This document shows, one piece after another, positions 1-64,000 of a stretch of 64,000 nucleotides of DNA. A program made the translations under genes and the position numbers. A model generated the notes under the pieces. It was not told where the DNA came from and made no database searches. It saw only the letters and a program-made list of their open reading frames with translations. This DNA comes from Acidobacteriota bacterium. Its GTDB lineage: Bacteria; Acidobacteriota; Terriglobia; Bryobacterales; UBA6623. Numbering within the stretch: the first letter of the stretch is position 1; every line of letters starts with the position of its first letter. The stretch lies in the NCBI GenBank assembly GCA_016125275.1, contig WGMB01000002.1:317231-381230 (forward strand). The letters are read 5' to 3'.

Positions 1-1103
1 GCACGCCGCACCGGCTGGCCTGGACGGGCGGTTTCGGAGACACGGCGCATCAGCAAGACTGGATCTACTCCAAGTCCTTCTACTTCGACCCCGAAGGCGG
101 GGAGATCGAGTGGATCGACGCCGACGACGCCGAGGACGCGGTGATCGCCAACCGCGGCGCGTTCCCCTTCGTCGGCCTCGAGGATCACTTCTTCACGGCC
201 GTCTTTCTGCCCGAGGAAGGCAGCCGTGTGGCGTTGGAGACATCCGCCGTCGAGCTGCGTCCGCAGCCGGACAGCACCAAGACCGAGACCTACGTAGCCG
301 TCTCGGTGGGCGGGGAAACCGAGAACCAGTTCCACGTGTTCGTCGGGCCGAAGGACGTCGACGAGTTGCAGAAAGTCGACCCGCGCATGCGCAACATCGT
401 CGACTTCGGATTCTTCGGCTTCATCGCCGAACCGATCTTCCTGATGATGCGCTGGATGTACGACAACGTGGTCGCCAACTGGGGCTGGACCATCGTCATC
501 GTCACGATCATCATCAACCTCGCGCTGTTCCCCCTGAAGTGGAAGGGCTCGCGCTCGATGAAGCGCATGCAGCAACTGCAGCCGCTGGTGCAGGAGATCA
601 ACGAGAAGTACCGGGGCCTGAGCATGAAGGACCCCCGCAAGCAGGAGCAGAACGAAGAGCTCATGGCGCTGTACAAGAAGTACAACGTCAACCCCGTCGG
701 CGGCTGCCTGCCGATGCTGCTGCAACTGCCCTTTTTCTACGGCTTCTACCGCTTGCTGACGGTCGCCATCGAGATGCGTCAGGCCGAATGGCTGTGGGTG
801 ACCGACCTTTCCCAGCCGGAAACCTTGCCGATTCGCGTGCTGCCGCTGGCGATGATGGCCACCCAGTTCTGGATGCAGTCGATGACCCCGACGCCGGCTG
901 CCGACCCCGCCCAGATGCGCGTGATGAAGTTCATGCCGCTGATGATGGGCTTCATCTTCTACGGCTTTCAGAGCGGACTGGTACTATATTGGCTGACCAG
1001 CAATCTCGTCGGCGTAGCGCAGCAAGCGTTGCTCAACAAGCTTCCCGGCGAATCGTTGGACATCGAATTGGCCCGCCCGCGCGGCAAGAAACGAAAGAAG
1101 TAG
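1..1103 (+). CDS. yidC: Membrane protein insertase YidC, C-terminal part (5' end outside window)
   Basis: YidC inserts and folds inner-membrane proteins, alone or with SecYEG. The reading frame is open from position 3 with no start, so the gene begins before the window; 366 residues are visible. The first ~90 belong to the periplasmic beta domain. Then come the conserved core: a hydrophobic stretch with the basic cytoplasmic hairpin (KWKGSRSMKRMQQLQPLVQ), the segment GGCLPMLLQLPFFYGFYRLL, and further membrane segments. It ends in a basic tail (RGKKRKK), as is usual for ribosome contact. khpB (jag) follows 53 bases downstream, the classic yidC-jag order. Confidence 0.95.
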   Translation, partial: TPHRLAWTGGFGDTAHQQDWIYSKSFYFDPEGGEIEWIDADDAEDAVIANRGAFPFVGLEDHFFTAVFLPEEGSRVALETSAVELRPQPDSTKTETYVAVSVGGETENQFHVFVGPKDVDELQKVDPRMRNIVDFGFFGFIAEPIFLMMRWMYDNVVANWGWTIVIVTIIINLALFPLKWKGSRSMKRMQQLQPLVQEINEKYRGLSMKDPRKQEQNEELMALYKKYNVNPVGGCLPMLLQLPFFYGFYRLLTVAIEMRQAEWLWVTDLSQPETLPIRVLPLAMMATQFWMQSMTPTPAADPAQMRVMKFMPLMMGFIFYGFQSGLVLYWLTSNLVGVAQQALLNKLPGESLDIELARPRGKKRKK

Positions 1104-1156
1104 TAAGCTGTTTGGACATTGGGCCCGCGCCGGCGGAGCCGAATCGTTGAAGAAGT

Positions 1157-1642
1157 ATGAGCTCCTGGAACACCGAAGCTGCGATCGATGCGATCGGCGA
1201 CTTTTTGGACGATCTGCTCGATGCCGCCGGGTTCGACCTGGAGTTCGAGATCAGCGAAGGCGAAGTGGGCGTCGAGCTGATTTCTCCCGACATCCTGGTG
1301 GAATTCGAGGGCGAGGACCTGCCCTTGCTGCTGGAGAATCGCGGCGAGCTGCTGCTGGCTCTCGAGCAACTGACCCTCGAAGCCATCCGCACGCCGCACG
1401 AAGAACGCTACCGCATCCTCTTCGACGCCGACGACTATCGTCTCGGCCGGATCGAGGAATTGCAGGCGACGGCGCGCGTGGCGGCGGACAAGGTGCGCTC
1501 CACCGGCATCCCCTTCCACTTCCAGCCGATGACGTCGCGCGAGCGCCGCATTCTGCACTTGGCGCTGCGGGACGAGCCGGGCGTGAAGAGCCTGTCAGAG
1601 GGCATGGCCCCCCAACGGCATACCGTGATTCACCCCGCCTGA
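1157..1642 (+). CDS. khpB: KhpB/Jag-type RNA-binding protein (KH and R3H domains)
   Basis: 161 residues. The acidic N-terminal half resembles the Jag N-terminal region, a KH-like fold follows at about 55-115, and the last ~45 residues form an R3H domain (TSRERRILHLAL, then a GVKSLSEG loop and a PQRHTVIHP end). Family members are single-stranded RNA-binding proteins linked to cell-envelope control. The position directly after yidC supports the call. The usual next gene, mnmE, is absent here. Start ATG 1157 gives an N-terminus of normal length; the ribosome site is weak. Confidence 0.85.
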   Translation: MSSWNTEAAIDAIGDFLDDLLDAAGFDLEFEISEGEVGVELISPDILVEFEGEDLPLLLENRGELLLALEQLTLEAIRTPHEERYRILFDADDYRLGRIEELQATARVAADKVRSTGIPFHFQPMTSRERRILHLALRDEPGVKSLSEGMAPQRHTVIHPA

Positions 1643-1666
1643 CGGAACTTCCGCCCCGCGCCATCG

Positions 1667-1672
1667 TATTCT
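1667..1672 (+). promoter_or_regulatory. -10-like box TATTCT close to the start of the PQQ dehydrogenase
   Basis: TATTCT lies 5 bases before the ATG at 1678, and no Shine-Dalgarno sequence is visible. Transcription from it would begin at about the start codon, giving a leaderless message. The same arrangement recurs at several other genes in the window. Inferred from sequence only. Confidence 0.3.
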
Positions 1673-1677
1673 CGATC

Positions 1678-3618
1678 ATGCGATCGAGCCTCGGCCTGCT
1701 GCTGTTGCTGGCCGCCTGTTCCCCGCCCGCGCCCAATCCTTCAGCCGGCCCTGCCACGCAATGGCCCGCCTATGGCGGCGACGCCGGAGGGACGCGCTAC
1801 TCCTCCCTCGCCGACATCACGCCGGCCAACGTCGCGGATCTGGAGATCGCCTGGATTCACCACACCGGCGACGTCTCCGAGGGCGGCCCGAACGCCCCGG
1901 CGCGCAACAAGAGCTCCTTCCAGTCCACGCCGCTACTGCTCGACGGGACGCTCTACGTCGTCACGGCCTTCTCGCGCGTGCTGGCGCTCGATCCCGAGAC
2001 CGGGATCGAGAAGTGGGCTTTCGATCCGCATCTGGATCTGGGCGTGCGCTACTCCGAGATCGCAGCCCGGGGCCTGGCCGCTTGGCTCGACCCGGACCGC
2101 GCGCCCGGCGAGCCCTGCAGTCGGCGCCTGTACATCGCCGATCGCGGCGCGCGGCTGCACGCCATCGACGCGGCCGACGGCAAGCTCTGCGCCGACTTCG
2201 GCGACGGCGGCCACATCAACCTAGCTCGCGGCATCGAGCCCTACATCCCGGCCGACTACGGCGTCACGTCTCCTCCCGCGGTGCTGGGCGACAAGGTCAT
2301 CGTAGGCTCCGCCATCGGCGACAACCAGCGCGTGGAGGAGGCTGCAGGCACGGTCCGAGCCTTCGACGCCCGCACCGGCGCCCCGGCTTGGAGCTGGGAC
2401 CCGGTTCCGCGCGACCCAGACGCCGCCCAGGCGCAGGGTTGGCGCTCCGACCAGGCAGCGCGCAACGGCGCCGGCAACGCTTGGTCCATCCTGTCCGTGG
2501 ACGAAGAGCGCGATCTCGTCTTCGTGCCGACCGGCAGCATCAGCCCCGACTTCTTCGGCGGCGAGCGCTTGGGCGACAACCGCTGGGCGGACTCCGTAGT
2601 CGCCCTGCGCGGCTCCACCGGCGAGCTCGTGTGGGGCTTTCAGACGGTTCACCACGACCTTTGGGACTACGACGTAGCTTCGCAGCCGGCGCTGGTCGAC
2701 GGCCCCGGCGGCGCCCCGGCCGTAGCGGTCGCCGCCAAGACGGGCCTGCTCTTCCTGCTCGACCGCGAAACAGGCAAACCGCTGTGGCCGGTAGAGGAAA
2801 GGCCCGTTCCGGTCTCCGACGTTCCCGGCGAGCAGTCCTCGCCGACCCAACCGTTTCCCGTCAAGCCGCCGCCGCTGTCGCAACACGCCCTTGCGCCGGA
2901 GGATGTTTTCGGCCTTACACCTTGGGACGCCGAGGCTTGCCGCGAGACTCTCCAGGGCTTGCGTTACGAAGGCATCTTCACCCCTCCCGGCCTGGGTGGA
3001 ACGCTGATCTTTCCCGGCAACGCAGGAGGGACCAACTGGGGCAGTACGGCCTTCGACCCGGCGCGCAAGCTGCTGTTCGTCAACACCTCCAACGTGCCCC
3101 ACGTCGTCCAGCTCATTCCCCGCGATCAGATGGACGCCGTCCGCAAGCAGCACCCCGACCGAGAGATCTCCGCCCAAACCGGCACGCCCTACGGCATGAT
3201 GCGCTACGCTCTGCTATCCCCTCTCGGGGTCCCCTGCAATCCCACGCCGTGGGGTCAGATCCACGCCATCGACCTCGAGACCGGCGCCATCCGCTGGCAA
3301 ACCAACCTCGGCACGACGCGCGACTTGGCGCCGATGTCCATCGCAATGCCTTGGGGCACGCCCAACATGGGCGGACCGATCGCCACCGCCGGCGGTCTGG
3401 TCTTCATCGGCGCCGCGATGGACGACTACCTGCGCGCCTTCGACGCCGAGACCGGCGCCGAGCTGTGGAAAGGCCGCCTGCCCGCCGGAGGACAAGCCAC
3501 GCCGATGACCTATCGCGCTCGGGAGAACGGCAAGCAGTACGTGGTGATCGCAGCCGGCGGCCACGGCAAGATGGGCACGAAGCTGGGCGATGCGCTGGTG
3601 GCGTTTGCGCTCCCTTGA
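1678..3618 (+). CDS. PQQ-dependent dehydrogenase lipoprotein, quinoprotein glucose dehydrogenase type
   Basis: 646 residues from ATG 1678. The N-terminus is a lipoprotein signal with lipobox LAAC (Cys about residue 15), placing it in the periplasm on a membrane. The rest is an eight-bladed PQQ propeller. It opens with WPAYGGDAGGTRYSSL and has repeated blade motifs such as DAETGAELWKG, plus VHHDLWDYDVASQP, NWGSTAFDP and MPWGTPNMGGP, all typical of the soluble part of membrane glucose dehydrogenase. These enzymes oxidise sugars or alcohols and pass electrons to the respiratory chain. The N-terminal membrane domain of E. coli Gcd is missing. Exact substrate unknown. The frame is open far upstream, but that part overlaps khpB and is not coding. 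Confidence 0.88.
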   Translation: MRSSLGLLLLLAACSPPAPNPSAGPATQWPAYGGDAGGTRYSSLADITPANVADLEIAWIHHTGDVSEGGPNAPARNKSSFQSTPLLLDGTLYVVTAFSRVLALDPETGIEKWAFDPHLDLGVRYSEIAARGLAAWLDPDRAPGEPCSRRLYIADRGARLHAIDAADGKLCADFGDGGHINLARGIEPYIPADYGVTSPPAVLGDKVIVGSAIGDNQRVEEAAGTVRAFDARTGAPAWSWDPVPRDPDAAQAQGWRSDQAARNGAGNAWSILSVDEERDLVFVPTGSISPDFFGGERLGDNRWADSVVALRGSTGELVWGFQTVHHDLWDYDVASQPALVDGPGGAPAVAVAAKTGLLFLLDRETGKPLWPVEERPVPVSDVPGEQSSPTQPFPVKPPPLSQHALAPEDVFGLTPWDAEACRETLQGLRYEGIFTPPGLGGTLIFPGNAGGTNWGSTAFDPARKLLFVNTSNVPHVVQLIPRDQMDAVRKQHPDREISAQTGTPYGMMRYALLSPLGVPCNPTPWGQIHAIDLETGAIRWQTNLGTTRDLAPMSIAMPWGTPNMGGPIATAGGLVFIGAAMDDYLRAFDAETGAELWKGRLPAGGQATPMTYRARENGKQYVVIAAGGHGKMGTKLGDALVAFALP

Positions 3619-3625
3619 CCACTCG

Positions 3626-3970
3626 CTAAGCGCTGCGAAACACGAAGTACACGGCGCCGCACAGGCACAGCCCCGCCCACAGGTAGTCCAGCTTCACCGG
3701 CTGCTTCATGTAGAGCACTGCGAACGGCACGAACACCGTCAGCGTAATCACCTCCTGCAGGATCTTGAGCTGCCCCAGGCGCAACGCCGTGAAGCCGATG
3801 CGGTTCGCCGGCACCTGCAGGGCGTACTCAAAAAACGCGATCCCCCAGCTCAACAGCACGGCCACCCACAGCGGACGCCCGCTCAAGGTCTTCAAGTGCC
3901 CGTACCAGGCGTAGGTCATGAACAGGTTGGACGCCGTCAGCAGCAGCGCGGTCTTCCACAAAACAGGCAA
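3626..3970 (-). CDS. DMT-type small membrane protein, DUF486
   Basis: 114 residues, four predicted membrane helices (about 5-22, 34-52, 66-90 and 95-112). The pattern TASNLFMTYAWYGHLK near the N-terminus and VITLTVFVPFAVLYMKQP in the third helix are characteristic of DUF486, a small family related to drug/metabolite transporters. Function is not established. It is convergent with the preceding PQQ dehydrogenase, with stop codons only 7 bases apart, and its ATG lies 70 bases upstream of the secretin stop on the same strand. Confidence 0.8.
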   Translation of the reverse strand: MPVLWKTALLLTASNLFMTYAWYGHLKTLSGRPLWVAVLLSWGIAFFEYALQVPANRIGFTALRLGQLKILQEVITLTVFVPFAVLYMKQPVKLDYLWAGLCLCGAVYFVFRSA

Positions 3971-4039
3971 GGGGCGATCTCCTTGCTCTGATGCTCCGGT
4001 CCCCTGCGTCAGCTTGTCAACGAGCGCCGGCGAGCATCC

Positions 4040-5686
4040 CTACAGAGCGGGCAAGGGCCGCTCTTCAGGCCCGTAGCGAATCACCAGCGAAGGCTCGACC
4101 TCTGCCGCCGGCAGCCGCACCAGCCGCGGCGTGATCGTCAGCAGCAGGTCGCTCTGGTTCATCTGCACGGAGTTGGAACGAAACAGCTTGCCGATCAACG
4201 GCAGTTCCGCCAAGCCGGCCAAGCCCGAGCCGTTCTTGCGGGCTTCCAAAATCGACATGCCCGAGATGATCGCCGTCTCTCCTTCCTCCAGCCGCACCTG
4301 CGACTTGAACGAACGGTTCGACAGGATCGGCACGTCGTTCACCGACCCACCGGCCAGCAGACGGAACTCCGCCTCGAGCGCCAGCGTGATCTCGCTGCCG
4401 CTGTGCACCGTCGGGGTCGCCTTGAACACCAACCCCAGGTCTTCGAACTTGAACGACGGGATCGGCTGGATGAAGGTGCCGTTATCGATCGCCTGCTGCG
4501 TCGTGTCGTCGGTGACAGTGGGCTGGAACTTGGCCGTGATGATCGGAAACTTCTCGCCGATCCGCAGCTCGGCTTCCGTGCCGTGAGCGGCCCGGATGCG
4601 GAACTGCTGCAGCGTTCGGGCGCTGTTGTTCTCGTTGAGCACGGCGGTCACCGCGGCCGAGCCGATCGTGATGCCGAAGATCGTCTCACCGCCGCCCACC
4701 GCCAGCAGCGTCGTGGCGTCCGCGTCGGCCACCGAAGGCGCCTGGGCGTTCCAGATCGTCGAGAAGTTCGTGATCGGGTACGCCGTCGGCAGGGTGATTC
4801 CGGCCTGCACCCGGCGCGTCGAGCTCACCGCGATCAGCTCCACGTCCAGCACCACTTCGGCTTTGGGCTGCGCCAAGTGGCGGTAGAGCTCCTGGGCAAT
4901 ACGCACCTTGCGGACGTTGTCCCGCAGCACCACCTGCTGCGCCGCCGCGCTCACGAACGAGCGCTTAATGTCGAGCGTCTGCTGCACCGCCTGTACGATC
5001 TCGTTGGTCTCCTCCGGCGTCATCGCCTCGGGAATGGGCACCGAAACCGCCGCCACGGGGTCGAACTGCTGACGCTTATTCTGGTTGTCCTCGGCGACCA
5101 GGAACAGGTTGGTGGTGATGGGCGCGATGAAGGCGCCGCTGAGGTCGTTGAGCGCCGTCACCACGTGGGCGAAGTCCGTAAACTCCAGCTCCAGCTCGAT
5201 CGTCCGGTCGGCGCGAAACTCCTCGTCGAAGATCACCCGCAGCCCGAACTCCTCGGCCGCCGCCTCGTACCCTTCGCGCACCTTGCCCTTGAACTGGAAG
5301 TCGGCGCGCTTGTGCTCCGGCTCGAGCTCCACGGGCTCGGTGATCTGGCGCGGCTTGCGGCGCTCCTCGATAAGCGGAACCGGCTCGGCCTCGAGCATTT
5401 GAGCGTCGGCTCTTTGGTTGAGAAGCTCGGCGGAGGCCTCCAAAGCCCCGGCGGCGCCCAATGACTGCGCGGCCACGATGCGCAATGCCTCGTAACCCCG
5501 CATGGCGTCCAGATTCTTGGGATCAGCCGCCCGGGCGGCGGCATAGTGCGACCAAGCTTCGAGCATCCGGCCCTGCTTTTCGGCCTTCCGCCCGAGCTTG
5601 TACTGCTTGCGCGCATCGTCGCCGGACTGCGCGCCGGCCACGGCGCCTAGCAGAAACAGCAGCCCAACTGTCCGCAAGACTCCCAA
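4040..5686 (-). CDS. Secretin (type II/IV pilus family outer-membrane channel) with N-terminal TPR
   Basis: 548 residues with a signal peptide (TVGLLFLLGAVAGAQ). Residues ~25-75 look like a TPR (KLGRKAEKQGRMLEAWSHYA). Residues ~130-330 hold STN/N-domain-like segments, and the last ~200 form the secretin domain, with SNRSFKSQVRLEEGETAIIS and LPLIGKLFRSNSVQ near the end. Secretins form gated outer-membrane rings for type II secretion or type IV pili; no partner gene is adjacent. TTG 5686 is the only start that retains the signal peptide; an ATG at 5690 is out of frame. It may be a stand-alone secretin. Confidence 0.87.
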   Translation of the reverse strand: MGVLRTVGLLFLLGAVAGAQSGDDARKQYKLGRKAEKQGRMLEAWSHYAAARAADPKNLDAMRGYEALRIVAAQSLGAAGALEASAELLNQRADAQMLEAEPVPLIEERRKPRQITEPVELEPEHKRADFQFKGKVREGYEAAAEEFGLRVIFDEEFRADRTIELELEFTDFAHVVTALNDLSGAFIAPITTNLFLVAEDNQNKRQQFDPVAAVSVPIPEAMTPEETNEIVQAVQQTLDIKRSFVSAAAQQVVLRDNVRKVRIAQELYRHLAQPKAEVVLDVELIAVSSTRRVQAGITLPTAYPITNFSTIWNAQAPSVADADATTLLAVGGGETIFGITIGSAAVTAVLNENNSARTLQQFRIRAAHGTEAELRIGEKFPIITAKFQPTVTDDTTQQAIDNGTFIQPIPSFKFEDLGLVFKATPTVHSGSEITLALEAEFRLLAGGSVNDVPILSNRSFKSQVRLEEGETAIISGMSILEARKNGSGLAGLAELPLIGKLFRSNSVQMNQSDLLLTITPRLVRLPAAEVEPSLVIRYGPEERPLPAL

Positions 5687-5740
5687 ACATCGATGACGTC
5701 GGCGCCCTTCCGGGCGTGCAGACCGGTTGCAGACGACGGC

Positions 5741-6550
5741 TCAGACTTTTTCGAGCAGCCCCTGGAAGATCGTCAGTCTCTCTTCCGCCAGATTGCGCCC
5801 AACGTTCTCCATCTTCGCCGGCCCCGTCGGCCCCAGCAGCAGGTGCAGCCCCAGCGGTCCTCCGCCCTTCTTCTTGGCCTCCAGATACCAATCGCGGGAG
5901 ATCCCCGTCAGGTCGCGCCAGGCCAACGTGCGAAAGCCCAGCCCCTCCAGCAACGCCCGGAAGGCCCCCGGCTCGATCAGAAAGCTCATCTCCGGCCACT
6001 CCGCCCAGTGCGTGGGGAAATGCGGCGGGCCGCCGGGCCCGGCCAAAATGTCGTGGAACACGAACCGTCCGCCGGGCCGCAGAACCCTGTGAATCTCCGC
6101 GTAAAGCCGAGCCTTGTCCTCAATGTTCATCTGCGCGTGCTGCGACCAAGCCAAGTCGAACGCCCCGTCCTCGAACGGCATCGCCAGCGCGCTGCCGCAC
6201 CGATACTCCGTGAGAGCATCCAAGCCGACGCGCGCCGACAGCTCCTGGGCTAACGCGCAGTACTCCGGCGTCAGATCGAGGCCCGTCACACGGCAGCCGA
6301 ACCGCCGAGCCAGAAAGCGGCCCGAGCCGCCCAGCCCCGAACCCACGTCCAGAACCTTCCAGTCGCCCTGCACGCCGGCCAGCGCCGCCAACTCCTCCGT
6401 CGCGGCCCGCCCGCGAATGTGAAACTCGTCCACCGGGACCAGATCGTCGGGCTCGAGACGATCGACGTCCCGTCCCGTGGCCCGCAACGCCTCGAGAACG
6501 GCCCCGAGGAGCCCGGGAAGCCCGTAGTGGCGCGCAATCGGATCATCCAT
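5741..6550 (-). CDS. Class I SAM-dependent methyltransferase
   Basis: 269 residues. Motif I is clear (VLDVGSGLGGSGRFLARRFG, residues ~70-89), followed by the acidic end of strand 2 (VTGLDLTPEYC) and a post-motif region with RPGGRFVFHD. It resembles the sarcosine/dimethylglycine and UbiE-like small-molecule methyltransferases more than protein or nucleic acid ones. Substrate not predictable. It is divergent from the DsbA-like gene, with 51 bases between them, so that gap must hold both promoters. Confidence 0.82.
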   Translation of the reverse strand: MDDPIARHYGLPGLLGAVLEALRATGRDVDRLEPDDLVPVDEFHIRGRAATEELAALAGVQGDWKVLDVGSGLGGSGRFLARRFGCRVTGLDLTPEYCALAQELSARVGLDALTEYRCGSALAMPFEDGAFDLAWSQHAQMNIEDKARLYAEIHRVLRPGGRFVFHDILAGPGGPPHFPTHWAEWPEMSFLIEPGAFRALLEGLGFRTLAWRDLTGISRDWYLEAKKKGGGPLGLHLLLGPTGPAKMENVGRNLAEERLTIFQGLLEKV

Positions 6551-6586
6551 TTGCTGGGGAACTTACCACGCCTTGGCCCTCGAAGC

Positions 6587-6592
6587 TATCCT
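6587..6592 (+). promoter_or_regulatory. -10-like box TATCCT before the DsbA-like gene
   Basis: TATCCT is 9 bases upstream of the TTG at 6602, in the short divergent gap with the methyltransferase. There is no ribosome site. This fits a leaderless start at the TTG. Low certainty. Confidence 0.3.
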
Positions 6593-6601
6593 GGGGTCAC
6601 C

Positions 6602-7147
6602 TTGAGACCCCACGCCCACTTCCCCGCCCTGCCGGTCGAAGGCAATCCGGACTCCGCCATCCGGGTGGACGCGTGGGAGGATCTGGCCTGCCCGGACACC
6701 ACGCTCTGGCAGCTCATGCTGATCGAAGAGCTGCTGCCGGCCTTCGGCGACCGGGTCGCCTTCGTGGCGCACGATTTCCCGCTGGAGAAGCACCACTGGG
6801 CCGAAGCCGCCGCTATGGCCTCGCGCCGCTTCTCGGCCTGGGACTCGGCCGCCGGCCTGCGCTTTCGCCGCTACTGCCTCACCCACATCGCGGAGATCAG
6901 CGTAGAGAACCTGCCCGAGCGCATCGTGGACTTCGCCGTGGAGCATGGCTTCGACGCCGAAACGGCCGAGCTCTCGCTGCGCGACGAAGCGCTACGGGAA
7001 GCGGTCGCGGCCGACCGCCAGTCCGGCCACGCCCGAGGCGTGCACAAGACGCCGACAGTCTTCGTCGGCGCCATCGAGTTCGTCGAAACCTTCTCAGCCC
7101 ACGCCGTCGCCACAGCCATCGAAGCGGCCCTGACCGCCGCGCCCTGA
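6602..7147 (+). CDS. DsbA-family thioredoxin-fold protein with a single active-site cysteine
   Basis: 181 residues. The fold is recognisable by the N-terminal strand ending in EDLACPDTTLWQLM, the helical insertion, and a cis-proline loop HKTPTVFVGAIEFVE near residue 150. The active site reads CPDT where DsbA-type proteins have CxxC, so the second cysteine is missing. It may act as a monothiol, isomerase-like or non-redox protein. No signal peptide is visible, so it is probably cytoplasmic, like other Thioredoxin_4 members. The frame is open further upstream into the methyltransferase, but recognisable homology starts near TTG 6602. Confidence 0.75.
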   Translation: MRPHAHFPALPVEGNPDSAIRVDAWEDLACPDTTLWQLMLIEELLPAFGDRVAFVAHDFPLEKHHWAEAAAMASRRFSAWDSAAGLRFRRYCLTHIAEISVENLPERIVDFAVEHGFDAETAELSLRDEALREAVAADRQSGHARGVHKTPTVFVGAIEFVETFSAHAVATAIEAALTAAP

Positions 7148-7174
7148 TCCGCCGCCAACCGCGCCACCCTCCCG

Positions 7175-8593
7175 CTACGCCCGCTCCCATTGCGGAGCGA
7201 GGAGTTCCCGCAGCTCCTTCAGCGCGCCAGCATGAGCCGAATCGCCCGCCAGATTGTGAAACTCCCGCGGGTCCGCCTGGTGGTCGTAGAGCTCTTCGCC
7301 GGCCCCGTCGCCGCGCCACTCGATGTAGCGGTAGCGGTCCGTGCGCACCGTTCGGCCGTAGATGCGGTCTTCGTATTCCACTTGGCTGAAGGCGGCGTCC
7401 TTCACCGACGCGCCTGGATCGTCCAGAACCGGCCGCAGGCTCGCCCCTTCGAGCTCCGCCGGGGCTTGCAGGCCGCACAGGTCCGCCAGCATCGGGAAGA
7501 TATCGACGAACTCCGTCAGCGCGCGGGTCGAGCGGCCGTTGCCCCGGGCGCCGGGCGCGCGAATGATCAACGGAGCCCGCACGCTCTCCTCCATCAGGCT
7601 CATCTTCTGCCAGTGCGTGTGTTCGCCCAGGTGCCAACCGTGGTCGCCGAAGAAGACCACCACGGTGCTGTCGGCCAGGCCCAGCCGCTGCAGGGCGTCC
7701 AACGCGCGGCCGACCTGCTGATCCATGTACGAAACCGACGCGTAGTAGCCGCGCAGAGCCAGCCGCTGGTCCGTCTCGCTCATGCCCATGTTGTTCCACA
7801 GGAAGGATCGCAGGTCCTTGGCGGCGGCCGGAATGTCGTCGAGATCGTCGGGAGGGTTGCGGACCGGCTCGATGTCGTCGAGGCGATACAGGTCGTAGAA
7901 CTCCGCCGGAGCCACAAACGGCACGTGGGGCCGCACCAGTCCGAGCCCCAAAAAGAAAGGCTGGTCACGGCTCTCCTCCAGCCATGCGACGGCTTGGTCG
8001 GCGGCGGCCGTGTCGGCCTGCCCGGAGTCGTCCGCCGTCTTCACCCACTGCATCCGCAGGCCGTTGCGCAGCTCGGGATTGGGGTCGCCGCCCTCGCCCA
8101 CGCTCTTGTCTTCGAGTCCGGGCGGGCTGATCGACACGTCCCACGACGGCGGGTCCTGGTGGGCGGGCGTACCGACGCCGCCGGGCACGCCCATGTGGAA
8201 GATCTTGCCGGCCCGCAACGACCGCCGACCGTTTTTGCGGAACATCTGCGGCAGCGTCACCGTGTCCGGCCGATGCTCGCGGAACTCCACGCGCTCGTTG
8301 GTGGTGACGCCCACGGTGTCCGGCCGCAGCCCGGTGAGCAACGACGCGCGGCTCGGGCCGCAGAACGGGAACTGACAGTAGGCTCGCTCGAAGCGCACGC
8401 CGCCGGCGGCCAGCCGGTCGATGTTCGGCGACTTCACCAGCGGATGCCCGTAGCAGCCCAGCGACTGATTGAGGTCATCGGAGGCGATGAACAGGACGTT
8501 GCGAGGAACGCCTCCCGTCGCAGCCCCCGCGGCGGCCGCGCCCGCCAGCGCGGCCAAGAACTGACGCCTCGTCGAATCGCCCAGCTTCGGCAC
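7175..8593 (-). CDS. Tat-exported sulfatase, iduronate-2-sulfatase-like
   Basis: 472 residues from GTG 8593. The start was chosen because it gives a Tat signal (STRRQFLAAL) right at the N-terminus. The formylglycine motif is CGPSR within FPFCGPSRASLLTG, with the cysteine to be oxidised by a maturase not present in the window. Metal ligands appear in SDDLN (N-terminal) and FFGDHGWHLGEH (about residue 300). The sequence ASDDLNQSLGCYGHPLVKSP is typical of iduronate-2-sulfatase-like enzymes acting on sulfated polysaccharides. It belongs to a different subfamily from the second sulfatase at 13547-14986. It is divergent from RNase R. Confidence 0.88.
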   Translation of the reverse strand: MPKLGDSTRRQFLAALAGAAAAGAATGGVPRNVLFIASDDLNQSLGCYGHPLVKSPNIDRLAAGGVRFERAYCQFPFCGPSRASLLTGLRPDTVGVTTNERVEFREHRPDTVTLPQMFRKNGRRSLRAGKIFHMGVPGGVGTPAHQDPPSWDVSISPPGLEDKSVGEGGDPNPELRNGLRMQWVKTADDSGQADTAAADQAVAWLEESRDQPFFLGLGLVRPHVPFVAPAEFYDLYRLDDIEPVRNPPDDLDDIPAAAKDLRSFLWNNMGMSETDQRLALRGYYASVSYMDQQVGRALDALQRLGLADSTVVVFFGDHGWHLGEHTHWQKMSLMEESVRAPLIIRAPGARGNGRSTRALTEFVDIFPMLADLCGLQAPAELEGASLRPVLDDPGASVKDAAFSQVEYEDRIYGRTVRTDRYRYIEWRGDGAGEELYDHQADPREFHNLAGDSAHAGALKELRELLAPQWERA

Positions 8594-8599
8594 GCGCCA

Positions 8600-8605
8600 A
8601 TCATA
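8600..8605 (-). promoter_or_regulatory. -10-like box TATGAT before sulfatase 1
   Basis: On the minus strand TATGAT lies 6 bases before the GTG at 8593, with no Shine-Dalgarno sequence between. It is a close match to the sigma-70 -10 consensus (TATAAT) and fits a leaderless start. Confidence 0.35.
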
Positions 8606-8663
8606 GCCGAACCGGCCCCCGGGCCAAGCCCGAAGATGCGTCGTGTGCTCCAATGAGCGATAA

Positions 8664-10937
8664 GTGGAGCCCGAACAGCTCATCGCGCACATCCGCTCGC
8701 AGCCGCGCGGCAAGTCCAGCTTCAAGGTCATGGCCCGCGAGATGGGCCTCAAGGGCGCTCGCCGCGCCGAGCTGCAGGAAACCCTCGACCAGCTCGTCAT
8801 CGAAGGCCGTTTGTTCGAAGGCCGTCGCGGCCACTACGCCCTCGCTGACCGCAAGTCCGGCTACGTGCCCGGGCGCTTTTCCGCCACCACCGGCGGCTAC
8901 GGCTTCGTCGCTCCGACAAGAGACATCCCCAACATCGAGGGCGACCTGTTCATTCCGCCCGACGCCACCGCCGACGCCATGCATGGCGACCGCGTGCTCG
9001 TAGAGATCGTGCGCGTCAAGCCCGACGGCCGCGCCGAAGGCAAAGTCCGCAGCATTCTGCACCGCGAGCAGAGCCTCGTCGTCGGCCGCTTCCACTTCTC
9101 GCCCCACGGCTGCCGCGTGGAGCCCCATGACGAGCGGGTGAAGGGCGAGATCGAGATCGAGCCCGGCAAGGAACTTCCGCCGGCCAGCTTCTACGGCGAG
9201 CGGCTCGGCAAGGTCAACCCGCCGCGGGTCTCCAAACCCAGCGAGCTCGACGGACTGATCGTCACCGTAGCCATTCACGAGTTCCCTTCCCGCTATCGCC
9301 TGGCGCGGGGGCGCGTGATCGAGGTCTTGGGCCGCGAGGACGACTTCGGCGTGGATGTGGAGGTGATGATTCGTCGCTACCACATCCCCTACCGCTTCAG
9401 CGAAGAGGCTCTCGAGCAGGCCAAGGCCATCCCCGAGGAAATTCCCGAGGCTGAGATCGTCCGCCGGCGGGATTTTCGCGAGCTGCCCATCGTCACCATC
9501 GACGGCGAGACGGCGCGTGACTTCGACGACGCTGTCTTGGTCGATCACAACGACGACGGCTCCTGGAGCCTGCAAGTCCACATCGCGGACGTGAGCCACT
9601 ACGTGCGGCCGGGCTCTGCGCTCGACCGCGACGCCCGCCAACGCGGCACGTCGGTCTACTTTCCCGACCGCGCCGTGCCGATGCTGCCGGCGGCCTTGTC
9701 CACCGGCATCTGCTCGCTCAACCCCGGCGTCGACCGCCTGGTGATGTCGGCGCTGCTGACGCTGGGGCCGCAGGGCGAGCTGCGCAAGGCCGACTTCTGC
9801 CGCGGGGTCATCCGTTCGGCGGCGCGGATGACCTACACCAAGGTCTTCCGCATCCTCGAAGGCGATGAGGAGTTGCGGGCCGAATACCGGGAGCTGACGC
9901 CGGGTTTCGAGCGCATGCGGGATCTGGCCAAGCTCCTGATGGCCAAGCGGCGCAAGCGCGGCGCGATCGACCTGGACTTGCCCGAGCCCGAGATCGTCTT
10001 CGACGATCAGGACCGCATGATCGGCGTCAAGCGCTCCGAACGCAACATCGCCCATCGGCTGATCGAAGAGCTGATGTTGGCCGCCAACGAAGCCGTCGCG
10101 GCGCATCTGTTGGCCGCCCGCCGTGAGCTGTTGCACCGCGTCCACGAGTCGCCCAGCCCCAAGAGCCTGGCGGAGCTCGAGCAGGTGGCGCGCTCGTTCG
10201 GCCACTCTCTGGGGCTGGAGCTGCGCGAGAGGACCATCCAGCGCAGCCGCAAGCGCCGCGACGGCTCCAAGCCCCTCCGCGAGGTGCGGCTCAGCGCGGA
10301 CTCCGGACTCGACTCCCGCGACCTGCAACGCTTCGTGGACCATATCGAGGGCCGTCCCGAACAGCGGATTCTGAGCTTTCGGCTGCTGCGCTCGATGAAA
10401 CAAGCCCGCTACAGCGAGATCAACAAGGGCCACTTCGCCCTGGCCGCCAAGGCCTACACGCACTTCACCTCGCCGATCCGGCGCTACCCGGACCTCGTCG
10501 TCCATCGTGCGCTCGGCGCTTGGCTCGACGGCGCGGACGGCCCCTCGACCGAGGAGCTGGCCGCCATCGCCGACCATGCCTCGATGACCGAACGGCGCGC
10601 CGTGGACGCCGAGCGGGCCCTGATGGACTGGAAGAAGGCCAAGTTCATGGAGCAGCGCATGGGCGACGAGTTCGAGGCGATGGTCACGTCGGTCGCCGAG
10701 CCCGGCATGTGGGTGGAGCTGGTCGACCTTTTCGTGGAAGGCTTCGTGCCGGTGGAGTCGATCGAGGGAGAACGCTTTGGCTACCGCGAAAACCTGCGCG
10801 CCATGGTGGGCCGCCGCACGGGCCGCAAGTACGGTTTGGGTGACCGGGTGCAAGTGCGCGTGGACCGTATCGAGTGGGACCGCCTGCGCCCGGAGCTGAC
10901 CTGCCTGGGCCCCTGGAAGCCGGGCAAGCCGGCCTGA
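8664..10937 (+). CDS. rnr: Ribonuclease R
   Basis: 757 residues, normal for RNase R. Order: N-terminal winged-helix region (1-70), cold-shock OB domains (~75-240), catalytic RNB domain (~265-590) with the acidic centre ETARDFDDAV, then a C-terminal S1 domain (~665-745). It is a processive 3'-5' exoribonuclease that degrades structured RNA and works in rRNA/tmRNA quality control. The start is GTG 8664 (VEPEQLIAHIRS); a nearby ATG at 8653 is out of frame. The lysine-rich tail of enterobacterial RNase R is absent. Single gene, divergent from sulfatase 1. Confidence 0.96.
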   Translation: MEPEQLIAHIRSQPRGKSSFKVMAREMGLKGARRAELQETLDQLVIEGRLFEGRRGHYALADRKSGYVPGRFSATTGGYGFVAPTRDIPNIEGDLFIPPDATADAMHGDRVLVEIVRVKPDGRAEGKVRSILHREQSLVVGRFHFSPHGCRVEPHDERVKGEIEIEPGKELPPASFYGERLGKVNPPRVSKPSELDGLIVTVAIHEFPSRYRLARGRVIEVLGREDDFGVDVEVMIRRYHIPYRFSEEALEQAKAIPEEIPEAEIVRRRDFRELPIVTIDGETARDFDDAVLVDHNDDGSWSLQVHIADVSHYVRPGSALDRDARQRGTSVYFPDRAVPMLPAALSTGICSLNPGVDRLVMSALLTLGPQGELRKADFCRGVIRSAARMTYTKVFRILEGDEELRAEYRELTPGFERMRDLAKLLMAKRRKRGAIDLDLPEPEIVFDDQDRMIGVKRSERNIAHRLIEELMLAANEAVAAHLLAARRELLHRVHESPSPKSLAELEQVARSFGHSLGLELRERTIQRSRKRRDGSKPLREVRLSADSGLDSRDLQRFVDHIEGRPEQRILSFRLLRSMKQARYSEINKGHFALAAKAYTHFTSPIRRYPDLVVHRALGAWLDGADGPSTEELAAIADHASMTERRAVDAERALMDWKKAKFMEQRMGDEFEAMVTSVAEPGMWVELVDLFVEGFVPVESIEGERFGYRENLRAMVGRRTGRKYGLGDRVQVRVDRIEWDRLRPELTCLGPWKPGKPA

Positions 10938-11124
10938 ATCCGCCAGTGGAGACGGGCGTTCCTGGCCGTCGAACGTCTGTACTTTCTACCGGATCAGGCA
11001 GATATTGCCGTACGAATTCTCTTACCCGCAACCCCTAACCCGCTGATTGCAGTGGGCCCCGCCGACTTTGGCCCGCAGCCTGCCCTAGAGCGATCTGCGC
11101 CCTCCCATCTCTCTGGAGGATTCC

Positions 11125-11445
11125 ATGATGAAACGAACCCTGGTCACATTGGCCTTCGCGCTGGCGCTGCCGCTGGCCGCCGCCGACAAAGGCTCTTGGG
11201 ACGGCATGCTGGTCGACGCGGCGTGCAAGCAGCGAACCCCGCAAGCCGCCTGCCCCGTAGACGCCTCGACCACCACTTTCGGCGTGGCCACCAAGGACGG
11301 CCGCTTTCTGCCTTTCGACGCCGAAGGCAACCGCAAGTCCGCCTACGGCGTGCGAGGCCTGAGCGAGAAGATCAACCCGCAGATCGTGGTGACCGGTTCC
11401 AGCGACGGCAAGACGATCGCCGTGGAATCGATCCAGGCGCCGTAA
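11125..11445 (+). CDS. Small secreted protein of unknown function
   Basis: 106 residues with a signal peptide (KRTLVTLAFALALPLAAA) and a mature part of about 85 residues. That part has two cysteines (DAACKQRTPQAACPVD) and a C-terminal beta-rich section ending EKINPQIVVTGSSDGKTIAVESI, which looks like a small OB- or Ig-like fold. A strong ribosome site (GGAGG) lies 7-11 bases before ATG 11125; ATG 11128 is equally possible. I do not recognise the family. The preceding gap (10938-11124) holds nothing else identifiable. Confidence 0.7.
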   Translation: MMKRTLVTLAFALALPLAAADKGSWDGMLVDAACKQRTPQAACPVDASTTTFGVATKDGRFLPFDAEGNRKSAYGVRGLSEKINPQIVVTGSSDGKTIAVESIQAP

Positions 11446-11513
11446 ACAACAAGACGTCGCATTCTGAATGACCGGTCGCGGGCCGTCGGTTTCATCCGGC
11501 CGCCCGCCGCCTT

Positions 11514-12011
11514 CTATTTGGCTTTCGCCAGGCTTTCTCTCGCATGCTCCGAGAGCGAAACCAATAGATGGCCCGTGACCGCCCCATCGACAGCGATACC
11601 GTGATCTATCTGGAACTGTCGTATTGCCTCGCTCGTAGCTGGATCGAAATGAATGTCAACAGGGCCAGGGTCGTAGCCCAACGCAACCAGAAGGTTCTCA
11701 GCCGTCTCAACCGCATTGCCGAGTGCGATCTGACTTTCGTTGGACGCTCCCAGAGCAGCGTTCCCTGGCTCGAAAGAAGAATGCTCAGGAGGCGAAGTGA
11801 TTGAACTCGGAGTCGCCGTCGGACTCGGAACCGTCACCGATCTGGGCGTCGGCGTACGGGGTGGCGCGCTTGTCGACCCGCCGCCGTGACAATGATAGCC
11901 TCCGTTCTTCCTGTCGTTGTGGCATCCGCTACTGTTAAGCCGACCCGGGTGGGCCATGACGATGGTCAAGGCTAGGAAGCAGATAAGCGCAGCGGTCCGT
12001 AAGAACATCAT
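11514..12011 (-). CDS. Secreted protein with His/Cys metal-binding-like motif and peptidoglycan-binding domain
   Basis: 165 residues. Signal peptide MMFLRTAALICFLALTIVMA, then a compact motif with cysteines and histidines (SSGCHNDRKNGGYHCHGG, residues ~27-45) like that found in many small secreted 'YHCH' proteins. A proline/threonine/serine-rich linker (~46-90) follows, then a C-terminal PG_binding_1-like domain (VALGYDPGPVDIHFDPATSE, then AIRQFQIDHGIAVDG). It is likely anchored in the periplasm or cell wall. Base composition is clearly more AT-rich than that of its neighbours, which suggests it may be acquired. Confidence 0.75.
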   Translation of the reverse strand: MMFLRTAALICFLALTIVMAHPGRLNSSGCHNDRKNGGYHCHGGGSTSAPPRTPTPRSVTVPSPTATPSSITSPPEHSSFEPGNAALGASNESQIALGNAVETAENLLVALGYDPGPVDIHFDPATSEAIRQFQIDHGIAVDGAVTGHLLVSLSEHARESLAKAK

Positions 12012-12101
12012 TTCAGGTTTTCTCCTGCGTGGACATTACATCCGAGCGCTTCACCGCGTCTATAAGAAAAACCAAGCAACCCATCTAAAGGGAAATACGA
12101 T

Positions 12102-12263
12102 CTACCCCCTTCCAGAACCTGTCCGATTCCTTTTCCAGTCTTCCCGGACCTCCACGTGCTCCTTCTTGTCTGCTAAGTTCTTCTTCTCCGCCTCGCCGCC
12201 GTTCACGGCGTACAGTTCGGCGCCCCGAGTCTACGTCATCACCATCTTCCAATCCGGCGTCCG
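12102..12263 (-). pseudogene. Decayed 3' end of a sulfatase gene (C-terminal fragment only)
   Basis: The minus strand reads RTPDWKMVMT, a stop, then TRGAELYAVNGGEAEKKN and LADKKEHVEVR, then a one-base frameshift and LEKESDRFWKG. This matches the last ~53 codons of the intact sulfatase at 13547-14986 (RTPEWKMVMTETRGPELYAM and on to the FWKW end). By eye the DNA is about four-fifths identical, and similarity includes the stop codon region. Nothing upstream of residue ~425 of the sulfatase is present. The plus-strand frame over this stretch (11917-12288) is not a gene. Confidence 0.75.
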
Positions 12264-12284
12264 CTGCCCCTTGTGCCTCTCGCC

Positions 12285-12875
12285 CTAAAGCGTGCGCTGC
12301 ACGCTTTCAAACACCAACGTCAGCTCTTCCATGCCGACCTCGTTTCCGGAGGCGGCTCTGGGTTGAGGGCCGGAGATCTTCGCCGGCCAAGCGTTGATGA
12401 ACTCCCACCTAGCCACGGGACGGTCTCGGTAGTCCCGAAGGGTCAGCACGCCGGTGCGCGGCTGCGGTAGCCTGCCCGGCGCAGAGACCCAGTCGGGGCC
12501 GCCGGGCTCCGCCTTGAAGCCGTGCAAGATCAACGGAGAGGGCCCTCCGGCCGTCGCTCCGTGGCGGAGCGTGATGTCGTTCCATTTGACGCGGGTGTTG
12601 GACGTTCCGTCAGGTACGCCGCCAAAACCGGTCTTCAACGTAATGTCGTTCCACTTGGACGCCGGATCGCTGCTCGAGCGCCGCGCCGCTTCGCGCACCT
12701 TCTGGACTGCGGGAAGCAGCAGGGCCGCCGTCGGCGCGCCCGGATTGGTCGAGAGGTCGCCCATCCCTTGCCGGCCCGGCTGAACCTTCTGCCCGATTTG
12801 ATCCAAACCAGAGATGGAGGAACAAACGCCGGCTTTCCGGCCGTTGATTTCGAAAACGAACTGATACGATCCCAT
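12285..12875 (-). CDS. Contractile-tail tube protein (T4 gp19 / TIGR02241-like), orphan
   Basis: 196 residues. The N-terminus YQFVFEINGRKAGVCSSISGL and the C-terminus WEFINAWPAKISGPQP plus GNEVGMEELTLVFESV are the two hallmark ends of gp19-like tube proteins of phages and contractile injection systems. No sheath, baseplate or spike gene is near. The middle (residues ~48-105) is unusual: it holds LLLPAVQKVREAARRSS and PDGTSNT, and the KWNDITL strand occurs twice. ATG 12875 was preferred because GGAG sits 8 bases upstream; ATG 12929 would overlap the YkgJ gene. Confidence 0.72.
   Translation of the reverse strand: MGSYQFVFEINGRKAGVCSSISGLDQIGQKVQPGRQGMGDLSTNPGAPTAALLLPAVQKVREAARRSSSDPASKWNDITLKTGFGGVPDGTSNTRVKWNDITLRHGATAGGPSPLILHGFKAEPGGPDWVSAPGRLPQPRTGVLTLRDYRDRPVARWEFINAWPAKISGPQPRAASGNEVGMEELTLVFESVQRTL
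12287..12307 (-). terminator. Perfect 9-bp hairpin at the end of the tail tube gene
   Basis: The arms AAAGCGTGC and GCACGCTTT enclose a three-base loop and overlap the stop codon of the tube gene. On the minus strand the 3' arm ends in TTT. It could terminate the minus-strand transcript. It sits about 24 bases from the junction with the sulfatase remnant. Confidence 0.4.
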
Positions 12876-12915
12876 CGCGGACTCCAAGATCACCCCTTTG
12901 AGCTCAGGGTGGGTT

Positions 12916-13383
12916 CTACCGTTGTGCATTGAAGGGCCAGTCGGGGTCCGCCAACGCGGGATGGACCTTCCTGGCGTCGAAATCCGCCCAGATCCGGCGA
13001 TCGTGGCGGCAGTCAAACGCCCTGCACGGCAAGGGCCTTGCCGCGTAGACGCTACATCGCGGCGGCTCCTTGTCGAGATGGACGCACGCCCCGGAGCCGT
13101 CTTGGGCAATCACGTACGGCGAATTGGCGTCAAATTGGACGATGCCTTCCTCGATGTCCTGACCGGACAGCGGGAAGGCCAGCCGGCAACAGGCCGCCCG
13201 GCAAAGCTCCAGCCGGTTTTCGCAGTCGATCTCGAAATCCGGCTGGAACTCGTACTTGTCGGGGTGCTGCTCTTGCAGCACGACAAAGGGGTTCGGGGCC
13301 TGGGTCTGCACGGCACGGTCCAGCGCTTCGATCGATCGGCGAATCGACTCGGGCAGGTCGTCGGGCAAGGCGGAGGCAGGCAT
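12916..13383 (-). CDS. YkgJ-family cysteine-cluster protein
   Basis: 155 residues. Cysteines are arranged as in the CxxxCxxCC group (CENRLELCRAACCRLAFPLS, residues ~53-72), with further ones in GACVHLDKEPPRCSVYAARP and LPCRAFDCRHDRR. This is the pattern of the YkgJ/Fli-type zinc or iron-sulfur cluster proteins (UPF0153), whose role is largely unknown. It is followed on the same strand by the tail tube gene after 40 bases. ATG 13383 is the only reasonable start. Confidence 0.82.
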   Translation of the reverse strand: MPASALPDDLPESIRRSIEALDRAVQTQAPNPFVVLQEQHPDKYEFQPDFEIDCENRLELCRAACCRLAFPLSGQDIEEGIVQFDANSPYVIAQDGSGACVHLDKEPPRCSVYAARPLPCRAFDCRHDRRIWADFDARKVHPALADPDWPFNAQR

Positions 13384-13389
13384 GGTCCG

Positions 13390-13503
13390 TCAGCCATCCA
13401 CGGAACCGGACGAGGCGAACCGGCAAGGCTCGGGCTCGTCTCGCCCCAGGAGAGCTTCTAACTCATCAAGCGACGTCCGGATGGTGAGATCCCTCACCGT
13501 CAC
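13390..13503 (-). CDS. Possible small protein (37 residues) upstream of the YkgJ gene
   Basis: A GTG-started frame of 38 codons ends 6 bases before the YkgJ start. The product begins MTVRDLTIRTSLDELEALLG. A minus-strand TACAAT lies 8 bases before the GTG and would give a leaderless message. It is too short for coding statistics by eye, and no family is recognised. It could equally be a leader region. Confidence 0.3.
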   Translation of the reverse strand: MTVRDLTIRTSLDELEALLGRDEPEPCRFASSGSVDG

Positions 13504-13546
13504 TCGATTGGATTGTAAGCCGACGTTCAGTACGCCGCGCCCTGGA

Positions 13547-14986
13547 CTACCACTTCCAGAAGCCGTCCAGCTCTTTCTCCAGCTTCCGCCGGACCCCGGC
13601 GTGCTCCTTCTTGTCCGCCACGTTCTTCTTCTCCACCACGCCGCCGTTCATGGCATACAGCTCCGGCCCGCGCGTTTCCGTCATCACCATCTTCCACTCC
13701 GGCGTGCGGACCATCGATGTCTTGTAGCGCTGGCCCATGTTGTGGTTCATCACCATCGAGTGGCGCGGCGTTGTCGCCTCGTCGCCCGGGTCGACCGGGA
13801 TGTTGATCTGGATCGGCGTCAGCTCGTCGTAACCGGCGGAGGTGAAGATCGGCCGCCGCGGGTCGTCCGCGCCGCCCTCGATCAGCGGCTTCAGCGACCG
13901 TCCCGGCAAGTCCAAACCGCTCGTCGAGAGCCCCGCGAAGTCCGCGAGAGTCGGAAACAGGTCGATGTGCTGGGCCTGCGCCTTAGTGCGCTTGCCCGCC
14001 GGAATCCTGCCCGGCGCGTACCAGATCATCGGTACGTGCAGTAGCGCGTCATAGAGGAACATCCCCTTACGCACCAGCCCGTAGGAGCCCATGAAGTCCC
14101 CGTGGTCGGCGGTGAAGACGACGACGGTGTTCTCGGCGAGCCCCCGGTCGGCCAAGCCCTGCAGCAGCCGGCCCACCTGCTTGTCCACGCCCCACTCGAT
14201 CTGCGCGAGGTAGTACCGCATGGTCTCGGTCAGGTCCGCCTTGCTGGCGTTCTCCATCCCAAAGCCGTCCTTGAACTCCGCCAGCCGGCCGCTGAGCTCG
14301 TTGGGGTCCACGTAGTCCGGCAAGCGCATCTCACGGCCCGAGTAGTGCTGGGTGAACTCCGCCGGCGCCATGTAGGGAGGATGCGGATCGAAGTAGCTCA
14401 CGTGCAGGAAAAACGGCTCGCCGCCGGACTGCGCGCCGTCGAGAAAGCGCAACGCCTCCTGCGTATTGATCTCCGGGTAGCACTTGTCTTCCGGCCAGTA
14501 GACGTCGGTGTGCCAGTAGGGCGGCACCATGCCGTTGTAGTCCCGAAACGGTTCGCGGTCGCGGATCGAGGCGTAGTCCAGGTTGCCGACGAGCTCGTTG
14601 CCGTAGGTGTGGTTCTTGCCGACCCAGCCGGTGCGGTAGCCGGCCTTTTGGAAGGTTTCGACCAGCGTGCCGCTCCACTCGCGGATGGTCTTGCCCTGGT
14701 TGGTCAGCGCGCCGTGCTGGTGCGGATAACGCCCGGTGAAAGCCGACTGGCGCGACGGCAGACAGACCGGATTGTTCACGAAACAGCGCTCGAACAACAC
14801 GCCCTGCGCAGCCATGCGATCGAGGTTGGGCGTGCGCACGTTGGGATGGCCGACGCAGCCCATGGCGTCGCCGCGCATCTGGTCGCAAATGATGTAGAGA
14901 ATGTTCGGCGGCCGGCGCCGCGCCTGAGCGGCGAGGAAGGCGGGCGCGGCGGCTTGGGCCAGAAAGGCCCGGCGGGTGGTCGGCAT
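13547..14986 (-). CDS. Tat-exported sulfatase (arylsulfatase/choline-sulfatase-like)
   Basis: 479 residues with a Tat signal (TTRRAFLAQAA). The formylglycine motif is CLPSR within NNPVCLPSRQSAFTGRYPHQ. Metal-binding positions are visible in CDQMRGDAMG near the N-terminus and FTADHGDFMGSYGL (~residue 295). Full length for the family, with normal ends (FWKW). It hydrolyses sulfate esters in the periplasm; the substrate is not predictable. The last ~50 codons are duplicated as a remnant at 12102-12263, 1.3 kb downstream. The maturase that makes formylglycine is not in the window. Confidence 0.88.
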   Translation of the reverse strand: MPTTRRAFLAQAAAPAFLAAQARRRPPNILYIICDQMRGDAMGCVGHPNVRTPNLDRMAAQGVLFERCFVNNPVCLPSRQSAFTGRYPHQHGALTNQGKTIREWSGTLVETFQKAGYRTGWVGKNHTYGNELVGNLDYASIRDREPFRDYNGMVPPYWHTDVYWPEDKCYPEINTQEALRFLDGAQSGGEPFFLHVSYFDPHPPYMAPAEFTQHYSGREMRLPDYVDPNELSGRLAEFKDGFGMENASKADLTETMRYYLAQIEWGVDKQVGRLLQGLADRGLAENTVVVFTADHGDFMGSYGLVRKGMFLYDALLHVPMIWYAPGRIPAGKRTKAQAQHIDLFPTLADFAGLSTSGLDLPGRSLKPLIEGGADDPRRPIFTSAGYDELTPIQINIPVDPGDEATTPRHSMVMNHNMGQRYKTSMVRTPEWKMVMTETRGPELYAMNGGVVEKKNVADKKEHAGVRRKLEKELDGFWKW

Positions 14987-15083
14987 CGGGTATGAGCGTA
15001 GGGGAACCGCCGCGGCTTGGCAACCGGAGCCAGGGGACGTGAAAAACAGTCTTTTGAAACCAGTAACAAAGTCGCGCCGGCCG

Positions 15084-15092
15084 TGTTAGAAT
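15084..15092 (+). promoter_or_regulatory. Extended -10 promoter (TGTTAGAAT) for the SBBP-repeat protein
   Basis: TG-T-TAGAAT matches the extended -10 form TGnTANNNT. A start at about 15099 would give a leader of ~65 bases before ATG 15164. No good -35 element is seen, as is usual for extended -10 promoters. Confidence 0.4.
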
Positions 15093-15163
15093 TCACCCGC
15101 TCGCACCTCGGGTCCCCCCTCGAAGTAGCCTTGCAGTCTTATGTGCTCCTCGGGTCGCGACCA

Positions 15164-18100
15164 ATGCCTAACAACCTGAAACTGTCGCCTTTCAGCGTCC
15201 TTCTCGTCCTTCCGCTTGCGCTCTCGACTGGTCTTCAGGCCGCGCCCACCGGCGCGAAGACGCAGTTCGCCACCGCGCTTTCTCGAGGACCAATGGGAGG
15301 GTCTCCCTTCAACTCGCCTGGACCCTACCGTCTACCGGTGTTCTACGAAGACCGATCCACAGGGCAGGAAGCGCGGTTTCTTGCCAACAGGATTTCTCAT
15401 CAGGTCGCACTCTTGCCCGGCGAGGCGCGCATTGTCGTATTCGATGGTACGGGGCGGCGCAGCATGATCCGGGCGAAATTCGTCGACGCCGATATCGCGG
15501 CCCCAGCAGGTATGGATTTGCTACCCACCAAGATTCACCAGATTCTGGGCAACGATCCGACGACGTGGTCGGCAAACGGACGAGCCTACGAGGAGATCCG
15601 GTATCGGAACCTCTATCAAGGAATCAATCTTGTGTTCGGAGCTGAAGACGCGCACGTCGCCTACCGAGTCGAGCTAGCCCCTGGCGCATCGATCGGGCAG
15701 ATGCAATGGCGCTACGAAGGGCACGAATCAATCGAGATCACCCCCCAGGGTGAGATCGCCATGGAAACAGCCGGAGGGCGGTTGACCTGGGATCGCCCCT
15801 CCGCTTATTGGCTGGACGGCGACCAACGGCGCTCGGTCGCCGTTTCCTATCGCCTGGAGGGTGATGTCGTCGGGTTCCGCGTCGCCGACTATCCGCGGGA
15901 TCGCCCCCTGATCATTGACCCGCGCTTGACGGTTGTGAGCTACCTCGGCGGCAGCGCGAATGACACGGCCGCCGCGAGCAGCTCTTTCGTCGTGGCGCCG
16001 AGCGGAGACATCCTGGTCGCTCTCTGGACAGGCTCGGTCGACCTCCAGGCGACAGCGGGCGCTTTGTCGTCTTCCTCTTCAGGCGTCACCGATATCTTCT
16101 TGGTCCGGCTCGATCCAACCGCCTCGATCGTTCGATTCGCCACCTATCTGGGAGGAAGCGCCGACGATCTCAGCAACTCCCTCGCATTGACGGTCGCAGA
16201 AGAACCGGTCATGACGGGCCAGACCGTGTCCTCCAATTTCCCCACCACGGGAGGCTCTCTCCGGACAACCGGCCCCCGTGGTACTTCCGACGCAATCGTG
16301 GCGCGATTGTCCGCGGACGGCTCGGCCTTGTTGGCGGGAACCTACTTGGGAGGGTTTGGTGCGGAGATCGGAACGGGATTGACGATCCTCCCCGACGGCA
16401 AGATTTTCGCGGTGGGAATCACGGATTCGACCTCAGGCTTCCCAGTGACCGGCGGCGCCCGACAAACGAGCTTCGGCGGAGGGTCGACGGACAACTACCT
16501 GGTAGCTCTGAACGGCAGCCTGCAGCTCGTCTATGGCAGTTATTTGGGAGGCAATGGAGAAGAGTACTCCAACACCGGGGTACTCACCGGCGGCACTAGC
16601 TTGTATGGGCCCCAAGCTACCAACGATCGAGCCGGGAACGTCACCATCGGAGGACTGACTACGTCTACGAACTTCCCCACAACCCTCGGCGCCTACTCGA
16701 CCAGCATCCAAGGTGACTTCGACGGGTTCGTAGTTCGCTTACGAACGGGTGACTTCTTTCTGTTAGGCTCCACCCTGCTCGGAGGCACGAACTTCGACGC
16801 CGTGACGGGGGTCGCGGTTGATGAGCTTGGGAGGATCGTGACGGTGGGCGACACTGCGTCCGCCAACTTTCCAACCTTGGTCTCTGCGCCGCAACCGAGC
16901 TACCAAGGCGGGCTCGTCGACGCCTTTGCCTCGAGCTTGACGACGGATTTGACCACCCTGCGTTTCAGCACGTTCGTAGGCGGCAGCTCGTCGGATCAGG
17001 CCGGCGTCCGTGTAGCCGTGGTTGGCGACCTAATTGAGTTGGCCGGCCACACCCAGTCCTCCAACCTTCCCGTCTCCCCGGATGCCGCCAAACTCATGAT
17101 CTCGGGGGCCACAGACGCCTACCTCGCTATCATTGACACCCGCGCATCATCGTTCAACTACATGACCTACCTGGGCGCCGCGGCGGACGACGTAGCCATC
17201 TCCGTCGTCCGCGATTTGCATGGCAGCCTCGTCGTCGTGGGGGCGACCAACTCGACAAGCTTGCCGACAACATCGGGCGTCATTCAGCCGACGTATGGCG
17301 GCGGGGCGGCGGACGCCTTCCTGGCGAAGTTTCAGACTGGCGTCCCCAAACGGGTCGGCGCTTACAACAGCAGCAACATCTGGCTCCTCGACGTGGACGG
17401 CGATGGGCAGTTCACCGGAGGCGTGGATCGCTCGTTCCCGTTCGGATTCGCGGGCGCCAAGACCTTCGTTGCAGACTTCAATGGCGACGGCCGCGATGAG
17501 TTGGCCCTCTACAACCAGGGCTTTTGGTTCATCGACTACAACGGCGACACGGTTTTCGACGGAGGGGTCAAGGACAAGCTGTTCGCCTTCGGCTTTGCCG
17601 GCGCCACGCCGGTCATCGGCGACTGGAATGGCGATGGCAAAGTGGAGGTCGGCGTCTACAACTTGGGCTTCTGGTTCCTCGACTACAACGGCGACTTTGT
17701 CTTCAACGGCGCGCCAACGGACAAGCAGTATGCCTATGGCTTCGCCGGGGTGACGCCCTATGTGGGCGATTGGAACGGCGACGGCAAAGACAATGCAGGC
17801 TTCTACAAGGACGGGTTCTGGTTCCTCGACGCGAACGGCAACGAGCTCTTCGATGGTTCGCCCGTCGATGTCATCCTGGGCCTCGGCGGCCCCGGAGTGA
17901 CTCCCGTCGTGGGCGATTGGGACGGGGATGGGGCCGATTCCGTCGGCTTCTACAACCTCGGCTTTTGGTTCCTGGACTACGACGGCAATGCGGCTTGGGA
18001 CGGGGGCGTGAAGGACAAGGTCTATCCCTTCGGGTACGCCGGCGCGACGCCGTTGGTGGGCGACTGGAACGGCGACGGGCGGGTCGACGTGGGCGTTTTC

Positions 18101-18217
18101 GACAATGGCGCTTGGTTTCTAGACGCCAACGGGAGCGCGACCTACGATGGCTCCCCCAAGGACTCGATCTTCTTGTGGGGCGGGTCCGGCAGTACGCCGG
18201 TCATCGGTTCCTGGTAG
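15164..18217 (+). CDS. Large secreted SBBP-repeat protein with C-terminal calcium-loop-like repeats
   Basis: 1017 residues from ATG 15164. A signal peptide is present (VLLVLPLALSTGLQAAP). Residues ~30-250 match the N-terminal domain common to SBBP proteins (ARFLANRISHQVALLPGEAR; VFGAEDAHVAYRVELAPGAS). From ~255 to ~725 there are repeated SBBP propeller units (SYLGGSANDTAA, TYLGGSADDLSN, YLGGNGEEYS, FVGGSSSDQAG, YLGAAADDVAIS). The last ~290 residues form six units of about 49 residues, each with GDWNGDG and GFWFLDYNGD. It is probably a surface or secreted binding protein. Third positions look less GC-rich than in neighbouring genes. Start options further upstream lack a signal peptide. Confidence 0.85.
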   Translation: MPNNLKLSPFSVLLVLPLALSTGLQAAPTGAKTQFATALSRGPMGGSPFNSPGPYRLPVFYEDRSTGQEARFLANRISHQVALLPGEARIVVFDGTGRRSMIRAKFVDADIAAPAGMDLLPTKIHQILGNDPTTWSANGRAYEEIRYRNLYQGINLVFGAEDAHVAYRVELAPGASIGQMQWRYEGHESIEITPQGEIAMETAGGRLTWDRPSAYWLDGDQRRSVAVSYRLEGDVVGFRVADYPRDRPLIIDPRLTVVSYLGGSANDTAAASSSFVVAPSGDILVALWTGSVDLQATAGALSSSSSGVTDIFLVRLDPTASIVRFATYLGGSADDLSNSLALTVAEEPVMTGQTVSSNFPTTGGSLRTTGPRGTSDAIVARLSADGSALLAGTYLGGFGAEIGTGLTILPDGKIFAVGITDSTSGFPVTGGARQTSFGGGSTDNYLVALNGSLQLVYGSYLGGNGEEYSNTGVLTGGTSLYGPQATNDRAGNVTIGGLTTSTNFPTTLGAYSTSIQGDFDGFVVRLRTGDFFLLGSTLLGGTNFDAVTGVAVDELGRIVTVGDTASANFPTLVSAPQPSYQGGLVDAFASSLTTDLTTLRFSTFVGGSSSDQAGVRVAVVGDLIELAGHTQSSNLPVSPDAAKLMISGATDAYLAIIDTRASSFNYMTYLGAAADDVAISVVRDLHGSLVVVGATNSTSLPTTSGVIQPTYGGGAADAFLAKFQTGVPKRVGAYNSSNIWLLDVDGDGQFTGGVDRSFPFGFAGAKTFVADFNGDGRDELALYNQGFWFIDYNGDTVFDGGVKDKLFAFGFAGATPVIGDWNGDGKVEVGVYNLGFWFLDYNGDFVFNGAPTDKQYAYGFAGVTPYVGDWNGDGKDNAGFYKDGFWFLDANGNELFDGSPVDVILGLGGPGVTPVVGDWDGDGADSVGFYNLGFWFLDYDGNAAWDGGVKDKVYPFGYAGATPLVGDWNGDGRVDVGVFDNGAWFLDANGSATYDGSPKDSIFLWGGSGSTPVIGSW
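17350..18217 (+). repeat. Six in-frame repeats of ~147 bp in the 3' end of the SBBP gene
   Basis: Each unit encodes a GDWNGDGK-like loop, a short strand, GFWFLDYNGD, and a GFAGATP-like end. The Asp/Asn/Gly loops resemble calcium-binding FG-GAP/VCBS loops. The last unit ends at the stop codon. Units differ at many synonymous and some coding sites, so the array is not recent. Confidence 0.75.
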
Positions 18218-18273
18218 AAGACACGCCGAACCGCGAAAGCAAGAGTGGTCTGTTCTTGCCATAGGGAAAGCGC

Positions 18274-18279
18274 TAGACT
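18274..18279 (+). promoter_or_regulatory. -10-like box TAGACT before the DUF3500 gene
   Basis: TAGACT lies 9 bases before ATG 18289, with no ribosome-binding site between them. It would give a leaderless or nearly leaderless transcript. Confidence 0.3.
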
Positions 18280-18288
18280 AACCGCGCC

Positions 18289-19470
18289 ATGAAGATGCGC
18301 ATCGCTCTCCTGTCCGTTTTCGCCGCCCTGACGTGGGCCACGCTCTGGTCGCAGGCGCCGGACTTTCGGGCGCGCTCGCGCCAATTCGAGAACGAGGGGC
18401 TGGCGCAGCCCTATCGGGGGATTTTCGCTTCCTCGGGCAAGGACCAAGGGCTCTTCCGCATCGAAAAGACCGGCGTTTCGACCGCGCCCATCCGCCAGGC
18501 GGCCGAGCATTTCCTGCAAGCTCTCACGCCCGAGCAGCGCGAGAAGACCACCTTCCCGGTCGACGATCCGGAGTGGCGCAAGTGGATGAACCAGCACTTC
18601 TACGTGCGCCAGGGCGTTGGCTTCAATGAGATGACCGAACCGCAGCGCGAGGCCGCTTTCGGGCTGCTCAAGTCCACGCTCAGCGCTGAAGGCTTCGAGC
18701 TCGCCCGCAACATCATGCGCCTCAACTACACGCTCGGCGAAATGAAGAACAACTTCGACGAGTACGGCGAATGGCTCTACTTCCTGACCGTAATGGGCGA
18801 GCCCTCGGCCGACAAGCCTTGGGGCTTCCAGATCGACGGCCACCATCTGATCGTCAACTGCTTCGTGCTCGGCGACCAGGTGGTGATGACGCCGACCTTC
18901 GTGGGCTCCGAGCCCGTGATCGCGCCGCTGGGCAAGTACAAGGGCTTGGAGATCATGCAGGCGCACCAGAATGACGGTCTGGCGATGCTCGAATCGCTGG
19001 ACCCGAGCCAGCGCGACAAGGCCGTGCTGGAGGTCAGCAAGACCGGTAACAACAATCTCGGCGAGGCCTTCCACGACAACTTCGATCTCGACTACGCCGG
19101 GCTGCCGGTGAAGGAGATGTCCGCCAAGCAGAAGAAGCAACTGCTGGCGCTGGCGAAGCTGTACCTCGACATTCAGGAGCCGGGCCACGCGCACGTGAAG
19201 GTCGAGGAAGTGGAAAAGTATCTCGACCGGACCTACTTCGCCTGGATCGGCGGGTCCGGCCCGGACGCTGTGTTCTACTACCGCATCCATTCGCCGGTGG
19301 TGCTGATCGAGTTCGACCACCAGAACCCGGCCGGCTTGCGGGACCGTTATCCCGAGCGCAAGCCGATCCGCGAGCACATCCACGCCGTCATCCGCACGCC
19401 CAACGGCAACGACTACGGCAAGGACCTGCTGCGGCAGCACTACGAGCAGAGCCACCGCGCGGCGTTATAG
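18289..19470 (+). CDS. Secreted DUF3500 protein
   Basis: 393 residues with a signal peptide (MRIALLSVFAALTWATLWSQA). The body carries the DUF3500 signature: PWGFQIDGHHLIVNCFVLGD, TPTFVGSEPV, HAHVKVEEVEKYLDRTYFAW, and a C-terminal HSPVVLIEFDHQNPAG followed by HIHAVIRTPNGNDYG. DUF3500 proteins occur in many soil bacteria and have no assigned activity. Conserved histidines suggest a metal site. It is convergent with the acyl-CoA ligase, with 12 bases between the two stops. Confidence 0.88.
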   Translation: MKMRIALLSVFAALTWATLWSQAPDFRARSRQFENEGLAQPYRGIFASSGKDQGLFRIEKTGVSTAPIRQAAEHFLQALTPEQREKTTFPVDDPEWRKWMNQHFYVRQGVGFNEMTEPQREAAFGLLKSTLSAEGFELARNIMRLNYTLGEMKNNFDEYGEWLYFLTVMGEPSADKPWGFQIDGHHLIVNCFVLGDQVVMTPTFVGSEPVIAPLGKYKGLEIMQAHQNDGLAMLESLDPSQRDKAVLEVSKTGNNNLGEAFHDNFDLDYAGLPVKEMSAKQKKQLLALAKLYLDIQEPGHAHVKVEEVEKYLDRTYFAWIGGSGPDAVFYYRIHSPVVLIEFDHQNPAGLRDRYPERKPIREHIHAVIRTPNGNDYGKDLLRQHYEQSHRAAL

Positions 19471-19482
19471 GGCCGTACGCCC

Positions 19483-21000
19483 TCAGCCCAGGCCCAGCTT
19501 GGCCGCCAGCCCGATCCGCTGCACCTTGCCCGTGGGGCCCTTGGGGATCTCGGTCAGGAACAGGATCTTGCGCGGCACTTTGAAGTCCGCCAGCTTGGCC
19601 GCAGCGAAGTCGCGCAGCTCGCGTTCGGTCAGCTCCGTCCCTTCGCGCAGGATCACCGCGGCGGCGATCTCTTCGCCGAGCTTGTCGTGCGGCATCCCGA
19701 AAGTCACTGCCTGGGCCACGCCGGGGTGATCGAGCAGCACCTCGTCGATCTCCCGCGGGGAGACCTTCTCGCCGCCGCGGTTGATGATCTCCTTGAGCCG
19801 GCCGCTGATGGTCAGATAGCCGTCTTCGTCCAAGAAACCCTGGTCGCCGGTGCGGAACCAGCCGTCGGTGAAGCTCTTGGCGTTGGCCTCGGGGTTCTTG
19901 TCGTAGCCGGGCGTGACGTTGCGTCCGCGGATCACGACCTCGCCGGTGGCGCCCTGGGGCAGCAGATTGCCGGCGTCGTCCATGACGGCGATCTCGGGGC
20001 CGGCAGCGGGACCGACCGTGCCGGGCTTGCGGGGCTGGGGCGGCAGGGGGTTGGCCGCCATCTGATGGGCGGCCTCGGTCATACCGTAGGATTCCACGAC
20101 AGGGCAGCGGAAGGTGCGTTCCAGCTCCGCCAGCACCTGCGGCGGAAGCGCGGCGGAGGAGGAGCGCACCAAGCGTAGCCGGCTGTCGGCGATGATGTCC
20201 TCGTTGCGCGGCGCTCGCGATAGGATGGCCTGGTGCATCGTCGGCACGGCCGAATACCAGCTCGGCTGCAGCTCCTCCATCCAGCCGAAGAAGCGCATCG
20301 CGTGGAAGCCGGGCGTGCAGATGACCTGGGCCCCGGCCGACAGCGACGACAGCACCGCGCCGATCAGCCCGTGGATGTGGAACAGGGGCATCACGTTCAG
20401 GCAGCGGTCCTGGGGCGTCAGCCGCAGGGTGTGGGCGATGTTGGCCGCCGAGGCGCAGACATTCCCGTGGGTCAGCGGCACGATCTTCGGCCGGGCCGTG
20501 GTGCCGGAGGTGTGCAACACCAGGGCGACGTCGTCGCTATGCGCCAGGCCGGCGCGCGCGGGCTCTCCGCCGGGGTCGCCCTGCAAGGCAAACCAGCCGG
20601 CGGGCTTGTCGGGCTCGGTCACCATCTCCACCAGCGGAATGCCGAGCTTCTGCGCCGCCGCGGTGGCGGCGGAATCCTCGCCCACCGGCACGATCAGCGC
20701 CTTGGCGTTCAGATCCTCCAGGTAGAACTCGAGCTCTTCCTGGCGATAGGCCGCGTTGAGCGGCGCGCAGGTGGCCGCGCACGCCACGGACACGAACGCC
20801 GAGGCGGCTTCCGGCCCGTTGGGCAGCACCATCCCGACCCGGTCATTGCGGCCGACGCCAAAACGGTTCAGCGCCCGGAGAGTGTTGAGCGCCTGATTGC
20901 GCAGCTCCAGGTAGGACATCGGACGGCGACCGGGGGCGTCGAGGGCCGTGTGGTCGGAGGCGTTGGCGTCGAGCAGCGCGGGGATCGAATCGAACGGCAT
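19483..21000 (-). CDS. AMP-dependent acyl-CoA synthetase, oxalate-CoA ligase-like
   Basis: 505 residues. AMP-binding motifs in order: LVLHTSGTTARPKIVPLTHG (~155-175), ESYGMTEAAHQMAANPLPP (~295-315), WFRTGDQGFLDEDGYL (~395-410), GRLKEIINRGGEKVSPREID, and the catalytic lysine in PKGPTGKVQR near the C-terminus. The run MTEAAHQMAANPLPPQPRKP is like that of oxalate-CoA ligases (AAE3/Pcs60), which is suggestive but not proof. It activates a carboxylic acid to its CoA ester via an adenylate. Divergent from the GMC oxidoreductase. Confidence 0.85.
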   Translation of the reverse strand: MPFDSIPALLDANASDHTALDAPGRRPMSYLELRNQALNTLRALNRFGVGRNDRVGMVLPNGPEAASAFVSVACAATCAPLNAAYRQEELEFYLEDLNAKALIVPVGEDSAATAAAQKLGIPLVEMVTEPDKPAGWFALQGDPGGEPARAGLAHSDDVALVLHTSGTTARPKIVPLTHGNVCASAANIAHTLRLTPQDRCLNVMPLFHIHGLIGAVLSSLSAGAQVICTPGFHAMRFFGWMEELQPSWYSAVPTMHQAILSRAPRNEDIIADSRLRLVRSSSAALPPQVLAELERTFRCPVVESYGMTEAAHQMAANPLPPQPRKPGTVGPAAGPEIAVMDDAGNLLPQGATGEVVIRGRNVTPGYDKNPEANAKSFTDGWFRTGDQGFLDEDGYLTISGRLKEIINRGGEKVSPREIDEVLLDHPGVAQAVTFGMPHDKLGEEIAAAVILREGTELTERELRDFAAAKLADFKVPRKILFLTEIPKGPTGKVQRIGLAAKLGLG

Positions 21001-21064
21001 TCCCCCAATTATGCCCGCCCGCGCCGCTTGCCCGCGCGGGCCGATCTGCGATGATCAAACCGGT

Positions 21065-22738
21065 ATGCAGGTTCTGACTCGCACCGAACCCTATGACGCC
21101 GTGATCGTTGGCTCCGGCGCCACCGGCGGCTGGGTCGCCAAGCAGCTCACCGAGGCCGGCTGGAACGTCGCCGTGCTCGAAGCCGGCTCGAACGTCGACC
21201 CCTCGCAGTACTCCGAGCACGTCCAGGCCTACCAGACCAAGTACCACTTCCTCGACAAGTCCTGGATGCGGAACCGTCCCATGCAGCGGCTCAACTACGC
21301 CTGCGAGGAGACGAACTTCAAGTGGTACGCCAACGACGTGGAGAACCCCTACACGTACGAGGACGGCAAGGAGTTCCGCTGGATCCGTGTGCGCGCTCTC
21401 GGAGGGCGGTCGCTGGCCTGGGGACGCGGCTCGTTCCGGCACTCCGATCTCGACTTCAAGGCCGCCAGTCGCGACGGTCACGGCATCGACTGGCCCATCT
21501 CCTACGCCGAGATGAAGCCGCACTATGAGACCGTCGAGCGGTTCATCGGCGTCAGCGGCACGGCCGAGAACCTGCCCCAGATCCCCGATTCGATCTTCCA
21601 GCCGCCGTTGCCGATGTACTGCGGCGAACGCCGGCTCAAGGAAGCGGTCTGGAAGAAGTTCCGCCGGGTGATCACCGACGGCCGCTCGGCCGTGCTGACG
21701 AAGCCGCTCAACGGCCGCGCTGCCTGCCACCACTGCGGCCCTTGCCACCGCGGCTGCATCACCGAGTCGTATTTCTCGAGCCCCACCACGACCCTGCGGG
21801 CGGCCGAAGCAACCGGCAAAGTGACGATTCAGACCGACGCCATGGTCAGCCACGTCACCGTCGACCCCAAGACGGGCCGAGCTACCGGCGTGGCCTGGTA
21901 CGAGCGCTTCACGCGGGAGCCGCGGGAGACGCGGGCGAAGGTGGTGGTGCTGGCGGGGTCGACCCTGGAATCCACGCGGCTGTTGCTCAACTCCGCGCCC
22001 GGCGGCCTGGCGAACTCCTCGGGCGTTCTGGGCCACTACCTCATGGACCACTTGATGGGCGGCGTGGGCGGCACGATTCCGATGGAGAAGAACGAGCCGC
22101 GCTGGGCCGGACCGCCGCAGAGCCCGAACCACATCATGGTGCCCCGCTTCCGCAACGTGGACCGCGTGGAGACCAACGGTTTCATCCGCGGCTACCACAT
22201 CAACGGAGCCTGCCGGCCGACGTTCAACATGAGCGCGCCCGGCTTCGGCGCCGACTACAAACGCCGCGTGCGCGACGACGCCCATTGGTCGATGCGCCTG
22301 GGCGCCTTCATCGAGCAGTTGCCGCAGTACGAGAACCGTGTGGAGATCAACAAGACGCAGGTGGACGCTTGGGGCATCCCGACGCTGCACGTCCACTGCG
22401 CCTGGGGCGAGAACGAGCTGAAGATGTGGGAGGACTCCCAGACGCAGATCGAGGAGATGCTGGCGTCCGCCGGGGTGAAGAACATCCAGCGCGGCGGTCG
22501 CGACCATTCCGCGCCAGGCTTTGCGATCCATGAGGTCGGCACGGCGCGCATGGGCGCCGATCCCAAGACCAGCGTGCTCGACAAGCACTGCCGAGCCTGG
22601 GACGTGCGGAATCTGTTCGTGGCCGACGGCGCGAGCTGGCCTACGGTGGCCTGCCAGAATCCCACGCTGACGATGATGGCGAACGCGGTGCGGATCAGCG
22701 CCTACATGACCGAGGCGGCCAAGAAGGGCGAAATCTGA
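21065..22738 (+). CDS. GMC-family FAD oxidoreductase
   Basis: 557 residues. The Rossmann FAD motif is near the N-terminus (DAVIVGSGATGGWVAKQL, residues ~10-27), then an acidic end of strand 2 (VAVLEAG). A cysteine-rich segment ACHHCGPCHRGC (~220-231) is seen in gluconate- and sugar-dehydrogenase-like members. The C-terminal motif HEVGTARMGADP and NLFVADGASWPTVACQNPTL contain the family's active-site His and Asn region. It oxidises sugars or sugar acids and gives electrons to a partner, such as a cytochrome. No Tat signal is seen. ATG 21065 was chosen because FAD binding begins at once after it. Confidence 0.88.
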   Translation: MQVLTRTEPYDAVIVGSGATGGWVAKQLTEAGWNVAVLEAGSNVDPSQYSEHVQAYQTKYHFLDKSWMRNRPMQRLNYACEETNFKWYANDVENPYTYEDGKEFRWIRVRALGGRSLAWGRGSFRHSDLDFKAASRDGHGIDWPISYAEMKPHYETVERFIGVSGTAENLPQIPDSIFQPPLPMYCGERRLKEAVWKKFRRVITDGRSAVLTKPLNGRAACHHCGPCHRGCITESYFSSPTTTLRAAEATGKVTIQTDAMVSHVTVDPKTGRATGVAWYERFTREPRETRAKVVVLAGSTLESTRLLLNSAPGGLANSSGVLGHYLMDHLMGGVGGTIPMEKNEPRWAGPPQSPNHIMVPRFRNVDRVETNGFIRGYHINGACRPTFNMSAPGFGADYKRRVRDDAHWSMRLGAFIEQLPQYENRVEINKTQVDAWGIPTLHVHCAWGENELKMWEDSQTQIEEMLASAGVKNIQRGGRDHSAPGFAIHEVGTARMGADPKTSVLDKHCRAWDVRNLFVADGASWPTVACQNPTLTMMANAVRISAYMTEAAKKGEI

Positions 22739-22748
22739 TCCTCGGAGG

Positions 22749-23561
22749 CTAGTCGTCGCTGGCCAGCGGCAGCGACTTGACGTCGCCCTCGGTCATGCCC
22801 AGCACCCACTTGGCCGCTTCCATCCACATCTTCTGGATGTCGTAGCGGTCCCACACTTCCGGGCGGTGGCCCAGCACCGAAGTGAACACTCGCCCCTTGC
22901 CCCAGTTGCGCACCCAGGTGAGGGCGAAGTCGCCGTCGGTGCGTTCCACGCCCTTCTTGGTCAGGTCGACCGAGTGCGGATCGAGCCGCATCAGCACCCG
23001 GACCTTGTCGCGGGAGTAGCGGTTGAGCTGGTAGATCTCGTCGGTGATCCGGAAGCTCGGGAAGAAGTGCCGGGTGGCCGGAAACGAGCGGTCGTCCACC
23101 AGCACGCGGACCTCCTCGTGCCACGGGTGATGATTGAAGGCCCCGCCGATCATCTCCACGTATTCCGGCCAGGACTCGCGGAAGGAGTCCGTGCCGCTGT
23201 GAGCCGCCAGCACGCCCTTGCCGTCCTCCTTGACGAAGGACATCAGGTCGGCCTTTTGCTGGTCGGTCAGCGGCAGGTCGCCCTGGGTGTAGAACATCAC
23301 GGCGTCGAACCAGTCGAGGTTCTTCTTGTTGCCCTTGAGCGGCTGCTTGGTCACCAGCTCCATGTCGGTATGGAAGCGGACCTCGAACAGCCCGGAATCC
23401 TGGCCGATCTTCGCCATCGTGTACATGGCGTGGGAGACGGCGTCGTGCGCATAGGCTTCCGAGCCTCCCAGAAACAGGATGCGCTTCTTGCGCGGCGCCT
23501 CCTGCGCAGAGGCCGACACGGCGAGCAAGAGCAGGAGCGGAAGCAGGGATCGGCGAGCCAT
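22749..23561 (-). CDS. Secreted ThuA-like domain protein
   Basis: 270 residues from ATG 23561, with a signal peptide (RRSLLPLLLLLAVSASAQ). The ThuA (trehalose-utilisation) fold, related to class I glutamine amidotransferases, is shown by KKRILFLGGSEAYAHDAVSH, FDAVMFYTQGDLPLTDQQKA, GVLAAHSGTDSF and GGAFNHHPWHEE. Family members are often linked to sugar and glycoside degradation. The chemistry is unsettled. It is convergent with the GMC oxidoreductase, 10 bases away, and its 5' end faces the FmdB gene. Confidence 0.87.
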   Translation of the reverse strand: MARRSLLPLLLLLAVSASAQEAPRKKRILFLGGSEAYAHDAVSHAMYTMAKIGQDSGLFEVRFHTDMELVTKQPLKGNKKNLDWFDAVMFYTQGDLPLTDQQKADLMSFVKEDGKGVLAAHSGTDSFRESWPEYVEMIGGAFNHHPWHEEVRVLVDDRSFPATRHFFPSFRITDEIYQLNRYSRDKVRVLMRLDPHSVDLTKKGVERTDGDFALTWVRNWGKGRVFTSVLGHRPEVWDRYDIQKMWMEAAKWVLGMTEGDVKSLPLASDD

Positions 23562-23624
23562 CGTCTTGGGAACCGACGGTATGATCGCACGTCGTCCGCG
23601 GCGGGGCAAACCGTCCGGCGGACT

Positions 23625-23633
23625 GCTAAAATT
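23625..23633 (+). promoter_or_regulatory. Extended -10 promoter (TGCTAAAAT) for the FmdB-like gene
   Basis: TG-C-TAAAAT is an extended -10 element. The start would fall near 23640, and a purine-rich ribosome site (AAGGGAG) then precedes ATG 23657. Confidence 0.45.
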
Positions 23634-23656
23634 CAAGCCAAAGGGAGCAAGCAGTC

Positions 23657-23908
23657 ATGCCGATTTTCGAGTACCAATGCGATACCTGCCAGGACCGCTT
23701 CGAGGAGCTGGTCCTGTCGAGCCGAGCCGCCGAGGTGCACTGCCCCAAGTGCTCGAGCGAGGCCGTCCACAAGGTCTACTCGACGTTCGCGGCGCAGTCG
23801 AAGGGCGGTTCCATGGACTGTGCGGGCGGCTTCTGCGAACCGGCGGCTTCGCCGGGCATGTGCGGCGGCCCCTGCGGCGGCGGCATGGGCCCGTGCTCGA
23901 TGAACTGA
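23657..23908 (+). CDS. FmdB-family zinc ribbon protein
   Basis: 83 residues. The N-terminal zinc ribbon (MPIFEYQCDTCQDRFEEL and VHCPKCSSEAVHKVYSTF) is diagnostic of FmdB/putative regulatory proteins. It is followed by a Cys/Gly-rich tail. The family is thought to be regulatory, but its role is unproved. A good ribosome site (GGGAG) lies before ATG 23657. The gap after it (23909-24088) contains no gene I can support. Confidence 0.9.
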   Translation: MPIFEYQCDTCQDRFEELVLSSRAAEVHCPKCSSEAVHKVYSTFAAQSKGGSMDCAGGFCEPAASPGMCGGPCGGGMGPCSMN

Positions 23909-24088
23909 GGCGCTTCCGCTACCGACCCCGGTCGTTTCCGTCGATAGTCCTCATGGGTTTCCGCGTCTTGCGGGTTGCGGAACCGTTTGCGTTATCATTG
24001 CCGGATCATTGGGTCCCGCGGGAACCTGGACGCCGCTTTCTCTCGTCTATGAAAGCGCCGGCCCCAAGGGCCCAGAGCGGAGGTTGCT

Positions 24089-24721
24089 TTGAACACGATT
24101 CTCGGCAATCGGAAGTATCTCGAGATTCCCGGCGACCGGGTTCACGAGCTGCCGCCCCTGCTGCTCAAGCAGACGCGCGGCGGCGAAATGGAAAGCGTCG
24201 TGGGGCGCGCGGAGGCGATGGTGGAGAGCGACTGGCTGGTGCCCGCCGATCCCCCGGAGAACGAACGCGCCGCGCGAGACCTGGAGCAGCGCAAGGTGGG
24301 CTTGGCGGTCAATCTGGCTGAGCAGTACGTGAGCTTTCTCAAGCATTGGACCTGGGGAGAGTCGATTCTGGAGTGGATTCGCCAGTGCGAGACGACGTTT
24401 GAGACGCGTCCGTCGCTGCGCCCCTTGCTTCAGCCCGACGTTTGGCCTCACGCCAGCCGCGCCAGCTTCGTGTTGCTGCTCGAAGACAAGCGGGTGCCGA
24501 GCGGACAGGTGAATCTGGAGAACGCGATGGGCTACCGGCTGACGTTTCGGCAGCCGCCGCCGATCCACTTCTTCTCCGACAAGTTCTTGTTCTTCTTGAA
24601 CCACTCCATGGCGACCACGGCCTATCAGACCTGGGCCGGCGCCGGCGGCGAGCAGGTGATCTCGCTGCCGCCGGAGCGGTTCCGCTTCTTCGTCACCGGC
24701 CCGGAGATCCGGGAAGTCTAG
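24089..24721 (+). CDS. Conserved-looking protein of unknown function
   Basis: 210 residues from TTG 24089, which has a clear GGAGG five bases upstream; no ATG is usable. There is no signal peptide or membrane helix. The C-terminal third is rich in aromatic residues (PPPIHFFSDKFLFFLNHSMA). I do not recognise the family. A strong hairpin follows the stop codon, so it is probably a single-gene unit. Confidence 0.7.
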   Translation: MNTILGNRKYLEIPGDRVHELPPLLLKQTRGGEMESVVGRAEAMVESDWLVPADPPENERAARDLEQRKVGLAVNLAEQYVSFLKHWTWGESILEWIRQCETTFETRPSLRPLLQPDVWPHASRASFVLLLEDKRVPSGQVNLENAMGYRLTFRQPPPIHFFSDKFLFFLNHSMATTAYQTWAGAGGEQVISLPPERFRFFVTGPEIREV

Positions 24722-24732
24722 ACCTTCTTTGC

Positions 24733-24768
24733 CTCGCACCCCGCCTGCGTTCCAGCGGGCGGGGCGAG
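24733..24768 (+). terminator. Hairpin after the unknown gene at 24089-24721
   Basis: Arms CTCG + CCCCGCC and GGCGGGG + CGAG form 11 pairs with a two-base bulge and a 12-base loop. There is no T-run after it, so it would act as a Rho-independent-like or attenuating hairpin only weakly. Confidence 0.4.
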
Positions 24769-24778
24769 CCCCAAGTCG

Positions 24779-25165
24779 ATGCTCGATACTCGTGTGAAAA
24801 TTCAACCGCTCGGCGACCTGTTGGCCGAGCTGAACGGAGCGGCCTGGACTTTGGCCGCCGGCCGCTTTCCGGCGCTGACCGCCGAGCACGCCGCAGCCCT
24901 TGGCGAGGCCTCCGGACGTGAAGGGCTGCTGGTGGCCCAGGTAGCCGCCGACGCCTGGGGCGGGCCGTATCCGCTCGACGAGAGCTCGCGCGCGCAACTG
25001 GTGGCGGCCGTCGCCGGCGTCGATCGCGTGGTAATCTGTGACCATCCAGCCGCCGAGCGCCTCCGGGAGCTCGGCCGACCGTCCGCCATCGTCGACATCG
25101 AGGCGCTGGTCGAACGCGATATCGTGGCCGATGTCCTCGCCCGGCACTCCGATTCCCAAGCCTGA
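24779..25165 (+). CDS. Degenerate HldE/RfaE-type nucleotidyltransferase-like protein
   Basis: 128 residues. The C-terminal half (SRAQLVAAVAGVDRVVICD, then a run ending VERDIVADVLAR) resembles the last part of the heptose-1-phosphate adenylyltransferase domain of HldE. The HxGH nucleotide-binding motif is missing, so it is unlikely to be an active enzyme alone. The next gene is a heptosyltransferase and overlaps it by 35 bases, which supports a role in, or a remnant of, LPS heptose supply. Similarity is faint and judged by eye. Confidence 0.5.
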   Translation: MLDTRVKIQPLGDLLAELNGAAWTLAAGRFPALTAEHAAALGEASGREGLLVAQVAADAWGGPYPLDESSRAQLVAAVAGVDRVVICDHPAAERLRELGRPSAIVDIEALVERDIVADVLARHSDSQA

Positions 25166-26216
25166 GCGCATCCTGATCCTGCGCTTCGGCGCCCTCGGCG
25201 ACATCGTGCATGCCCTGCCGGCCGCTGCTCATTTGCGCCACACCGTCCCCGGAGCGCGGATCGTTTGGGCCGTGGAGCCGCGCTGGCTGCCCGTGCTCGA
25301 AGGCCATCCGGCGCTGGACGCGATCGTCCCCCTGCCGCTGAAGGCTTGGCGCAAACGGCCGCTGAGCGCTTCGACGCGCGGCCCGTTGCGGCAGGCCTTG
25401 GCCGCCCTACGGACGGAGAATTTCGACCTGGCGATCGACTTCCAGGGGCTGCTCAAGTCCGGCCTGACGGCATGGCGCAGCGGCGCGGCCGAGCGCGTCG
25501 GCTTTGCGCGGCAGGATCTGCGCGAGCCCCTGGCCTCCTGGTGCTACACCCGCAGCGTGGCGGTGAACCGTCGGCACGTGGTGGACAAGAATCTGGCGCT
25601 GGCGCGCGGCGCGGTGGGCGGCGAGGCGCAGGCGCCCGAGTTCTGGCTGCCGGCCGGGTCGGTCTCGCCGCGGCTGCCCGAAGGAGACTTTCTGCTGGCG
25701 AGCCCGTTCGCCGGCTGGCGCTCGAAGGAGTGGCCGCCGGAGCGCTATGTGGAGCTGGCCACGCGCGCCTGGTCCGAGCGGCGGTTGCCGCTGGCGCTCG
25801 ACTGCGCGCCGGCCGAAGCCGAAATGGTGGAAGCCTTGGCCGCCCGGGCCCCGCGCGGCGCCGTGATTGCCCATCCTTCGTCGCTGGCCGAGCTGCTCGG
25901 CGCCACCCGCCGGGCCCGGGCCGTGGTGGGCGTCGACAGCGGTCCGCTGCACCTGGCGGCCGCGGTCGGCGCGCCCGGCGTGGCCCTGTTCGGTCCCACC
26001 GATCCGGCTCGCAATGGCCCCTACGGCTCGAGCTTTCGCGTGCTGCGCTCGGCGGTCGCCACGACCAGCTACAAGCGCGGGCGTGACTATTCCGCGGGCA
26101 TGCGCGCGCTGTCGGTGGATCATGTTTGGGAGGCGTTGAGCGAGCGGCTCGACGCCAGTCGTCCGCAGTTTCGCGTCGTCCACGCCGCCCCTCACCCCAC
26201 AGGAGTTCCTTCTTGA
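25131..26216 (+). CDS. Glycosyltransferase family 9 (ADP-heptose:LPS heptosyltransferase-like)
   Basis: 361 residues from ATG 25131. It has the GT9 start PERILILRFGALGDIVHALP and the C-terminal donor-binding motif VVGVDSGPLHLAAAVGAPGV followed by ALFGPTDPARNGPYG. Residues near 90-150 form the acceptor domain (DLAIDFQGLLKSG). It adds heptose to lipid A/core oligosaccharide at the inner membrane. Its stop codon overlaps the next start (TTGA), so translation of the two genes is probably coupled. Confidence 0.9.
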   Translation: MSSPGTPIPKPERILILRFGALGDIVHALPAAAHLRHTVPGARIVWAVEPRWLPVLEGHPALDAIVPLPLKAWRKRPLSASTRGPLRQALAALRTENFDLAIDFQGLLKSGLTAWRSGAAERVGFARQDLREPLASWCYTRSVAVNRRHVVDKNLALARGAVGGEAQAPEFWLPAGSVSPRLPEGDFLLASPFAGWRSKEWPPERYVELATRAWSERRLPLALDCAPAEAEMVEALAARAPRGAVIAHPSSLAELLGATRRARAVVGVDSGPLHLAAAVGAPGVALFGPTDPARNGPYGSSFRVLRSAVATTSYKRGRDYSAGMRALSVDHVWEALSERLDASRPQFRVVHAAPHPTGVPS

Positions 26217-27301
26217 ATCGCTCGTTGTTCCTCGTAGCCCTGCTGTTGTCAGCGGGCCTGTCGTCGTTGGCTCAGCAGGCGCCGGCGCCCCCCACCCGGC
26301 AAGAAGCCGAACGCCTGATCCGGGAGACCCTGGATCTGATGGAAGCCGCTGCGGTGGTCACCCCCGAGCTCTCGCGCGCCGGTGCGCCGCTCACTGAGAA
26401 CGTGCGGGCCGCCTCGGAGACCCTCCGCTCCGGCGCAGTCCGTGAGCACGTCGGCGTGGTCTACACCTTGCTGACCAACGCCCGCGTCTACATTCAGCTC
26501 GTCGACGCGCTGCCCAAGCCGGCCGACTTCTCTGACGACGTGCGCAAGCAGCTCGAGCAGCTCCGCGTCCGCGTCGACAAGCTCGACCAGTACTTCCGTT
26601 CGCTGCTCGAGCAGCGTGAGCGGCAACTGCGACTGCCCGACCGCGACAACCTCACCCGCTACCGCGAAGCAAACACGCTGGTCGATCCGCCCGTGGCCGG
26701 AGAGAACCGCGTGGTCTTCCTGGGCGATTCGATCACCGACGGCTGGGAGCTGAACCAGTACTTCCCCAGCGAGCGCTACATCAACCGCGGCATCAGCGGG
26801 CAGATCACCGGGCAGATGCTGGGACGCCTGCAAGCTGACGTGATCGCGCTCGACCCCAAGGCGATGGTCCTGCTGGGCGGCACCAACGACCTGGCGCGCG
26901 GCGTGGACCTCGAGATCATCCGCAACAACATCACGATGATCGCGGACCTGGCCGAGGCGCACGGCGTCCACCCGATCCTGGCCTCGATCCTGCCGGTCAG
27001 CGACTACCACCAGGATCAGGACCCGCGCTTCCACCGCACCACCGACCGGCGGCCGGAGGACATCCGAGCCCTCAACGATTGGCTGCGCGGCTTCTGCCAC
27101 AGCCGCGGCTACGACTACTTGGACTACTTCGCCGCCACCGTCGACGACAAGGGCTACCTCAAAGCCGAGCTCGCCGACGACGGCCTGCACCCCAACACCG
27201 AAGGCTACAAGGTCATGGCCCCGCTGGCCCAGCAGGCCATCAAGGAGACCTTGCGGACGGCTCCCCAGAAACGCGAGCGCAAGCGCTTCGGCGTCTTCTA
27301 G
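26213..27301 (+). CDS. Secreted SGNH/GDSL-type hydrolase
   Basis: 362 residues. TTG 26213 was chosen: it has AGGAG upstream, gives a signal peptide (NRSLFLVALLLSAGLSSLAQ), and overlaps the previous stop as TTGA. SGNH blocks are complete: GDSITDGW (block I, nucleophile Ser), GISGQITGQM (II), GGTNDLA (III), and DDGLHPNTEGY (V, with Asp and His). Residues ~30-150 form an N-terminal helical extension ahead of the catalytic domain. The substrate is likely an esterified polysaccharide or lipid. Confidence 0.87.
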   Translation: MNRSLFLVALLLSAGLSSLAQQAPAPPTRQEAERLIRETLDLMEAAAVVTPELSRAGAPLTENVRAASETLRSGAVREHVGVVYTLLTNARVYIQLVDALPKPADFSDDVRKQLEQLRVRVDKLDQYFRSLLEQRERQLRLPDRDNLTRYREANTLVDPPVAGENRVVFLGDSITDGWELNQYFPSERYINRGISGQITGQMLGRLQADVIALDPKAMVLLGGTNDLARGVDLEIIRNNITMIADLAEAHGVHPILASILPVSDYHQDQDPRFHRTTDRRPEDIRALNDWLRGFCHSRGYDYLDYFAATVDDKGYLKAELADDGLHPNTEGYKVMAPLAQQAIKETLRTAPQKRERKRFGVF

Positions 27302-27303
27302 GG

Positions 27304-27309
27304 GACAAT
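27304..27309 (+). promoter_or_regulatory. -10-like box GACAAT before the TerB gene
   Basis: GACAAT precedes ATG 27317 by 7 bases. The same 16-base layout, with 13 identical positions, recurs before the kinase gene at 41257. Weak as a -10 by itself. Confidence 0.25.
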
Positions 27310-27316
27310 GACAGGC

Positions 27317-27844
27317 ATGGGATGGCTTGACTTCCTCGGTTTCGGCGGCGGCGAACGGCCGCCGTCCGACCCTGATTCCGCGCAAACGATCCGCAAGATC
27401 GTGGACCAGCTCGGCCAGATGGAGCCGGAGAAGGCCCGCTACGTAGCCGCTTTCGCCTATCTGCTGGGCCGGGTGGCCAATGCCGACCTCGACATCAGCG
27501 CGGCGGAGACCCGCGAGATGGAGCACATCGTCGAGCGCATGGGGGGCCTGCCCGAGGAACAGGCGGTGCTGGTGGTGCAGATCGCCAAGACCCAGAACAA
27601 GCTGATGGGGGGCACCGAAGACTTCAACATCACGCAGGCGCTCAACGACATCGCCACGCGGCCTCAGAAGCTGGCGCTGCTGAACTGCCTGTTCGCCGTT
27701 TCCTCGTCGGACCACTCGATTTCGACGCTCGAGGACAACGAGATTCGCAAGATCAGCCGCGAGTTGCGGCTCGATCATTCCGACTTCATCCAGGCCAGGC
27801 TGGCCTACAAGGAATACTTGGAAGTTCTCAAGAAGGACGAGTAG
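27317..27844 (+). CDS. TerB-family protein
   Basis: 175 residues from ATG 27317. It matches the helical TerB fold: AAFAYLLGRVANADLDISAA with acidic residues in the metal-binding loop, then LNCLFAVSSSDHSISTLEDN with a second acidic loop. TerB-like proteins are usually membrane- or stress-associated. No other tellurite-resistance gene is present. ATG 27308 (three codons earlier) is possible but falls inside the -10-like box. Confidence 0.8.
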   Translation: MGWLDFLGFGGGERPPSDPDSAQTIRKIVDQLGQMEPEKARYVAAFAYLLGRVANADLDISAAETREMEHIVERMGGLPEEQAVLVVQIAKTQNKLMGGTEDFNITQALNDIATRPQKLALLNCLFAVSSSDHSISTLEDNEIRKISRELRLDHSDFIQARLAYKEYLEVLKKDE

Positions 27845-27920
27845 CCGCCCGAGGCCCGCGTCGCGCCCCGGAGTCTTGTCTCTTGCAGGATCAGGATCGC
27901 GTTCCGACCGGCGCCGCTGC

Positions 27921-29348
27921 ATGAAGAAACTGTTTCGGCGACAGGCCCCCATGAACCGCGCGGAAGCCCTGCTGTTGGAGCGGGAAGCCCGGGTTCTGTC
28001 CTGGTCGCTGGCGGCGCGGCTCACGTTCACCGGCATCCTGGTGGCGCTCAGCGGCCTGCACCTGGCCGGGCTGACCCCGCCGGGGATCGTCGCGCAGGAG
28101 GCCGCCGACGCCTGGCAGACGCTGGGCGTGCTGGCCGGCGTCAGCGTCATCGTCGCCTGGTTCCTGGTGATGGTCCGCCGCCAGAAGGCCGTCCGGAAGA
28201 TCGGCCTGACGGTTGCGCTGCTCGATCTAGCGGTGCTGTGCATTGTCCCCTGGATCTGGTTGGAGATCCCGGAGACAGCTGCATTTCCGCCGGGCGTGGC
28301 CAAGGGCGACCTCTACGCGATCTGCCTGCTGATGGTGGTGATCAACAGCATCACCCTGCGGCCGCTGTATCCGGCGTTGCTTACCGTGGGCTGCTTGATC
28401 CTGCTGATCACGGTGGCGGCGGTCACGCTGAGCCACCCATCGGCCGAGTTCACCAACAGCTACATCGAGCACGCGCGGACGCCGGCGGTGAACCTGGGGC
28501 TGCTCGGCATCCGTTGTTTGGTGCTCGCTCTCTCCGGCGTCTTCCTGACGCTGATCGCATCCACGGTGCGGCGGACGATCCGCAAAGCCATCGGGCTGGA
28601 GATCGCCAACTTGGAGCTCAAGGAGCGGCAGGCGGAGATGGCGCTCGAAGGTCGTCTGGCCTCGCTCAAGGGCCTGGTCTCGGGCTTGGCGCACGAGCTC
28701 AACACGCCGCTCGGGGTCGTCCGCAGCAGCCTGGACACCAGCGAGGCCTGCGTGGCCCGGCTGGCCCCGGAACAGCCCGGCGAGTCGACGCAACTGACGC
28801 GTGCGCGGCGCGTTCTGCTGGAGGCCGGCGTGACCGCCCGGCAAGGCGTGGACCGCATCCACCGGCTGGTCGAGTCGCTGCGCGAATTCTCGAGCCTGGA
28901 CGAGTCGGAGGTCCAGCGAGTGGACCTGCGCGAAGGCCTCGACACGGTCTTGTCCTTGATCGACCAAGCCACCATCGGCAACGCCGAGGTGATCCGCGAG
29001 TACGAGACGATTCCTCCGGTCGAGTGCCGGCCCCGCGAGCTCAACCAAGCTTTTTTCACGATCCTGACCAACGCCTTCGAGGCGATGCAGGGCGAGGGAC
29101 GGTTGCGCGTCGCCACGGTCCAGGTGCAGCGGGAGGTGCGGGTGACCATCGAAGACAGCGGTCCGGGCATTCCTGAAGAGCGCCTGCGGACGCTGTTCGA
29201 CATCAGCTTCGGGCAGAAGGACAACCGCATGGGGATGCGGATGGGTTTGCCGACCAGCCGACTGATTCTGGAGCGGCACGGGGGCCGCATCACAGTCGAG
29301 AGCCGCCCAGGCGTCGGCGCCACCTTCATCTTGTCCGTCCCCGTCTAG
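27921..29348 (+). CDS. Orphan membrane sensor histidine kinase
   Basis: 475 residues from ATG 27921. Six membrane helices lie in the first ~230 residues, with no large periplasmic loop, like a 6TM sensor. The kinase core shows the H box (GLAHELNTPLGVVRSS), N box (ILTNAFEAMQG), G1 (IEDSGPGIPEE) and a degenerate G2 (MGMRMGLPTSRLILERHGG). It senses a signal at or inside the membrane and phosphorylates an unknown regulator; no response regulator is adjacent. ATG 27951 is an alternative start. Confidence 0.87.
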   Translation: MKKLFRRQAPMNRAEALLLEREARVLSWSLAARLTFTGILVALSGLHLAGLTPPGIVAQEAADAWQTLGVLAGVSVIVAWFLVMVRRQKAVRKIGLTVALLDLAVLCIVPWIWLEIPETAAFPPGVAKGDLYAICLLMVVINSITLRPLYPALLTVGCLILLITVAAVTLSHPSAEFTNSYIEHARTPAVNLGLLGIRCLVLALSGVFLTLIASTVRRTIRKAIGLEIANLELKERQAEMALEGRLASLKGLVSGLAHELNTPLGVVRSSLDTSEACVARLAPEQPGESTQLTRARRVLLEAGVTARQGVDRIHRLVESLREFSSLDESEVQRVDLREGLDTVLSLIDQATIGNAEVIREYETIPPVECRPRELNQAFFTILTNAFEAMQGEGRLRVATVQVQREVRVTIEDSGPGIPEERLRTLFDISFGQKDNRMGMRMGLPTSRLILERHGGRITVESRPGVGATFILSVPV

Positions 29349-29465
29349 CAGGCTGGTCGGGGCTGCAATGACCGAAAGATCCCTGGCCCGAGCCCGGCTG
29401 GGTTCGACGGATAGCGCGACGCATTTTAGACTGGAATTGTCCGTCCGCGCCCCAAGGAGATTTTG

Positions 29466-31214
29466 ATGCTACGACGATTCCCCCTTTTTGCGGCGGCCTT
29501 GCTGTTGTCGACGAGCGCCTCGTTCGCCCAAGCTCCGCCGCCCTCTGATGTCGAGATTCTCGAGGAAACCCCTCTGTTCGTGGTGGAGACCGTGGCCGGA
29601 ACGACCGAAGCGGTGGACTATCGCTTTCGGCGCGGGAGCACCAAGATCGCCTTCCAGGGAACGTCCTTGCTGCCCGGCTTGCAGGGCGAAGCGACGGTCA
29701 AGAGCAATCGCGGCGTGACGGAGGTGTCGGCGCGGTTCCAGGGGCTGGAGCCGGCCACCCAGTTCGGCGCCGAGTACCTGACCTACGTGCTGTGGGGCAT
29801 CTCTCCCGAAGGCCGTGCGCTGAACCTGGGCGAAGTCTACCCGGATGACGACGGCGACTTCAAGCTCGACGTCACCACCGAGCTGCAGGCCTTCGCGATG
29901 ATCGTCACCGCCGAGCCGTACTTCACGGTGCGCCGCCCCAGCAACGTGATCGTGGCCGAGAATCAAGTGCTGCCGGAGACCCGGGGCGGCAAGGAGCCGC
30001 TGCGAACGAAGTTCGAGTTGCTCGAGCGCGGCCAGTACGAAAAGCTCTCCAACCCCTTGGGGATGACGGTCGACACCCGGCGGGTGCCGCTGGATCTCTA
30101 CCAGGCCCGCAACGCCGTGCAGGTGGCTCGGGCGCTCAACGCCGAGACCCTGGCGCCGGATACCTTCGCCAAGGCTGTGGCGAGCCTGGAGGAGGCCGAG
30201 CAGCGGCTGAAGGACAAGGAGAAGGCCAAGGACATCGCCGACCGGGCCCGCCGCGCAGTGCAGATCGCCGAGGATTCGCGGGAACTGGCCGTGAAGCGCG
30301 CCGACGAGATGCGCCGTGAAGCCGAGCGCCGGGCCGCCGCCGAGCGCGAGACGCAAGCCAAAGAGGCTGCCGAGCGAGCCGCCCAGGATGCAGCCGACGC
30401 CCGCCAGCGGCAGCAAGAGGAAGCCGCCCTACGCGCCCAGGCCCAGCAGGCCGCCACGGCCGCCGAGCGCCAGAAGCTCGAAGCCGAATTGGCCGCCTCC
30501 AAGGCCCGCGAGCAGATGCAGGCCGCCCTGCGCGAGAAGGAAGCCGCTCAGCGTGTGATCGACCAGGCCCGCGCCGAAGCCGAGCAGGCCAAGCTCGAGC
30601 GCCAACGGCTCGAGGAAGCCACCATGGAATCGCAGCGCGCCGTGGAGCAGGCGCGCGCCGAGAAGATCGAAGCCCTGCGGATGATCGAGCAGGCCAAGAC
30701 GGAAGCCGACGAAGCCCGCCGGCAAGCCGCCCGCCTGGAAGAGCTGCGGGCTTCGGCCGAAGCCCAGGCCGCCCAGGCCATCGCCGAGCGCGACGCCATG
30801 GAGCAGCGCATGCAAGGGGCCCTGAGCAAGATCGTCGAGACCCGCGAGAGCGCCCGCGGCCTCATCCTCAACCTGCCCGACATCCTCTTCGACTTCGGCA
30901 AGTCCACCTTGCGCCCCGAAGCGAGGGAGACCTTGGCGCGCATCGCCGGCGTGATGATGGTGACTCCGGGCTACAACCTCTGGATCGAGGGACACACCGA
31001 CTCGGTCGGCAGCGACGAGGCCAACCTCAAGCTGTCAGAGGCGCGGGCGGATTCGGTCAAGGCCTTCCTGGGCAAGTCGGACATCGACCCGCAAACGATC
31101 ACCACGGTCGGTTTGGGCGAGACGCAACCGGTGGCGTCGAACGACACCGACGCCGGTCGCCAAAAGAACCGCCGCGTCGAGATCATCATTCAGGAGAGCT
31201 CGGAGCAGCAGTAG
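29466..31214 (+). CDS. OmpA-family outer-membrane protein with long coiled coil
   Basis: 582 residues. Signal peptide (LRRFPLFAAALLLSTSASFA), then a beta-rich region (~30-190). Next comes an alanine/glutamate/arginine-rich coiled coil (~230-465, with runs such as EAERRAAAERETQAKEAAER), then an OmpA_C domain (~465-575). That domain contains DILFDFGKSTLRPEARETLA, IEGHTDSVGSDEANLKLSEA and KNRRVEIII. The C-terminal domain binds peptidoglycan, and the coiled coil spans the periplasm. An AAGGAGA ribosome site precedes ATG 29466. A strong hairpin follows the gene. Confidence 0.9.
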   Translation: MLRRFPLFAAALLLSTSASFAQAPPPSDVEILEETPLFVVETVAGTTEAVDYRFRRGSTKIAFQGTSLLPGLQGEATVKSNRGVTEVSARFQGLEPATQFGAEYLTYVLWGISPEGRALNLGEVYPDDDGDFKLDVTTELQAFAMIVTAEPYFTVRRPSNVIVAENQVLPETRGGKEPLRTKFELLERGQYEKLSNPLGMTVDTRRVPLDLYQARNAVQVARALNAETLAPDTFAKAVASLEEAEQRLKDKEKAKDIADRARRAVQIAEDSRELAVKRADEMRREAERRAAAERETQAKEAAERAAQDAADARQRQQEEAALRAQAQQAATAAERQKLEAELAASKAREQMQAALREKEAAQRVIDQARAEAEQAKLERQRLEEATMESQRAVEQARAEKIEALRMIEQAKTEADEARRQAARLEELRASAEAQAAQAIAERDAMEQRMQGALSKIVETRESARGLILNLPDILFDFGKSTLRPEARETLARIAGVMMVTPGYNLWIEGHTDSVGSDEANLKLSEARADSVKAFLGKSDIDPQTITTVGLGETQPVASNDTDAGRQKNRRVEIIIQESSEQQ

Positions 31215-31253
31215 GAGCGGCAGGGGTCCTCGGAACGAACTGCGCGCTGGATG

Positions 31254-31287
31254 AACAACGCCGGGACAAGGGCTCCCGGCGTTGTTT
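31254..31287 (+). terminator. Strong intrinsic-type terminator after the OmpA-family gene
   Basis: A perfect 13-bp stem (AACAACGCCGGGA / TCCCGGCGTTGTT) with a 7-base loop, ending in TTGTTT. It closes the OmpA transcript and separates it from the isomerase-like gene. Confidence 0.75.
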
Positions 31288-31336
31288 GCGTTCGAAACCC
31301 GGACGCGACGCCGCGGCTGCTACCATGGCCGTCGAG

Positions 31337-32206
31337 ATGGTCCTGACGCGGCGAGAGTGGCTGACCGGGCTCGCGCTACCCGCGGCCGGCATGGCGGCGC
31401 GCGCCGGCTCCCAGGGCGGGGTCGAGATCGGCGTCCAGAGCTTCAGCTTCAAGGACCTGCCGTTCGACGCAATGCTCGACGCCTGCGAGCGCGCCGGTAT
31501 TCGCTCGCTCGAGATCTGGTCGGGCCACATCGAACGGCCTTGGGCCGAACGCGGACGCCCCGGCGGTCGCGAGCGGCTCCGGCAGTGGCGCATCGCCGAA
31601 GGTCCGTTCGCCTGCGCCCGGGCGCGGGAAGAGCTGGCGCGGCGGAATCTGCGGCTCAACGCGTTCAATCTTTCGATCCGGAACGAGTTCACCGACGAGG
31701 AGATCGACGCAGCCTTCCGGATGGCGCAGGCGTTCGGAACGGACATCCTCACGACCTCGAGCAACGTCTCCACGGCCGCCCGCATCGACCCCTTCGCGAA
31801 GGAGCGCAAGGTGCGCGTGGGCTTCCACAACCACGCCCGTATTCACGAGGACGAGTTCGCCACGCCCGAGGACTTCGCCAAGGCCACCGAAGGCTATTCC
31901 GAGTGGCTGGGCGTGAATCTGGACGTGGGCCACTACCACGCCGCCGGCTTCGACTGCGTGGAGTTCCTGCGCCGCAATCACGCCCGGACCTGGGCGTTGC
32001 ACATGAAGGATCGCCGCTCGCAGGACGGCCCGAAGGTTGCCTTCGGGGCCGGCGACGCGCCGCTCGCGGCCGTGATGACCATCTTGCGGGACGAGGGTTG
32101 GCCGATTCCGGCCAACATTGAGATGGCCTATCCGACCGGGGACCCCGTCGCCGAGGTCGCCGCCGGTCGGCGCTACCTGGAACGGGCCTTGGCGCGAGCC
32201 ACGTAA
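31337..32206 (+). CDS. Tat-exported TIM-barrel protein, sugar phosphate isomerase/epimerase family
   Basis: 289 residues. The N-terminus LTRREWLTGLALPAAG is a Tat signal. The xylose-isomerase-like TIM barrel is seen from GVQSFSFKDL onward, with EIWSGHI, GFHNHARIHEDEF and VNLDVGHYHAAG, which hold the usual metal-binding His/Asp/Glu positions. Such exported barrel proteins are abundant in Acidobacteria and Planctomycetes and probably act on sugars or inositols. ATG 31337 is favoured (Tat signal starts at once); ATG 31325 is possible. Confidence 0.82.
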   Translation: MVLTRREWLTGLALPAAGMAARAGSQGGVEIGVQSFSFKDLPFDAMLDACERAGIRSLEIWSGHIERPWAERGRPGGRERLRQWRIAEGPFACARAREELARRNLRLNAFNLSIRNEFTDEEIDAAFRMAQAFGTDILTTSSNVSTAARIDPFAKERKVRVGFHNHARIHEDEFATPEDFAKATEGYSEWLGVNLDVGHYHAAGFDCVEFLRRNHARTWALHMKDRRSQDGPKVAFGAGDAPLAAVMTILRDEGWPIPANIEMAYPTGDPVAEVAAGRRYLERALARAT

Positions 32207-32256
32207 CAGCTCCGATCTCGCATGCGTCTCAACAGTGCGCCTCGAGGAGAACGACG

Positions 32257-32856
32257 ATGAAGAATAAATTGGCAACCTTTGCTCTGTCCGCCTTGTTGGC
32301 GGCCCCTGTCTGGGCGGTCAACGTCGATCAAGGCGTGGAGCAGTTCAAAAAGCACCAGTACACGCAGGCCGAGAGCTCGTTGGCCGGAACGCCGGACGAC
32401 GACGTTCGCGGGCAGCTCACCCTGGCGCACACCCTGGCTGCGAACAAGAAGTTCAATGAAGCCAACGCCGCGGTGAGCAAGGCTCAGGCCGCCGGCGCCG
32501 GCGAAGCGCAGATCAAGACGGCCAAGGCGGCCGTTCTGATCGGCCAGCGCGACGTGGCCGGCGCGCAAAAGCTGGTGAACGAAGCGATCGCGGCGGACCC
32601 GAACTGCGCCGAAGCCTACAGCTATCGCGGCCAGATCCGGATCAACAACAAGGACTTCCAGGGCGCCGCGGCGGACCTGGAGAAGGCCATCGAGCTGGAC
32701 CCCTCCCAGCCCTACAACCACTACTACGCGGGCATGGCCTACAACGGCCTCAAGCGCCCCGACAAGATGGTGGAGCATTTGCAGACTTTCGTGAAAATGG
32801 CGCCCGATTCACCGGACGCGGACAAGGTGCAGTCGCTGCTGCGAGCCTTCCGCTAG
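32257..32856 (+). CDS. Secreted TPR protein
   Basis: 199 residues with a signal peptide (KNKLATFALSALLAAPVWA). Three to four tetratricopeptide repeats fill the rest, the clearest at residues ~110-180 (AEAYSYRGQIRINNKDFQGA and the next repeat starting YNHYYAGMAYNGLKRPDK). GAGGAG precedes ATG 32257. It is probably a periplasmic scaffold. Its position just upstream of the TamB-Omp85 gene invites a link, but a hairpin lies between them. Confidence 0.8.
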   Translation: MKNKLATFALSALLAAPVWAVNVDQGVEQFKKHQYTQAESSLAGTPDDDVRGQLTLAHTLAANKKFNEANAAVSKAQAAGAGEAQIKTAKAAVLIGQRDVAGAQKLVNEAIAADPNCAEAYSYRGQIRINNKDFQGAAADLEKAIELDPSQPYNHYYAGMAYNGLKRPDKMVEHLQTFVKMAPDSPDADKVQSLLRAFR

Positions 32857-32865
32857 AGTGAGAAA

Positions 32866-32893
32866 TCCGGCCGGCCGTCTCACGCCGGCCGGA
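32866..32893 (+). terminator. Perfect 10-bp inverted repeat between the TPR and TamB-Omp85 genes
   Basis: TCCGGCCGGC and GCCGGCCGGA around an 8-base loop. There is no T-run, so termination would need Rho or be partial. The TamB-Omp85 gene starts 14 bases later. Confidence 0.45.
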
Positions 32894-32907
32894 CCCTAAC
32901 TTGCCGG

Positions 32908-35900
32908 ATGGCAGCCATCGCATCGGTCGTCGTTTTCGTCATACTGGCGCTCTCCGCCGGTATGTTGCACGTGCCCGTCGTGCGTCAGTTCGTCCTGCAA
33001 AAAGGGGAACAGTACCTAGCGGAAAACCAGAAGATGGACGTCCAGGCCGAGCGCTTGGACTACAATCTTTTCGGTCTGAAATCCACCCTCCAAAACGTCA
33101 CAATCCGGACGACCGATCCGCCGGACGCGCCGGTCTTTTTCCATGCCGACAAGGTCTTCGTGGACCTGAACATGTCGGCGTTGCTACGCGGCAAGCTCGA
33201 GGTGGAGGAGGCCCGCATCGAAGGCGGACGGATCTCCTGGATCATCGACGAGGCCGGCGTGTCGAACATGCCGAAGCCGCCGCCGGCCAAGGAGCCCGCC
33301 CCCGAGAGCAACCCCAACGCGCCCCTGCCGCTGCTGGTGCAACTGTTCGAGGCCGCCGGCCCCTCCATCCACTACGAGAATCGCCAATCCGGCGACTCCG
33401 TAGACTTGCCGCAGTGGACGATGAGCATCCACGGCGATCGCCTGCCGCAGAAGCACGCCGTCGATTTCGCCATCGGGCGGCCCGGCTCGGTGGTTTACGA
33501 AGGGCGTTCGGCGCCGCTCGAGCAGTTGCAGGCCGGACTCGACCTGCTGGCCGGCGAGCTGCGCGTGCGGCGCTTCCAGGCGCGCTCGGGCGAGGCCTCG
33601 GTGAGCGTCACCGGCGCGATCCGGGATTTCGCCGATCCCGTCGCCGATCTGACCGCGGTCGTCAGCGGCGAGATCGCGCCGCTGATCGAGCTGGCGAATC
33701 TCGACACGCCGGCCAGCGGCCGCTTGGAGCTGAGCGCCAAGATTACTGACAAGCTCTCCGCCCCGCACGTGGACGCGACGATCTCGGCGACCAACCTGGC
33801 CTACCAGGACCTGCGCGAGATGACGCTGCAAGCGGAGGCGGCCTGGGCGGCCGGCGACGACCGCGCCCGCATCGCGTCGTTCTCCCTGCAGGCCCCGTTC
33901 GGACAGGTGGCCGGCGACGCCGATCTAGCCCTGTCGGAGACCGCCGGGGAGAGCCGCACGAACCTGCAGCTCACCCGCGTCGACCTAGGGCGGCTGAGCC
34001 GTCCGTTCGACCTGCCGATGCGGCCCGCGGCCCGGGCCACCGGCTCGGTCCAGGCCTCTTGGCCGGGGCTGGACTTCCAAGCCGCCGACGCCAAGGGACA
34101 GTTGCGCCTGGCCGCCACGCGGAGCGCGCCGGCCAAGGGCGTTCTGCCGTTGTCCGGCTCCGTGAACCTGACCAAGACGCGCGATCGGCTGACCGCGGCG
34201 CTCACCAACGTCGACACGCTCGGCGTGCGAGCCGGCGGCAACGTCGTGCTGCGGGATCTGTCCGGCCTCGACGGCGCTCTCCAGATCCAGATCGCCGAGC
34301 TGGGCGACACGGTCGCCGCGGCGGACCTTCTGCTCGACTCTCCGCCGGGCGAATCGGTGGCGCCGACCGCTTTGGCCGGACCGCTGAGCGCTTCGATCGG
34401 CCTGGGCGGCACGATGGACGCCCCGCGCCTGGCCATCCAGGCCAACAGTGACAGCCTGAAGGCGGGCGAGATCGAGAACGTGGCCTTCCGCTTCGACGGC
34501 GCCTACGCCCCCACCGAGGCCGTGATCGACGCCTTGGAGCTGACCTGGAAGCAGCAGAGCCTCAGCGTAGCCGGACGCGTCGGCCTGGAAGGCGACAGCC
34601 CGGCGCTCGATCTGCACGTGAACGCCCCCCGCATCGTGCTGGCGGACGCCTTGGCGGCCTTCGAGCGCGACGAGCCGGTGACCGGCGAGCTGAGCTTGAC
34701 CGCCGACGTGACCGGAACCGTCGAGCGGCCCACCGGCCGAGTGGATGCGCAGGCGACGGATCTGATCGCCTACAACGAGCCGCTCGGCTCGATGCAACTG
34801 CGCGGCAGCCTGGACCAAGGCGTGGCGCTGATCGAGGAGTTGCTGCTGCAGAAGCCCGACGGCGGCACGTTGCGCGCCAGCGGCTCCTACGGCCTGGAAG
34901 ACGGCCGCTACACCGTTCAGGCCGAAGGCAGCGGCCTGACCCTGGAGAAGCTAACGCTGCCCTCGGGCGAGAGCGTGCGGGGCCGTGTGGACTTGTCCGC
35001 CAACGGCGAGGGGACCGTCGAGGCGCCGCAGTTGACAGCCAAGCTAGGCGCGCATGAGCTGTTCGTGGGCGAAACGGAAGTCGGCGAGGTCGAGGCGAAC
35101 GCGGATGTCGCCGACGGCCGCGCCAAGCTGCAAGTCTCCGCGCCGCGCTTCAAGAGCGTGCTCGAAGCCGACTCCGCGCTGGCCGCGCCGCACCAGAGCT
35201 CGCTACGCCTGGCAGTGGACGCCTTCGACTTGGCGACTCTGAACATTCAGGGCCGCGACGACAAGCCCGTCCAAGGCCTGATTGACGGCGTGATCACCGC
35301 CCAAGGCCCTCTCGACCAGCCCGAGAGCTTCACGGTCGAAGCCGATCTGAATCAGCTCAAGGCTTCGACCGGGGGCGTGGAGGTTCGCAACGAAGGCCCC
35401 CTGCGGGCTTCCTATCGCAACCGCAACATCTTCGTGGATCACGCCGAGCTGATCTCGGGCCGCTCGAAGCTCTCGCTCGACGGTTCACTGCCCCTGACCG
35501 CCTCTGACGGCCAAGGCGCTCTGACCGTGGCCGGAGCAATCAACCTGGAAGCCGTGCCGGCGCTGCTCGGGCTGACCCTCGAAGAGGCCTTCGTGCTGGG
35601 CATCCTCAACATCAACGGCACGGTCGGCGGCAGCTTGGAGAGCCTGAGGCCGCAGCTCGACGCGTTGCTCGAAGACGGCGTGGTCTTCACGCCCGGCACG
35701 ATCAAGCCCGTCACCAACATCCAGATGCACCTGACGGCCGACCAGCAGCGCATCGAGCTGGCCAGCCTGACGGCCGACTATGGCCACGGCACGGTGTCTG
35801 CCAACGGCGGCGTCCCCATGGCCCTGGTAGTCGAGAAGGGTCTGCCGGTGGAGGTGCTGGCGCAGAAGCAGCCGGCGCGCTTCGAGGCCGCCATCGAAGG

Positions 35901-38900
35901 CATTGACCTCGAAGAGCTGGAAGTGATCCCGGACGGCGGCGGCTTCATCGGCGGCAAGCTGCAAGCCGAGGCCCCCACGCTCAATCCCGAGGACGTCACG
36001 GGTTCGCTGGAGCTCGATCGCTTGGAGCTGTTCGTACGCGACCTGTCGTTGCAGCAGGCCGAGCCGATCCGTTTGTCTTTCTCCAAGGGGCTCCTCGAGA
36101 TCGCTTCGTTCCGCATCTCCGGCCCGGAGACCCAGATCGAGGCGTCCGGCAAGGCCGACCTGTTCGGCAGCGGGGCCCTCGATGTGGCCGTCAACGGTCA
36201 CGCCGACGCCGGCGTGGTGGGCTACTTGGTCGAGGATCTGCGCATGAGCGGCCCGGTCGTCGTCGATCTGCGGGCCGAGGGGACGATCAAGGAGCCCAAG
36301 CTGCAAGGCCGCTTCACGCTCACCGACGGCAACTTGGCTCTCGAGAGCCCTCGCTTTGACGCCGACCGCCTGCAGATCGCGCTCAACCTGGAAGGCGAGC
36401 GGCTGGAAATCGAGACGATGCAGGCGGCGCTCAACGGAGGAACCTTCAGCGCCAAGGGCGGCCTGAGCCTGGCCGACGGCATCCGCGACGTGGATGTGAG
36501 CGTCTCGGCCAACGAGATCTTCCTGGACTTCCCCGAGGGCCTGCGGACGCTTTCGACCGCCAATCTGCGCTTCCACGACGCGCCGGACAACCTGCTGCGC
36601 CTGGACGGCTCGGTAAAGGTGGAGGACGGCTCGTTCCGCGACCGCGTGGACATCGGCGCGGACATTTTGGAGCTGCTGGGCTCCGACGGTATGAGCTTTG
36701 CGCAGGAGCCGGACCCTTTGCTGGCGCGCATCCGCTACGGCGTCGAGATCGACACGGTCAACCCGATCCTGGTGGACAACAATCTCGCCCGCATGGAAGC
36801 CAACCTCGACCTGCGGCTGGTAGGCAGCTACTACCGCCCGTCGCTGCTGGGACGCGCCGTGCTGGAGGAAGGCGGCGAGGTCTATCTGGCAGAGAACAAC
36901 TACGTCATCGAGACCGGCGTCATCGACTTCACCAACGAGACCCGGATTCGCCCCTCCCTGAATCTGCGCGCGCGGACGCAGGTCGCCGGGCACGACATCA
37001 CCATGCTCGTGACCGGCTCGGCCGACGATCTCGAGACGCAGTTCACCTCCGACACAGGCCTGTCAGAGCCGGACATCATCTCGCTGCTGCTCACCGGGCG
37101 CACGCTCGAAGAGGCGCAGGAATCGGGGCTGAACATCGCCCGCGAGCAGGCCCTGTCATACCTGACGGGCAGCCTCGGCGGACGCCTCGGGCGCGCGGCC
37201 GAAGAGAGCCTGGGCCTGAGCCGCGTGCGGGTGGAGCCGAACCTGATCTCGTCGGAGGGAGACCCGAGCGCGCGCTTGACCATCGGGCAGGACATCACCC
37301 GGCGGCTGAATCTGATCTACTCGATGAACCTCACCAACTCGGGCGATCAGATCTTCGTCACGGAGTACGACGTGACGCGCCGCTTCAACCTGCGGGCGGT
37401 CAAGCAGAGCGATAACACCTACCGCTTCGACTTCAAGCACGACATCCGCTGGGGTCTGGAGAACGAGGAGGACCGCGGCCGCAAGTCGGGCCCGAAGATC
37501 GAGATCGCCGCACTCGACTTCCAAGGCGACCCGAAGCTGCCTGAAGAGGAGCTGCGCAAGGAAGTCGGACTGAAGGTCGGCGACCGCTACGACTTCTTCA
37601 AGACCCGCAAGAAAACCGACAAGCTGCAGGCGATGTACCAGGATCGCGATCGGCTGGAATCGCGCGTACGGCTGCGCCGCCAGCAGGATGACGCCAAGCA
37701 GACCGTCGACCTGCACTTCCAGATCGACGCCGGCCCGCGAATTGAGTTCGCCTTCTCGCCGGTGGAGCCTCCGGGCGGCGTGCGGAAGAAGGTTCGCCAA
37801 GCCTGGAGCTTGGGCGTGTTCGAGGCCCAGCGCATCGACGACGCCGTCGACGCCCTGCAGCGCTGGCTCTACGCCGACGGCTACCTCGAGCCCGAGATCG
37901 ACCATCAGGTGGAGATCCCCGAGGAGGATCGCCGCATCGTCCGCTTCATCGTCCGCCCCGGCGTCAAGTACACCGACGTGAAGCTCGTCTTCGAAGGCAA
38001 CAAGGGCTTGACCGACGAGCAGCTCGAGCTGGCCCTCGAACGCACCGATCTGCGCAAGTCCCTGCGCGCCGATCCGCGCGACGTGGCCGAGACGCTGACT
38101 CGCTACTACTACCAGGAAGGCTGGCTGACGGCCAAGGTCGAGCGGCCGGAGTTCGACCTGGAACCCGACACGGGCTTCGGACGCGTGGTCATCAAGGTCG
38201 ACGAGGGCAAGCAGTTCCAGATCGGGGAGCTCACCTTCAACGGGGCCTCCGCGGTGACCGAAGAGGAGCTGCGCTCCGCCGTCACGCCGGAAGAGGGCCG
38301 CGTCTATACACCGCAGTACTTGCAGGAAGCCATCGAGAACGTCGAGGCCGTCTACTGGGCGAAGGGCTACAACGACGTGCTGGTGAACTTCCGCCTGACG
38401 CGCCGGGTCGAGGACGCCCGGGTCGACATCGGATTCGAGCTGACCGAGAACCAGCAGGACGTGGTGAAGGAGATCGCCGTCGAGGGCAACGAGCAGGTCA
38501 GCGCCAAGCTCATCCGCAAACGCCTGACCACCAAGGAAGGCGACCTGCTCATCACCGAGAACAACGACAAGTCGCGCCGCAGGCTCTATGACACCGGGGC
38601 CTTCTCGCTGGTGGACTTGCAGGCCCAACCGCTCGACCAGTCCCTTTCGCCGCAGGGCCAGAACTCCCTGCGGCTGCTGGCGAAGGTCCGCGAGGTCTCG
38701 CCCTTCCGGGTGCGCTACGGCGGATTCTTTGACACGGACCGCGGCCCGGGCATCATCACGGACTTCGTCAACCGCAACACTCTCGGCTCGGCGCGGGTGC
38801 TGGGCTTCCGAGGCCGCTATGACAATGACTTCCGCGAGGCGCGCGGCTACTTCAGCCAGCCCTTGCTGATGAATTTTCCGGTCACCACCACCAGCGCCTT

Positions 38901-39708
38901 GTTCCGCAGCCGCGAGCTGCGCCAGACCTTCGTAACCGACCGGACCGGCATGTCGGTGCAGCAGGAGATCCAGATCAGCCGCAAGATGATCTTCCAGTAC
39001 GGCTACCGGTTCGAGCGGACGCACACGTTCGACCGCGATCCGGACGCCTTCATCCCGCTGGACATCTCCTTCAACCTGGCGCCGCTGACCTCGACCCTGA
39101 CCTTCGACAGCCGCGACAACATCCTGGACGCGACGCACGGCCAGTTCTTCTCCCACGGCTTCGAGTACGCCCCTTCGACGCTGGGCTCGGACGTGCGGTA
39201 CATCAAGTATTTTGGGCAGTACTTCCGCTACATGCCGTTCTTCCGGCCCAAGGAGACGCCCTTCGACCGCAAGCCCAAGCGTCCCCGGCTGATCTACGCC
39301 ACCGGCGTGCGGGTCGGTTTGGCGAACGGCCTCGGCGGGCAGGACATCGTGCCCAGCGAGCGCTTCTTCGCCGGCGGCGGCACCACCATCCGAGGCTTTC
39401 AACAGGACCGCGTGGGTCCGCAGGACTTCTTCGGCGACCCGACCGGCGGCGACTCGGTATTCATCCTCAACAACGAGGCGCGCTTCCCCCTGGTGAGCAT
39501 CTTCGAGGGCGTCGGCTTCGTGGACGTGGGCAACGTCTATGACAAGTGGTCGGACTTCGACCCCACCTCGCTGCGCAGCACGGCCGGCGTGGGCCTCCGC
39601 GTGCGGACGCCGTTCTTCCTGCTGCGGATGGACTACGGCATGAAGCTCGACCGCAAGGAAGGCGAGTCCTCGGGAGCGTTCTTCTTTTCGATCGGGCAAG
39701 CTTTCTGA
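32908..39708 (+). CDS. TamB-like protein fused to a five-POTRA Omp85 barrel (TamB-BamA/TamA fusion)
   Basis: 2266 residues in one uninterrupted frame. An N-terminal membrane anchor (residues ~3-20, VVVFVILALSAGML) begins an AsmA/TamB-type protein. The beta-rich body runs to about 1515 and includes the DUF490 end (ITMLVTGSADDLETQFTSDT; EPDIISLLLTGRTLEEA). From ~1530 there are five POTRA domains (about 1532-1610, 1611-1690, 1690-1770, 1770-1850, 1850-1930; e.g. YTDVKLVFEGNKGLTDEQLE). A 16-strand Omp85 barrel (~1930-2266) with the conserved loop-6 motif ERFFAGGGTTIRGFQQDR follows. Separate TamA and TamB proteins form the TAM export machine; here both are one chain spanning inner to outer membrane. 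ATG 32908 lacks a ribosome site. Confidence 0.93.
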   Translation: MAAIASVVVFVILALSAGMLHVPVVRQFVLQKGEQYLAENQKMDVQAERLDYNLFGLKSTLQNVTIRTTDPPDAPVFFHADKVFVDLNMSALLRGKLEVEEARIEGGRISWIIDEAGVSNMPKPPPAKEPAPESNPNAPLPLLVQLFEAAGPSIHYENRQSGDSVDLPQWTMSIHGDRLPQKHAVDFAIGRPGSVVYEGRSAPLEQLQAGLDLLAGELRVRRFQARSGEASVSVTGAIRDFADPVADLTAVVSGEIAPLIELANLDTPASGRLELSAKITDKLSAPHVDATISATNLAYQDLREMTLQAEAAWAAGDDRARIASFSLQAPFGQVAGDADLALSETAGESRTNLQLTRVDLGRLSRPFDLPMRPAARATGSVQASWPGLDFQAADAKGQLRLAATRSAPAKGVLPLSGSVNLTKTRDRLTAALTNVDTLGVRAGGNVVLRDLSGLDGALQIQIAELGDTVAAADLLLDSPPGESVAPTALAGPLSASIGLGGTMDAPRLAIQANSDSLKAGEIENVAFRFDGAYAPTEAVIDALELTWKQQSLSVAGRVGLEGDSPALDLHVNAPRIVLADALAAFERDEPVTGELSLTADVTGTVERPTGRVDAQATDLIAYNEPLGSMQLRGSLDQGVALIEELLLQKPDGGTLRASGSYGLEDGRYTVQAEGSGLTLEKLTLPSGESVRGRVDLSANGEGTVEAPQLTAKLGAHELFVGETEVGEVEANADVADGRAKLQVSAPRFKSVLEADSALAAPHQSSLRLAVDAFDLATLNIQGRDDKPVQGLIDGVITAQGPLDQPESFTVEADLNQLKASTGGVEVRNEGPLRASYRNRNIFVDHAELISGRSKLSLDGSLPLTASDGQGALTVAGAINLEAVPALLGLTLEEAFVLGILNINGTVGGSLESLRPQLDALLEDGVVFTPGTIKPVTNIQMHLTADQQRIELASLTADYGHGTVSANGGVPMALVVEKGLPVEVLAQKQPARFEAAIEGIDLEELEVIPDGGGFIGGKLQAEAPTLNPEDVTGSLELDRLELFVRDLSLQQAEPIRLSFSKGLLEIASFRISGPETQIEASGKADLFGSGALDVAVNGHADAGVVGYLVEDLRMSGPVVVDLRAEGTIKEPKLQGRFTLTDGNLALESPRFDADRLQIALNLEGERLEIETMQAALNGGTFSAKGGLSLADGIRDVDVSVSANEIFLDFPEGLRTLSTANLRFHDAPDNLLRLDGSVKVEDGSFRDRVDIGADILELLGSDGMSFAQEPDPLLARIRYGVEIDTVNPILVDNNLARMEANLDLRLVGSYYRPSLLGRAVLEEGGEVYLAENNYVIETGVIDFTNETRIRPSLNLRARTQVAGHDITMLVTGSADDLETQFTSDTGLSEPDIISLLLTGRTLEEAQESGLNIAREQALSYLTGSLGGRLGRAAEESLGLSRVRVEPNLISSEGDPSARLTIGQDITRRLNLIYSMNLTNSGDQIFVTEYDVTRRFNLRAVKQSDNTYRFDFKHDIRWGLENEEDRGRKSGPKIEIAALDFQGDPKLPEEELRKEVGLKVGDRYDFFKTRKKTDKLQAMYQDRDRLESRVRLRRQQDDAKQTVDLHFQIDAGPRIEFAFSPVEPPGGVRKKVRQAWSLGVFEAQRIDDAVDALQRWLYADGYLEPEIDHQVEIPEEDRRIVRFIVRPGVKYTDVKLVFEGNKGLTDEQLELALERTDLRKSLRADPRDVAETLTRYYYQEGWLTAKVERPEFDLEPDTGFGRVVIKVDEGKQFQIGELTFNGASAVTEEELRSAVTPEEGRVYTPQYLQEAIENVEAVYWAKGYNDVLVNFRLTRRVEDARVDIGFELTENQQDVVKEIAVEGNEQVSAKLIRKRLTTKEGDLLITENNDKSRRRLYDTGAFSLVDLQAQPLDQSLSPQGQNSLRLLAKVREVSPFRVRYGGFFDTDRGPGIITDFVNRNTLGSARVLGFRGRYDNDFREARGYFSQPLLMNFPVTTTSALFRSRELRQTFVTDRTGMSVQQEIQISRKMIFQYGYRFERTHTFDRDPDAFIPLDISFNLAPLTSTLTFDSRDNILDATHGQFFSHGFEYAPSTLGSDVRYIKYFGQYFRYMPFFRPKETPFDRKPKRPRLIYATGVRVGLANGLGGQDIVPSERFFAGGGTTIRGFQQDRVGPQDFFGDPTGGDSVFILNNEARFPLVSIFEGVGFVDVGNVYDKWSDFDPTSLRSTAGVGLRVRTPFFLLRMDYGMKLDRKEGESSGAFFFSIGQAF

Positions 39709-39766
39709 CCCCTGGCGGCCCGCCCGCCGCCGAGTCCACAATGGCTGCTAGCGCGGTCCCTGCTTC

Positions 39767-41209
39767 ATGGATTCGTCTTTGGTCCTGCCCGGCGTCATCG
39801 CCTATCTGCTGCTGAACCTCGCGCTCGGCTTCTGGGCGGGGCGGCAGGTGCGCGACGGCGCGGACTTCATCGTCGCCGGAAGGCGGCTGCCGCTCTGGCT
39901 CGCCACGGCCACTCTTTTCGCCACCTGGTTCGGCGGAGGCACCTGCGTGGGCGCCGCCGGCGCGGCCTACGAGAAGGGCGTGCTGGGAGTGATCGCCGAC
40001 CCTTTCGGCGCCGCCCTGTGTCTGCTGCTGGCCGGCTGGTTCTTTGTGCGGCCGCTGCGGCGCATGCGGCTGATGACCATCGGCGACTTCTTTCGCATCC
40101 GCTACGGCGCCGCGGCCGAACGCATCGCCGCCTTGTTGCAGGTTCCGCCCTTCATAGGCTGGGCGGCGGCCCAGATGGTCGCCTTCGGGACGGTTCTACA
40201 AGCCCTCACCGGCATCGACCAGACCACCGGCATCCTGCTCGGCGCCGCGACGGTGCTGGTCTACACCGTGGCCGGCGGAATGTGGGCCGTATCGCTCACG
40301 GACACCTTGCAGGCGGTCGTGCTCATCGCCGGCCTCGTCGTGCTGTTGCCGGTGGCGCTCGACGCCAACGGCGGCTGGACCGCGGTGAGCGCGGCGCTGC
40401 CGGAAGGGCGGCTGGATCTGCTGCCCGAGCCGTCGCTCTCGGGCTGGCTGTGGTACCTGCAGGCCTGGCTGGTGGTGGGCGTGGGGAGCATTCCCAGCCA
40501 AGACCTGTTGCAGCGCTCGCTGAGCTCACGGTCGGAGAGCGTGGCCGTCCGCAGCTCACACATCGCCGGCGGCATGTACCTGACGATCGGCCTCATTCCC
40601 GTGGCGCTCGGCCTGACGGCCTCGATCGCGCTGCCGGGGCTGGAAGACCCCGAGCTGGCGCTGCCGCTGCTGGGCAAGCAGTACTTGGGGCCGTTCGGGC
40701 TGGCGCTGTTCCTGGGCGCCCTGCTGTCGGCCATCCTGAGCTCGGCGGATTCGGCGCTGCTGGCCCCCGCGTCGGTGTTCAGTGAGAACGTGGTGCGCCC
40801 CCTATGGCCGGGCATGAGCGAGCGAGCGCTGCTGCAGGTGGCTCGCGCGTCGGTCGCGGCATTCACGCTGCTGGCCCTGCTGCTGGCGCTGGAGTTCCGC
40901 ACTGTCTACGAGATGATGCTGACCGCCATGGAAGCCGGCGTGGCGGGCATGATCGCGCCCTTCACGGCCGGACTCTACTGGAAGCGCGCCAACGGCTGGG
41001 GCGCCGTGGGGGCCATGACGGCGGGCACGGCGACCTGGGCCTTGATGACGTACTCGACCGACGCCGTGCCGGCCGACCTGGTCGGGTTGGCGGTCTCGAT
41101 CGTCGTGCTGATCGCCGTGTCCCTGGCGACCGGGCGGCGCGTCCCTCCGTTGCCCCTTCGGGACATCGAAGGCCGCCGGCTGTACCCGGCTGGGTCGCAG
41201 TCGCTCTGA
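39767..41209 (+). CDS. Sodium:solute symporter (SSS family)
   Basis: 480 residues, about 13 membrane helices. The family core is visible: FWAGRQVRDGADFIVAGRRL, ATLFATWFGGGTCVGAAG (unwound helix 1), TVAGGMWAVSLTDTLQAVVL and FLGALLSAILSSADSALLAP, with the sodium-site serines in the last stretch. It imports a small organic solute with Na+. The substrate cannot be told from sequence. ATG 39767; 58 bases after the TamB-Omp85 gene. Confidence 0.88.
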   Translation: MDSSLVLPGVIAYLLLNLALGFWAGRQVRDGADFIVAGRRLPLWLATATLFATWFGGGTCVGAAGAAYEKGVLGVIADPFGAALCLLLAGWFFVRPLRRMRLMTIGDFFRIRYGAAAERIAALLQVPPFIGWAAAQMVAFGTVLQALTGIDQTTGILLGAATVLVYTVAGGMWAVSLTDTLQAVVLIAGLVVLLPVALDANGGWTAVSAALPEGRLDLLPEPSLSGWLWYLQAWLVVGVGSIPSQDLLQRSLSSRSESVAVRSSHIAGGMYLTIGLIPVALGLTASIALPGLEDPELALPLLGKQYLGPFGLALFLGALLSAILSSADSALLAPASVFSENVVRPLWPGMSERALLQVARASVAAFTLLALLLALEFRTVYEMMLTAMEAGVAGMIAPFTAGLYWKRANGWGAVGAMTAGTATWALMTYSTDAVPADLVGLAVSIVVLIAVSLATGRRVPPLPLRDIEGRRLYPAGSQSL

Positions 41210-41243
41210 CGAAAACACGCGCGAGCCGCCGCCCCGATTGCGC

Positions 41244-41249
41244 GACAAT
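41244..41249 (+). promoter_or_regulatory. -10-like box GACAAT before the APH-type kinase
   Basis: GACAAT lies 7 bases before ATG 41257, the same layout as at the TerB gene. It suggests a leaderless start at 41257 rather than at ATG 41248, which would lie inside the box. Confidence 0.25.
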
Positions 41250-41256
41250 GCCGGGC

Positions 41257-42363
41257 ATGGACCTGATCGAGGATCGCCCCCTGCACGAGGCGATCTCCCG
41301 GCTGCTCGCCCAGTGGCTGCCCGGCGCCCGGATCGTCTCCGTCTCCGCGCTGACCGAGAGCCGTCCCGAGCGCGGCGACGGCGCGGCCAAGTTCCTGGGC
41401 TACGGCTCGTCACTGCGCGTCGAGGTCGAAACCGCCGAGGGCATGCACCGAAAGCTCGTCTTTCGGACCAGCCGCACCGACGACTTTGGCCACGACCGCC
41501 GCGCCGACCGCGCCGCCGACGCCCTGTTGGCGTTCGACACGTTTCCCCGGATCCCGGGCCATGTGGCCGCGCTCGATGTCGGCGCCATCGACGGCTCCGG
41601 CGAGTTGGTCTCCCTGCGGGGCGCGGGCGAGTTCTACACCGTCACTGACTACGTCGAGGGGACTCCCTACGCCGAGGACCTGTGGCGCATCGCCGAGCGC
41701 GGCGAGCTCGAAGCCGAGGACCTGCGGCGTTGCGACGCTCTGGCCGATTGGCTGGTCGGCCTCCACGCCGAGAAGCTCCCCGGCCGCGGCGTCTACCGCC
41801 GAGCCATCCGCGACCTGATCGGCCACGGGGAAGGGATCTTTGGGCTCGTGGACAACTTTCCCGACGACGTACCGGGCATTCCGCTCGAACGCCTGCGCGC
41901 TCTCGAACGGCGCTCGGCCGATTGGCGGTATCGGCTGCGCGGCCGGGAGCGCAGACTGTCGCGGACCCACGGCGACTTCCACCCCTTCAACATCCTCTTC
42001 GGGCCCCAGGGCGAGCTGCGCCTGCTCGACGCCAGCCGCGGCTGCGCCGGCGACCCGGCCGACGACGTCGCCTGCCTGGCGGTCAACTACGTGTTCTTCG
42101 CGCTCGAGCACGAGGGCTCCTGGGACGGCGCCTTCGCGCCGCTCTGGAGCCGCTTCTGGGAGCGCTATCTGAACGAGACCCGCGACGAGGAGCTGCTGGA
42201 GGCCGCCCCGCCCTTCCTGGCCTGGCGCATCCTGGTGCTGACCAACCCTCTGTGGTACCCCAACGCGAGCAAACGCACGCGGGAGGCCCTGTTGGGGCTG
42301 GCCGAGCGGGCGCTGGAGGCGGGCCGGCTCGAGCAGCGCTACGCCGAGGAGCTCTTCGATTGA
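41257..42363 (+). CDS. APH-family phosphotransferase (aminoglycoside/choline-kinase fold)
   Basis: 368 residues from ATG 41257. The catalytic loop RTHGDFHPFNILF (Brenner-type HGDxxxxN) and the following LLDASRG, where most members have IDFD/D-x-G, identify the APH fold. The N-terminal lobe has SLRVEVETAEGMHRKLVFRT. Members phosphorylate small molecules; the antibiotic role is not implied. Its stop overlaps the next start (TTGA), so it is probably coupled to the APS-kinase-like gene. ATG 41248 is an alternative start. Confidence 0.8.
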   Translation: MDLIEDRPLHEAISRLLAQWLPGARIVSVSALTESRPERGDGAAKFLGYGSSLRVEVETAEGMHRKLVFRTSRTDDFGHDRRADRAADALLAFDTFPRIPGHVAALDVGAIDGSGELVSLRGAGEFYTVTDYVEGTPYAEDLWRIAERGELEAEDLRRCDALADWLVGLHAEKLPGRGVYRRAIRDLIGHGEGIFGLVDNFPDDVPGIPLERLRALERRSADWRYRLRGRERRLSRTHGDFHPFNILFGPQGELRLLDASRGCAGDPADDVACLAVNYVFFALEHEGSWDGAFAPLWSRFWERYLNETRDEELLEAAPPFLAWRILVLTNPLWYPNASKRTREALLGLAERALEAGRLEQRYAEELFD

Positions 42364-42884
42364 GCCCAGGCGATGGAGGCGGCGGTGCGGTCGTCTGGTT
42401 CACCGGCCTGCCGTCCTCCGGCAAATCCACTCTGGCCCGCGCCGTACAGGCTCGCCTCCGCGAAATCAGCCGGCCGGCGTGTCTGCTCGATGGGGACGAA
42501 GTGCGCGACTGCCTGCGCCCGCCGCCGGGCTACGACGCCGCCGGGCGCGACGCCTTCTACGAGAGTCTGGCCCGGCTGGCGGCGCTGCTGGCGGGGCAAG
42601 GCCTCCTGGTGCTGGCCCCGGCCACGGCTCACCGCCGCGCCTACGTTGAGCGCGCGCGGCGGCTCGCCCCGGCCTTTCTGGAAGTCTTCGTGGACACTCC
42701 GCTGGAGGAGTGCGAGAGGCGCGACGCCAAGGGTTTGTACGCGCGGGCGCGGCGCGGCGAGATTCCGCATTTTCCGGGCGTGGGCGAACCCTTTGAAGCC
42801 CCCGAAGCGCCGGACTTCACCGTCACGCCCTCTTCCTTTGAGGACGCCCTCGACCGGCTGCCGGCCAAGTTGCGGTCCCTCTAG
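42360..42884 (+). CDS. Adenylylsulfate kinase-like P-loop protein (CysC-like)
   Basis: 174 residues. P-loop VVWFTGLPSSGKST at the N-terminus, the acceptor-site motif LLDGDEVRDCL, and the C-terminal signature CERRDAKGLYARARRGEIPH plus FPGVGEPFEAPEAPDF are the hallmarks of APS kinases. However, the substrate lid differs (LVLAPATAHRRAYVERAR in place of the usual SPFR motif), and no other sulfate-assimilation gene is near, so it may phosphorylate something else. TTG 42360 overlaps the preceding stop; no ATG is available. Confidence 0.78.
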   Translation: MSPGDGGGGAVVWFTGLPSSGKSTLARAVQARLREISRPACLLDGDEVRDCLRPPPGYDAAGRDAFYESLARLAALLAGQGLLVLAPATAHRRAYVERARRLAPAFLEVFVDTPLEECERRDAKGLYARARRGEIPHFPGVGEPFEAPEAPDFTVTPSSFEDALDRLPAKLRSL

Positions 42885-42887
42885 AAT
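42882..42887 (+). promoter_or_regulatory. -10-like box TAGAAT before the cyanophycinase-like gene
   Basis: TAGAAT, which includes the stop codon of the APS-kinase-like gene, is 6 bases before ATG 42894. It is a good -10 match, giving a leaderless start. Confidence 0.35.
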
Positions 42888-42893
42888 GGGGCC

Positions 42894-43724
42894 ATGCCGC
42901 TGCTGCTTCTGCTCCTGTCGTTCGCCCTCTCCGCCTCGGCTCAGGCGGTCGGCCCGGCCCACGGGTCGTTGGTGATCGTCGGCGGCGGCCTCCAGGACCC
43001 GTCGATCTGGAAGCGCTTCGTCGATCTCGCCGGCGGACCGGACGCGCCGATCGTCGTCATCCCCACCGCGGGCGGCGCCAAGGACTACGGCGCCGACTGG
43101 GAGGGCCTGGAGCAGCTCCGCGACGTCGGAATGCGCAATGTGACCCTGTTGCACACCTACGACCGCCGCGTCGCCGACACGGAGGCCTTCGTCGAACCGC
43201 TGCGGCGGGCCCGAGGCGTGTGGTTCCCCGGCGGCCGGCAGTGGCGGCTGGCCGACTCCTATCTCGACACCAAGGTCCACGACGAGCTCGAGAAGCTGCT
43301 GGCGCGCGGCGGCGTGATCGGCGGCTCCTCAGCGGGCGCCACCATCCAGGGCGACTATCTGGCGCGCGGCGACACCAAATCCAACACCATCCTGATGGGC
43401 GACCACGAACAAGGCTTCGCCTTCGTGCGCGGCGTCGCCATCGACCAGCATCTGTTGCGCCGCAATCGGCAGTTCGATCTGCTCGAGGTCATCCGCGCCA
43501 AGCCGGAGCTGCTGGGCGTGGGGATCGACGAAGACACCGCCATCGTGGTGCAAGGCGACGCCTTCGAGGTCATCGGGAACGGCTACGTGGCCATCTACGA
43601 CGCCAAGCGCAAGATCGACTCCGGCGGAGACTTCTACCTGCTGGCGCCGGGCGACCATTTCGACCTGGCCCACCGCCGGGCTTTGCGCGGCGGAAGGGCC
43701 CTCGAGCGCGTCGTCGACCGCTGA
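42894..43724 (+). CDS. Secreted cyanophycinase-like peptidase (family S51)
   Basis: 276 residues. Signal peptide (LLLLLLSFALSASAQA), then the S51 fold: GSLVIVGGGLQDPS, the oxyanion region GVWFPGGRQWRL, and the nucleophile elbow GGSSAGATIQGDYL (Ser). A DEDTAIVVQGD stretch follows. Family enzymes cleave cyanophycin or isoaspartyl/dipeptide bonds. Being exported, it may degrade external cyanophycin-like peptides. Precise specificity uncertain. Confidence 0.85.
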   Translation: MPLLLLLLSFALSASAQAVGPAHGSLVIVGGGLQDPSIWKRFVDLAGGPDAPIVVIPTAGGAKDYGADWEGLEQLRDVGMRNVTLLHTYDRRVADTEAFVEPLRRARGVWFPGGRQWRLADSYLDTKVHDELEKLLARGGVIGGSSAGATIQGDYLARGDTKSNTILMGDHEQGFAFVRGVAIDQHLLRRNRQFDLLEVIRAKPELLGVGIDEDTAIVVQGDAFEVIGNGYVAIYDAKRKIDSGGDFYLLAPGDHFDLAHRRALRGGRALERVVDR

Positions 43725-43840
43725 AACGCCGAGGCGGGACCGGCCTTCCGAAGGAAGGATTTTTTCGCCCCGCGCCGATGCGAGAACGCGCCCTTCGATC
43801 CGCTCACCGGCGGGCTCGGCTGAGCTACCCTAGATTAGCT

Positions 43841-45229
43841 ATGCCCGACGATCGCTTCCGGATTGAACACGACTCCATGGGCGAGGTGAAGGTCCCAGAG
43901 GACGCCCTCTACGCCGCCCAGACCCAGCGCGCTGTCGACAATTTTCCCGTCAGCGGCATCCGTTTTCCGCGCACCTTCATTCGCGCTCTCGGAGCCATCA
44001 AGGGAGCCGCCGCCTACGTGAACTCCGAGCTGGGTTTCTTGGAGAGCGGCGTCTCGGAGGCCATTCAGGCCGCCGCCCTCGAAGTCGAACAGGGCAAGCA
44101 TGACCGGCACTTCCCAGTGGACGTGTTCCAGACCGGGTCGGGCACCTCGACGAACATGAACGCCAACGAGGTGATCGCCACCATCGCCTCCCGCAAGCTC
44201 GAGCGTCCCGTTCACCCCAATGACCACGTCAACATGGGCCAGTCGTCCAACGACGTGATCCCCACGGCGATCCACGTGGCCGCCTACTTCGAGGTCACCG
44301 AGACCCTGCTGCCCGGCCTCGATCACCTGCACAAGGCGATCGAGCGCAAGGCTTCCGCCGTCGATCACGTGGTCAAAACCGGCCGCACGCACCTGATGGA
44401 CGCGCTGCCGATCCGCATGAGCCAAGAGCTCAGCGGCTGGGCCGGACAGATCGAGCAAGGCATTGACCGCGTGCGCGGCGCCCTGCCCCGCATCGCTTCC
44501 CTGGCCCAGGGCGGCACCGCGATCGGCACCGGCGTCAACGCCCACAAGCAGTTCGGCAGCCGGGTGGCCAAGCGGCTGCAGGAGAAGACGCGGCTGCCCT
44601 TTGTGGCCAGCAAGAACTACTTCGTGAGCCTGTCGAGCCAAGACGCCGCGGTGGAGTTGTCCGGCCAGATGAAGACCGTGGCGGTCAGCTTGATGAAGAT
44701 CGCCAACGACCTGCGCTGGATGAACTCGGGCCCGCAGGCCGGCTTGGCCGATATCGCACTGCCCTCGCTGCAGCCGGGCTCGTCGATCATGCCGGGCAAG
44801 GTCAATCCGGTCATCCCGGAGGCGGCCTGCATGGTCTGCGCGCAGGTCATCGGCAACGACTCCACCATCACGGTGGCGGGTCAGGCCGGCAACTTCCAGC
44901 TCAACGTGATGCTTCCGGTGGTGGCCCACAACCTCCTCGAAAGCGCGCGGCTGCTGGGCAACGTGGCGCGCCTGCTCGCCGACAAGGCCATCGAGGAGTT
45001 CACGCCGAACGAGGCCCGCGTCTCCGACCTGGTCGAGAAGAATCCCATCCTGGTGACGGCCCTCAACCCCGTGATCGGCTACGAAAAGGGTGCCGCCATC
45101 GCGAAGAAAGCCTACAAGGAAGGCCGCAAGCTCAAGGACGTGGCGCTCGAAGAAACCGAGCTGACGGCCGAAGAGCTCGACCGCCTGCTCGACTCCCGCA
45201 AGATGACCGAAGGCGGCATCGCGAAGTAG
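43841..45229 (+). CDS. fumC: Class II fumarate hydratase
   Basis: 462 residues, standard for fumarase C of the TCA cycle (fumarate + water to malate). ATG 43841. Signature GSSIMPGKVNPVIPE (catalytic Ser loop) lies at ~residue 315. Substrate-site motifs are QTGSGTSTNMNANEV (~100-115), GQSSNDVIPTAIHV (~130-143) and TGRTHLMDALPI (~185). Class II type, so no iron-sulfur cluster and stable in oxygen. The frame upstream of 43841 is open but overlaps the previous gene and is not coding. Confidence 0.95.
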   Translation: MPDDRFRIEHDSMGEVKVPEDALYAAQTQRAVDNFPVSGIRFPRTFIRALGAIKGAAAYVNSELGFLESGVSEAIQAAALEVEQGKHDRHFPVDVFQTGSGTSTNMNANEVIATIASRKLERPVHPNDHVNMGQSSNDVIPTAIHVAAYFEVTETLLPGLDHLHKAIERKASAVDHVVKTGRTHLMDALPIRMSQELSGWAGQIEQGIDRVRGALPRIASLAQGGTAIGTGVNAHKQFGSRVAKRLQEKTRLPFVASKNYFVSLSSQDAAVELSGQMKTVAVSLMKIANDLRWMNSGPQAGLADIALPSLQPGSSIMPGKVNPVIPEAACMVCAQVIGNDSTITVAGQAGNFQLNVMLPVVAHNLLESARLLGNVARLLADKAIEEFTPNEARVSDLVEKNPILVTALNPVIGYEKGAAIAKKAYKEGRKLKDVALEETELTAEELDRLLDSRKMTEGGIAK

Positions 45230-45341
45230 CCGGAGAGGAAGACAAGGGGCGGGACGGGCCCGCGCCCCCGGCGGGGGAAGTGGTATGAGAGATAAGAAGG
45301 CTCCCCCGGCTGCATGATTTGCAGGCGGCGCGCCGCTCGGT

Positions 45342-45378
45342 GGGCCGGTCTCGGCCGACGCTCGATGAGCGCCGGCCC
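45342..45378. terminator. Two-stem hairpin in the convergent gap between fumC and the Nudix gene
   Basis: Outer arms GGGCCGG / CCGGCCC and inner arms CGCTC / GAGCG form one nested structure. It lies between two convergent genes (gap 45230-45423), where a bidirectional terminator is expected. There is no T-run on either side. Nothing else is seen in the gap. Confidence 0.45.
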
Positions 45379-45423
45379 CCGCCGCTCGCCCGTTGGAGAC
45401 CTCTTGGGCCGGAACTGTTTCGG

Positions 45424-45975
45424 CTAGTCGGTGAGGGCGGCTTCCAGCCGCTCTCGCGCGGCGTGCAGAGCGGCCAGCCCCATGCCGTCGCGAAACTCCC
45501 CCGCTTGGATCATCGCCTGCAACTCCGGGTAGCTCGTCAGCCGCAGCTCGATGCGCTCGGTCTTCTCGAGCCTTTGCGGCCCCGCTTCGAGCTCCGTCGC
45601 CAGCACCACATGGCAGACTTCGTCGGCTAGTCCGCAATAGGTGACGAAGTCGCCCACCTTCTCCAGCCGGCCGGCGCGGTAGCCGGTCTCCTCCAGCAGC
45701 TCGTCGCGGGCGGCTTCCACCGGGTCGCGGCCGCCCGTACCACCGCCGGGCAGCTCGAAGTTGTAGCCTTTCGAGGGGTAACGGTACTGCCGAATGATGG
45801 GAATGCGCCGATCAGGGGTCACCGCCACGACCATCACCGCGTCGGCCACCGAGAGGTAGGTGTACTCGAAGCGGTGCCCGTCGTCGACCGCTTCGACGTC
45901 GTCCTGCACCAGACGAATCCAGCGATTTTTGAAAACAATTCGTGAGCTGACTGTTCGAAACGGAGGATCAGGCAT
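45424..45975 (-). CDS. Nudix hydrolase, ADP-ribose pyrophosphatase-like
   Basis: 183 residues. The Nudix box is GGGTGGRDPVEAARDELLEE followed by TGY (~residues 75-98), preceded by IPIIRQYRYPSKGYNFELPG, which is typical of ADP-ribose/nucleotide-sugar pyrophosphatases. The box departs from consensus: the first glutamate is missing and RE has become DE, while the metal-binding EE pair is kept. It cleaves nucleoside diphosphate derivatives. Divergent from the bactofilin gene. Confidence 0.85.
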   Translation of the reverse strand: MPDPPFRTVSSRIVFKNRWIRLVQDDVEAVDDGHRFEYTYLSVADAVMVVAVTPDRRIPIIRQYRYPSKGYNFELPGGGTGGRDPVEAARDELLEETGYRAGRLEKVGDFVTYCGLADEVCHVVLATELEAGPQRLEKTERIELRLTSYPELQAMIQAGEFRDGMGLAALHAARERLEAALTD

Positions 45976-45997
45976 CCGGCGGACCTCAAGGCCCAGT

Positions 45998-46003
45998 TAT
46001 ACT
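45998..46003 (+). promoter_or_regulatory. -10 element TATACT for the bactofilin gene
   Basis: TATACT, five of six matches to consensus, lies 28 bases before ATG 46032 in the divergent gap. No clear -35 element is seen. A weak ribosome site (GAAGGCGAG) follows. Confidence 0.4.
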
Positions 46004-46031
46004 AGAGGGGCTTTCACGAAGGCGAGAATTC

Positions 46032-46577
46032 ATGTGGGGACGTAAAGACGACGGCGGCGCTGCGCCGACTTCGACGCCAACTCCGACCGAAACGGCTGTG
46101 CCGCGGCCCGCGCCGCGACCGCCGACCTCGTCGGGCTCCATACCTGCGGTGGCTCCCGCGAAACCAGCCGTCGATCGCAAAGGGGGACAGGCCTTGATCG
46201 GTAAGTCTTTGAAGGTGAAGGGAACGATCACCGGCCACGAGGACCTCTACGTGGATGGCGAGATCGAAGGCACGGTGGAGCTGGAAGAAAACAGCCTCAC
46301 TGTCGGCCCCAACGGCAACGTCAGCGCGGACGTCAAGGCGCGGGACATCACCGTGCTCGGACGTCTGACAGGTAACGTAAAGGCCGGCGAGCGCATCGAA
46401 ATTCGTAAGACCGGATCTCTCGAAGGCGATCTGACCACCAGTCGGATCGTCATCGAGGACGGGGCGGTATTTCGTGGCAGCATCGACATCGTCAAGGCCG
46501 ACGGCGGCTCGGCGGGCTCCCGGGCCGGCGTCAAGCCGCAAACCGTTGCCAAGCCGAACGGCGGCGGCAGCGAGTAA
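46032..46577 (+). CDS. Bactofilin (polymer-forming cytoskeletal protein)
   Basis: 181 residues. A proline-rich disordered N-terminus (1-50) is followed by a right-handed beta-helix core (~52-155): ALIGKSLKVKGTITGHEDLY, VDGEIEGTVEL, DITVLGRLTGNVKAGERIEI, RKTGSLEGDL and IVIEDGAVFRGSI. A disordered C-terminal tail ends it. Bactofilins polymerise without nucleotide into sheets or filaments beneath the membrane and direct peptidoglycan shaping. A methyltransferase and a TPR protein follow and may share its transcript. Confidence 0.93.
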   Translation: MWGRKDDGGAAPTSTPTPTETAVPRPAPRPPTSSGSIPAVAPAKPAVDRKGGQALIGKSLKVKGTITGHEDLYVDGEIEGTVELEENSLTVGPNGNVSADVKARDITVLGRLTGNVKAGERIEIRKTGSLEGDLTTSRIVIEDGAVFRGSIDIVKADGGSAGSRAGVKPQTVAKPNGGGSE

Positions 46578-46620
46578 GCGAAGCTTGATTCCCGTTCGGC
46601 GGAAAGGGGCCGCCTAGCCA

Positions 46621-47298
46621 GTGCTCGACTTCCTGCGCAATGCGATTCACCGCAGGGAGGGCGGCGCGGAGCCTTCCGACGCACAGCCCCGAGCCGCGGT
46701 TGTACGCCCGGCTTCGCAGGCCCTCCTACGGCGCCGCAGCAACGGTCTGCGGCACTTCTTCGAGACAATGCCGTCGAGCGGGAATCGCGAGATCCTCGAC
46801 CTGGGCGGCATCAGCGAAGCCAACGTTCAGTTCCTGAGCGGCCACGGCGGCAAGATCCACACGGTCGACTTGATCGACTGCTACGACAGCGGAGCGGCTT
46901 CGGCCAGCGCCGAGCGCTACTCGCTCGAAGCCGCGCACGGCTTCGTGGATCGCTACTTGAACTTCGCTCGGACGCAGTTCGACGCCATCCTGGCCTGGGA
47001 CTCGCTCGAGTTCCTGGATTCCGACGCACTGCACATGACGGTGCCCCGGCTGGCGGAGATCCTGCGGCCCGGCGGCGTGCTGCTGGCGTTCTTCCACACG
47101 CAGGCGCGCGGCGAAACGGTACCGCTGCACCGCTACTCCATCCAAGGCGTCGACGAGCTCGCGCTGGCGCCGCGCAAGGAGCGGTCCATGCCAAACACGT
47201 TCAACAATCGCAGCCTCGAGCGCCTCTTCCAGGACTTCGATTCGGTGAAGTTCTTCCTCACGCGCGACAACCTGCGGGAGGTCATCGTCACACGATGA
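46621..47298 (+). CDS. Class I SAM-dependent methyltransferase
   Basis: 225 residues from GTG 46621. Motif I is divergent (EILDLGGISEANVQFLSGHG), the strand-2 acidic residue is in HTVDLIDCYDS, and the post-motif FDAILAWDSLEF and LRPGGVLLAFFH are clear. Substrate unknown. It sits 43 bases after the bactofilin gene and overlaps the TPR gene by 4 bases (ATGA), so the three probably form an operon. Confidence 0.75.
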   Translation: MLDFLRNAIHRREGGAEPSDAQPRAAVVRPASQALLRRRSNGLRHFFETMPSSGNREILDLGGISEANVQFLSGHGGKIHTVDLIDCYDSGAASASAERYSLEAAHGFVDRYLNFARTQFDAILAWDSLEFLDSDALHMTVPRLAEILRPGGVLLAFFHTQARGETVPLHRYSIQGVDELALAPRKERSMPNTFNNRSLERLFQDFDSVKFFLTRDNLREVIVTR

Positions 47299-48275
47299 AG
47301 CGGCTGGCCCTGTTGCTGCTGGCGGCGAGCATGCCGGCCTGGAGCGGGCCGGCCGAGGAGAAGGTGGCCGCCGGCAACGACCACTACTTCAACCTCGAAT
47401 ACGACGAAGCCCTGCGGGACTACTACCAGGCTCTCGATCTGGGCGGGCCGAGCGCGAGTGTGTGGAACCACATCGCCACCACGCTGCTCTATGCCGAGCT
47501 CAACCGGCTGGGCAAGCTCGAAACCAGTGCGTTTCGCGGCGACAACGACTTCTTGGGCTGGGAGAAGCCGGAGCCCGACCCCAAGCGCATCGAGGCGTTC
47601 CGGGGGGCCTTGTTCGAAGCGCGGAGACTGGCGGAGGCCACCCTCGCCAAGAAGCCCAAAGATCGCGAGGCGCTGCTGGCGCTTTCCGCCAACTACGGGC
47701 TCGAGGCCAACTACCAGTTCATGATCGACAAGTCGTACTTCGCCGCCCTGCGCAACGGCAACAAGGCGCGCGACTACGCCGAGCAGGTGATCAAGCAGGA
47801 CCCCGGCGTGGTCGACGCCTACCTGGTTCCGGGCGTCCAGGAGTACGTGATCGGCAGCCTGCCCTGGGCGGTCCGAACGCTGGTCTCGGTGGGCGGCATC
47901 CACGGCGACAAGGAGCGCGGCGTCGAGTGGGTGACGCGCGTCGCCGACCGCGGCCGCTCGCTGCGCAACGAGGCGCGCGTGCTGATGACGCTGGTGCACC
48001 GGCGCGAGAGCCGCCCGCTCGAAGCCGCCCGCGTGCTCGAAGGCCTCATCGAGGACTTTCCACGCAACTACGTGCTGCGGCTGGAGCTGGGCTCGATGTA
48101 TCTGGATGCGGGCGAGAAGAAGCAGGCCCTGGAGGTCTTCCGCACTGCCGACCGCATGGTTCGCAACGACGAGAACCGGTATGCCCGTATGCCGGAGCGG
48201 CTGCGCAAGGCGCTCGGCCGCAAGATCGAGGAGCTCGTCGAAGAGCTGTCTCAAACCCAAGCGCGGGCGCAGTAG
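47295..48275 (+). CDS. Secreted TPR protein
   Basis: 326 residues with a short signal peptide (RLALLLLAASMPAWSG). Several TPRs occur: GNDHYFNLEYDEALRDYYQA near residue 30, NYVLRLELGSMYLDAGEKKQ near residue 255 and others between. ATG 47295 overlaps the methyltransferase stop. Role is unknown, perhaps an envelope scaffold with the bactofilin. Confidence 0.8.
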   Translation: MKRLALLLLAASMPAWSGPAEEKVAAGNDHYFNLEYDEALRDYYQALDLGGPSASVWNHIATTLLYAELNRLGKLETSAFRGDNDFLGWEKPEPDPKRIEAFRGALFEARRLAEATLAKKPKDREALLALSANYGLEANYQFMIDKSYFAALRNGNKARDYAEQVIKQDPGVVDAYLVPGVQEYVIGSLPWAVRTLVSVGGIHGDKERGVEWVTRVADRGRSLRNEARVLMTLVHRRESRPLEAARVLEGLIEDFPRNYVLRLELGSMYLDAGEKKQALEVFRTADRMVRNDENRYARMPERLRKALGRKIEELVEELSQTQARAQ

Positions 48276-48294
48276 TTTTTTCCCGCCACTTTTT

Positions 48295-48321
48295 TGTCGA
48301 TGCCGGCGGCGCGTGAGCGTC
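48295..48321 (+). promoter_or_regulatory. Probable ECF42-type promoter (TGTCGA - 17 bp - CGTC)
   Basis: TGTCGA at 48295-48300 is followed after exactly 17 bases by CGTC at 48318-48321. As I recall, ECF42-group sigma factors recognise TGTCGA in the -35 and CG(A/T)C in the -10 region. It lies 56 bases before the first DGPF gene and upstream of the sigma gene, so it would make the operon self-activating. A T-rich stretch just before it may end the preceding TPR transcript. Confidence 0.65.
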
Positions 48322-48376
48322 GTCCTTGTCAGAGGAGACCGGACCCGCGCGTGGCGCGAGTCTGGGGAAAACTACG

Positions 48377-48736
48377 ATGCGCTATCTGTGCTTGATCTAC
48401 GCCGATGAATCCAAGGCCGCCGAGATGACGCCCGCCGAGGGCGAGCAGATCATGGCGGCCTATCTCGACTTCACCCGCGCCGTGCAAGAGGCGGGAGTCT
48501 ATCTGGGCGGAGAGCCCTTGGAGCCGGTCTCCATGGCCACGACCGTGCGAGTCCGAAACGGGAAGATGCACGCCACCGACGGCCCGTTCGCCGAAACCAA
48601 GGAGCAGCTCGGCGGCTACTACATGCTCGACTGCGAGAACCTGGATGAGGCGCTGAAGTGGGCGTCGCAGATTCCGGCGGCGCTGGACGGCTGCATCGAG
48701 GTGCGGCCGATCATGGAGCTGAATCTGCCAAGGTAA
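48377..48736 (+). CDS. YCII-related (DGPF-type) protein 1
   Basis: 119 residues from ATG 48377, with GGGGAAA upstream. It carries the DGPF motif (HATDGPFAETKEQLGGYYML), a YCII ferredoxin-like fold, and starts MRYLCLIYADESKAAEM. DGPF proteins are the constant neighbours of ECF42 sigma factors, thought to help sense or respond to the same signal. First of three tandem paralogues. Confidence 0.88.
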   Translation: MRYLCLIYADESKAAEMTPAEGEQIMAAYLDFTRAVQEAGVYLGGEPLEPVSMATTVRVRNGKMHATDGPFAETKEQLGGYYMLDCENLDEALKWASQIPAALDGCIEVRPIMELNLPR

Positions 48737-48750
48737 GGGACGAGGCTCCG

Positions 48751-49128
48751 ATGCAATTCGCGTTGCTGATCTGGTTCGACGAAAGCGAAGTCCGGGAGCG
48801 CTCGCCCGAGGAGGGCCTGCGCGTGCTGCAGCAGTGTTCGGACCACAACCACGAGTTGCTCGCGCAGGGGCTCTTCCTCTCGGGAGCGCCCCTGCTGCCC
48901 AGCGCGACGGCTCTGGCCTACAATGCCGCCGGCGAAGGGATCTTCTCCGACGGGCCTTTCGCGGAGACCAAGGAACAGTTGGCCGGTTTCTACATCCTCG
49001 ACTGCAAGGACCGCGCCGAGGCCCTGGAGATCGCCGAGCACATCATCGACGCCCAGGAGAACTTTCGGGGCGGCATCGAGATTCATGAGTCGATCGGAGT
49101 GATGGGCGAATGCATTACGTGTTTCTGA
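48751..49128 (+). CDS. YCII-related (DGPF-type) protein 2
   Basis: 125 residues from ATG 48751, 14 bases after the first. The DGPF motif is intact (FSDGPFAETKEQLAGFYILD), and the N-terminus is MQFALLIWFDESEVRE. Its 3' end overlaps the next gene by 19 bases. Similarity to protein 1 around the motif is strong, so the two look like a tandem duplication. Confidence 0.86.
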   Translation: MQFALLIWFDESEVRERSPEEGLRVLQQCSDHNHELLAQGLFLSGAPLLPSATALAYNAAGEGIFSDGPFAETKEQLAGFYILDCKDRAEALEIAEHIIDAQENFRGGIEIHESIGVMGECITCF

Positions 49129-49499
49129 TCCATCACGAGCCCGAAGGCTCGGCCGACGACGACCTGGAGCGGCGCCACGAAGCGTTCCTCGCCCGGCAGC
49201 GCGAGGAGGGCCGCTTCGTAGCCTTCGTTCAACTCGACCAGCCGAGGGAAACCCTATTCCTCCGCAAGCCGGGCAAAGGGGCGAAGGCGGCCTTGACCCA
49301 GGGTCCGCAGGCCGAGGCCAAAGTCCGCCTCACCGGCGTGCTGGTGCTGCAGTGCAGCGGACCGGAGGAGGCCCGCGCCTTGGCCCTGGACCTGCCCGCG
49401 GCCCAGGACGGCGCGCCGGTGGAGGTGCGCCCGGTGTTCGACTTGGCCGCGGCCGTCCGGGGCCAAGGCTTCGGTCCGTATCCGTTGAACGTGCCGTGA
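49110..49499 (+). CDS. YCII-related protein 3, diverged
   Basis: 129 residues from ATG 49110. The fold resembles proteins 1 and 2 (MHYVFLIHHEPEGSADDD), but the DGPF motif is replaced by QGPQ (LTQGPQAEAKVRLTGVLVLQ). It overlaps the sigma factor gene by 4 bases (GTGA), so the translation of the two is probably coupled. Loss of the motif suggests a different role from the other two. Confidence 0.82.
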   Translation: MHYVFLIHHEPEGSADDDLERRHEAFLARQREEGRFVAFVQLDQPRETLFLRKPGKGAKAALTQGPQAEAKVRLTGVLVLQCSGPEEARALALDLPAAQDGAPVEVRPVFDLAAAVRGQGFGPYPLNVP

Positions 49500-50761
49500 G
49501 CGAAACGGCCACGCCGCAAAGAGCCGTCGAGCTCGTCTTTCGGGAGGAGTCCGGCGCCATTCTGTCGACTCTCATCCGCGTCTTCGGCGACTTCGACCTG
49601 GCCGAAGAGGCGATGCAGGACGCCTTCGCAGAGGCTCTCGACCACTGGCCGCGCGAGGGCGTCCCCCTCAATCCGGCCGCCTGGATCACAACCGCCGCGC
49701 GCCGCCGCGGCATCGACCGCATCCGCCGCCGCCGTACCCGCACCGACAAGCAGGACGAGGTGGCCCACCATATTCCCACCCACCAAGAGCCTGACGTGCC
49801 CGAGGACTTCCATCCGCTCGACGACGACCCGCTGCGGCTGATCTTCACCTGTTGCCACCCGGCGCTCAAGATCGACGCCCAGGTCGCCCTCACGCTGCGG
49901 ACGCTGGGCGGGCTAACAACGCCGGAGATCGCCCGGGCGTTTCTGTGTCCCGAACCCACGCTGGCCCAGCGCATCGTGCGGGCCAAGAAGAAGATCAGCT
50001 CGGCGCGCATCCCTTACCGCGTGCCGCCGCCGGAGCTGCTGGGCGAGCGGCTCCCGGCCGTGTTGGCGGTGGTCTACCTAATCTTCAACGAGGGCTACGC
50101 GGCCACCGCCGGCGACGGGCTGATCCGCCGAGAGCTCTGCACGGAATCCATCCGCCTGGCGCGGACCCTGGCCCGGCTGATGCCGCAGGAGCCGGAGACG
50201 CTGGGGCTGCTGGCTTTGCTGCTGCTGCAGGACTCCCGCCGGGAGGCCCGCGTGGGGCCGGCCGGCGAGCTCATCACGCTCGAAGAGCAGGACCGCTCGC
50301 TGTGGGACCGAGCGGCGATCGTCCAGGGCGTCGACGCGCTCGAGCGCGCGATGCGCTTTCGCAAGGCCGGCCCTTACCAGGTGCAGGCCGCCATCGCAGC
50401 CTGCCACGCACTGGCCGGGTCGGCGGATCAGACCGACTGGCGGCAGATCGTGCTGCTCTACGGCCGCCTGGAGCAGTTACGGCCCTCGCCGGTGGTTGCG
50501 CTGAACCGTGCGGTGGCGGTGGCGATGGCCGAAGGGCCGGCCGCCGGGCTGGCGCTGGTGGATCGGCTCGCCGCCGACGGCCGCCTGGAGGAGTACTACC
50601 TGCTGCACGCCGCCCGGGCGGACCTGCTGCGGCGGCTGGGGCGCGGCGAACCGGCCGCCTCGGCCTACCGGCGGGCGCTCGAGCTGACCGCCAATCCGGC
50701 GGAGCGGGACTACCTAGAACGGCGGTTGTCCGAGTGCGCCGCGCTGTCCTCCCAAGGCTGA
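49496..50761 (+). CDS. ECF42-type RNA polymerase sigma factor with C-terminal TPR-like extension
   Basis: 421 residues from GTG 49496. Region sigma-2 lies at ~10-80 (FGDFDLAEEAMQDAFAEAL; TAARRRGIDRIRRRR), and sigma-4 at ~120-180 (LTLRTLGGLTTPEIARAFLC). Then a long helical extension follows, with LAVVYLIFNEGYAATAGDGL and repeats such as LNRAVAVAMAEGPAAGLALV. There is no anti-sigma factor nearby. In this group the extension is thought to control activity. The upstream DGPF genes and the matching promoter support the assignment. Confidence 0.92.
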   Translation: MSETATPQRAVELVFREESGAILSTLIRVFGDFDLAEEAMQDAFAEALDHWPREGVPLNPAAWITTAARRRGIDRIRRRRTRTDKQDEVAHHIPTHQEPDVPEDFHPLDDDPLRLIFTCCHPALKIDAQVALTLRTLGGLTTPEIARAFLCPEPTLAQRIVRAKKKISSARIPYRVPPPELLGERLPAVLAVVYLIFNEGYAATAGDGLIRRELCTESIRLARTLARLMPQEPETLGLLALLLLQDSRREARVGPAGELITLEEQDRSLWDRAAIVQGVDALERAMRFRKAGPYQVQAAIAACHALAGSADQTDWRQIVLLYGRLEQLRPSPVVALNRAVAVAMAEGPAAGLALVDRLAADGRLEEYYLLHAARADLLRRLGRGEPAASAYRRALELTANPAERDYLERRLSECAALSSQG

Positions 50762-50773
50762 TGCTGCTACGCT

Positions 50774-51049
50774 ATGCGTCTGTTCCGGATGCTTGACGCT
50801 CCGGCCGTCTACGCTATGCCGCGCCGCCTCGTCTATCTGGCTCTGATCGCCCTGGCGATCCTGCACCAGGACTTCTTCTTCGCCGACGACGCGACGATCG
50901 TGCTCGGCTTTCTGCCGATCGGCCTCGCCTACCACGCCCTGTACTGCGTGGCCACGGCCGTCGTGTGGCTGCTGGCCATCCGCTATGCCTGGCCGCACGA
51001 GCTGGTGGCGTTCGCCCGCGGAGACGATCCGCCCCGCCGAGAGGAATGA
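50774..51049 (+). CDS. DUF3311 small membrane protein
   Basis: 91 residues, two membrane helices (PRRLVYLALIALAILHQD and VLGFLPIGLAYHALYCVATA). DUF3311 proteins are almost always paired with a following SSS symporter, as here, and are thought to be accessory subunits. It overlaps the symporter start by 4 bases (ATGA). Most relatives begin at the MPRR (ATG 50816), so that start is possible; the longest frame from 50774 is given. Confidence 0.78.
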   Translation: MRLFRMLDAPAVYAMPRRLVYLALIALAILHQDFFFADDATIVLGFLPIGLAYHALYCVATAVVWLLAIRYAWPHELVAFARGDDPPRREE

Positions 51050-52563
51050 CCCAGCTCATCTTGATGCTCGTCTACCTGGGCCTGTTGCTGGGCCTGGGGG
51101 TCTTCTCCAGCCGCCTCTATCGCGGTACGGCCCAGGACTACTACCTGGCCAGCCATTCGATCGGGCCGGTGCTGCTGCTGCTGACGATCTTCGGCACCAC
51201 CATGACGGCCTTTGCGCTGGTAGGCTCGAGCGGAGAAGCCTATGCGAGCGGCATCGGCGTCTTCGGCATGCTGGCGTCCTGGTCGGCGCTGGTGCACGTG
51301 GCCGTCTTCTTCTTCGTCGGCATTCGGCTGTGGGCGCTGGGCAAGCGCCACGGTTATTTGACCCAGATTCAGTTCTTCCGCGACCGCTTCGAGAGCGACG
51401 CCCTGGGCCTGCTGCTGTTTCCCTTGCTGGTCGGCCTGGTGGTGCCCTATCTGCTCACCGGCTTGATGGGCGCCGGGGCGGTGGTGCGGGCGCTGACCGC
51501 CGGAGCGCTGCCCGGCGTCTTCCCGGCCACCGCCGGGGCGGTACCGCCCTGGGTGAGCGCCCTGGTGGTTTGCGGCGTGGTGCTGGCGTACATCTTCTTC
51601 GGCGGACTGCGCGGCGCCACCTGGGCCAACGCCTTCCAGACCGTCGTCTTCCTGCTCACCGGTCTGGCGGCGTTTGTGCTGATCTCGACCGAGTTGGGCG
51701 GAGCCGAAGCCGCCACGCGCGCGGTCATCGAAGCCCACCCGGAAAAGCTGATGCGGTCCGGCGCCCTCGATCCGCTCGACTTCTTCCTCTACGGGCTGAT
51801 CCCTCTCTCGGTCGGAACCTTTCCACACGTCTTTCAGCACTGGCTGACGGCGCGCTCGGCCGAGACCTTTCGGCTGTCACTGGTGGCGCATCCGCTGTTC
51901 ATGATCCTGCTGTGGCTGCCCTGCGTGCTGGTGGGCGTTTGGGCCACGGCGGCGCTGATGCCCGACGGCTCGCTGGTCGTCCCTGTGCCGCACCCGCCCA
52001 ACACCGAGTTGGCCACGATGGTGGAGAAGCTGACGACGCCGCTGGTGGGAGGCGTGCTCGGGGCGGGCATCCTGGCCGCCATCATGTCGTCTCTGGACTC
52101 GCAGTTCCTGGCCCTGGGATCGATCTTCGCCAACGACATCGTGGCCCACTACGTACGGCACGACCGCGTGGACGATCAAGCCCGGGTGGCCTTGGGGCGC
52201 GCCTTCATCCTGCTCGTCGTCGGCGCGACCTACGGGCTGTCGCTGCTGGAGCCCCGGTCGGTGTTCGCGCTGGGCGTTTGGTGTTTCTCCGGCTTCTCGG
52301 GCCTGTTCCCGCTGATCGTCGCCGCGTTGTACTGGCGCCGGGCCACACGGGCCGGAGCGATGGCTTCGGTTGTCGTCACCGGCGCGGTCTGGTTCGCGCT
52401 GTTCCGGGCCAGCGGCTATGGCGCGGAGCCGCACTATGAGTTCTTGGGGATGATGCCGGTGGCCTCGATCGTCGCCGCCGGCGCCCTCAGCGTCATCGCC
52501 GTATCCCTGGCCACGAAGCCGCCGGGCGAGGCGACTCTGCGAAAATTCTTTCCGCAGGCCTGA
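51046..52563 (+). CDS. Sodium:solute symporter paired with DUF3311
   Basis: 505 residues with ~13 membrane helices. Family motifs include LTIFGTTMTAFALVGSSGEA, GLMGAGAVVRALTAGALPG, FGGLRGATWANAFQTVVFLL and GAGILAAIMSSLDSQFLALG (sodium-site serines). The DUF3311/SSS pair is usually linked to import of small organic acids or similar solutes. ATG 51046 overlaps the DUF3311 stop. The next gene starts two bases after its stop and may share the message. Confidence 0.88.
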   Translation: MTQLILMLVYLGLLLGLGVFSSRLYRGTAQDYYLASHSIGPVLLLLTIFGTTMTAFALVGSSGEAYASGIGVFGMLASWSALVHVAVFFFVGIRLWALGKRHGYLTQIQFFRDRFESDALGLLLFPLLVGLVVPYLLTGLMGAGAVVRALTAGALPGVFPATAGAVPPWVSALVVCGVVLAYIFFGGLRGATWANAFQTVVFLLTGLAAFVLISTELGGAEAATRAVIEAHPEKLMRSGALDPLDFFLYGLIPLSVGTFPHVFQHWLTARSAETFRLSLVAHPLFMILLWLPCVLVGVWATAALMPDGSLVVPVPHPPNTELATMVEKLTTPLVGGVLGAGILAAIMSSLDSQFLALGSIFANDIVAHYVRHDRVDDQARVALGRAFILLVVGATYGLSLLEPRSVFALGVWCFSGFSGLFPLIVAALYWRRATRAGAMASVVVTGAVWFALFRASGYGAEPHYEFLGMMPVASIVAAGALSVIAVSLATKPPGEATLRKFFPQA

Positions 52564-52564
52564 C

Positions 52565-53827
52565 GTGCGGATCGTCTACCTCACCGCCGGCGCCGGCGGA
52601 ACCATTTGCGGCAACTGCCTGCGCGACAACACGCTCGCAACGGCCCTGCGGCGGCTGGGCGAGGACGTGATCCTGCTGCCGGTCTACACGCCGATCCGCA
52701 CCGATGAGCTCGACGTTTCCGAACGAGAGGTCTACCTCGGCGGCGTCAACATCTACCTGCAGCAGAAGTCCGCGTTGTTTCGAGCACTGCCGCGGTTTCT
52801 CGACCGTGCGCTCGACAATCCCTCCCTGCTGCGCTGGGTCTCGAAGTTCGCCGTCAAGACGCTGCCGGAGGACCTAGGGGCGCTGACCGTGGCGACGGTG
52901 CTGGGCGAGCAAGGGCCGTTGCGCAAGGAGGTCCGGCGGCTCACCGACCACCTCAAGGAGCTGCGGCCGGACGTCGTCCACCTGACCAACTCCATGCTGG
53001 CCGGGCTGGCCCCCGCCATCCGCCGCGAGCTCTCCGTGCCCGTCGTCTGCGCGCTGCAAGGCGAGGACTACTACCTGGAGCATCTGCCGGAGCCCTACAG
53101 CTCGGAGGCTTTTGAGATTCTCCGCGGGATGGCCCCCTCGGTCGACCGCTTCGTGGCGCCCTGCCGCGATCACGCCCGAGCCCTGGCCAAACATCTGCGC
53201 TTCGACCCGGAAGCGGCAGCCGTCGTGCTGCCGGGCATCTCTCTCGAGGACTTCCCTGCCCGGGAGCCGCGTCGGAAAGAGCCGTTCACGGTGGGCTATC
53301 TGGCCCGCATCGCGCCGGAGAAGGGCCTGGATCTGCTGGTGAAGGCCTTACCGCCAGACGCCCACCTGCGGGCCGCCGGCTGGGTCAGCCCCGAGCACGA
53401 GCCGTTCGTCGAAAGCGTCCTGCAAGCGGTCGATCCGGCCAGGTTCTCCCACTTTCGCGACGTGGACCGCCGGGAGAAGATCGACCACCTCGGAGCAGCG
53501 GATGTCCTGTCGGTGCCCACCCTCTACGGGGCCTCCAAAGGTCTCTACGTGCTCGAAGCCTGGGCCGCGGGCATCCCGGCGGTGCAACCGCGAATCGGGG
53601 TCTTCCCGGAACTGTTCGAGGCCGCGGGCGGCGGCGGACTCCTGTTCGAGCCCGGCGACGCCGAAGGCCTGCGCACAGCCCTCGAGCGTCTGCGCGACAA
53701 GCCTGAAGAAGCCGCCGCCATGGGTCGCCACGGCCGTGACGCCGTCGAGCGCTTCTTCAACGCCGAACGGATGGCGCAGGAGACGGTGGCGGTCTACCAG
53801 GACCTGCTCGGCCGGGGCGTATCCTGA
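52565..53827 (+). CDS. Glycosyltransferase family 4 (GT-B fold)
   Basis: 420 residues from GTG 52565. It begins VRIVYLTAGAGGTICGNCLR, then the acceptor domain. The donor domain starts FTVGYLARIAPEKGLDLLVK (~residue 240), and the E-x7-E-like motif is in GASKGLYVLEAWAAGIPAVQ (~residue 322). It transfers a sugar from an activated donor, probably for polysaccharide or lipid synthesis. A short gap (53828-54055) follows in which I see nothing. Confidence 0.87.
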   Translation: MRIVYLTAGAGGTICGNCLRDNTLATALRRLGEDVILLPVYTPIRTDELDVSEREVYLGGVNIYLQQKSALFRALPRFLDRALDNPSLLRWVSKFAVKTLPEDLGALTVATVLGEQGPLRKEVRRLTDHLKELRPDVVHLTNSMLAGLAPAIRRELSVPVVCALQGEDYYLEHLPEPYSSEAFEILRGMAPSVDRFVAPCRDHARALAKHLRFDPEAAAVVLPGISLEDFPAREPRRKEPFTVGYLARIAPEKGLDLLVKALPPDAHLRAAGWVSPEHEPFVESVLQAVDPARFSHFRDVDRREKIDHLGAADVLSVPTLYGASKGLYVLEAWAAGIPAVQPRIGVFPELFEAAGGGGLLFEPGDAEGLRTALERLRDKPEEAAAMGRHGRDAVERFFNAERMAQETVAVYQDLLGRGVS

Positions 53828-54055
53828 GCCAGGCAGTGGACTCACTTCCTGGTCACGTTCATGATCCGCATCAACGTTTCACGAAGCCAAGACCCATCGT
53901 TCCCGGTACTTGGACAGGGCCGCCGACGGAGAGACGATCGTCAGGCAAGAGCGAGTGAAGCTGCTGCTCGACACCTCACGCCGGACCCGCTCATTCAGCA
54001 GTACCCGGTCCGCACCATCTGGTGAGATCCGGCCACGCCGGTCCCGCTAGACTGG

Positions 54056-54484
54056 ATGTTGGCCCAAGAATTTCGTCATACCCGCCGGGTCCACTTCCAG
54101 GACACCGACCTCGCCGGCATCATCCACTTCTCGAACTACTTCCGCTATATGGAGGAGACCGAGACCGAGTTCCTCTACGCCCTGGGCGCCCAGAGCGGCG
54201 AGGCGGACTTTCACGAGTGGTTCCTCTCCCCTCGTGTGGGCGTGCAAGCCGAGTTCCTGCGTCCGACCCGCTTCGGCGACAAGCTCGACGTGATGCTCAG
54301 CGTCGAGCACATGGGCCGCTCCTCGATCGGCTTCCGGTTCCGCTTTCTGCGCGGCGACGAGTTGGTGGCTCGCGGGTCGATGCGCGCCGTCTACGTAGGC
54401 CACAACGAAAATGGCGGGTTGCGGTCGACCGCGATTCCCGACAAGCTCCGCCCCCTGCTCGAACCGTATCTCGTGAAGGAATAA
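54056..54484 (+). CDS. Hotdog-fold acyl-CoA thioesterase (4-hydroxybenzoyl-CoA thioesterase-like)
   Basis: 142 residues. The 4HBT motif FQDTDLAGIIHFSNYFRYME is near the N-terminus, with the catalytic Asp in D-x-D-x-A-G, followed by the rest of the single hotdog domain (RPTRFGDKLDVMLSVEHMG). It hydrolyses acyl-CoA or related thioesters. A TAGACT box lies two bases before ATG 54056; TTG 54059 would suit it better as a leaderless start. Confidence 0.87.
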   Translation: MLAQEFRHTRRVHFQDTDLAGIIHFSNYFRYMEETETEFLYALGAQSGEADFHEWFLSPRVGVQAEFLRPTRFGDKLDVMLSVEHMGRSSIGFRFRFLRGDELVARGSMRAVYVGHNENGGLRSTAIPDKLRPLLEPYLVKE

Positions 54485-54526
54485 GAGGAGATTTCCGATC
54501 GCGCAGGCCGCCGATCGTGGCACAAT

Positions 54527-54560
54527 GAACGGTTCACGGCTCACCGTTCACGGTTGACGG
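54527..54560 (+). repeat. Left copy of a short inverted repeat flanking the KdgD-type gene
   Basis: A 34-base stretch made of tandem TTCACGG-like words. Its reverse complement aligns by eye at about three-quarters identity with 55494-55527, on the other side of the gene. Confidence 0.5.
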
Positions 54561-54570
54561 AACTACCACA

Positions 54571-55491
54571 ATGCCCATGATGGATCCCCAGGAGCTTCGC
54601 TCCAAGCTCACCGGCGTTATCGCCTTTCCGGTCACCCCGTTTTCGCCCGCGGACCTGTCGCTCGACCTGGAGGGCTACCGCGCCAACGTGCGCGAGATGC
54701 TCGACTTCGACATGGCCGCACTCGTGGCCGCCGGCGGCACGGGCGAGCTCTACTCGCTGACGCCCGATGAGATCCTCTCCGTCGTCAAGGCGACCGTCGA
54801 GGAGACCCAGGGCAAGACGCCCGTCCTGGCGGGCGTGGGCTTCGGCGGGGGCCTGTCGCGGGAGCTCGCCAGGGCCGCCACCGAGGCCGGCGCGGACGGC
54901 ATTCTGATGTTCCCGCCCTACTACCCGGACGCCGACTTCGAGGGCCTGCTGGACTACTACAAGGGCATCGCCGCGAACACCTCGCTGGGCCTGCTGCTCT
55001 ACTCCCGGGACTGGGTGAAGCTGTCGCCGGCCAACGTGGCGCGCTTGTGCGACGAGATCCCGAACCTGATCGCGCTGAAGGAAGGCCAGGCCGACCTGCG
55101 CACCTACCAGCGCATCATGGCCCGCATGGGCGACCGGCTCCACTGGATCGGCGGCATCGGCGACGACATGGTGCCCGGCTACTACTCCATCGGCATCCGC
55201 ACCTACACCTCCTCCATCGCCACCATCGCGCCGCGCCTGTCGCTGCAGTTGCACGAGCGCGCCTCGATGCTCGACAACGCGAGCCTCGACCGGCTGATGA
55301 AGAACTACGTGCTGCCGCTCTACGGGCTGCGCGCTCGCCGCAAGGGCTACGAGGTCACCGTCATGAAAGAGGCGATGAACCTGCTCGGCAAGAAGGGCGG
55401 CGTCGTCCGTCCGCCGCTGCCGCGCGACCTGCGCGAGGGCGAGCGGGAAGAGATCGAGAAACTGCTGGCCGCCTACGCGCCGGTGCTTTGA
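54571..55491 (+). CDS. kdgD: 5-dehydro-4-deoxyglucarate dehydratase-like (DHDPS superfamily)
   Basis: 306 residues from ATG 54571. The N-terminus GVIAFPVTPFSPADLSLDLE and the motif LVAAGGTGELYSLTPDEI are typical of KdgD. The Schiff-base lysine lies in NLIALKEGQADLRTYQ (~residue 170), and YSRDW holds the catalytic Tyr. KdgD converts 5-dehydro-4-deoxyglucarate to alpha-ketoglutarate semialdehyde in glucarate/galactarate breakdown. It stands alone here without other glucarate genes and is flanked by short inverted repeats. Confidence 0.82.
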   Translation: MPMMDPQELRSKLTGVIAFPVTPFSPADLSLDLEGYRANVREMLDFDMAALVAAGGTGELYSLTPDEILSVVKATVEETQGKTPVLAGVGFGGGLSRELARAATEAGADGILMFPPYYPDADFEGLLDYYKGIAANTSLGLLLYSRDWVKLSPANVARLCDEIPNLIALKEGQADLRTYQRIMARMGDRLHWIGGIGDDMVPGYYSIGIRTYTSSIATIAPRLSLQLHERASMLDNASLDRLMKNYVLPLYGLRARRKGYEVTVMKEAMNLLGKKGGVVRPPLPRDLREGEREEIEKLLAAYAPVL

Positions 55492-55493
55492 GT

Positions 55494-55527
55494 CCGGTGA
55501 TCCGTGAGCGGTAAACAGTGAACGGCG
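55494..55527 (-). repeat. Right copy of the short inverted repeat flanking the KdgD-type gene
   Basis: Inverted partner of 54527-54560. It contains the GTG start codon of the next gene (55518). Confidence 0.5.
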
Positions 55528-56603
55528 GTTGGAGAGCGGTGGTCGCACTGGCGGCGCTGGCGGGGCTATCGGCTTGCGCCACGAAGTTGGGGCCGCGGAC
55601 GGTGCCCGTCAATCGCTTCAACTACAACGAGGCGATCGCCCGCTCGCTCAATGAGCAACTGCTGCTGAACCTGGTGCGCTTGCGCTACCGGGACACGCCG
55701 ATGTTCATCGACGTCGGCTCGGTGATCTCGCAATACTCGTTCAGCGCCAGCGCCTCGGCCTCGCCGACGATCAAGATCGACGGCGGCAAGTCCAACGAGT
55801 ACGGCCTGGGGGTCGGGGGCTCCTACACCGAGAACCCGACCATCACCTACGAGCCCTTGCGCGGCGGAGCGGCGGCCAAGCGGCTGCTCTCGCCCATCGA
55901 CCCCGCCACGCTGGCGTTGCTGTCTCAGTCGGGCTGGAGCATCGAGCGCCTGCTGGTGTGCTGCGTCCAAGAGGTCAACGGCATTCCCAACGCCTTGGCC
56001 GCCACCGGTCCCGCGCCGACCCGGCTGCCTGACAATGCCCGGTTCCGCCGCTTGGCCGAGCTGATGCGCGAGCTGCAAACGCAGGACCGGCTCCGCTTCC
56101 GCCCGATCTACCAGCGCACCGAGGACAACACGCAGCAGCAAGTCGGCGTGACGCTCTCGTTCGGCGACGAGGACGACGCCACGGCCAGAGAACTGGCTGA
56201 GATCCTGCGTCTACCCGACGGCGAACGCACCTTCCGCCTAGTGACGCAGGTGCCGAAGGCGAACGCCGACGAGATCGGCGTCTCCGGCCGCTCCCTGCTG
56301 GGCGTGCTCTTCTTCCTGTCGCTGGCCGTGGACGCCCCCCAGGAGCATCGCCAAGCCGGACTGATCGGCGGCGCCGACCTGGACTGGCAGACCGTCATCG
56401 GCGGCCTGCTGCGCATCCAGAACGCCACCGCCGCTCCCGAAGACGCCTTCGTGCGCATCCAGTACCGCGGCCGCTGGTTCTACATCGGCGACTCGGACCT
56501 GAACTCGAAGACGACCTTCAACCTGCTCAACTACCTCTACTCGCTGCAGGCCGCCGGGGCCGAAGGCGCCAGCCCGCTGCTGACCGTCGGCGTAGGCCGC
56601 TGA
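55518..56603 (+). CDS. Lipoprotein of unknown function
   Basis: 361 residues from GTG 55518. Lipoprotein signal with lipobox LSAC (WRAVVALAALAGLSACATKL). A conserved-looking N-terminal segment follows (FNYNEAIARSLNEQLLLNLV and RLRYRDTPMFIDVGS), then a mixed alpha/beta body. I recall the same N-terminal pattern in unannotated bacterial lipoproteins but know of no function. It probably sits on the outer membrane. The 5' end coincides with the right inverted repeat of kdgD. Confidence 0.72.
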   Translation: MNGGWRAVVALAALAGLSACATKLGPRTVPVNRFNYNEAIARSLNEQLLLNLVRLRYRDTPMFIDVGSVISQYSFSASASASPTIKIDGGKSNEYGLGVGGSYTENPTITYEPLRGGAAAKRLLSPIDPATLALLSQSGWSIERLLVCCVQEVNGIPNALAATGPAPTRLPDNARFRRLAELMRELQTQDRLRFRPIYQRTEDNTQQQVGVTLSFGDEDDATARELAEILRLPDGERTFRLVTQVPKANADEIGVSGRSLLGVLFFLSLAVDAPQEHRQAGLIGGADLDWQTVIGGLLRIQNATAAPEDAFVRIQYRGRWFYIGDSDLNSKTTFNLLNYLYSLQAAGAEGASPLLTVGVGR

Positions 56604-56660
56604 CGCCTGAATCACCGAGCGGCCCCGGTGGGGCCGGACATTCGTGTCCGGCCATCCTCG

Positions 56661-57443
56661 CTACTCGTAGTAGTCCGGCGCCAGCTTCGTCGTCTGGATG
56701 AGCACCGGGTCGTGCGTCAGCAGAAACTCGCCGTGGGTCGACTCCACGATGCGTTTGAGCCGTACGATCGCCGCCCGCGCGCTGTCGTCGTCCACACTCT
56801 GGCCCGGCAGAATCTCCTCGTCGTAGTTCTCCATCAAGTCGCCGGCGTCGGCCGGCATCACCTTCATGCCCGATTTCGGCAGCAGCACGGCCATCGACTG
56901 ATGCCCCGGCATGTGGCCTCGGGTGGAGATCACGTCCACGCCGGGAACGATCTCCCAATCGCCGTCGATCAGGTGCCAGTGGATGTCCGGGTAATCAAAG
57001 TCCGGCTTGATGACGGCGTCGCTGGGCACGGCTTCGTTCATGGCGAACTCATACTCCCGCCGCTGCATCGTGATGCGCGCGTGGCGGAAATGCTTGATGT
57101 TGCCGGTGTGGTCGAAGTGTGAGTGGCTGATGACCACCTCGCCCACGTCCTTGGGGCTGACGCCGATCTGCTCGAGCTGCGTCAGCAGCTCGTGTTGCGG
57201 CTCGACGATCGGCGGATAGCCGCCGTGGCGACGGGGAAAGTACTCCGCGCGCCGGAAAGGGTCCTCGACGTTGTAGGAGTTGAACCCGGCGTCAAACAGC
57301 ACGTAGCCCTTCGTGGTCTGGATCAGATAGGCGCAGATCGGTTCGGCCATGATGTAGCGGCCGCCCCGGTCGCGGGTGGAAACAGTCTTGTGCAGGATCT
57401 CGTAGCCGCAAAGCAGCACGTAGAGCCTTCGGGCCTCGGTCAT
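56661..57443 (-). CDS. Metallo-beta-lactamase-fold hydrolase, N-acyl-homoserine lactonase-like
   Basis: 260 residues from ATG 57443. Metal-binding motif EVVISHSHFDHTGNIKHFRH (~residue 106), then TRGHMPGHQSMAVLL (His), and the Asp in MPADAGDLMENYDEEI. This layout is that of AHL lactonases (AttM/AiiA-like) and related lactone hydrolases. It would open lactone rings, possibly quenching quorum signals; a metabolic lactone is equally possible. No signal peptide. Confidence 0.82.
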   Translation of the reverse strand: MTEARRLYVLLCGYEILHKTVSTRDRGGRYIMAEPICAYLIQTTKGYVLFDAGFNSYNVEDPFRRAEYFPRRHGGYPPIVEPQHELLTQLEQIGVSPKDVGEVVISHSHFDHTGNIKHFRHARITMQRREYEFAMNEAVPSDAVIKPDFDYPDIHWHLIDGDWEIVPGVDVISTRGHMPGHQSMAVLLPKSGMKVMPADAGDLMENYDEEILPGQSVDDDSARAAIVRLKRIVESTHGEFLLTHDPVLIQTTKLAPDYYE

Positions 57444-57576
57444 GGCGAGAGCGCTCCTGGTTTCGGGCGAAATCGGACGGGAACGAGGAGCGAACGAGGC
57501 CCCGGAACAGCAAGGGTTTCCCCTACGGTAGCAGCCCGGGCGCGCCCTGTAACGAAAGGGGGGCCGGGCCACGTCA

Positions 57577-57585
57577 TGATATAAT
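57577..57585 (+). promoter_or_regulatory. Consensus extended -10 promoter (TGATATAAT) for the DUF1592/DUF1552 pair
   Basis: TG-A-TATAAT is a perfect extended -10 element in a GC-rich region. A start near 57592 would give a short leader of ~16 bases that includes a run of A's before ATG 57608. No -35 element is needed. Confidence 0.6.
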
Positions 57586-57607
57586 ACAGGCCGAAAAAAA
57601 AGCGCCC

Positions 57608-59953
57608 ATGCTCTTCACAACACAGGGGTTTCGAATCGCCGCGCTGGTTGCAGCGGCGCTCCCCCTGTCCGCTGCGCCGGCCTTCGAAGAAGCCGTCCAG
57701 CCCTTCCTGCAGCAGAACTGCGTCGCCTGCCACAACAACGACACGAAGATGGCCGACGTGGACTTGGCCTTCGCGGGTGAAGCGGCGGCGCTCGAGCATC
57801 CCTACATCTGGCAGGACGTGAAGCGCATGATCGCGCGCGGCACGATGCCGCCGACCGGCATGCCGCGCCCCGACGCCGCCGCCGTCGAGCAGGTGATCTC
57901 GTGGATCGACGTGAAGCTGCGGGAGGCCGCCGCCAACGCCAAGCCCGACCCCGGCCGCGTGACGGCTCGCCGCCTCAACCGCACCGAGTACAACAACACC
58001 GTTCGCGATCTGTTCGGCATCGACTTCCAGCCGGCTGACGAGTTTCCGGTGGACGACTCCGGCTACGGCTTCGACAACATCGGCGACGTGCTCACCGTGT
58101 CGCCGGTGCTGATGGAAAAGTACCTGGCCGCCGCCGGACGCATCGCCCGAGCCGCGATCGCGACCGATCGAAAGATCCCCAAGCCCGTCTCGGAGCGCTA
58201 CCAGCAGTCCCGCGCGGAGGACGGTCGCGCCGAGACCGTGGCGGTCGGCCGGATCGTGGGCTTCGATCCCGCCGGCGGCATCGAGGTCTCTCACAAGTTC
58301 CCCGCCACCGGCGACTACGAGATTCGCGTGCGGACGGTCGACCGCCGCCCGCTGCTCGAAAAGGACGGCGTCTCCGTTCCGCCGCCGCCGGTGCACATGG
58401 CCCTCTTCGTCGACGGCCGCCAGCTCGATGAAATGATCGTCCAGCGCGGCGCCGAGGAGCCTTATCCGCCCATTGACGGGCGCTGGCGCGTGCCGGCGGG
58501 CAAGCATGAGCTCGCCGCCATGTTCGTCGACGCCGAGACCGGGCCGTTCGACCCGAACCGCGACTTCGAAAAGCGCCTGCTCTACTCCGACTACATCGAG
58601 ATCGAAGGCCCCTACGACGCCGAACCGCCGCCCCCGCCGTCCTTCCAGCAGCAGTACGTCACCTGCTCGCCGAGCGCCTGGGACGACCAGGAGCGCTGCG
58701 CCAAGAACATCCTCAGCCACGTGGCGCGCCGGGCTTGGCGGCGTCCGGTGGCGGCCGAAGAGGTCGACAAGCTGGTGAGCTTCGTAAAGCTCGCCCACGA
58801 CGAAGGCGGCTCGTTCGAAGAGGGCTTGCAGGTGGCTCTGCAAGCGACCCTGGTCTCGCCGTATTTCCTGTTCCGCATCGAGCGCGACGCCAATCCGACT
58901 GACGCCGAGAACATCCACCGCCTGGGCCCGTATGAGCTGGCCTCGCGGCTGAGCTACTTCTTGTGGAGCTCCGCGCCGGACGAGGAGCTACTGACCGCCG
59001 CCGGCCGGGGCGACTTGCAGGACGACGCCAAGCTGCGTGCGCAGGTCCAGCGCCTGCTCCGGGACCCGCGCTCGTCGGCGCTGATCGAAAACTTCGCCGG
59101 CCAGTGGCTCGAGCTGCGCAATCTCTCGCGCGCCAACCCCGACCCGGATCTATTCCCGGAGTTCGACGACGAGCTGCGCAAGGCAATGCGCCGCGAGACC
59201 GAGCTGTTCTTCGACTCTTTGCTGCGCGAAGACCGCTCCGTACTGGACTTTCTGGACGCCAAGTACACCTTCTTGAACGAGCGTCTGGCCAAGCACTACG
59301 GCATCGAGGGCGTTCGCGGCAAGGAGTTTCGCAAGGTCGCCGTCGACGGCAACCAGCGCGGCGGCATTTTGAGCCAGGCCAGCGTTCTGACGGTCGCCTC
59401 CTACCCCACGCGCACCTCGCCGGTGCTGCGCGGCGTGTGGGTGCTCGACAACATTCTCAACGCGCCCGCGCCGCCCCCGCCGCCGGGCGTCCCCGAGCTG
59501 AAGGAAGACGAGGTCGGCGTGAACGGCACGCTGCGCCAACAGTTCGAGAAGCACCGCGCCGACCCCAGTTGCGCCGTTTGCCACAACCGCATCGACAGCC
59601 TGGGGTTCGGCCTCGAAAACTACGATCCGATCGGGCGCTGGCGCACGCTCGACGGCAAATGGCCGGTCGATTCGGCCGGCGAGCTCCCCGGCGGACACAA
59701 GTTCACCAGCCCGGGCGAGCTCAAGTCGATTCTGCGTGAAACCGAGGGCGATATGTTCGTCCGAGGCTTGATCGAAAAGATGCTAACGTATGCACTGGGT
59801 CGGGGGGTCGAACGTTACGACACCCCGGCGATCGAACAGATTCGAGAGGGCATGGCCGCCAACGGCTACCGCTTCTCGAGCCTGATCGACGGCATCGTCA
59901 CCAGCGTGCCGTTCCGGATGCGCCGCGGCGAAGAGGTATCCAGCGATGATTAA
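57608..59953 (+). CDS. Secreted cytochrome-like protein, DUF1587/DUF1592/DUF1588/DUF1585
   Basis: 781 residues. A signal peptide (RIAALVAAALPLSAAPA) is followed by a c-type haem motif, QQNCVACHNND (residues ~36-42). Then come DUF1587 (TARRLNRTEYNNTVRDLFGI, ~120), DUF1592 (LGPYELASRLSYFLWSSAPD), DUF1588 with a second CxxCH (PSCAVCHNRIDSLGFGLENY) and DUF1585 at the C-terminus. These large exported cytochrome proteins are common in Planctomycetes and Acidobacteria and are always next to DUF1552, as here. The partner starts 8 bases before the stop. Confidence 0.92.
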   Translation: MLFTTQGFRIAALVAAALPLSAAPAFEEAVQPFLQQNCVACHNNDTKMADVDLAFAGEAAALEHPYIWQDVKRMIARGTMPPTGMPRPDAAAVEQVISWIDVKLREAAANAKPDPGRVTARRLNRTEYNNTVRDLFGIDFQPADEFPVDDSGYGFDNIGDVLTVSPVLMEKYLAAAGRIARAAIATDRKIPKPVSERYQQSRAEDGRAETVAVGRIVGFDPAGGIEVSHKFPATGDYEIRVRTVDRRPLLEKDGVSVPPPPVHMALFVDGRQLDEMIVQRGAEEPYPPIDGRWRVPAGKHELAAMFVDAETGPFDPNRDFEKRLLYSDYIEIEGPYDAEPPPPPSFQQQYVTCSPSAWDDQERCAKNILSHVARRAWRRPVAAEEVDKLVSFVKLAHDEGGSFEEGLQVALQATLVSPYFLFRIERDANPTDAENIHRLGPYELASRLSYFLWSSAPDEELLTAAGRGDLQDDAKLRAQVQRLLRDPRSSALIENFAGQWLELRNLSRANPDPDLFPEFDDELRKAMRRETELFFDSLLREDRSVLDFLDAKYTFLNERLAKHYGIEGVRGKEFRKVAVDGNQRGGILSQASVLTVASYPTRTSPVLRGVWVLDNILNAPAPPPPPGVPELKEDEVGVNGTLRQQFEKHRADPSCAVCHNRIDSLGFGLENYDPIGRWRTLDGKWPVDSAGELPGGHKFTSPGELKSILRETEGDMFVRGLIEKMLTYALGRGVERYDTPAIEQIREGMAANGYRFSSLIDGIVTSVPFRMRRGEEVSSDD

Positions 59954-61307
59954 CACCGGCAAGCACCTGCAACGACGGACCTTCCTGCGCGGTCTGGGGA
60001 CCGCGATGGCGTTGCCGTTCCTGGACGCGATGGTTCCCGCCACGGCTCGCGCCAACCGCCTCGCCAAGGGCTTGGCCCCGCGCCGGCTGGCCTTCGCCTA
60101 CGTGCCCAACGGCGTCATCATGGAAGCCTTTCGGCCCGCGGGAGTGGGCGAGAATTTCGAGATCACGCGCGTCCTGGAGCCGATTGCCGCCTACAAGAAG
60201 GACATGCTGGTGTTCAGCGGCCTCACCCACAACAACGGGCGGGCTTTGGGCGACGGCCCCGGCGACCACGCCCGCGCGGCGGCGTCGTATCTGACCGGCG
60301 TGCATCCGAAAAAGACCGCCGGCGCGGACATCAAGAACGGCGTCTCGGTCGATCAGGTGGCCGCGATGGCGCTGGGCGACCAGACCCGTTTCGCCTCCCT
60401 GGAGCTCGGCACCGAACCCGGCCGCTTGGCGGGCAACTGCGACTCCGGCTATAGCTGCGCCTACTCCAACTCGATCTCCTGGCGCGGGCCGACCAGCCCG
60501 AACCCGCCGGAGATCAACCCCCGCTTGGTCTTCGAGCGCCTCTTCGGCGCCGCCGACGAGCCCAGCGATCCGGCTCTGCGCGCGCGCATGAAGTCCTACA
60601 AGAAGTCCATCCTCGACTTCGTGCAGGACGACACCAAGGCCCTGATGGGAACCCTCGGCCCGACCGACCAGCGCAAGATGGACGAGTACCTCTACGCCGT
60701 ACGCGACATCGAGAAGCGCATCGAGACGGCGGAGAAGAACGGCGAGACCGAGATCGTGCCCGACATCGAGCGCCCGGCGGGCGTTCCGGCGGACTTCGCC
60801 GAGCACGTCAAGCTGATGTACGACATGATGACGATCGCCTACCAGGCCGACCTGACGCGGGTGACGACCTTCATGTACGGCCGCGAGGGCTCCAACCGCA
60901 CCTATCGCCCCATCGGCGTCCCCGGCGCCCACCACGGCCTCACCCATCACCGCGGCGACGAGGAAAAGATCGAGGACATCACCAAGATCAACGTCCACCA
61001 CATGGAGCTGTTCGCCTACTTCCTCGACCGGCTGGCGTCGGTGCAGGAGGGCGACAACCGCCTGCTCGACAACATGATGGTGGTCTACGGCTCGGGCATC
61101 TCCGACGGCAACAAGCACTGGCACCACGACCTGCCGATCGTGATGGTCGGCGGAGGCGGCGGCACGATCCGGTCCGGCCGGCACGTGAGCTACTCCGGTG
61201 AGACCCCCATGACGAACCTCTACCTGTCGCTGCTCGACCGCGCCGGCGTCCCGAGCGAGACGCTCGGCGACTCCTCCGGCAAGCTCGAGCACCTCACCGA
61301 CCTCTAG
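59946..61307 (+). CDS. Tat-exported DUF1552 protein
   Basis: 453 residues with a Tat signal (LQRRTFLRGLGTAMALPFLD). The DUF1552 core is clear: RRLAFAYVPNGVIMEAF, HARAAASYLTGVHPKKT, RVTTFMYGREGSNRTY and YGSGISDGNKHWHHDLPIVM, with many conserved histidines. It is the standard partner of DUF1592-type cytochromes. The pair overlaps by 8 bases. Function unproved, likely an oxidoreductase-associated enzyme. Confidence 0.92.
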   Translation: MINTGKHLQRRTFLRGLGTAMALPFLDAMVPATARANRLAKGLAPRRLAFAYVPNGVIMEAFRPAGVGENFEITRVLEPIAAYKKDMLVFSGLTHNNGRALGDGPGDHARAAASYLTGVHPKKTAGADIKNGVSVDQVAAMALGDQTRFASLELGTEPGRLAGNCDSGYSCAYSNSISWRGPTSPNPPEINPRLVFERLFGAADEPSDPALRARMKSYKKSILDFVQDDTKALMGTLGPTDQRKMDEYLYAVRDIEKRIETAEKNGETEIVPDIERPAGVPADFAEHVKLMYDMMTIAYQADLTRVTTFMYGREGSNRTYRPIGVPGAHHGLTHHRGDEEKIEDITKINVHHMELFAYFLDRLASVQEGDNRLLDNMMVVYGSGISDGNKHWHHDLPIVMVGGGGGTIRSGRHVSYSGETPMTNLYLSLLDRAGVPSETLGDSSGKLEHLTDL

Positions 61308-61332
61308 AGCGTTCGTAACAGAACCGCGACAG

Positions 61333-61358
61333 ACGGCATCCCCTCCGCGGGATGCCGT
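61333..61358 (+). terminator. Perfect 10-bp hairpin after the DUF1552 gene
   Basis: ACGGCATCCC / GGGATGCCGT with a 6-base loop, followed by CGTTGCTT. It would end the DUF1592/DUF1552 transcript. Its 3' arm covers ATG 61352 of the next gene, which argues for a later start there. Confidence 0.5.
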
Positions 61359-61807
61359 CGTTGCTTCAGCCCGCCGATATCGTCATTCGTATGCTGCTGT
61401 CGGTCCTGCTGGCCGCGCCGGTGGGTTGGGAGCGCGAGTCGCTGGACAAGCCGGCGGGATTGCGCACGCACCTGCTGGTGGGCCTCGGCTCGGCGTGCTT
61501 CACGCTGGCCGGGCTGCTGCTCTACCAGGACCTCGGCGGCGGCGACAGCCGGCTCGACCCCACCCGCATCGTGCAGGGCGTCGCCGGCGGCATCGGCTTC
61601 CTCGGCGCCGGGACCATCCTCAAAGCGGGCCAAGACCCCAAAGGCCTGACCACGGCCGCCGGCGTATGGACGGTCGGCGCTGTCGGCGTCGCCTGCGGCT
61701 TGGGATACTTCCTCGTCGCCGGCTTGGCCGCGCTGGCCGCCCTGCTGGTGCTGCTCGCCGGTCGCCTCTCCGCCTTGCACGGCGCCTCAGGCGGCGACAA
61801 CCGCTGA
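61352..61807 (+). CDS. MgtC/SapB-family membrane protein
   Basis: 151 residues with about four or five membrane helices. The family start (IRMLLSVLLAAPVGWERESL) and GLRTHLLVGLGSACFTLAGL, RIVQGVAGGIGFLGAGTILK and GLTTAAGVWTVGAVGVACGL are diagnostic. It modulates magnesium-related ATPase function or ion homeostasis in relatives. ATG 61352 lies in a hairpin, so TTG 61361 or ATG 61391 could be the real start. The C-terminal cytoplasmic domain of MgtC is absent. Confidence 0.85.
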   Translation: MPSLLQPADIVIRMLLSVLLAAPVGWERESLDKPAGLRTHLLVGLGSACFTLAGLLLYQDLGGGDSRLDPTRIVQGVAGGIGFLGAGTILKAGQDPKGLTTAAGVWTVGAVGVACGLGYFLVAGLAALAALLVLLAGRLSALHGASGGDNR

Positions 61808-61809
61808 GG

Positions 61810-62559
61810 CTAGGCGAAGCCGCCGTTGGCGCGCAGGACCTGCCCGTTCACCCAGCCGCCGTCCGGACCGGCCAGGAACGAGACCACGCCGGCGATGTCG
61901 GCCGGCTGGCCCAGACGCTCGAGAGGATTCGCCTGGGCCAGTTGCGCGATCTGCGCCTCGGTCTTGCCCTCCAGGAACAGCTCGGTCGCGACCGGGCCCG
62001 GCGCCACGGCGTTGACCGTGATGTTCCGACCGCGCAGCTCGTTCGCCAGCACCCGAACCAGACCCTCCACGCCGGCTTTGGAAGCGATGTAGGAACCGTA
62101 GCCCGGAAACGACTTGGCCAACACGCTGCTCGAGAACGCGATGATGCGCCCGCCGTCGGCCACCCGCCGAGCAGCCTGCGACAGCACCAGAAAGGACCCG
62201 CGCAGGTTCGTGCGAAGGGTCTTGTCGAACGCCTCCACGTCGCCGTCGGCGATCGGCGACAGCGTCATGACTCCTGCATTCTGCACCACCACGTCGAGGC
62301 GGCCGAACTGCTCGGTCGTCACGGAGAACAGCCGTTCCACCGCCGTCGGGTCGGACACATCGGCTTGGACCGTAATCGCGCGTCCGCCGGCCGCGACGAT
62401 CTCCTCCGCCACGGCTTCGGCGGCGCTGCGGCTGCCGGCGTAGTTCACCGCCACGGCGAAACCGTCCGCGGCCAGCCGCAGCGCAACGGCGCGTCCGATG
62501 CCGCGCGAAGCGCCCGTCACGAGGGCCGCCTTGGGCTGGGGGTTGTTTGCTTGGCTCAT
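61810..62559 (-). CDS. Short-chain dehydrogenase/reductase
   Basis: 249 residues. Nucleotide-binding motif TGASRGIGRAVALRL, NAGV (VVVQNAGVMTL), catalytic Ser-Tyr-Lys (FSSSVLAKSFPGYGSYIASK) and VNAVAPGPVATELF. Typical of NAD(P)-dependent SDRs such as 3-oxoacyl-ACP reductase-like proteins. Substrate unknown. It is convergent with the MgtC-like gene (2 bases between stops) and lies just after the GNAT gene on the same strand. Confidence 0.9.
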   Translation of the reverse strand: MSQANNPQPKAALVTGASRGIGRAVALRLAADGFAVAVNYAGSRSAAEAVAEEIVAAGGRAITVQADVSDPTAVERLFSVTTEQFGRLDVVVQNAGVMTLSPIADGDVEAFDKTLRTNLRGSFLVLSQAARRVADGGRIIAFSSSVLAKSFPGYGSYIASKAGVEGLVRVLANELRGRNITVNAVAPGPVATELFLEGKTEAQIAQLAQANPLERLGQPADIAGVVSFLAGPDGGWVNGQVLRANGGFA

Positions 62560-62605
62560 ACCCCGAGTATCGCGGCGGCGCAGGCTCGCCGCCAACTCGG
62601 CGGGG

Positions 62606-63178
62606 TCAGGCGTCCAGCCGGTGACGCAGGATCGGACGGGCCGGCTTGTGGCGCGCGACCTCCTCAAAACCCAGCCGCAGAAAGGTCGAGGCGAAGCCTG
62701 TGAACGACGCGCTGGCGGCGTGCTCGCGATCGAGCGGATACGCTTCCAGAGCGGGCGCTCCCGCCCGACGGGCGACGGCGACGGCCTCGCGGATCAAGGC
62801 TTCCGTCACCCCGCCGCGGCGGTAGCCCTTGCGCACTTGAAAGCAGGAGATGCACCAGACCGGCGCCTCGTCGGTCGACCGCAGATCGCGCGCCCGCTCC
62901 ATCCAAGGCAGCGCGGAGCGCGGCGTCAGCTGACACCAGCCCACCGCCACGTCACCGCGGAAAGCCAGCAAGCCCGGGGCGGGCCCTTGCTCGACGATCT
63001 CGCGGAAGGCCGCGCGATTGTCCTCCGGCCGGCGGCGGCGGTAAGCGGCGCCCACGCGCCAGTACATGCACCAGCAGCGGCCACACGCCCCGCCCTCGCC
63101 GAACAGCTCCTCCAAGTCGGGCCAGAGCTCCGGGGTCAGCGGCTCCACCCGCAGGCTGAGCGAAGTCTGGTCGTCCAC
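62606..63178 (-). CDS. GNAT-family acetyltransferase
   Basis: 190 residues. The acetyl-CoA loop is in VRKGYRRGGVTEALIREAVA (~residue 117), the classic R/Q-x-x-G-x-G/A pattern. A Cys/Trp-rich N-terminal patch (GGACGRCWCMYWRVG) is unusual but known in some unassigned GNAT proteins. It acetylates an unknown substrate. Divergent from the following methyltransferase, with 54 bases between. Confidence 0.82.
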   Translation of the reverse strand: MDDQTSLSLRVEPLTPELWPDLEELFGEGGACGRCWCMYWRVGAAYRRRRPEDNRAAFREIVEQGPAPGLLAFRGDVAVGWCQLTPRSALPWMERARDLRSTDEAPVWCISCFQVRKGYRRGGVTEALIREAVAVARRAGAPALEAYPLDREHAASASFTGFASTFLRLGFEEVARHKPARPILRHRLDA

Positions 63179-63220
63179 GGCGGAACGATACCACGGTTGA
63201 CGCGCCCGAGCCCCCGTCGC

Positions 63221-63226
63221 TAGCCT
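63221..63226 (+). promoter_or_regulatory. -10-like box TAGCCT before the last methyltransferase
   Basis: TAGCCT lies 6 bases before GTG 63233 with no ribosome site. Same arrangement as at other genes in the window. Confidence 0.25.
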
Positions 63227-63232
63227 CGCAGT

Positions 63233-63862
63233 GTGCCGGCTTCAACGCTGCTGGAGCAGTTTGGGCAGATCGACATCTACCTGTTCGACCAGATCCTGAA
63301 GGGCCGCATTCCGCCCGGCAGCCGCATCCTCGACGCCGGCTGTGGCGGCGGGCGCAACCTCGTCTATTTCCTGCAGCAGGGTTATGACGTCTATGCCGCC
63401 GACGCCGACCCGCGAGCGCTGGACCAGGTTCGCGCCCTGGCCCGGCGGCTTGCGCCGAACCTGCCGGAGACGAACTTGCGTCTCGAGCCAATCGAGCGGC
63501 TGTCGTTCCCCGACGCCTTCGCCGACGTCGTCGTGTGCAGCGCAGTGTTGCACTTCGCCGCCGACGACGCGCAGTTCCACGCCATGCTCCAGGCTCTTTG
63601 GCGCACCCTCCGACCCGGCGGCCTCTTCTTCGCGCGTCTAGCCTCCAGCATCGGCATCGAAACCCAGGTCCGGCCCCTCCAAGGCCGCCGCCACCTGCTG
63701 CCGGACGGTTCCGAGCGCTATCTCGTCGACGAGGCTCTGCTGACCGCCCAAGCCGAGCGCTGGGACGCCAAGGCCGCCGACCCCCTCAAGACCACCGTCG
63801 TCCAGGGCCTCCGCTCGATGACCACCTGGGTCCTGCGAAAGCCCGCCCATCCCGCCGGATAG
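63233..63862 (+). CDS. Class I SAM-dependent methyltransferase
   Basis: 209 residues from GTG 63233. Motif I RILDAGCGGGRNLVYFLQQG (~residues 31-50), strand-2 acidic residue (YAADADPRAL), then DVVVCSAVLHFAADD and LRPGGLFFARLAS. It resembles small UbiE/TehB-like enzymes. Substrate unknown. Confidence 0.82.
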   Translation: MPASTLLEQFGQIDIYLFDQILKGRIPPGSRILDAGCGGGRNLVYFLQQGYDVYAADADPRALDQVRALARRLAPNLPETNLRLEPIERLSFPDAFADVVVCSAVLHFAADDAQFHAMLQALWRTLRPGGLFFARLASSIGIETQVRPLQGRRHLLPDGSERYLVDEALLTAQAERWDAKAADPLKTTVVQGLRSMTTWVLRKPAHPAG

Positions 63863-63926
63863 CTTTTCCGCGTTGCGCCGCACGGGATCTTTCGACGCGC
63901 GCCGCCGAAAGCTGGAAGACCTTCCC

Positions 63927-64000
63927 CTACAACCGCAAGCGGTGGGAGAAGTAGCGGCTCGTCAGCGCCAGAACGCCCCAGCCGCGACCGGCGCCTTCGC
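63927..64000 (-). CDS. Possible 3' end of a gene running in from the right edge
   Basis: On the minus strand an open frame runs from the window edge to a stop at 63927-63929, encoding 23 residues ending LALTSRYFSHRLRL. It is too short to prove. The gap 63863-63926 shows nothing else. Confidence 0.25.
   Translation of the reverse strand, partial: EGAGRGWGVLALTSRYFSHRLRL

Follow-up and report, generated by a model that had tools for sequence, protein, structure and literature searches.

A TamB-Omp85 fusion in Acidobacteriota as a candidate single-polypeptide form of TAM

Introduction

Can TAM, an actively studied phospholipid and OMP pathway, be made as one polypeptide? The question is raised by a gene in the 64,000-nucleotide stretch of Acidobacteriota DNA analysed here (the window), in which a reading of the sequence alone had noticed a TamB-like protein running straight into an outer-membrane barrel. 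In the parts of the literature examined, the TAMs described consist of two pieces. For the E. coli TamAB complex, passages of PMC12800296 report a groove with lipid-like density, 1:1 stoichiometry and contacts of POTRA1-3 with TamB; in one state, the last TamB strand (beta6) pairs with TamA beta1 and the TamB strands fold inside the lumen, and the authors propose different jobs for the hybrid and non-hybrid states. Based on sequence comparisons and structure models, we favour, with a probability of roughly 0.68, the reading that the fusion is TAM made as a single, trans-envelope polypeptide, whose function we infer to be lipid delivery and/or OMP insertion.

Results

A single reading frame encodes a TamB body, five POTRAs and an Omp85 barrel

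The fusion gene starts with ATG and runs for 2266 codons without internal stops. Pfam, NCBIfam and the structure models agree with the sequence-only reading of its product, namely an N-terminal anchor, a TamB body, five POTRAs and an Omp85 barrel with the motif TTIRGF. The features are as follows:

32908..39708, + strand: single-chain TamB-Omp85 fusion gene, 2266 aa (open frame, Pfam, NCBIfam)
32911..32964, + strand: predicted N-terminal inner-membrane anchor helix, residues 2-19 (model, hydropathy)
33034..37062, + strand: AsmA/TamB beta-groove (taco) body, residues 43-1385 (Pfam DUF748 at the N-terminus, models, hydropathy alternation)
36415..37434, + strand: Pfam TamB (DUF490) domain, residues 1170-1509 (Pfam)
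37066..37212, + strand: helices before the TamB C-terminal strands, residues 1387-1435 (model)
37222..37452, + strand: six-strand TamB C-terminal (pseudosubstrate) segment, residues 1439-1515 (model, conservation, ends of separate TamBs)
37456..37500, + strand: 15-residue linker, residues 1517-1531 (alignment rows)
37501..37728, + strand: POTRA1, residues 1532-1607 (Pfam, model)
37738..37956, + strand: POTRA2, residues 1611-1683 (Pfam, model)
37975..38202, + strand: POTRA3, residues 1690-1765 (Pfam, model)
38218..38445, + strand: POTRA4, residues 1771-1846 (Pfam, model)
38455..38694, + strand: POTRA5, residues 1850-1929 (Pfam, model)
38704..39705, + strand: 16-strand Omp85 barrel, residues 1933-2266 (Pfam, NCBIfam, model, structure alignment)
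39391..39399, + strand: RGF motif, residues 2162-2164 (invariant in 19 fused sequences)

All Pfam matches were above their cut-offs: DUF748 at residues 5-207 (57.8 bits against 50), TamB (PF04357, DUF490) at residues 1170-1509 (113.4 against 22.4), POTRA in five stretches (131.9 against 21.3) and Omp85 (PF01103) at residues 1957-2266 (150.6 against 24). The protein thus belongs to the TamB family, with a TamB domain that closes an AsmA-like body, and to the Omp85 superfamily, with POTRAs and a 16-strand barrel that carries the RGF motif. This motif, which we take to be the loop 6 marker of the Omp85 barrel, lies within the string GGGTTIRGF, and R2162, G2163 and F2164 are invariant across 19 fused sequences. 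With five POTRAs and 308 bits against a cut-off of 297.15, the fusion also qualifies for the BamA equivalog family TIGR03303. It is neither a TamA (NF047950, 96.5 bits against 625) nor a TamL (80.5 bits against 400), and no MCE family appears among its Pfam matches at E<=0.1, so that it is not of the MlaD type. In agreement with this, BamA chains are at the top of its PDB sequence matches and TamA is lower. With its five POTRAs, the POTRA-barrel half is thus BamA-like and does not resemble the three-POTRA TamA. Elsewhere in the window, positions 15017-18217 code for a 1066-aa protein with DUF7948.

Models predict a beta-groove followed by a BamA-type arm and barrel

We modelled the protein with AlphaFold in two overlapping parts, residues 1-1160 (31 sequences, pLDDT 86.5, pTM 0.48) and 1067-2266 (39 sequences, pLDDT 77.4, pTM 0.57); with these pTM values and sequence numbers, the models speak for the fold of the parts and not for the arrangement between domains. 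Reading of the DSSP output gave helices at residues 2-19 and 23-40, after which beta strands predominate as far as residue ~1385. The C-terminal model, which had been proposed as a check of the fusion, contains the end of the groove, three helices, six strands, five beta-alpha-alpha-beta-beta repeats corresponding to the POTRAs and 16 barrel strands, again counted from DSSP. The first helix and its hydropathy correspond to a TamB-type N-terminal signal anchor, the membrane location being a prediction, and a hydrophobic window (11 residues, mean hydropathy at least 1.8) was found in all 32 alignment rows having an N-terminus.

When the C-terminal model was searched with Foldseek, E. coli BAM chains ranked first. 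VIA-align placed model residues 465-1200 onto E. coli BamA 24-808 with a Z score of 21.9 and an rmsd of 13.2 over 680 residues, a value indicating that the relative placing of the domains differs. As modelled, the POTRA arm is a full BamA-type arm. The N-terminal model gave only weak Foldseek matches (ApoB, LptD and Vps13), to which we attach no evidential weight. Along the 57 predicted strands of the N-terminal body, the face-to-face alternation of hydropathy was 2.55, compared with a mean of 1.53 after shuffling, and none of 2000 shuffles reached it. As expected, this fits a groove with one oily face; any amphipathic sheet would show the same.

The fusion is widespread in Acidobacteriota

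Related genomes were searched for the same fusion. Of the 257 genomes of the order, 256 show some match, to the TamB or Omp85 parts, and by the rows listed 41 carry the fused family (counting the window's genome, and G248 through a barrel fragment only). The TamB-to-barrel frame is at least 2117 aa long in 30 of these 41 carriers, including the four-contig genomes G022 and G028; in the other 11 it is cut by contig ends, split or truncated. A class sample of 399 genomes, which overlaps the order set, listed six more fused genomes, all from one other family; one of them, G304, has a stop inside the fused frame. The phylum sample of 297 genomes gave matches at E<=1e-80 in 64, and in 55 of these the frame exceeds 2000 aa.

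In many of the phylum carriers, the alignment to the window's protein is confined to about residues 1000-2266 and leaves out the first ~1000. We therefore ran Pfam on eight divergent members. In all eight, a single frame holds TamB, POTRA and Omp85 in succession, each over its cut-off; an AsmA-like N-terminal match (DUF748 or YhdP) was likewise present in all eight, in one of them over cut-off. Since the same architecture recurs in relatives at 26-45% identity, chance or assembly error, including the assembly error at the junction that the sequence-only reading had named as a danger, is excluded for the family.

A scan of genome contigs with two exact peptide patterns, which miss divergent members, returned 56 loci, some from the same assembly and all titled as Acidobacteria, Acidobacteriota or a group belonging to this phylum. 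An earlier scan of genome contigs with a single fusion protein as query had given no match. Plasmid records gave 26 weak matches, none of which covers 80% of the query, and the 12 rows listed match the Omp85 half only.

The family also includes unusual copies. Two fused genes are present in each of G691, G712, G716 and G797, and G691 and G712 additionally have a separate TamB frame. The only TamB found in G649 is a longer fused frame of 2779 aa (locus L136). Split, truncated or stopped copies occur in the relatives G007, G043, G240, G304 and G709. The copy in G007, from the window's own family, is down to residues ~8-331 and 1399-2266 in two frames (L040/L103), being either a decayed copy or an assembly fault, and the named twin of G043 (L098) contains unknown bases.

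TamB and POTRA1 are joined by a linker of near-constant length

The DUF490 body had been placed as ending near residue 1515 and leading directly into the first POTRA. Both statements hold: the TamB domain, last strand included, extends to about residue 1515, and 15 linker residues follow before POTRA1 on the same chain. We aligned the junction in 42 rows, the window and 41 named loci. The linker measures 13-17 residues in 41 of the 42 rows and 32 in the remaining one, and is estimated at 13-29 in 21 further fusions, most from divergent lineages. Conservation per residue over the 42 rows is highest in the six-strand segment (3.18 bits), followed by the barrel (2.97), and lowest in the linker (1.59). 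Near-constant length, drifting sequence and the top score of the preceding strands together indicate that the linker can vary in sequence but hardly in length, and that the strands are the most constrained part. By eye, 17 separate TamBs of related genomes stop about where the fused chain enters the linker.

A second gene with its own signal peptide hidden at the junction was ruled out, since none of the 42 rows has a hydrophobic, signal-peptide-like stretch there. With one frame and no signal peptide at the junction, the protein is not encoded as a two-protein TAM. None of the matches listed shows relatives with an intergenic stop and start at about residue 1520. The nearest case is G097, where a contig break falls inside the linker region and the two contigs (C232 and C137) end at residues 1519 and 1545.

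The linker could alternatively be the site of a cut. The fusion would then be a polyprotein that is translated whole and cleaved after export, so that the working machine would be an ordinary two-piece TAM with 1:1 synthesis enforced. The linker is poorly conserved, often charged and of low confidence in the model, which would suit a protease site, and a two-piece product would conform to the TAMs described. Set against this are the narrow range of linker lengths and the absence of a common cleavage motif visible by eye in the alignment. Moreover, a cut would be unneeded if POTRA1 sits beside the end of TamB, as suggested by the contact between E. coli TamA POTRA1 and TamB in passages of PMC12800296. 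We therefore regard cleavage as unlikely, and retain the single uncut chain as our preferred reading.

The fusion can be the only TamB of a genome and does not replace BamA

It had been suggested that the fusion could replace TamA and perhaps BamA. The window's genome contains six Omp85 places and two TamB places. Its canonical BamA is a separate gene (1012 aa, 417 bits to TIGR03303), and a canonical BamA was found in 40 of 41 genomes searched at E<=1e-150, counting this one. The genome also has an operon (L043:5527-13288) of BamA2 (1032 aa), a SurA_N-like protein (218 aa) and TamB (1337 aa), joined by overlapping stop and start codons, in which the SurA-like gene lies between both TAM parts. 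Two further places (L045:5523-8409 and L046:6740-9687) hold an Omp85 protein of 415 or 441 aa, without POTRA matches, beside a secreted-looking protein of about 545 aa with a similar start. At L047:7425-12198, a 572-aa Omp85 protein adjoins a 1013-aa gene that, by inspection, is a candidate for its secreted two-partner substrate.

To count separate genes, we considered 35 fused genomes across the phylum with at least 95% completeness. The window's genome aside, 41 reach this level, the six not included being G564, G646, G705, G709, G714 and G716. The fused frame is the only TamB found in 18 of the 35, among them the one-contig genome G595. Sixteen hold another TamB frame, in 15 cases frames or sets of 1052-1557 aa and in one (G560) a frame of 1855 aa; in the last genome, G574, the frame is cut by a contig end. 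G766 had been a candidate for a genome with two fusions, which was ruled out: although the second TamB frame is long when measured between stops, it encodes a lone TamB of 1384 aa, and G766 is therefore counted among the genomes with a separate TamB. A BamA-like gene separate from the fusion locus was found in 34 of the 35 genomes, the match being partial in divergent genomes, and none was found in G801 at the limit used. Thus, the fusion can be the sole TAM and does not replace BamA. Replacement of TamA and TamB depends on the genome, and replacement of BamA is not supported, since canonical BamA is a separate clade and a separate gene and the fusion is not the canonical BamA of its genome. 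As the window's genome keeps a separate TamB/BamA2 and BamA, the fusion may be accessory there. Judging from these gene contents, it appears to be an extra TAM in some genomes and the only TAM in others.

Trees of the two halves were computed quickly, without bootstrap and with long branches, from 75 Omp85 rows (rooted on E. coli TamA) and 57 TamB rows (one truncated row having been dropped beforehand); they include 39 of the fused genes found, 14 of 30 fetched canonical BamAs and an outgroup from E. coli only. The Omp85 rows include 20 from separate pairs, and for three of these (L144, L161 and L163) the retrieved stretch contains no TamB. In the Omp85 tree, the fused proteins cluster with BamA2 and are separated from canonical BamA (98 SH-aLRT). 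The TamB tree gives groups within the fusions similar to those of the Omp85 tree, which suggests a shared history of both halves. The free trees of both halves put five divergent fusions (L134-L138) beside the separate pair; trees constrained to keep all fusions together were not rejected by the AU test (p 0.607 for TamB, 0.181 for Omp85). Two separate origins are thus not established, and a single ancient origin would be compatible with these trees. A recent fusion of the local BamA-TamB operon by stop loss is not favoured, because the gene order is opposite, with TamB first in the fusion, and because the halves of the pair form their own clades.

A gene for a TPR protein often adjoins the fusion

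A TPR gene of 199 codons ends 51 bases upstream of the fusion:

32257..32856, + strand: 199-aa TPR protein with a Sec-type signal peptide by inspection, probable partner of the fusion (TPR families, adjacency in fused loci)

Among 56 named fused loci, 39 extend 700 bases or more upstream of the first fused frame, and in 29 of these 39 the gene adjoins the fusion on the same strand. A profile built from the 29 named copies and the window's copy found a match beside 10 of 21 other fused loci not used in building it, in one case on the same strand and upstream of the fusion, in the other nine on the opposite strand and downstream of it (E 1e-23 or better, gaps of 3-843 bases between frames). A weaker match near L134, in an 840-aa frame, was kept out of the count. 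In 50 control loci (437 kb), the profile matched twice. That the association survives reorientation suggests a partnership; 10 of the 39 named and 11 of the 21 other loci showed no TPR gene next to the fusion, so that linkage in cis is not obligatory. We consider the periplasmic TPR protein a probable accessory of the fusion. BamD is a TPR protein, and it is our guess, by analogy, that the neighbour might play a BamD-like role on the POTRAs. Borrelia BamD, an ortholog of a TPR lipoprotein, docks on POTRA4-5 according to passages of PMC13382580.

These neighbourhoods bear on another reading, in which the fusion is mainly a dedicated, BamA-like port for the secretion or OMP insertion of certain substrates and the TamB part acts not as a lipid conduit but as an anchor or chaperone. 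The POTRA-barrel half does exceed the BamA equivalog cut-off (308 vs 297 bits) and aligns to BamA along all five POTRAs, and TamAB also aids the insertion of Ag43 in passages of PMC12800296. Yet, apart from the TPR gene, no family of neighbours or cargo is common to more than two of the regions compared (the window and 14 others), the fused Omp85 groups with BamA2 instead of canonical BamA, and hydropathy alternates strongly along the beta body. On this evidence a substrate-specific port appears quite improbable, and we continue with the single-chain TAM.

Discussion

What is known is that the parts of TAM occur as two chains; what appears to be new, as judged from the gene, is their joining in one. 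We did not find a TamB-Omp85 fusion described in the open-access papers searched; database annotators may know the architecture. The words 'fused' and 'fusion' are absent from the main text of PMC4494059, PMC11014939, PMC12045153 and PMC13382580, and 'fused' is absent from PMC12800296 and PMC10665443. The only fusion mentioned in PMC4104836 is BamA-BamB-like, the matches in PMC11361582 are tag fusions, and none of 12 of the 15 fusion passages in PMC4827864 concerns TamB.

The two-piece proteobacterial TAM shares with the fusion the inner-membrane anchor, beta-groove, TamB domain, C-terminal strands, POTRA arm and Omp85 barrel. In contrast, the fusion is one chain, has five BamA-type POTRAs rather than three, and its TamB C-terminus leads into POTRA1. 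The acidobacterial BamA-TamB operon (Heinz et al, 2015, PMC4494059, in part), which is also present in the window's genome, comes from the same phylum and has related TamB and Omp85 halves; however, it consists of two genes, BamA and then TamB, whereas the fusion has TamB and then Omp85 in one frame. The same source, in passages, gives the order TamB-BamA for Borrelia. In the Borrelia BAM-TAM, TamB works with a five-POTRA BamA and its C-terminus is modelled to complete the barrel (passages of PMC13382580), but with two chains instead of one. TamL-TamB of Bacteroidota is likewise a TAM variant outside Proteobacteria, although TamL is a separate lipoprotein (passages of PMC12045153).

How one chain comes to be held in both membranes is a real problem of biogenesis, as the sequence-only reading had pointed out, and elongated MlaD of Veillonella parvula is a proposed precedent. 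Passages of PMC10665443 describe a single polypeptide whose N-terminus lies in the inner membrane and whose C-terminal part is a barrel in the outer membrane, proposed to form a trans-envelope lipid bridge; unlike the fusion, it has an MCE domain, a helical stalk and a modelled 10-strand barrel and hexamer, and lacks TamB, POTRA and Omp85 parts.

In the single-chain TAM that we propose, the N-terminus would lie in the inner membrane and the barrel in the outer membrane, with the chain spanning the periplasm. The groove would take phospholipid, and perhaps help unfolded OMPs too, to the lateral gate of the barrel, as proposed for the two-piece TamAB, and BamA would remain separate. Being the most conserved segment, the TamB C-terminal strands probably still engage an Omp85 barrel. 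They would be tethered to POTRA1 by about 15 residues, leaving the last strand without a free end. With such a tether, a hybrid barrel might form in cis with a curled POTRA arm or in trans, or might be replaced by a fixed, non-hybrid state.

The possibility that the gene is an artefact of assembly or frame, or a young fusion that is non-functional and decaying, is refuted for the family as a whole and extremely improbable, since, despite the broken copies in five relatives, the long TamB-to-barrel frame persists in 30 of the 41 carriers in the order (the four-contig genomes G022 and G028 among them), the one-contig G595 has the fusion as its only TamB, and the barrel and C-terminal strands are strongly conserved.

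We tentatively put forward the possibility that the single-chain form of TAM is old in Acidobacteriota and perhaps ancestral there, with the BamA2-SurA-like-TamB operon derived from it or standing beside it. The TamB C-terminal strands, clamped between groove and POTRA1, would then work by a geometry for which a free TamB C-terminus has no need, completing a barrel in cis through a curled POTRA arm or, within an oligomer, in trans, aided by the dedicated TPR protein. If this were true, a complete conduit from the inner to the outer membrane would be present in one gene.

The fusion suggests that one covalent chain can comprise both the inner-membrane conduit and the outer-membrane barrel, and that such a chain can be the sole TamB of a genome, as found in 18 of the 35 examined. 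A single-chain TAM would matter for stoichiometry, for the question of how proteins anchored in both membranes are made and for ideas about where TAM came from, and a natural fusion that limits the reach of the TamB C-terminus offers a ready experiment on the jobs of TAM's two states.
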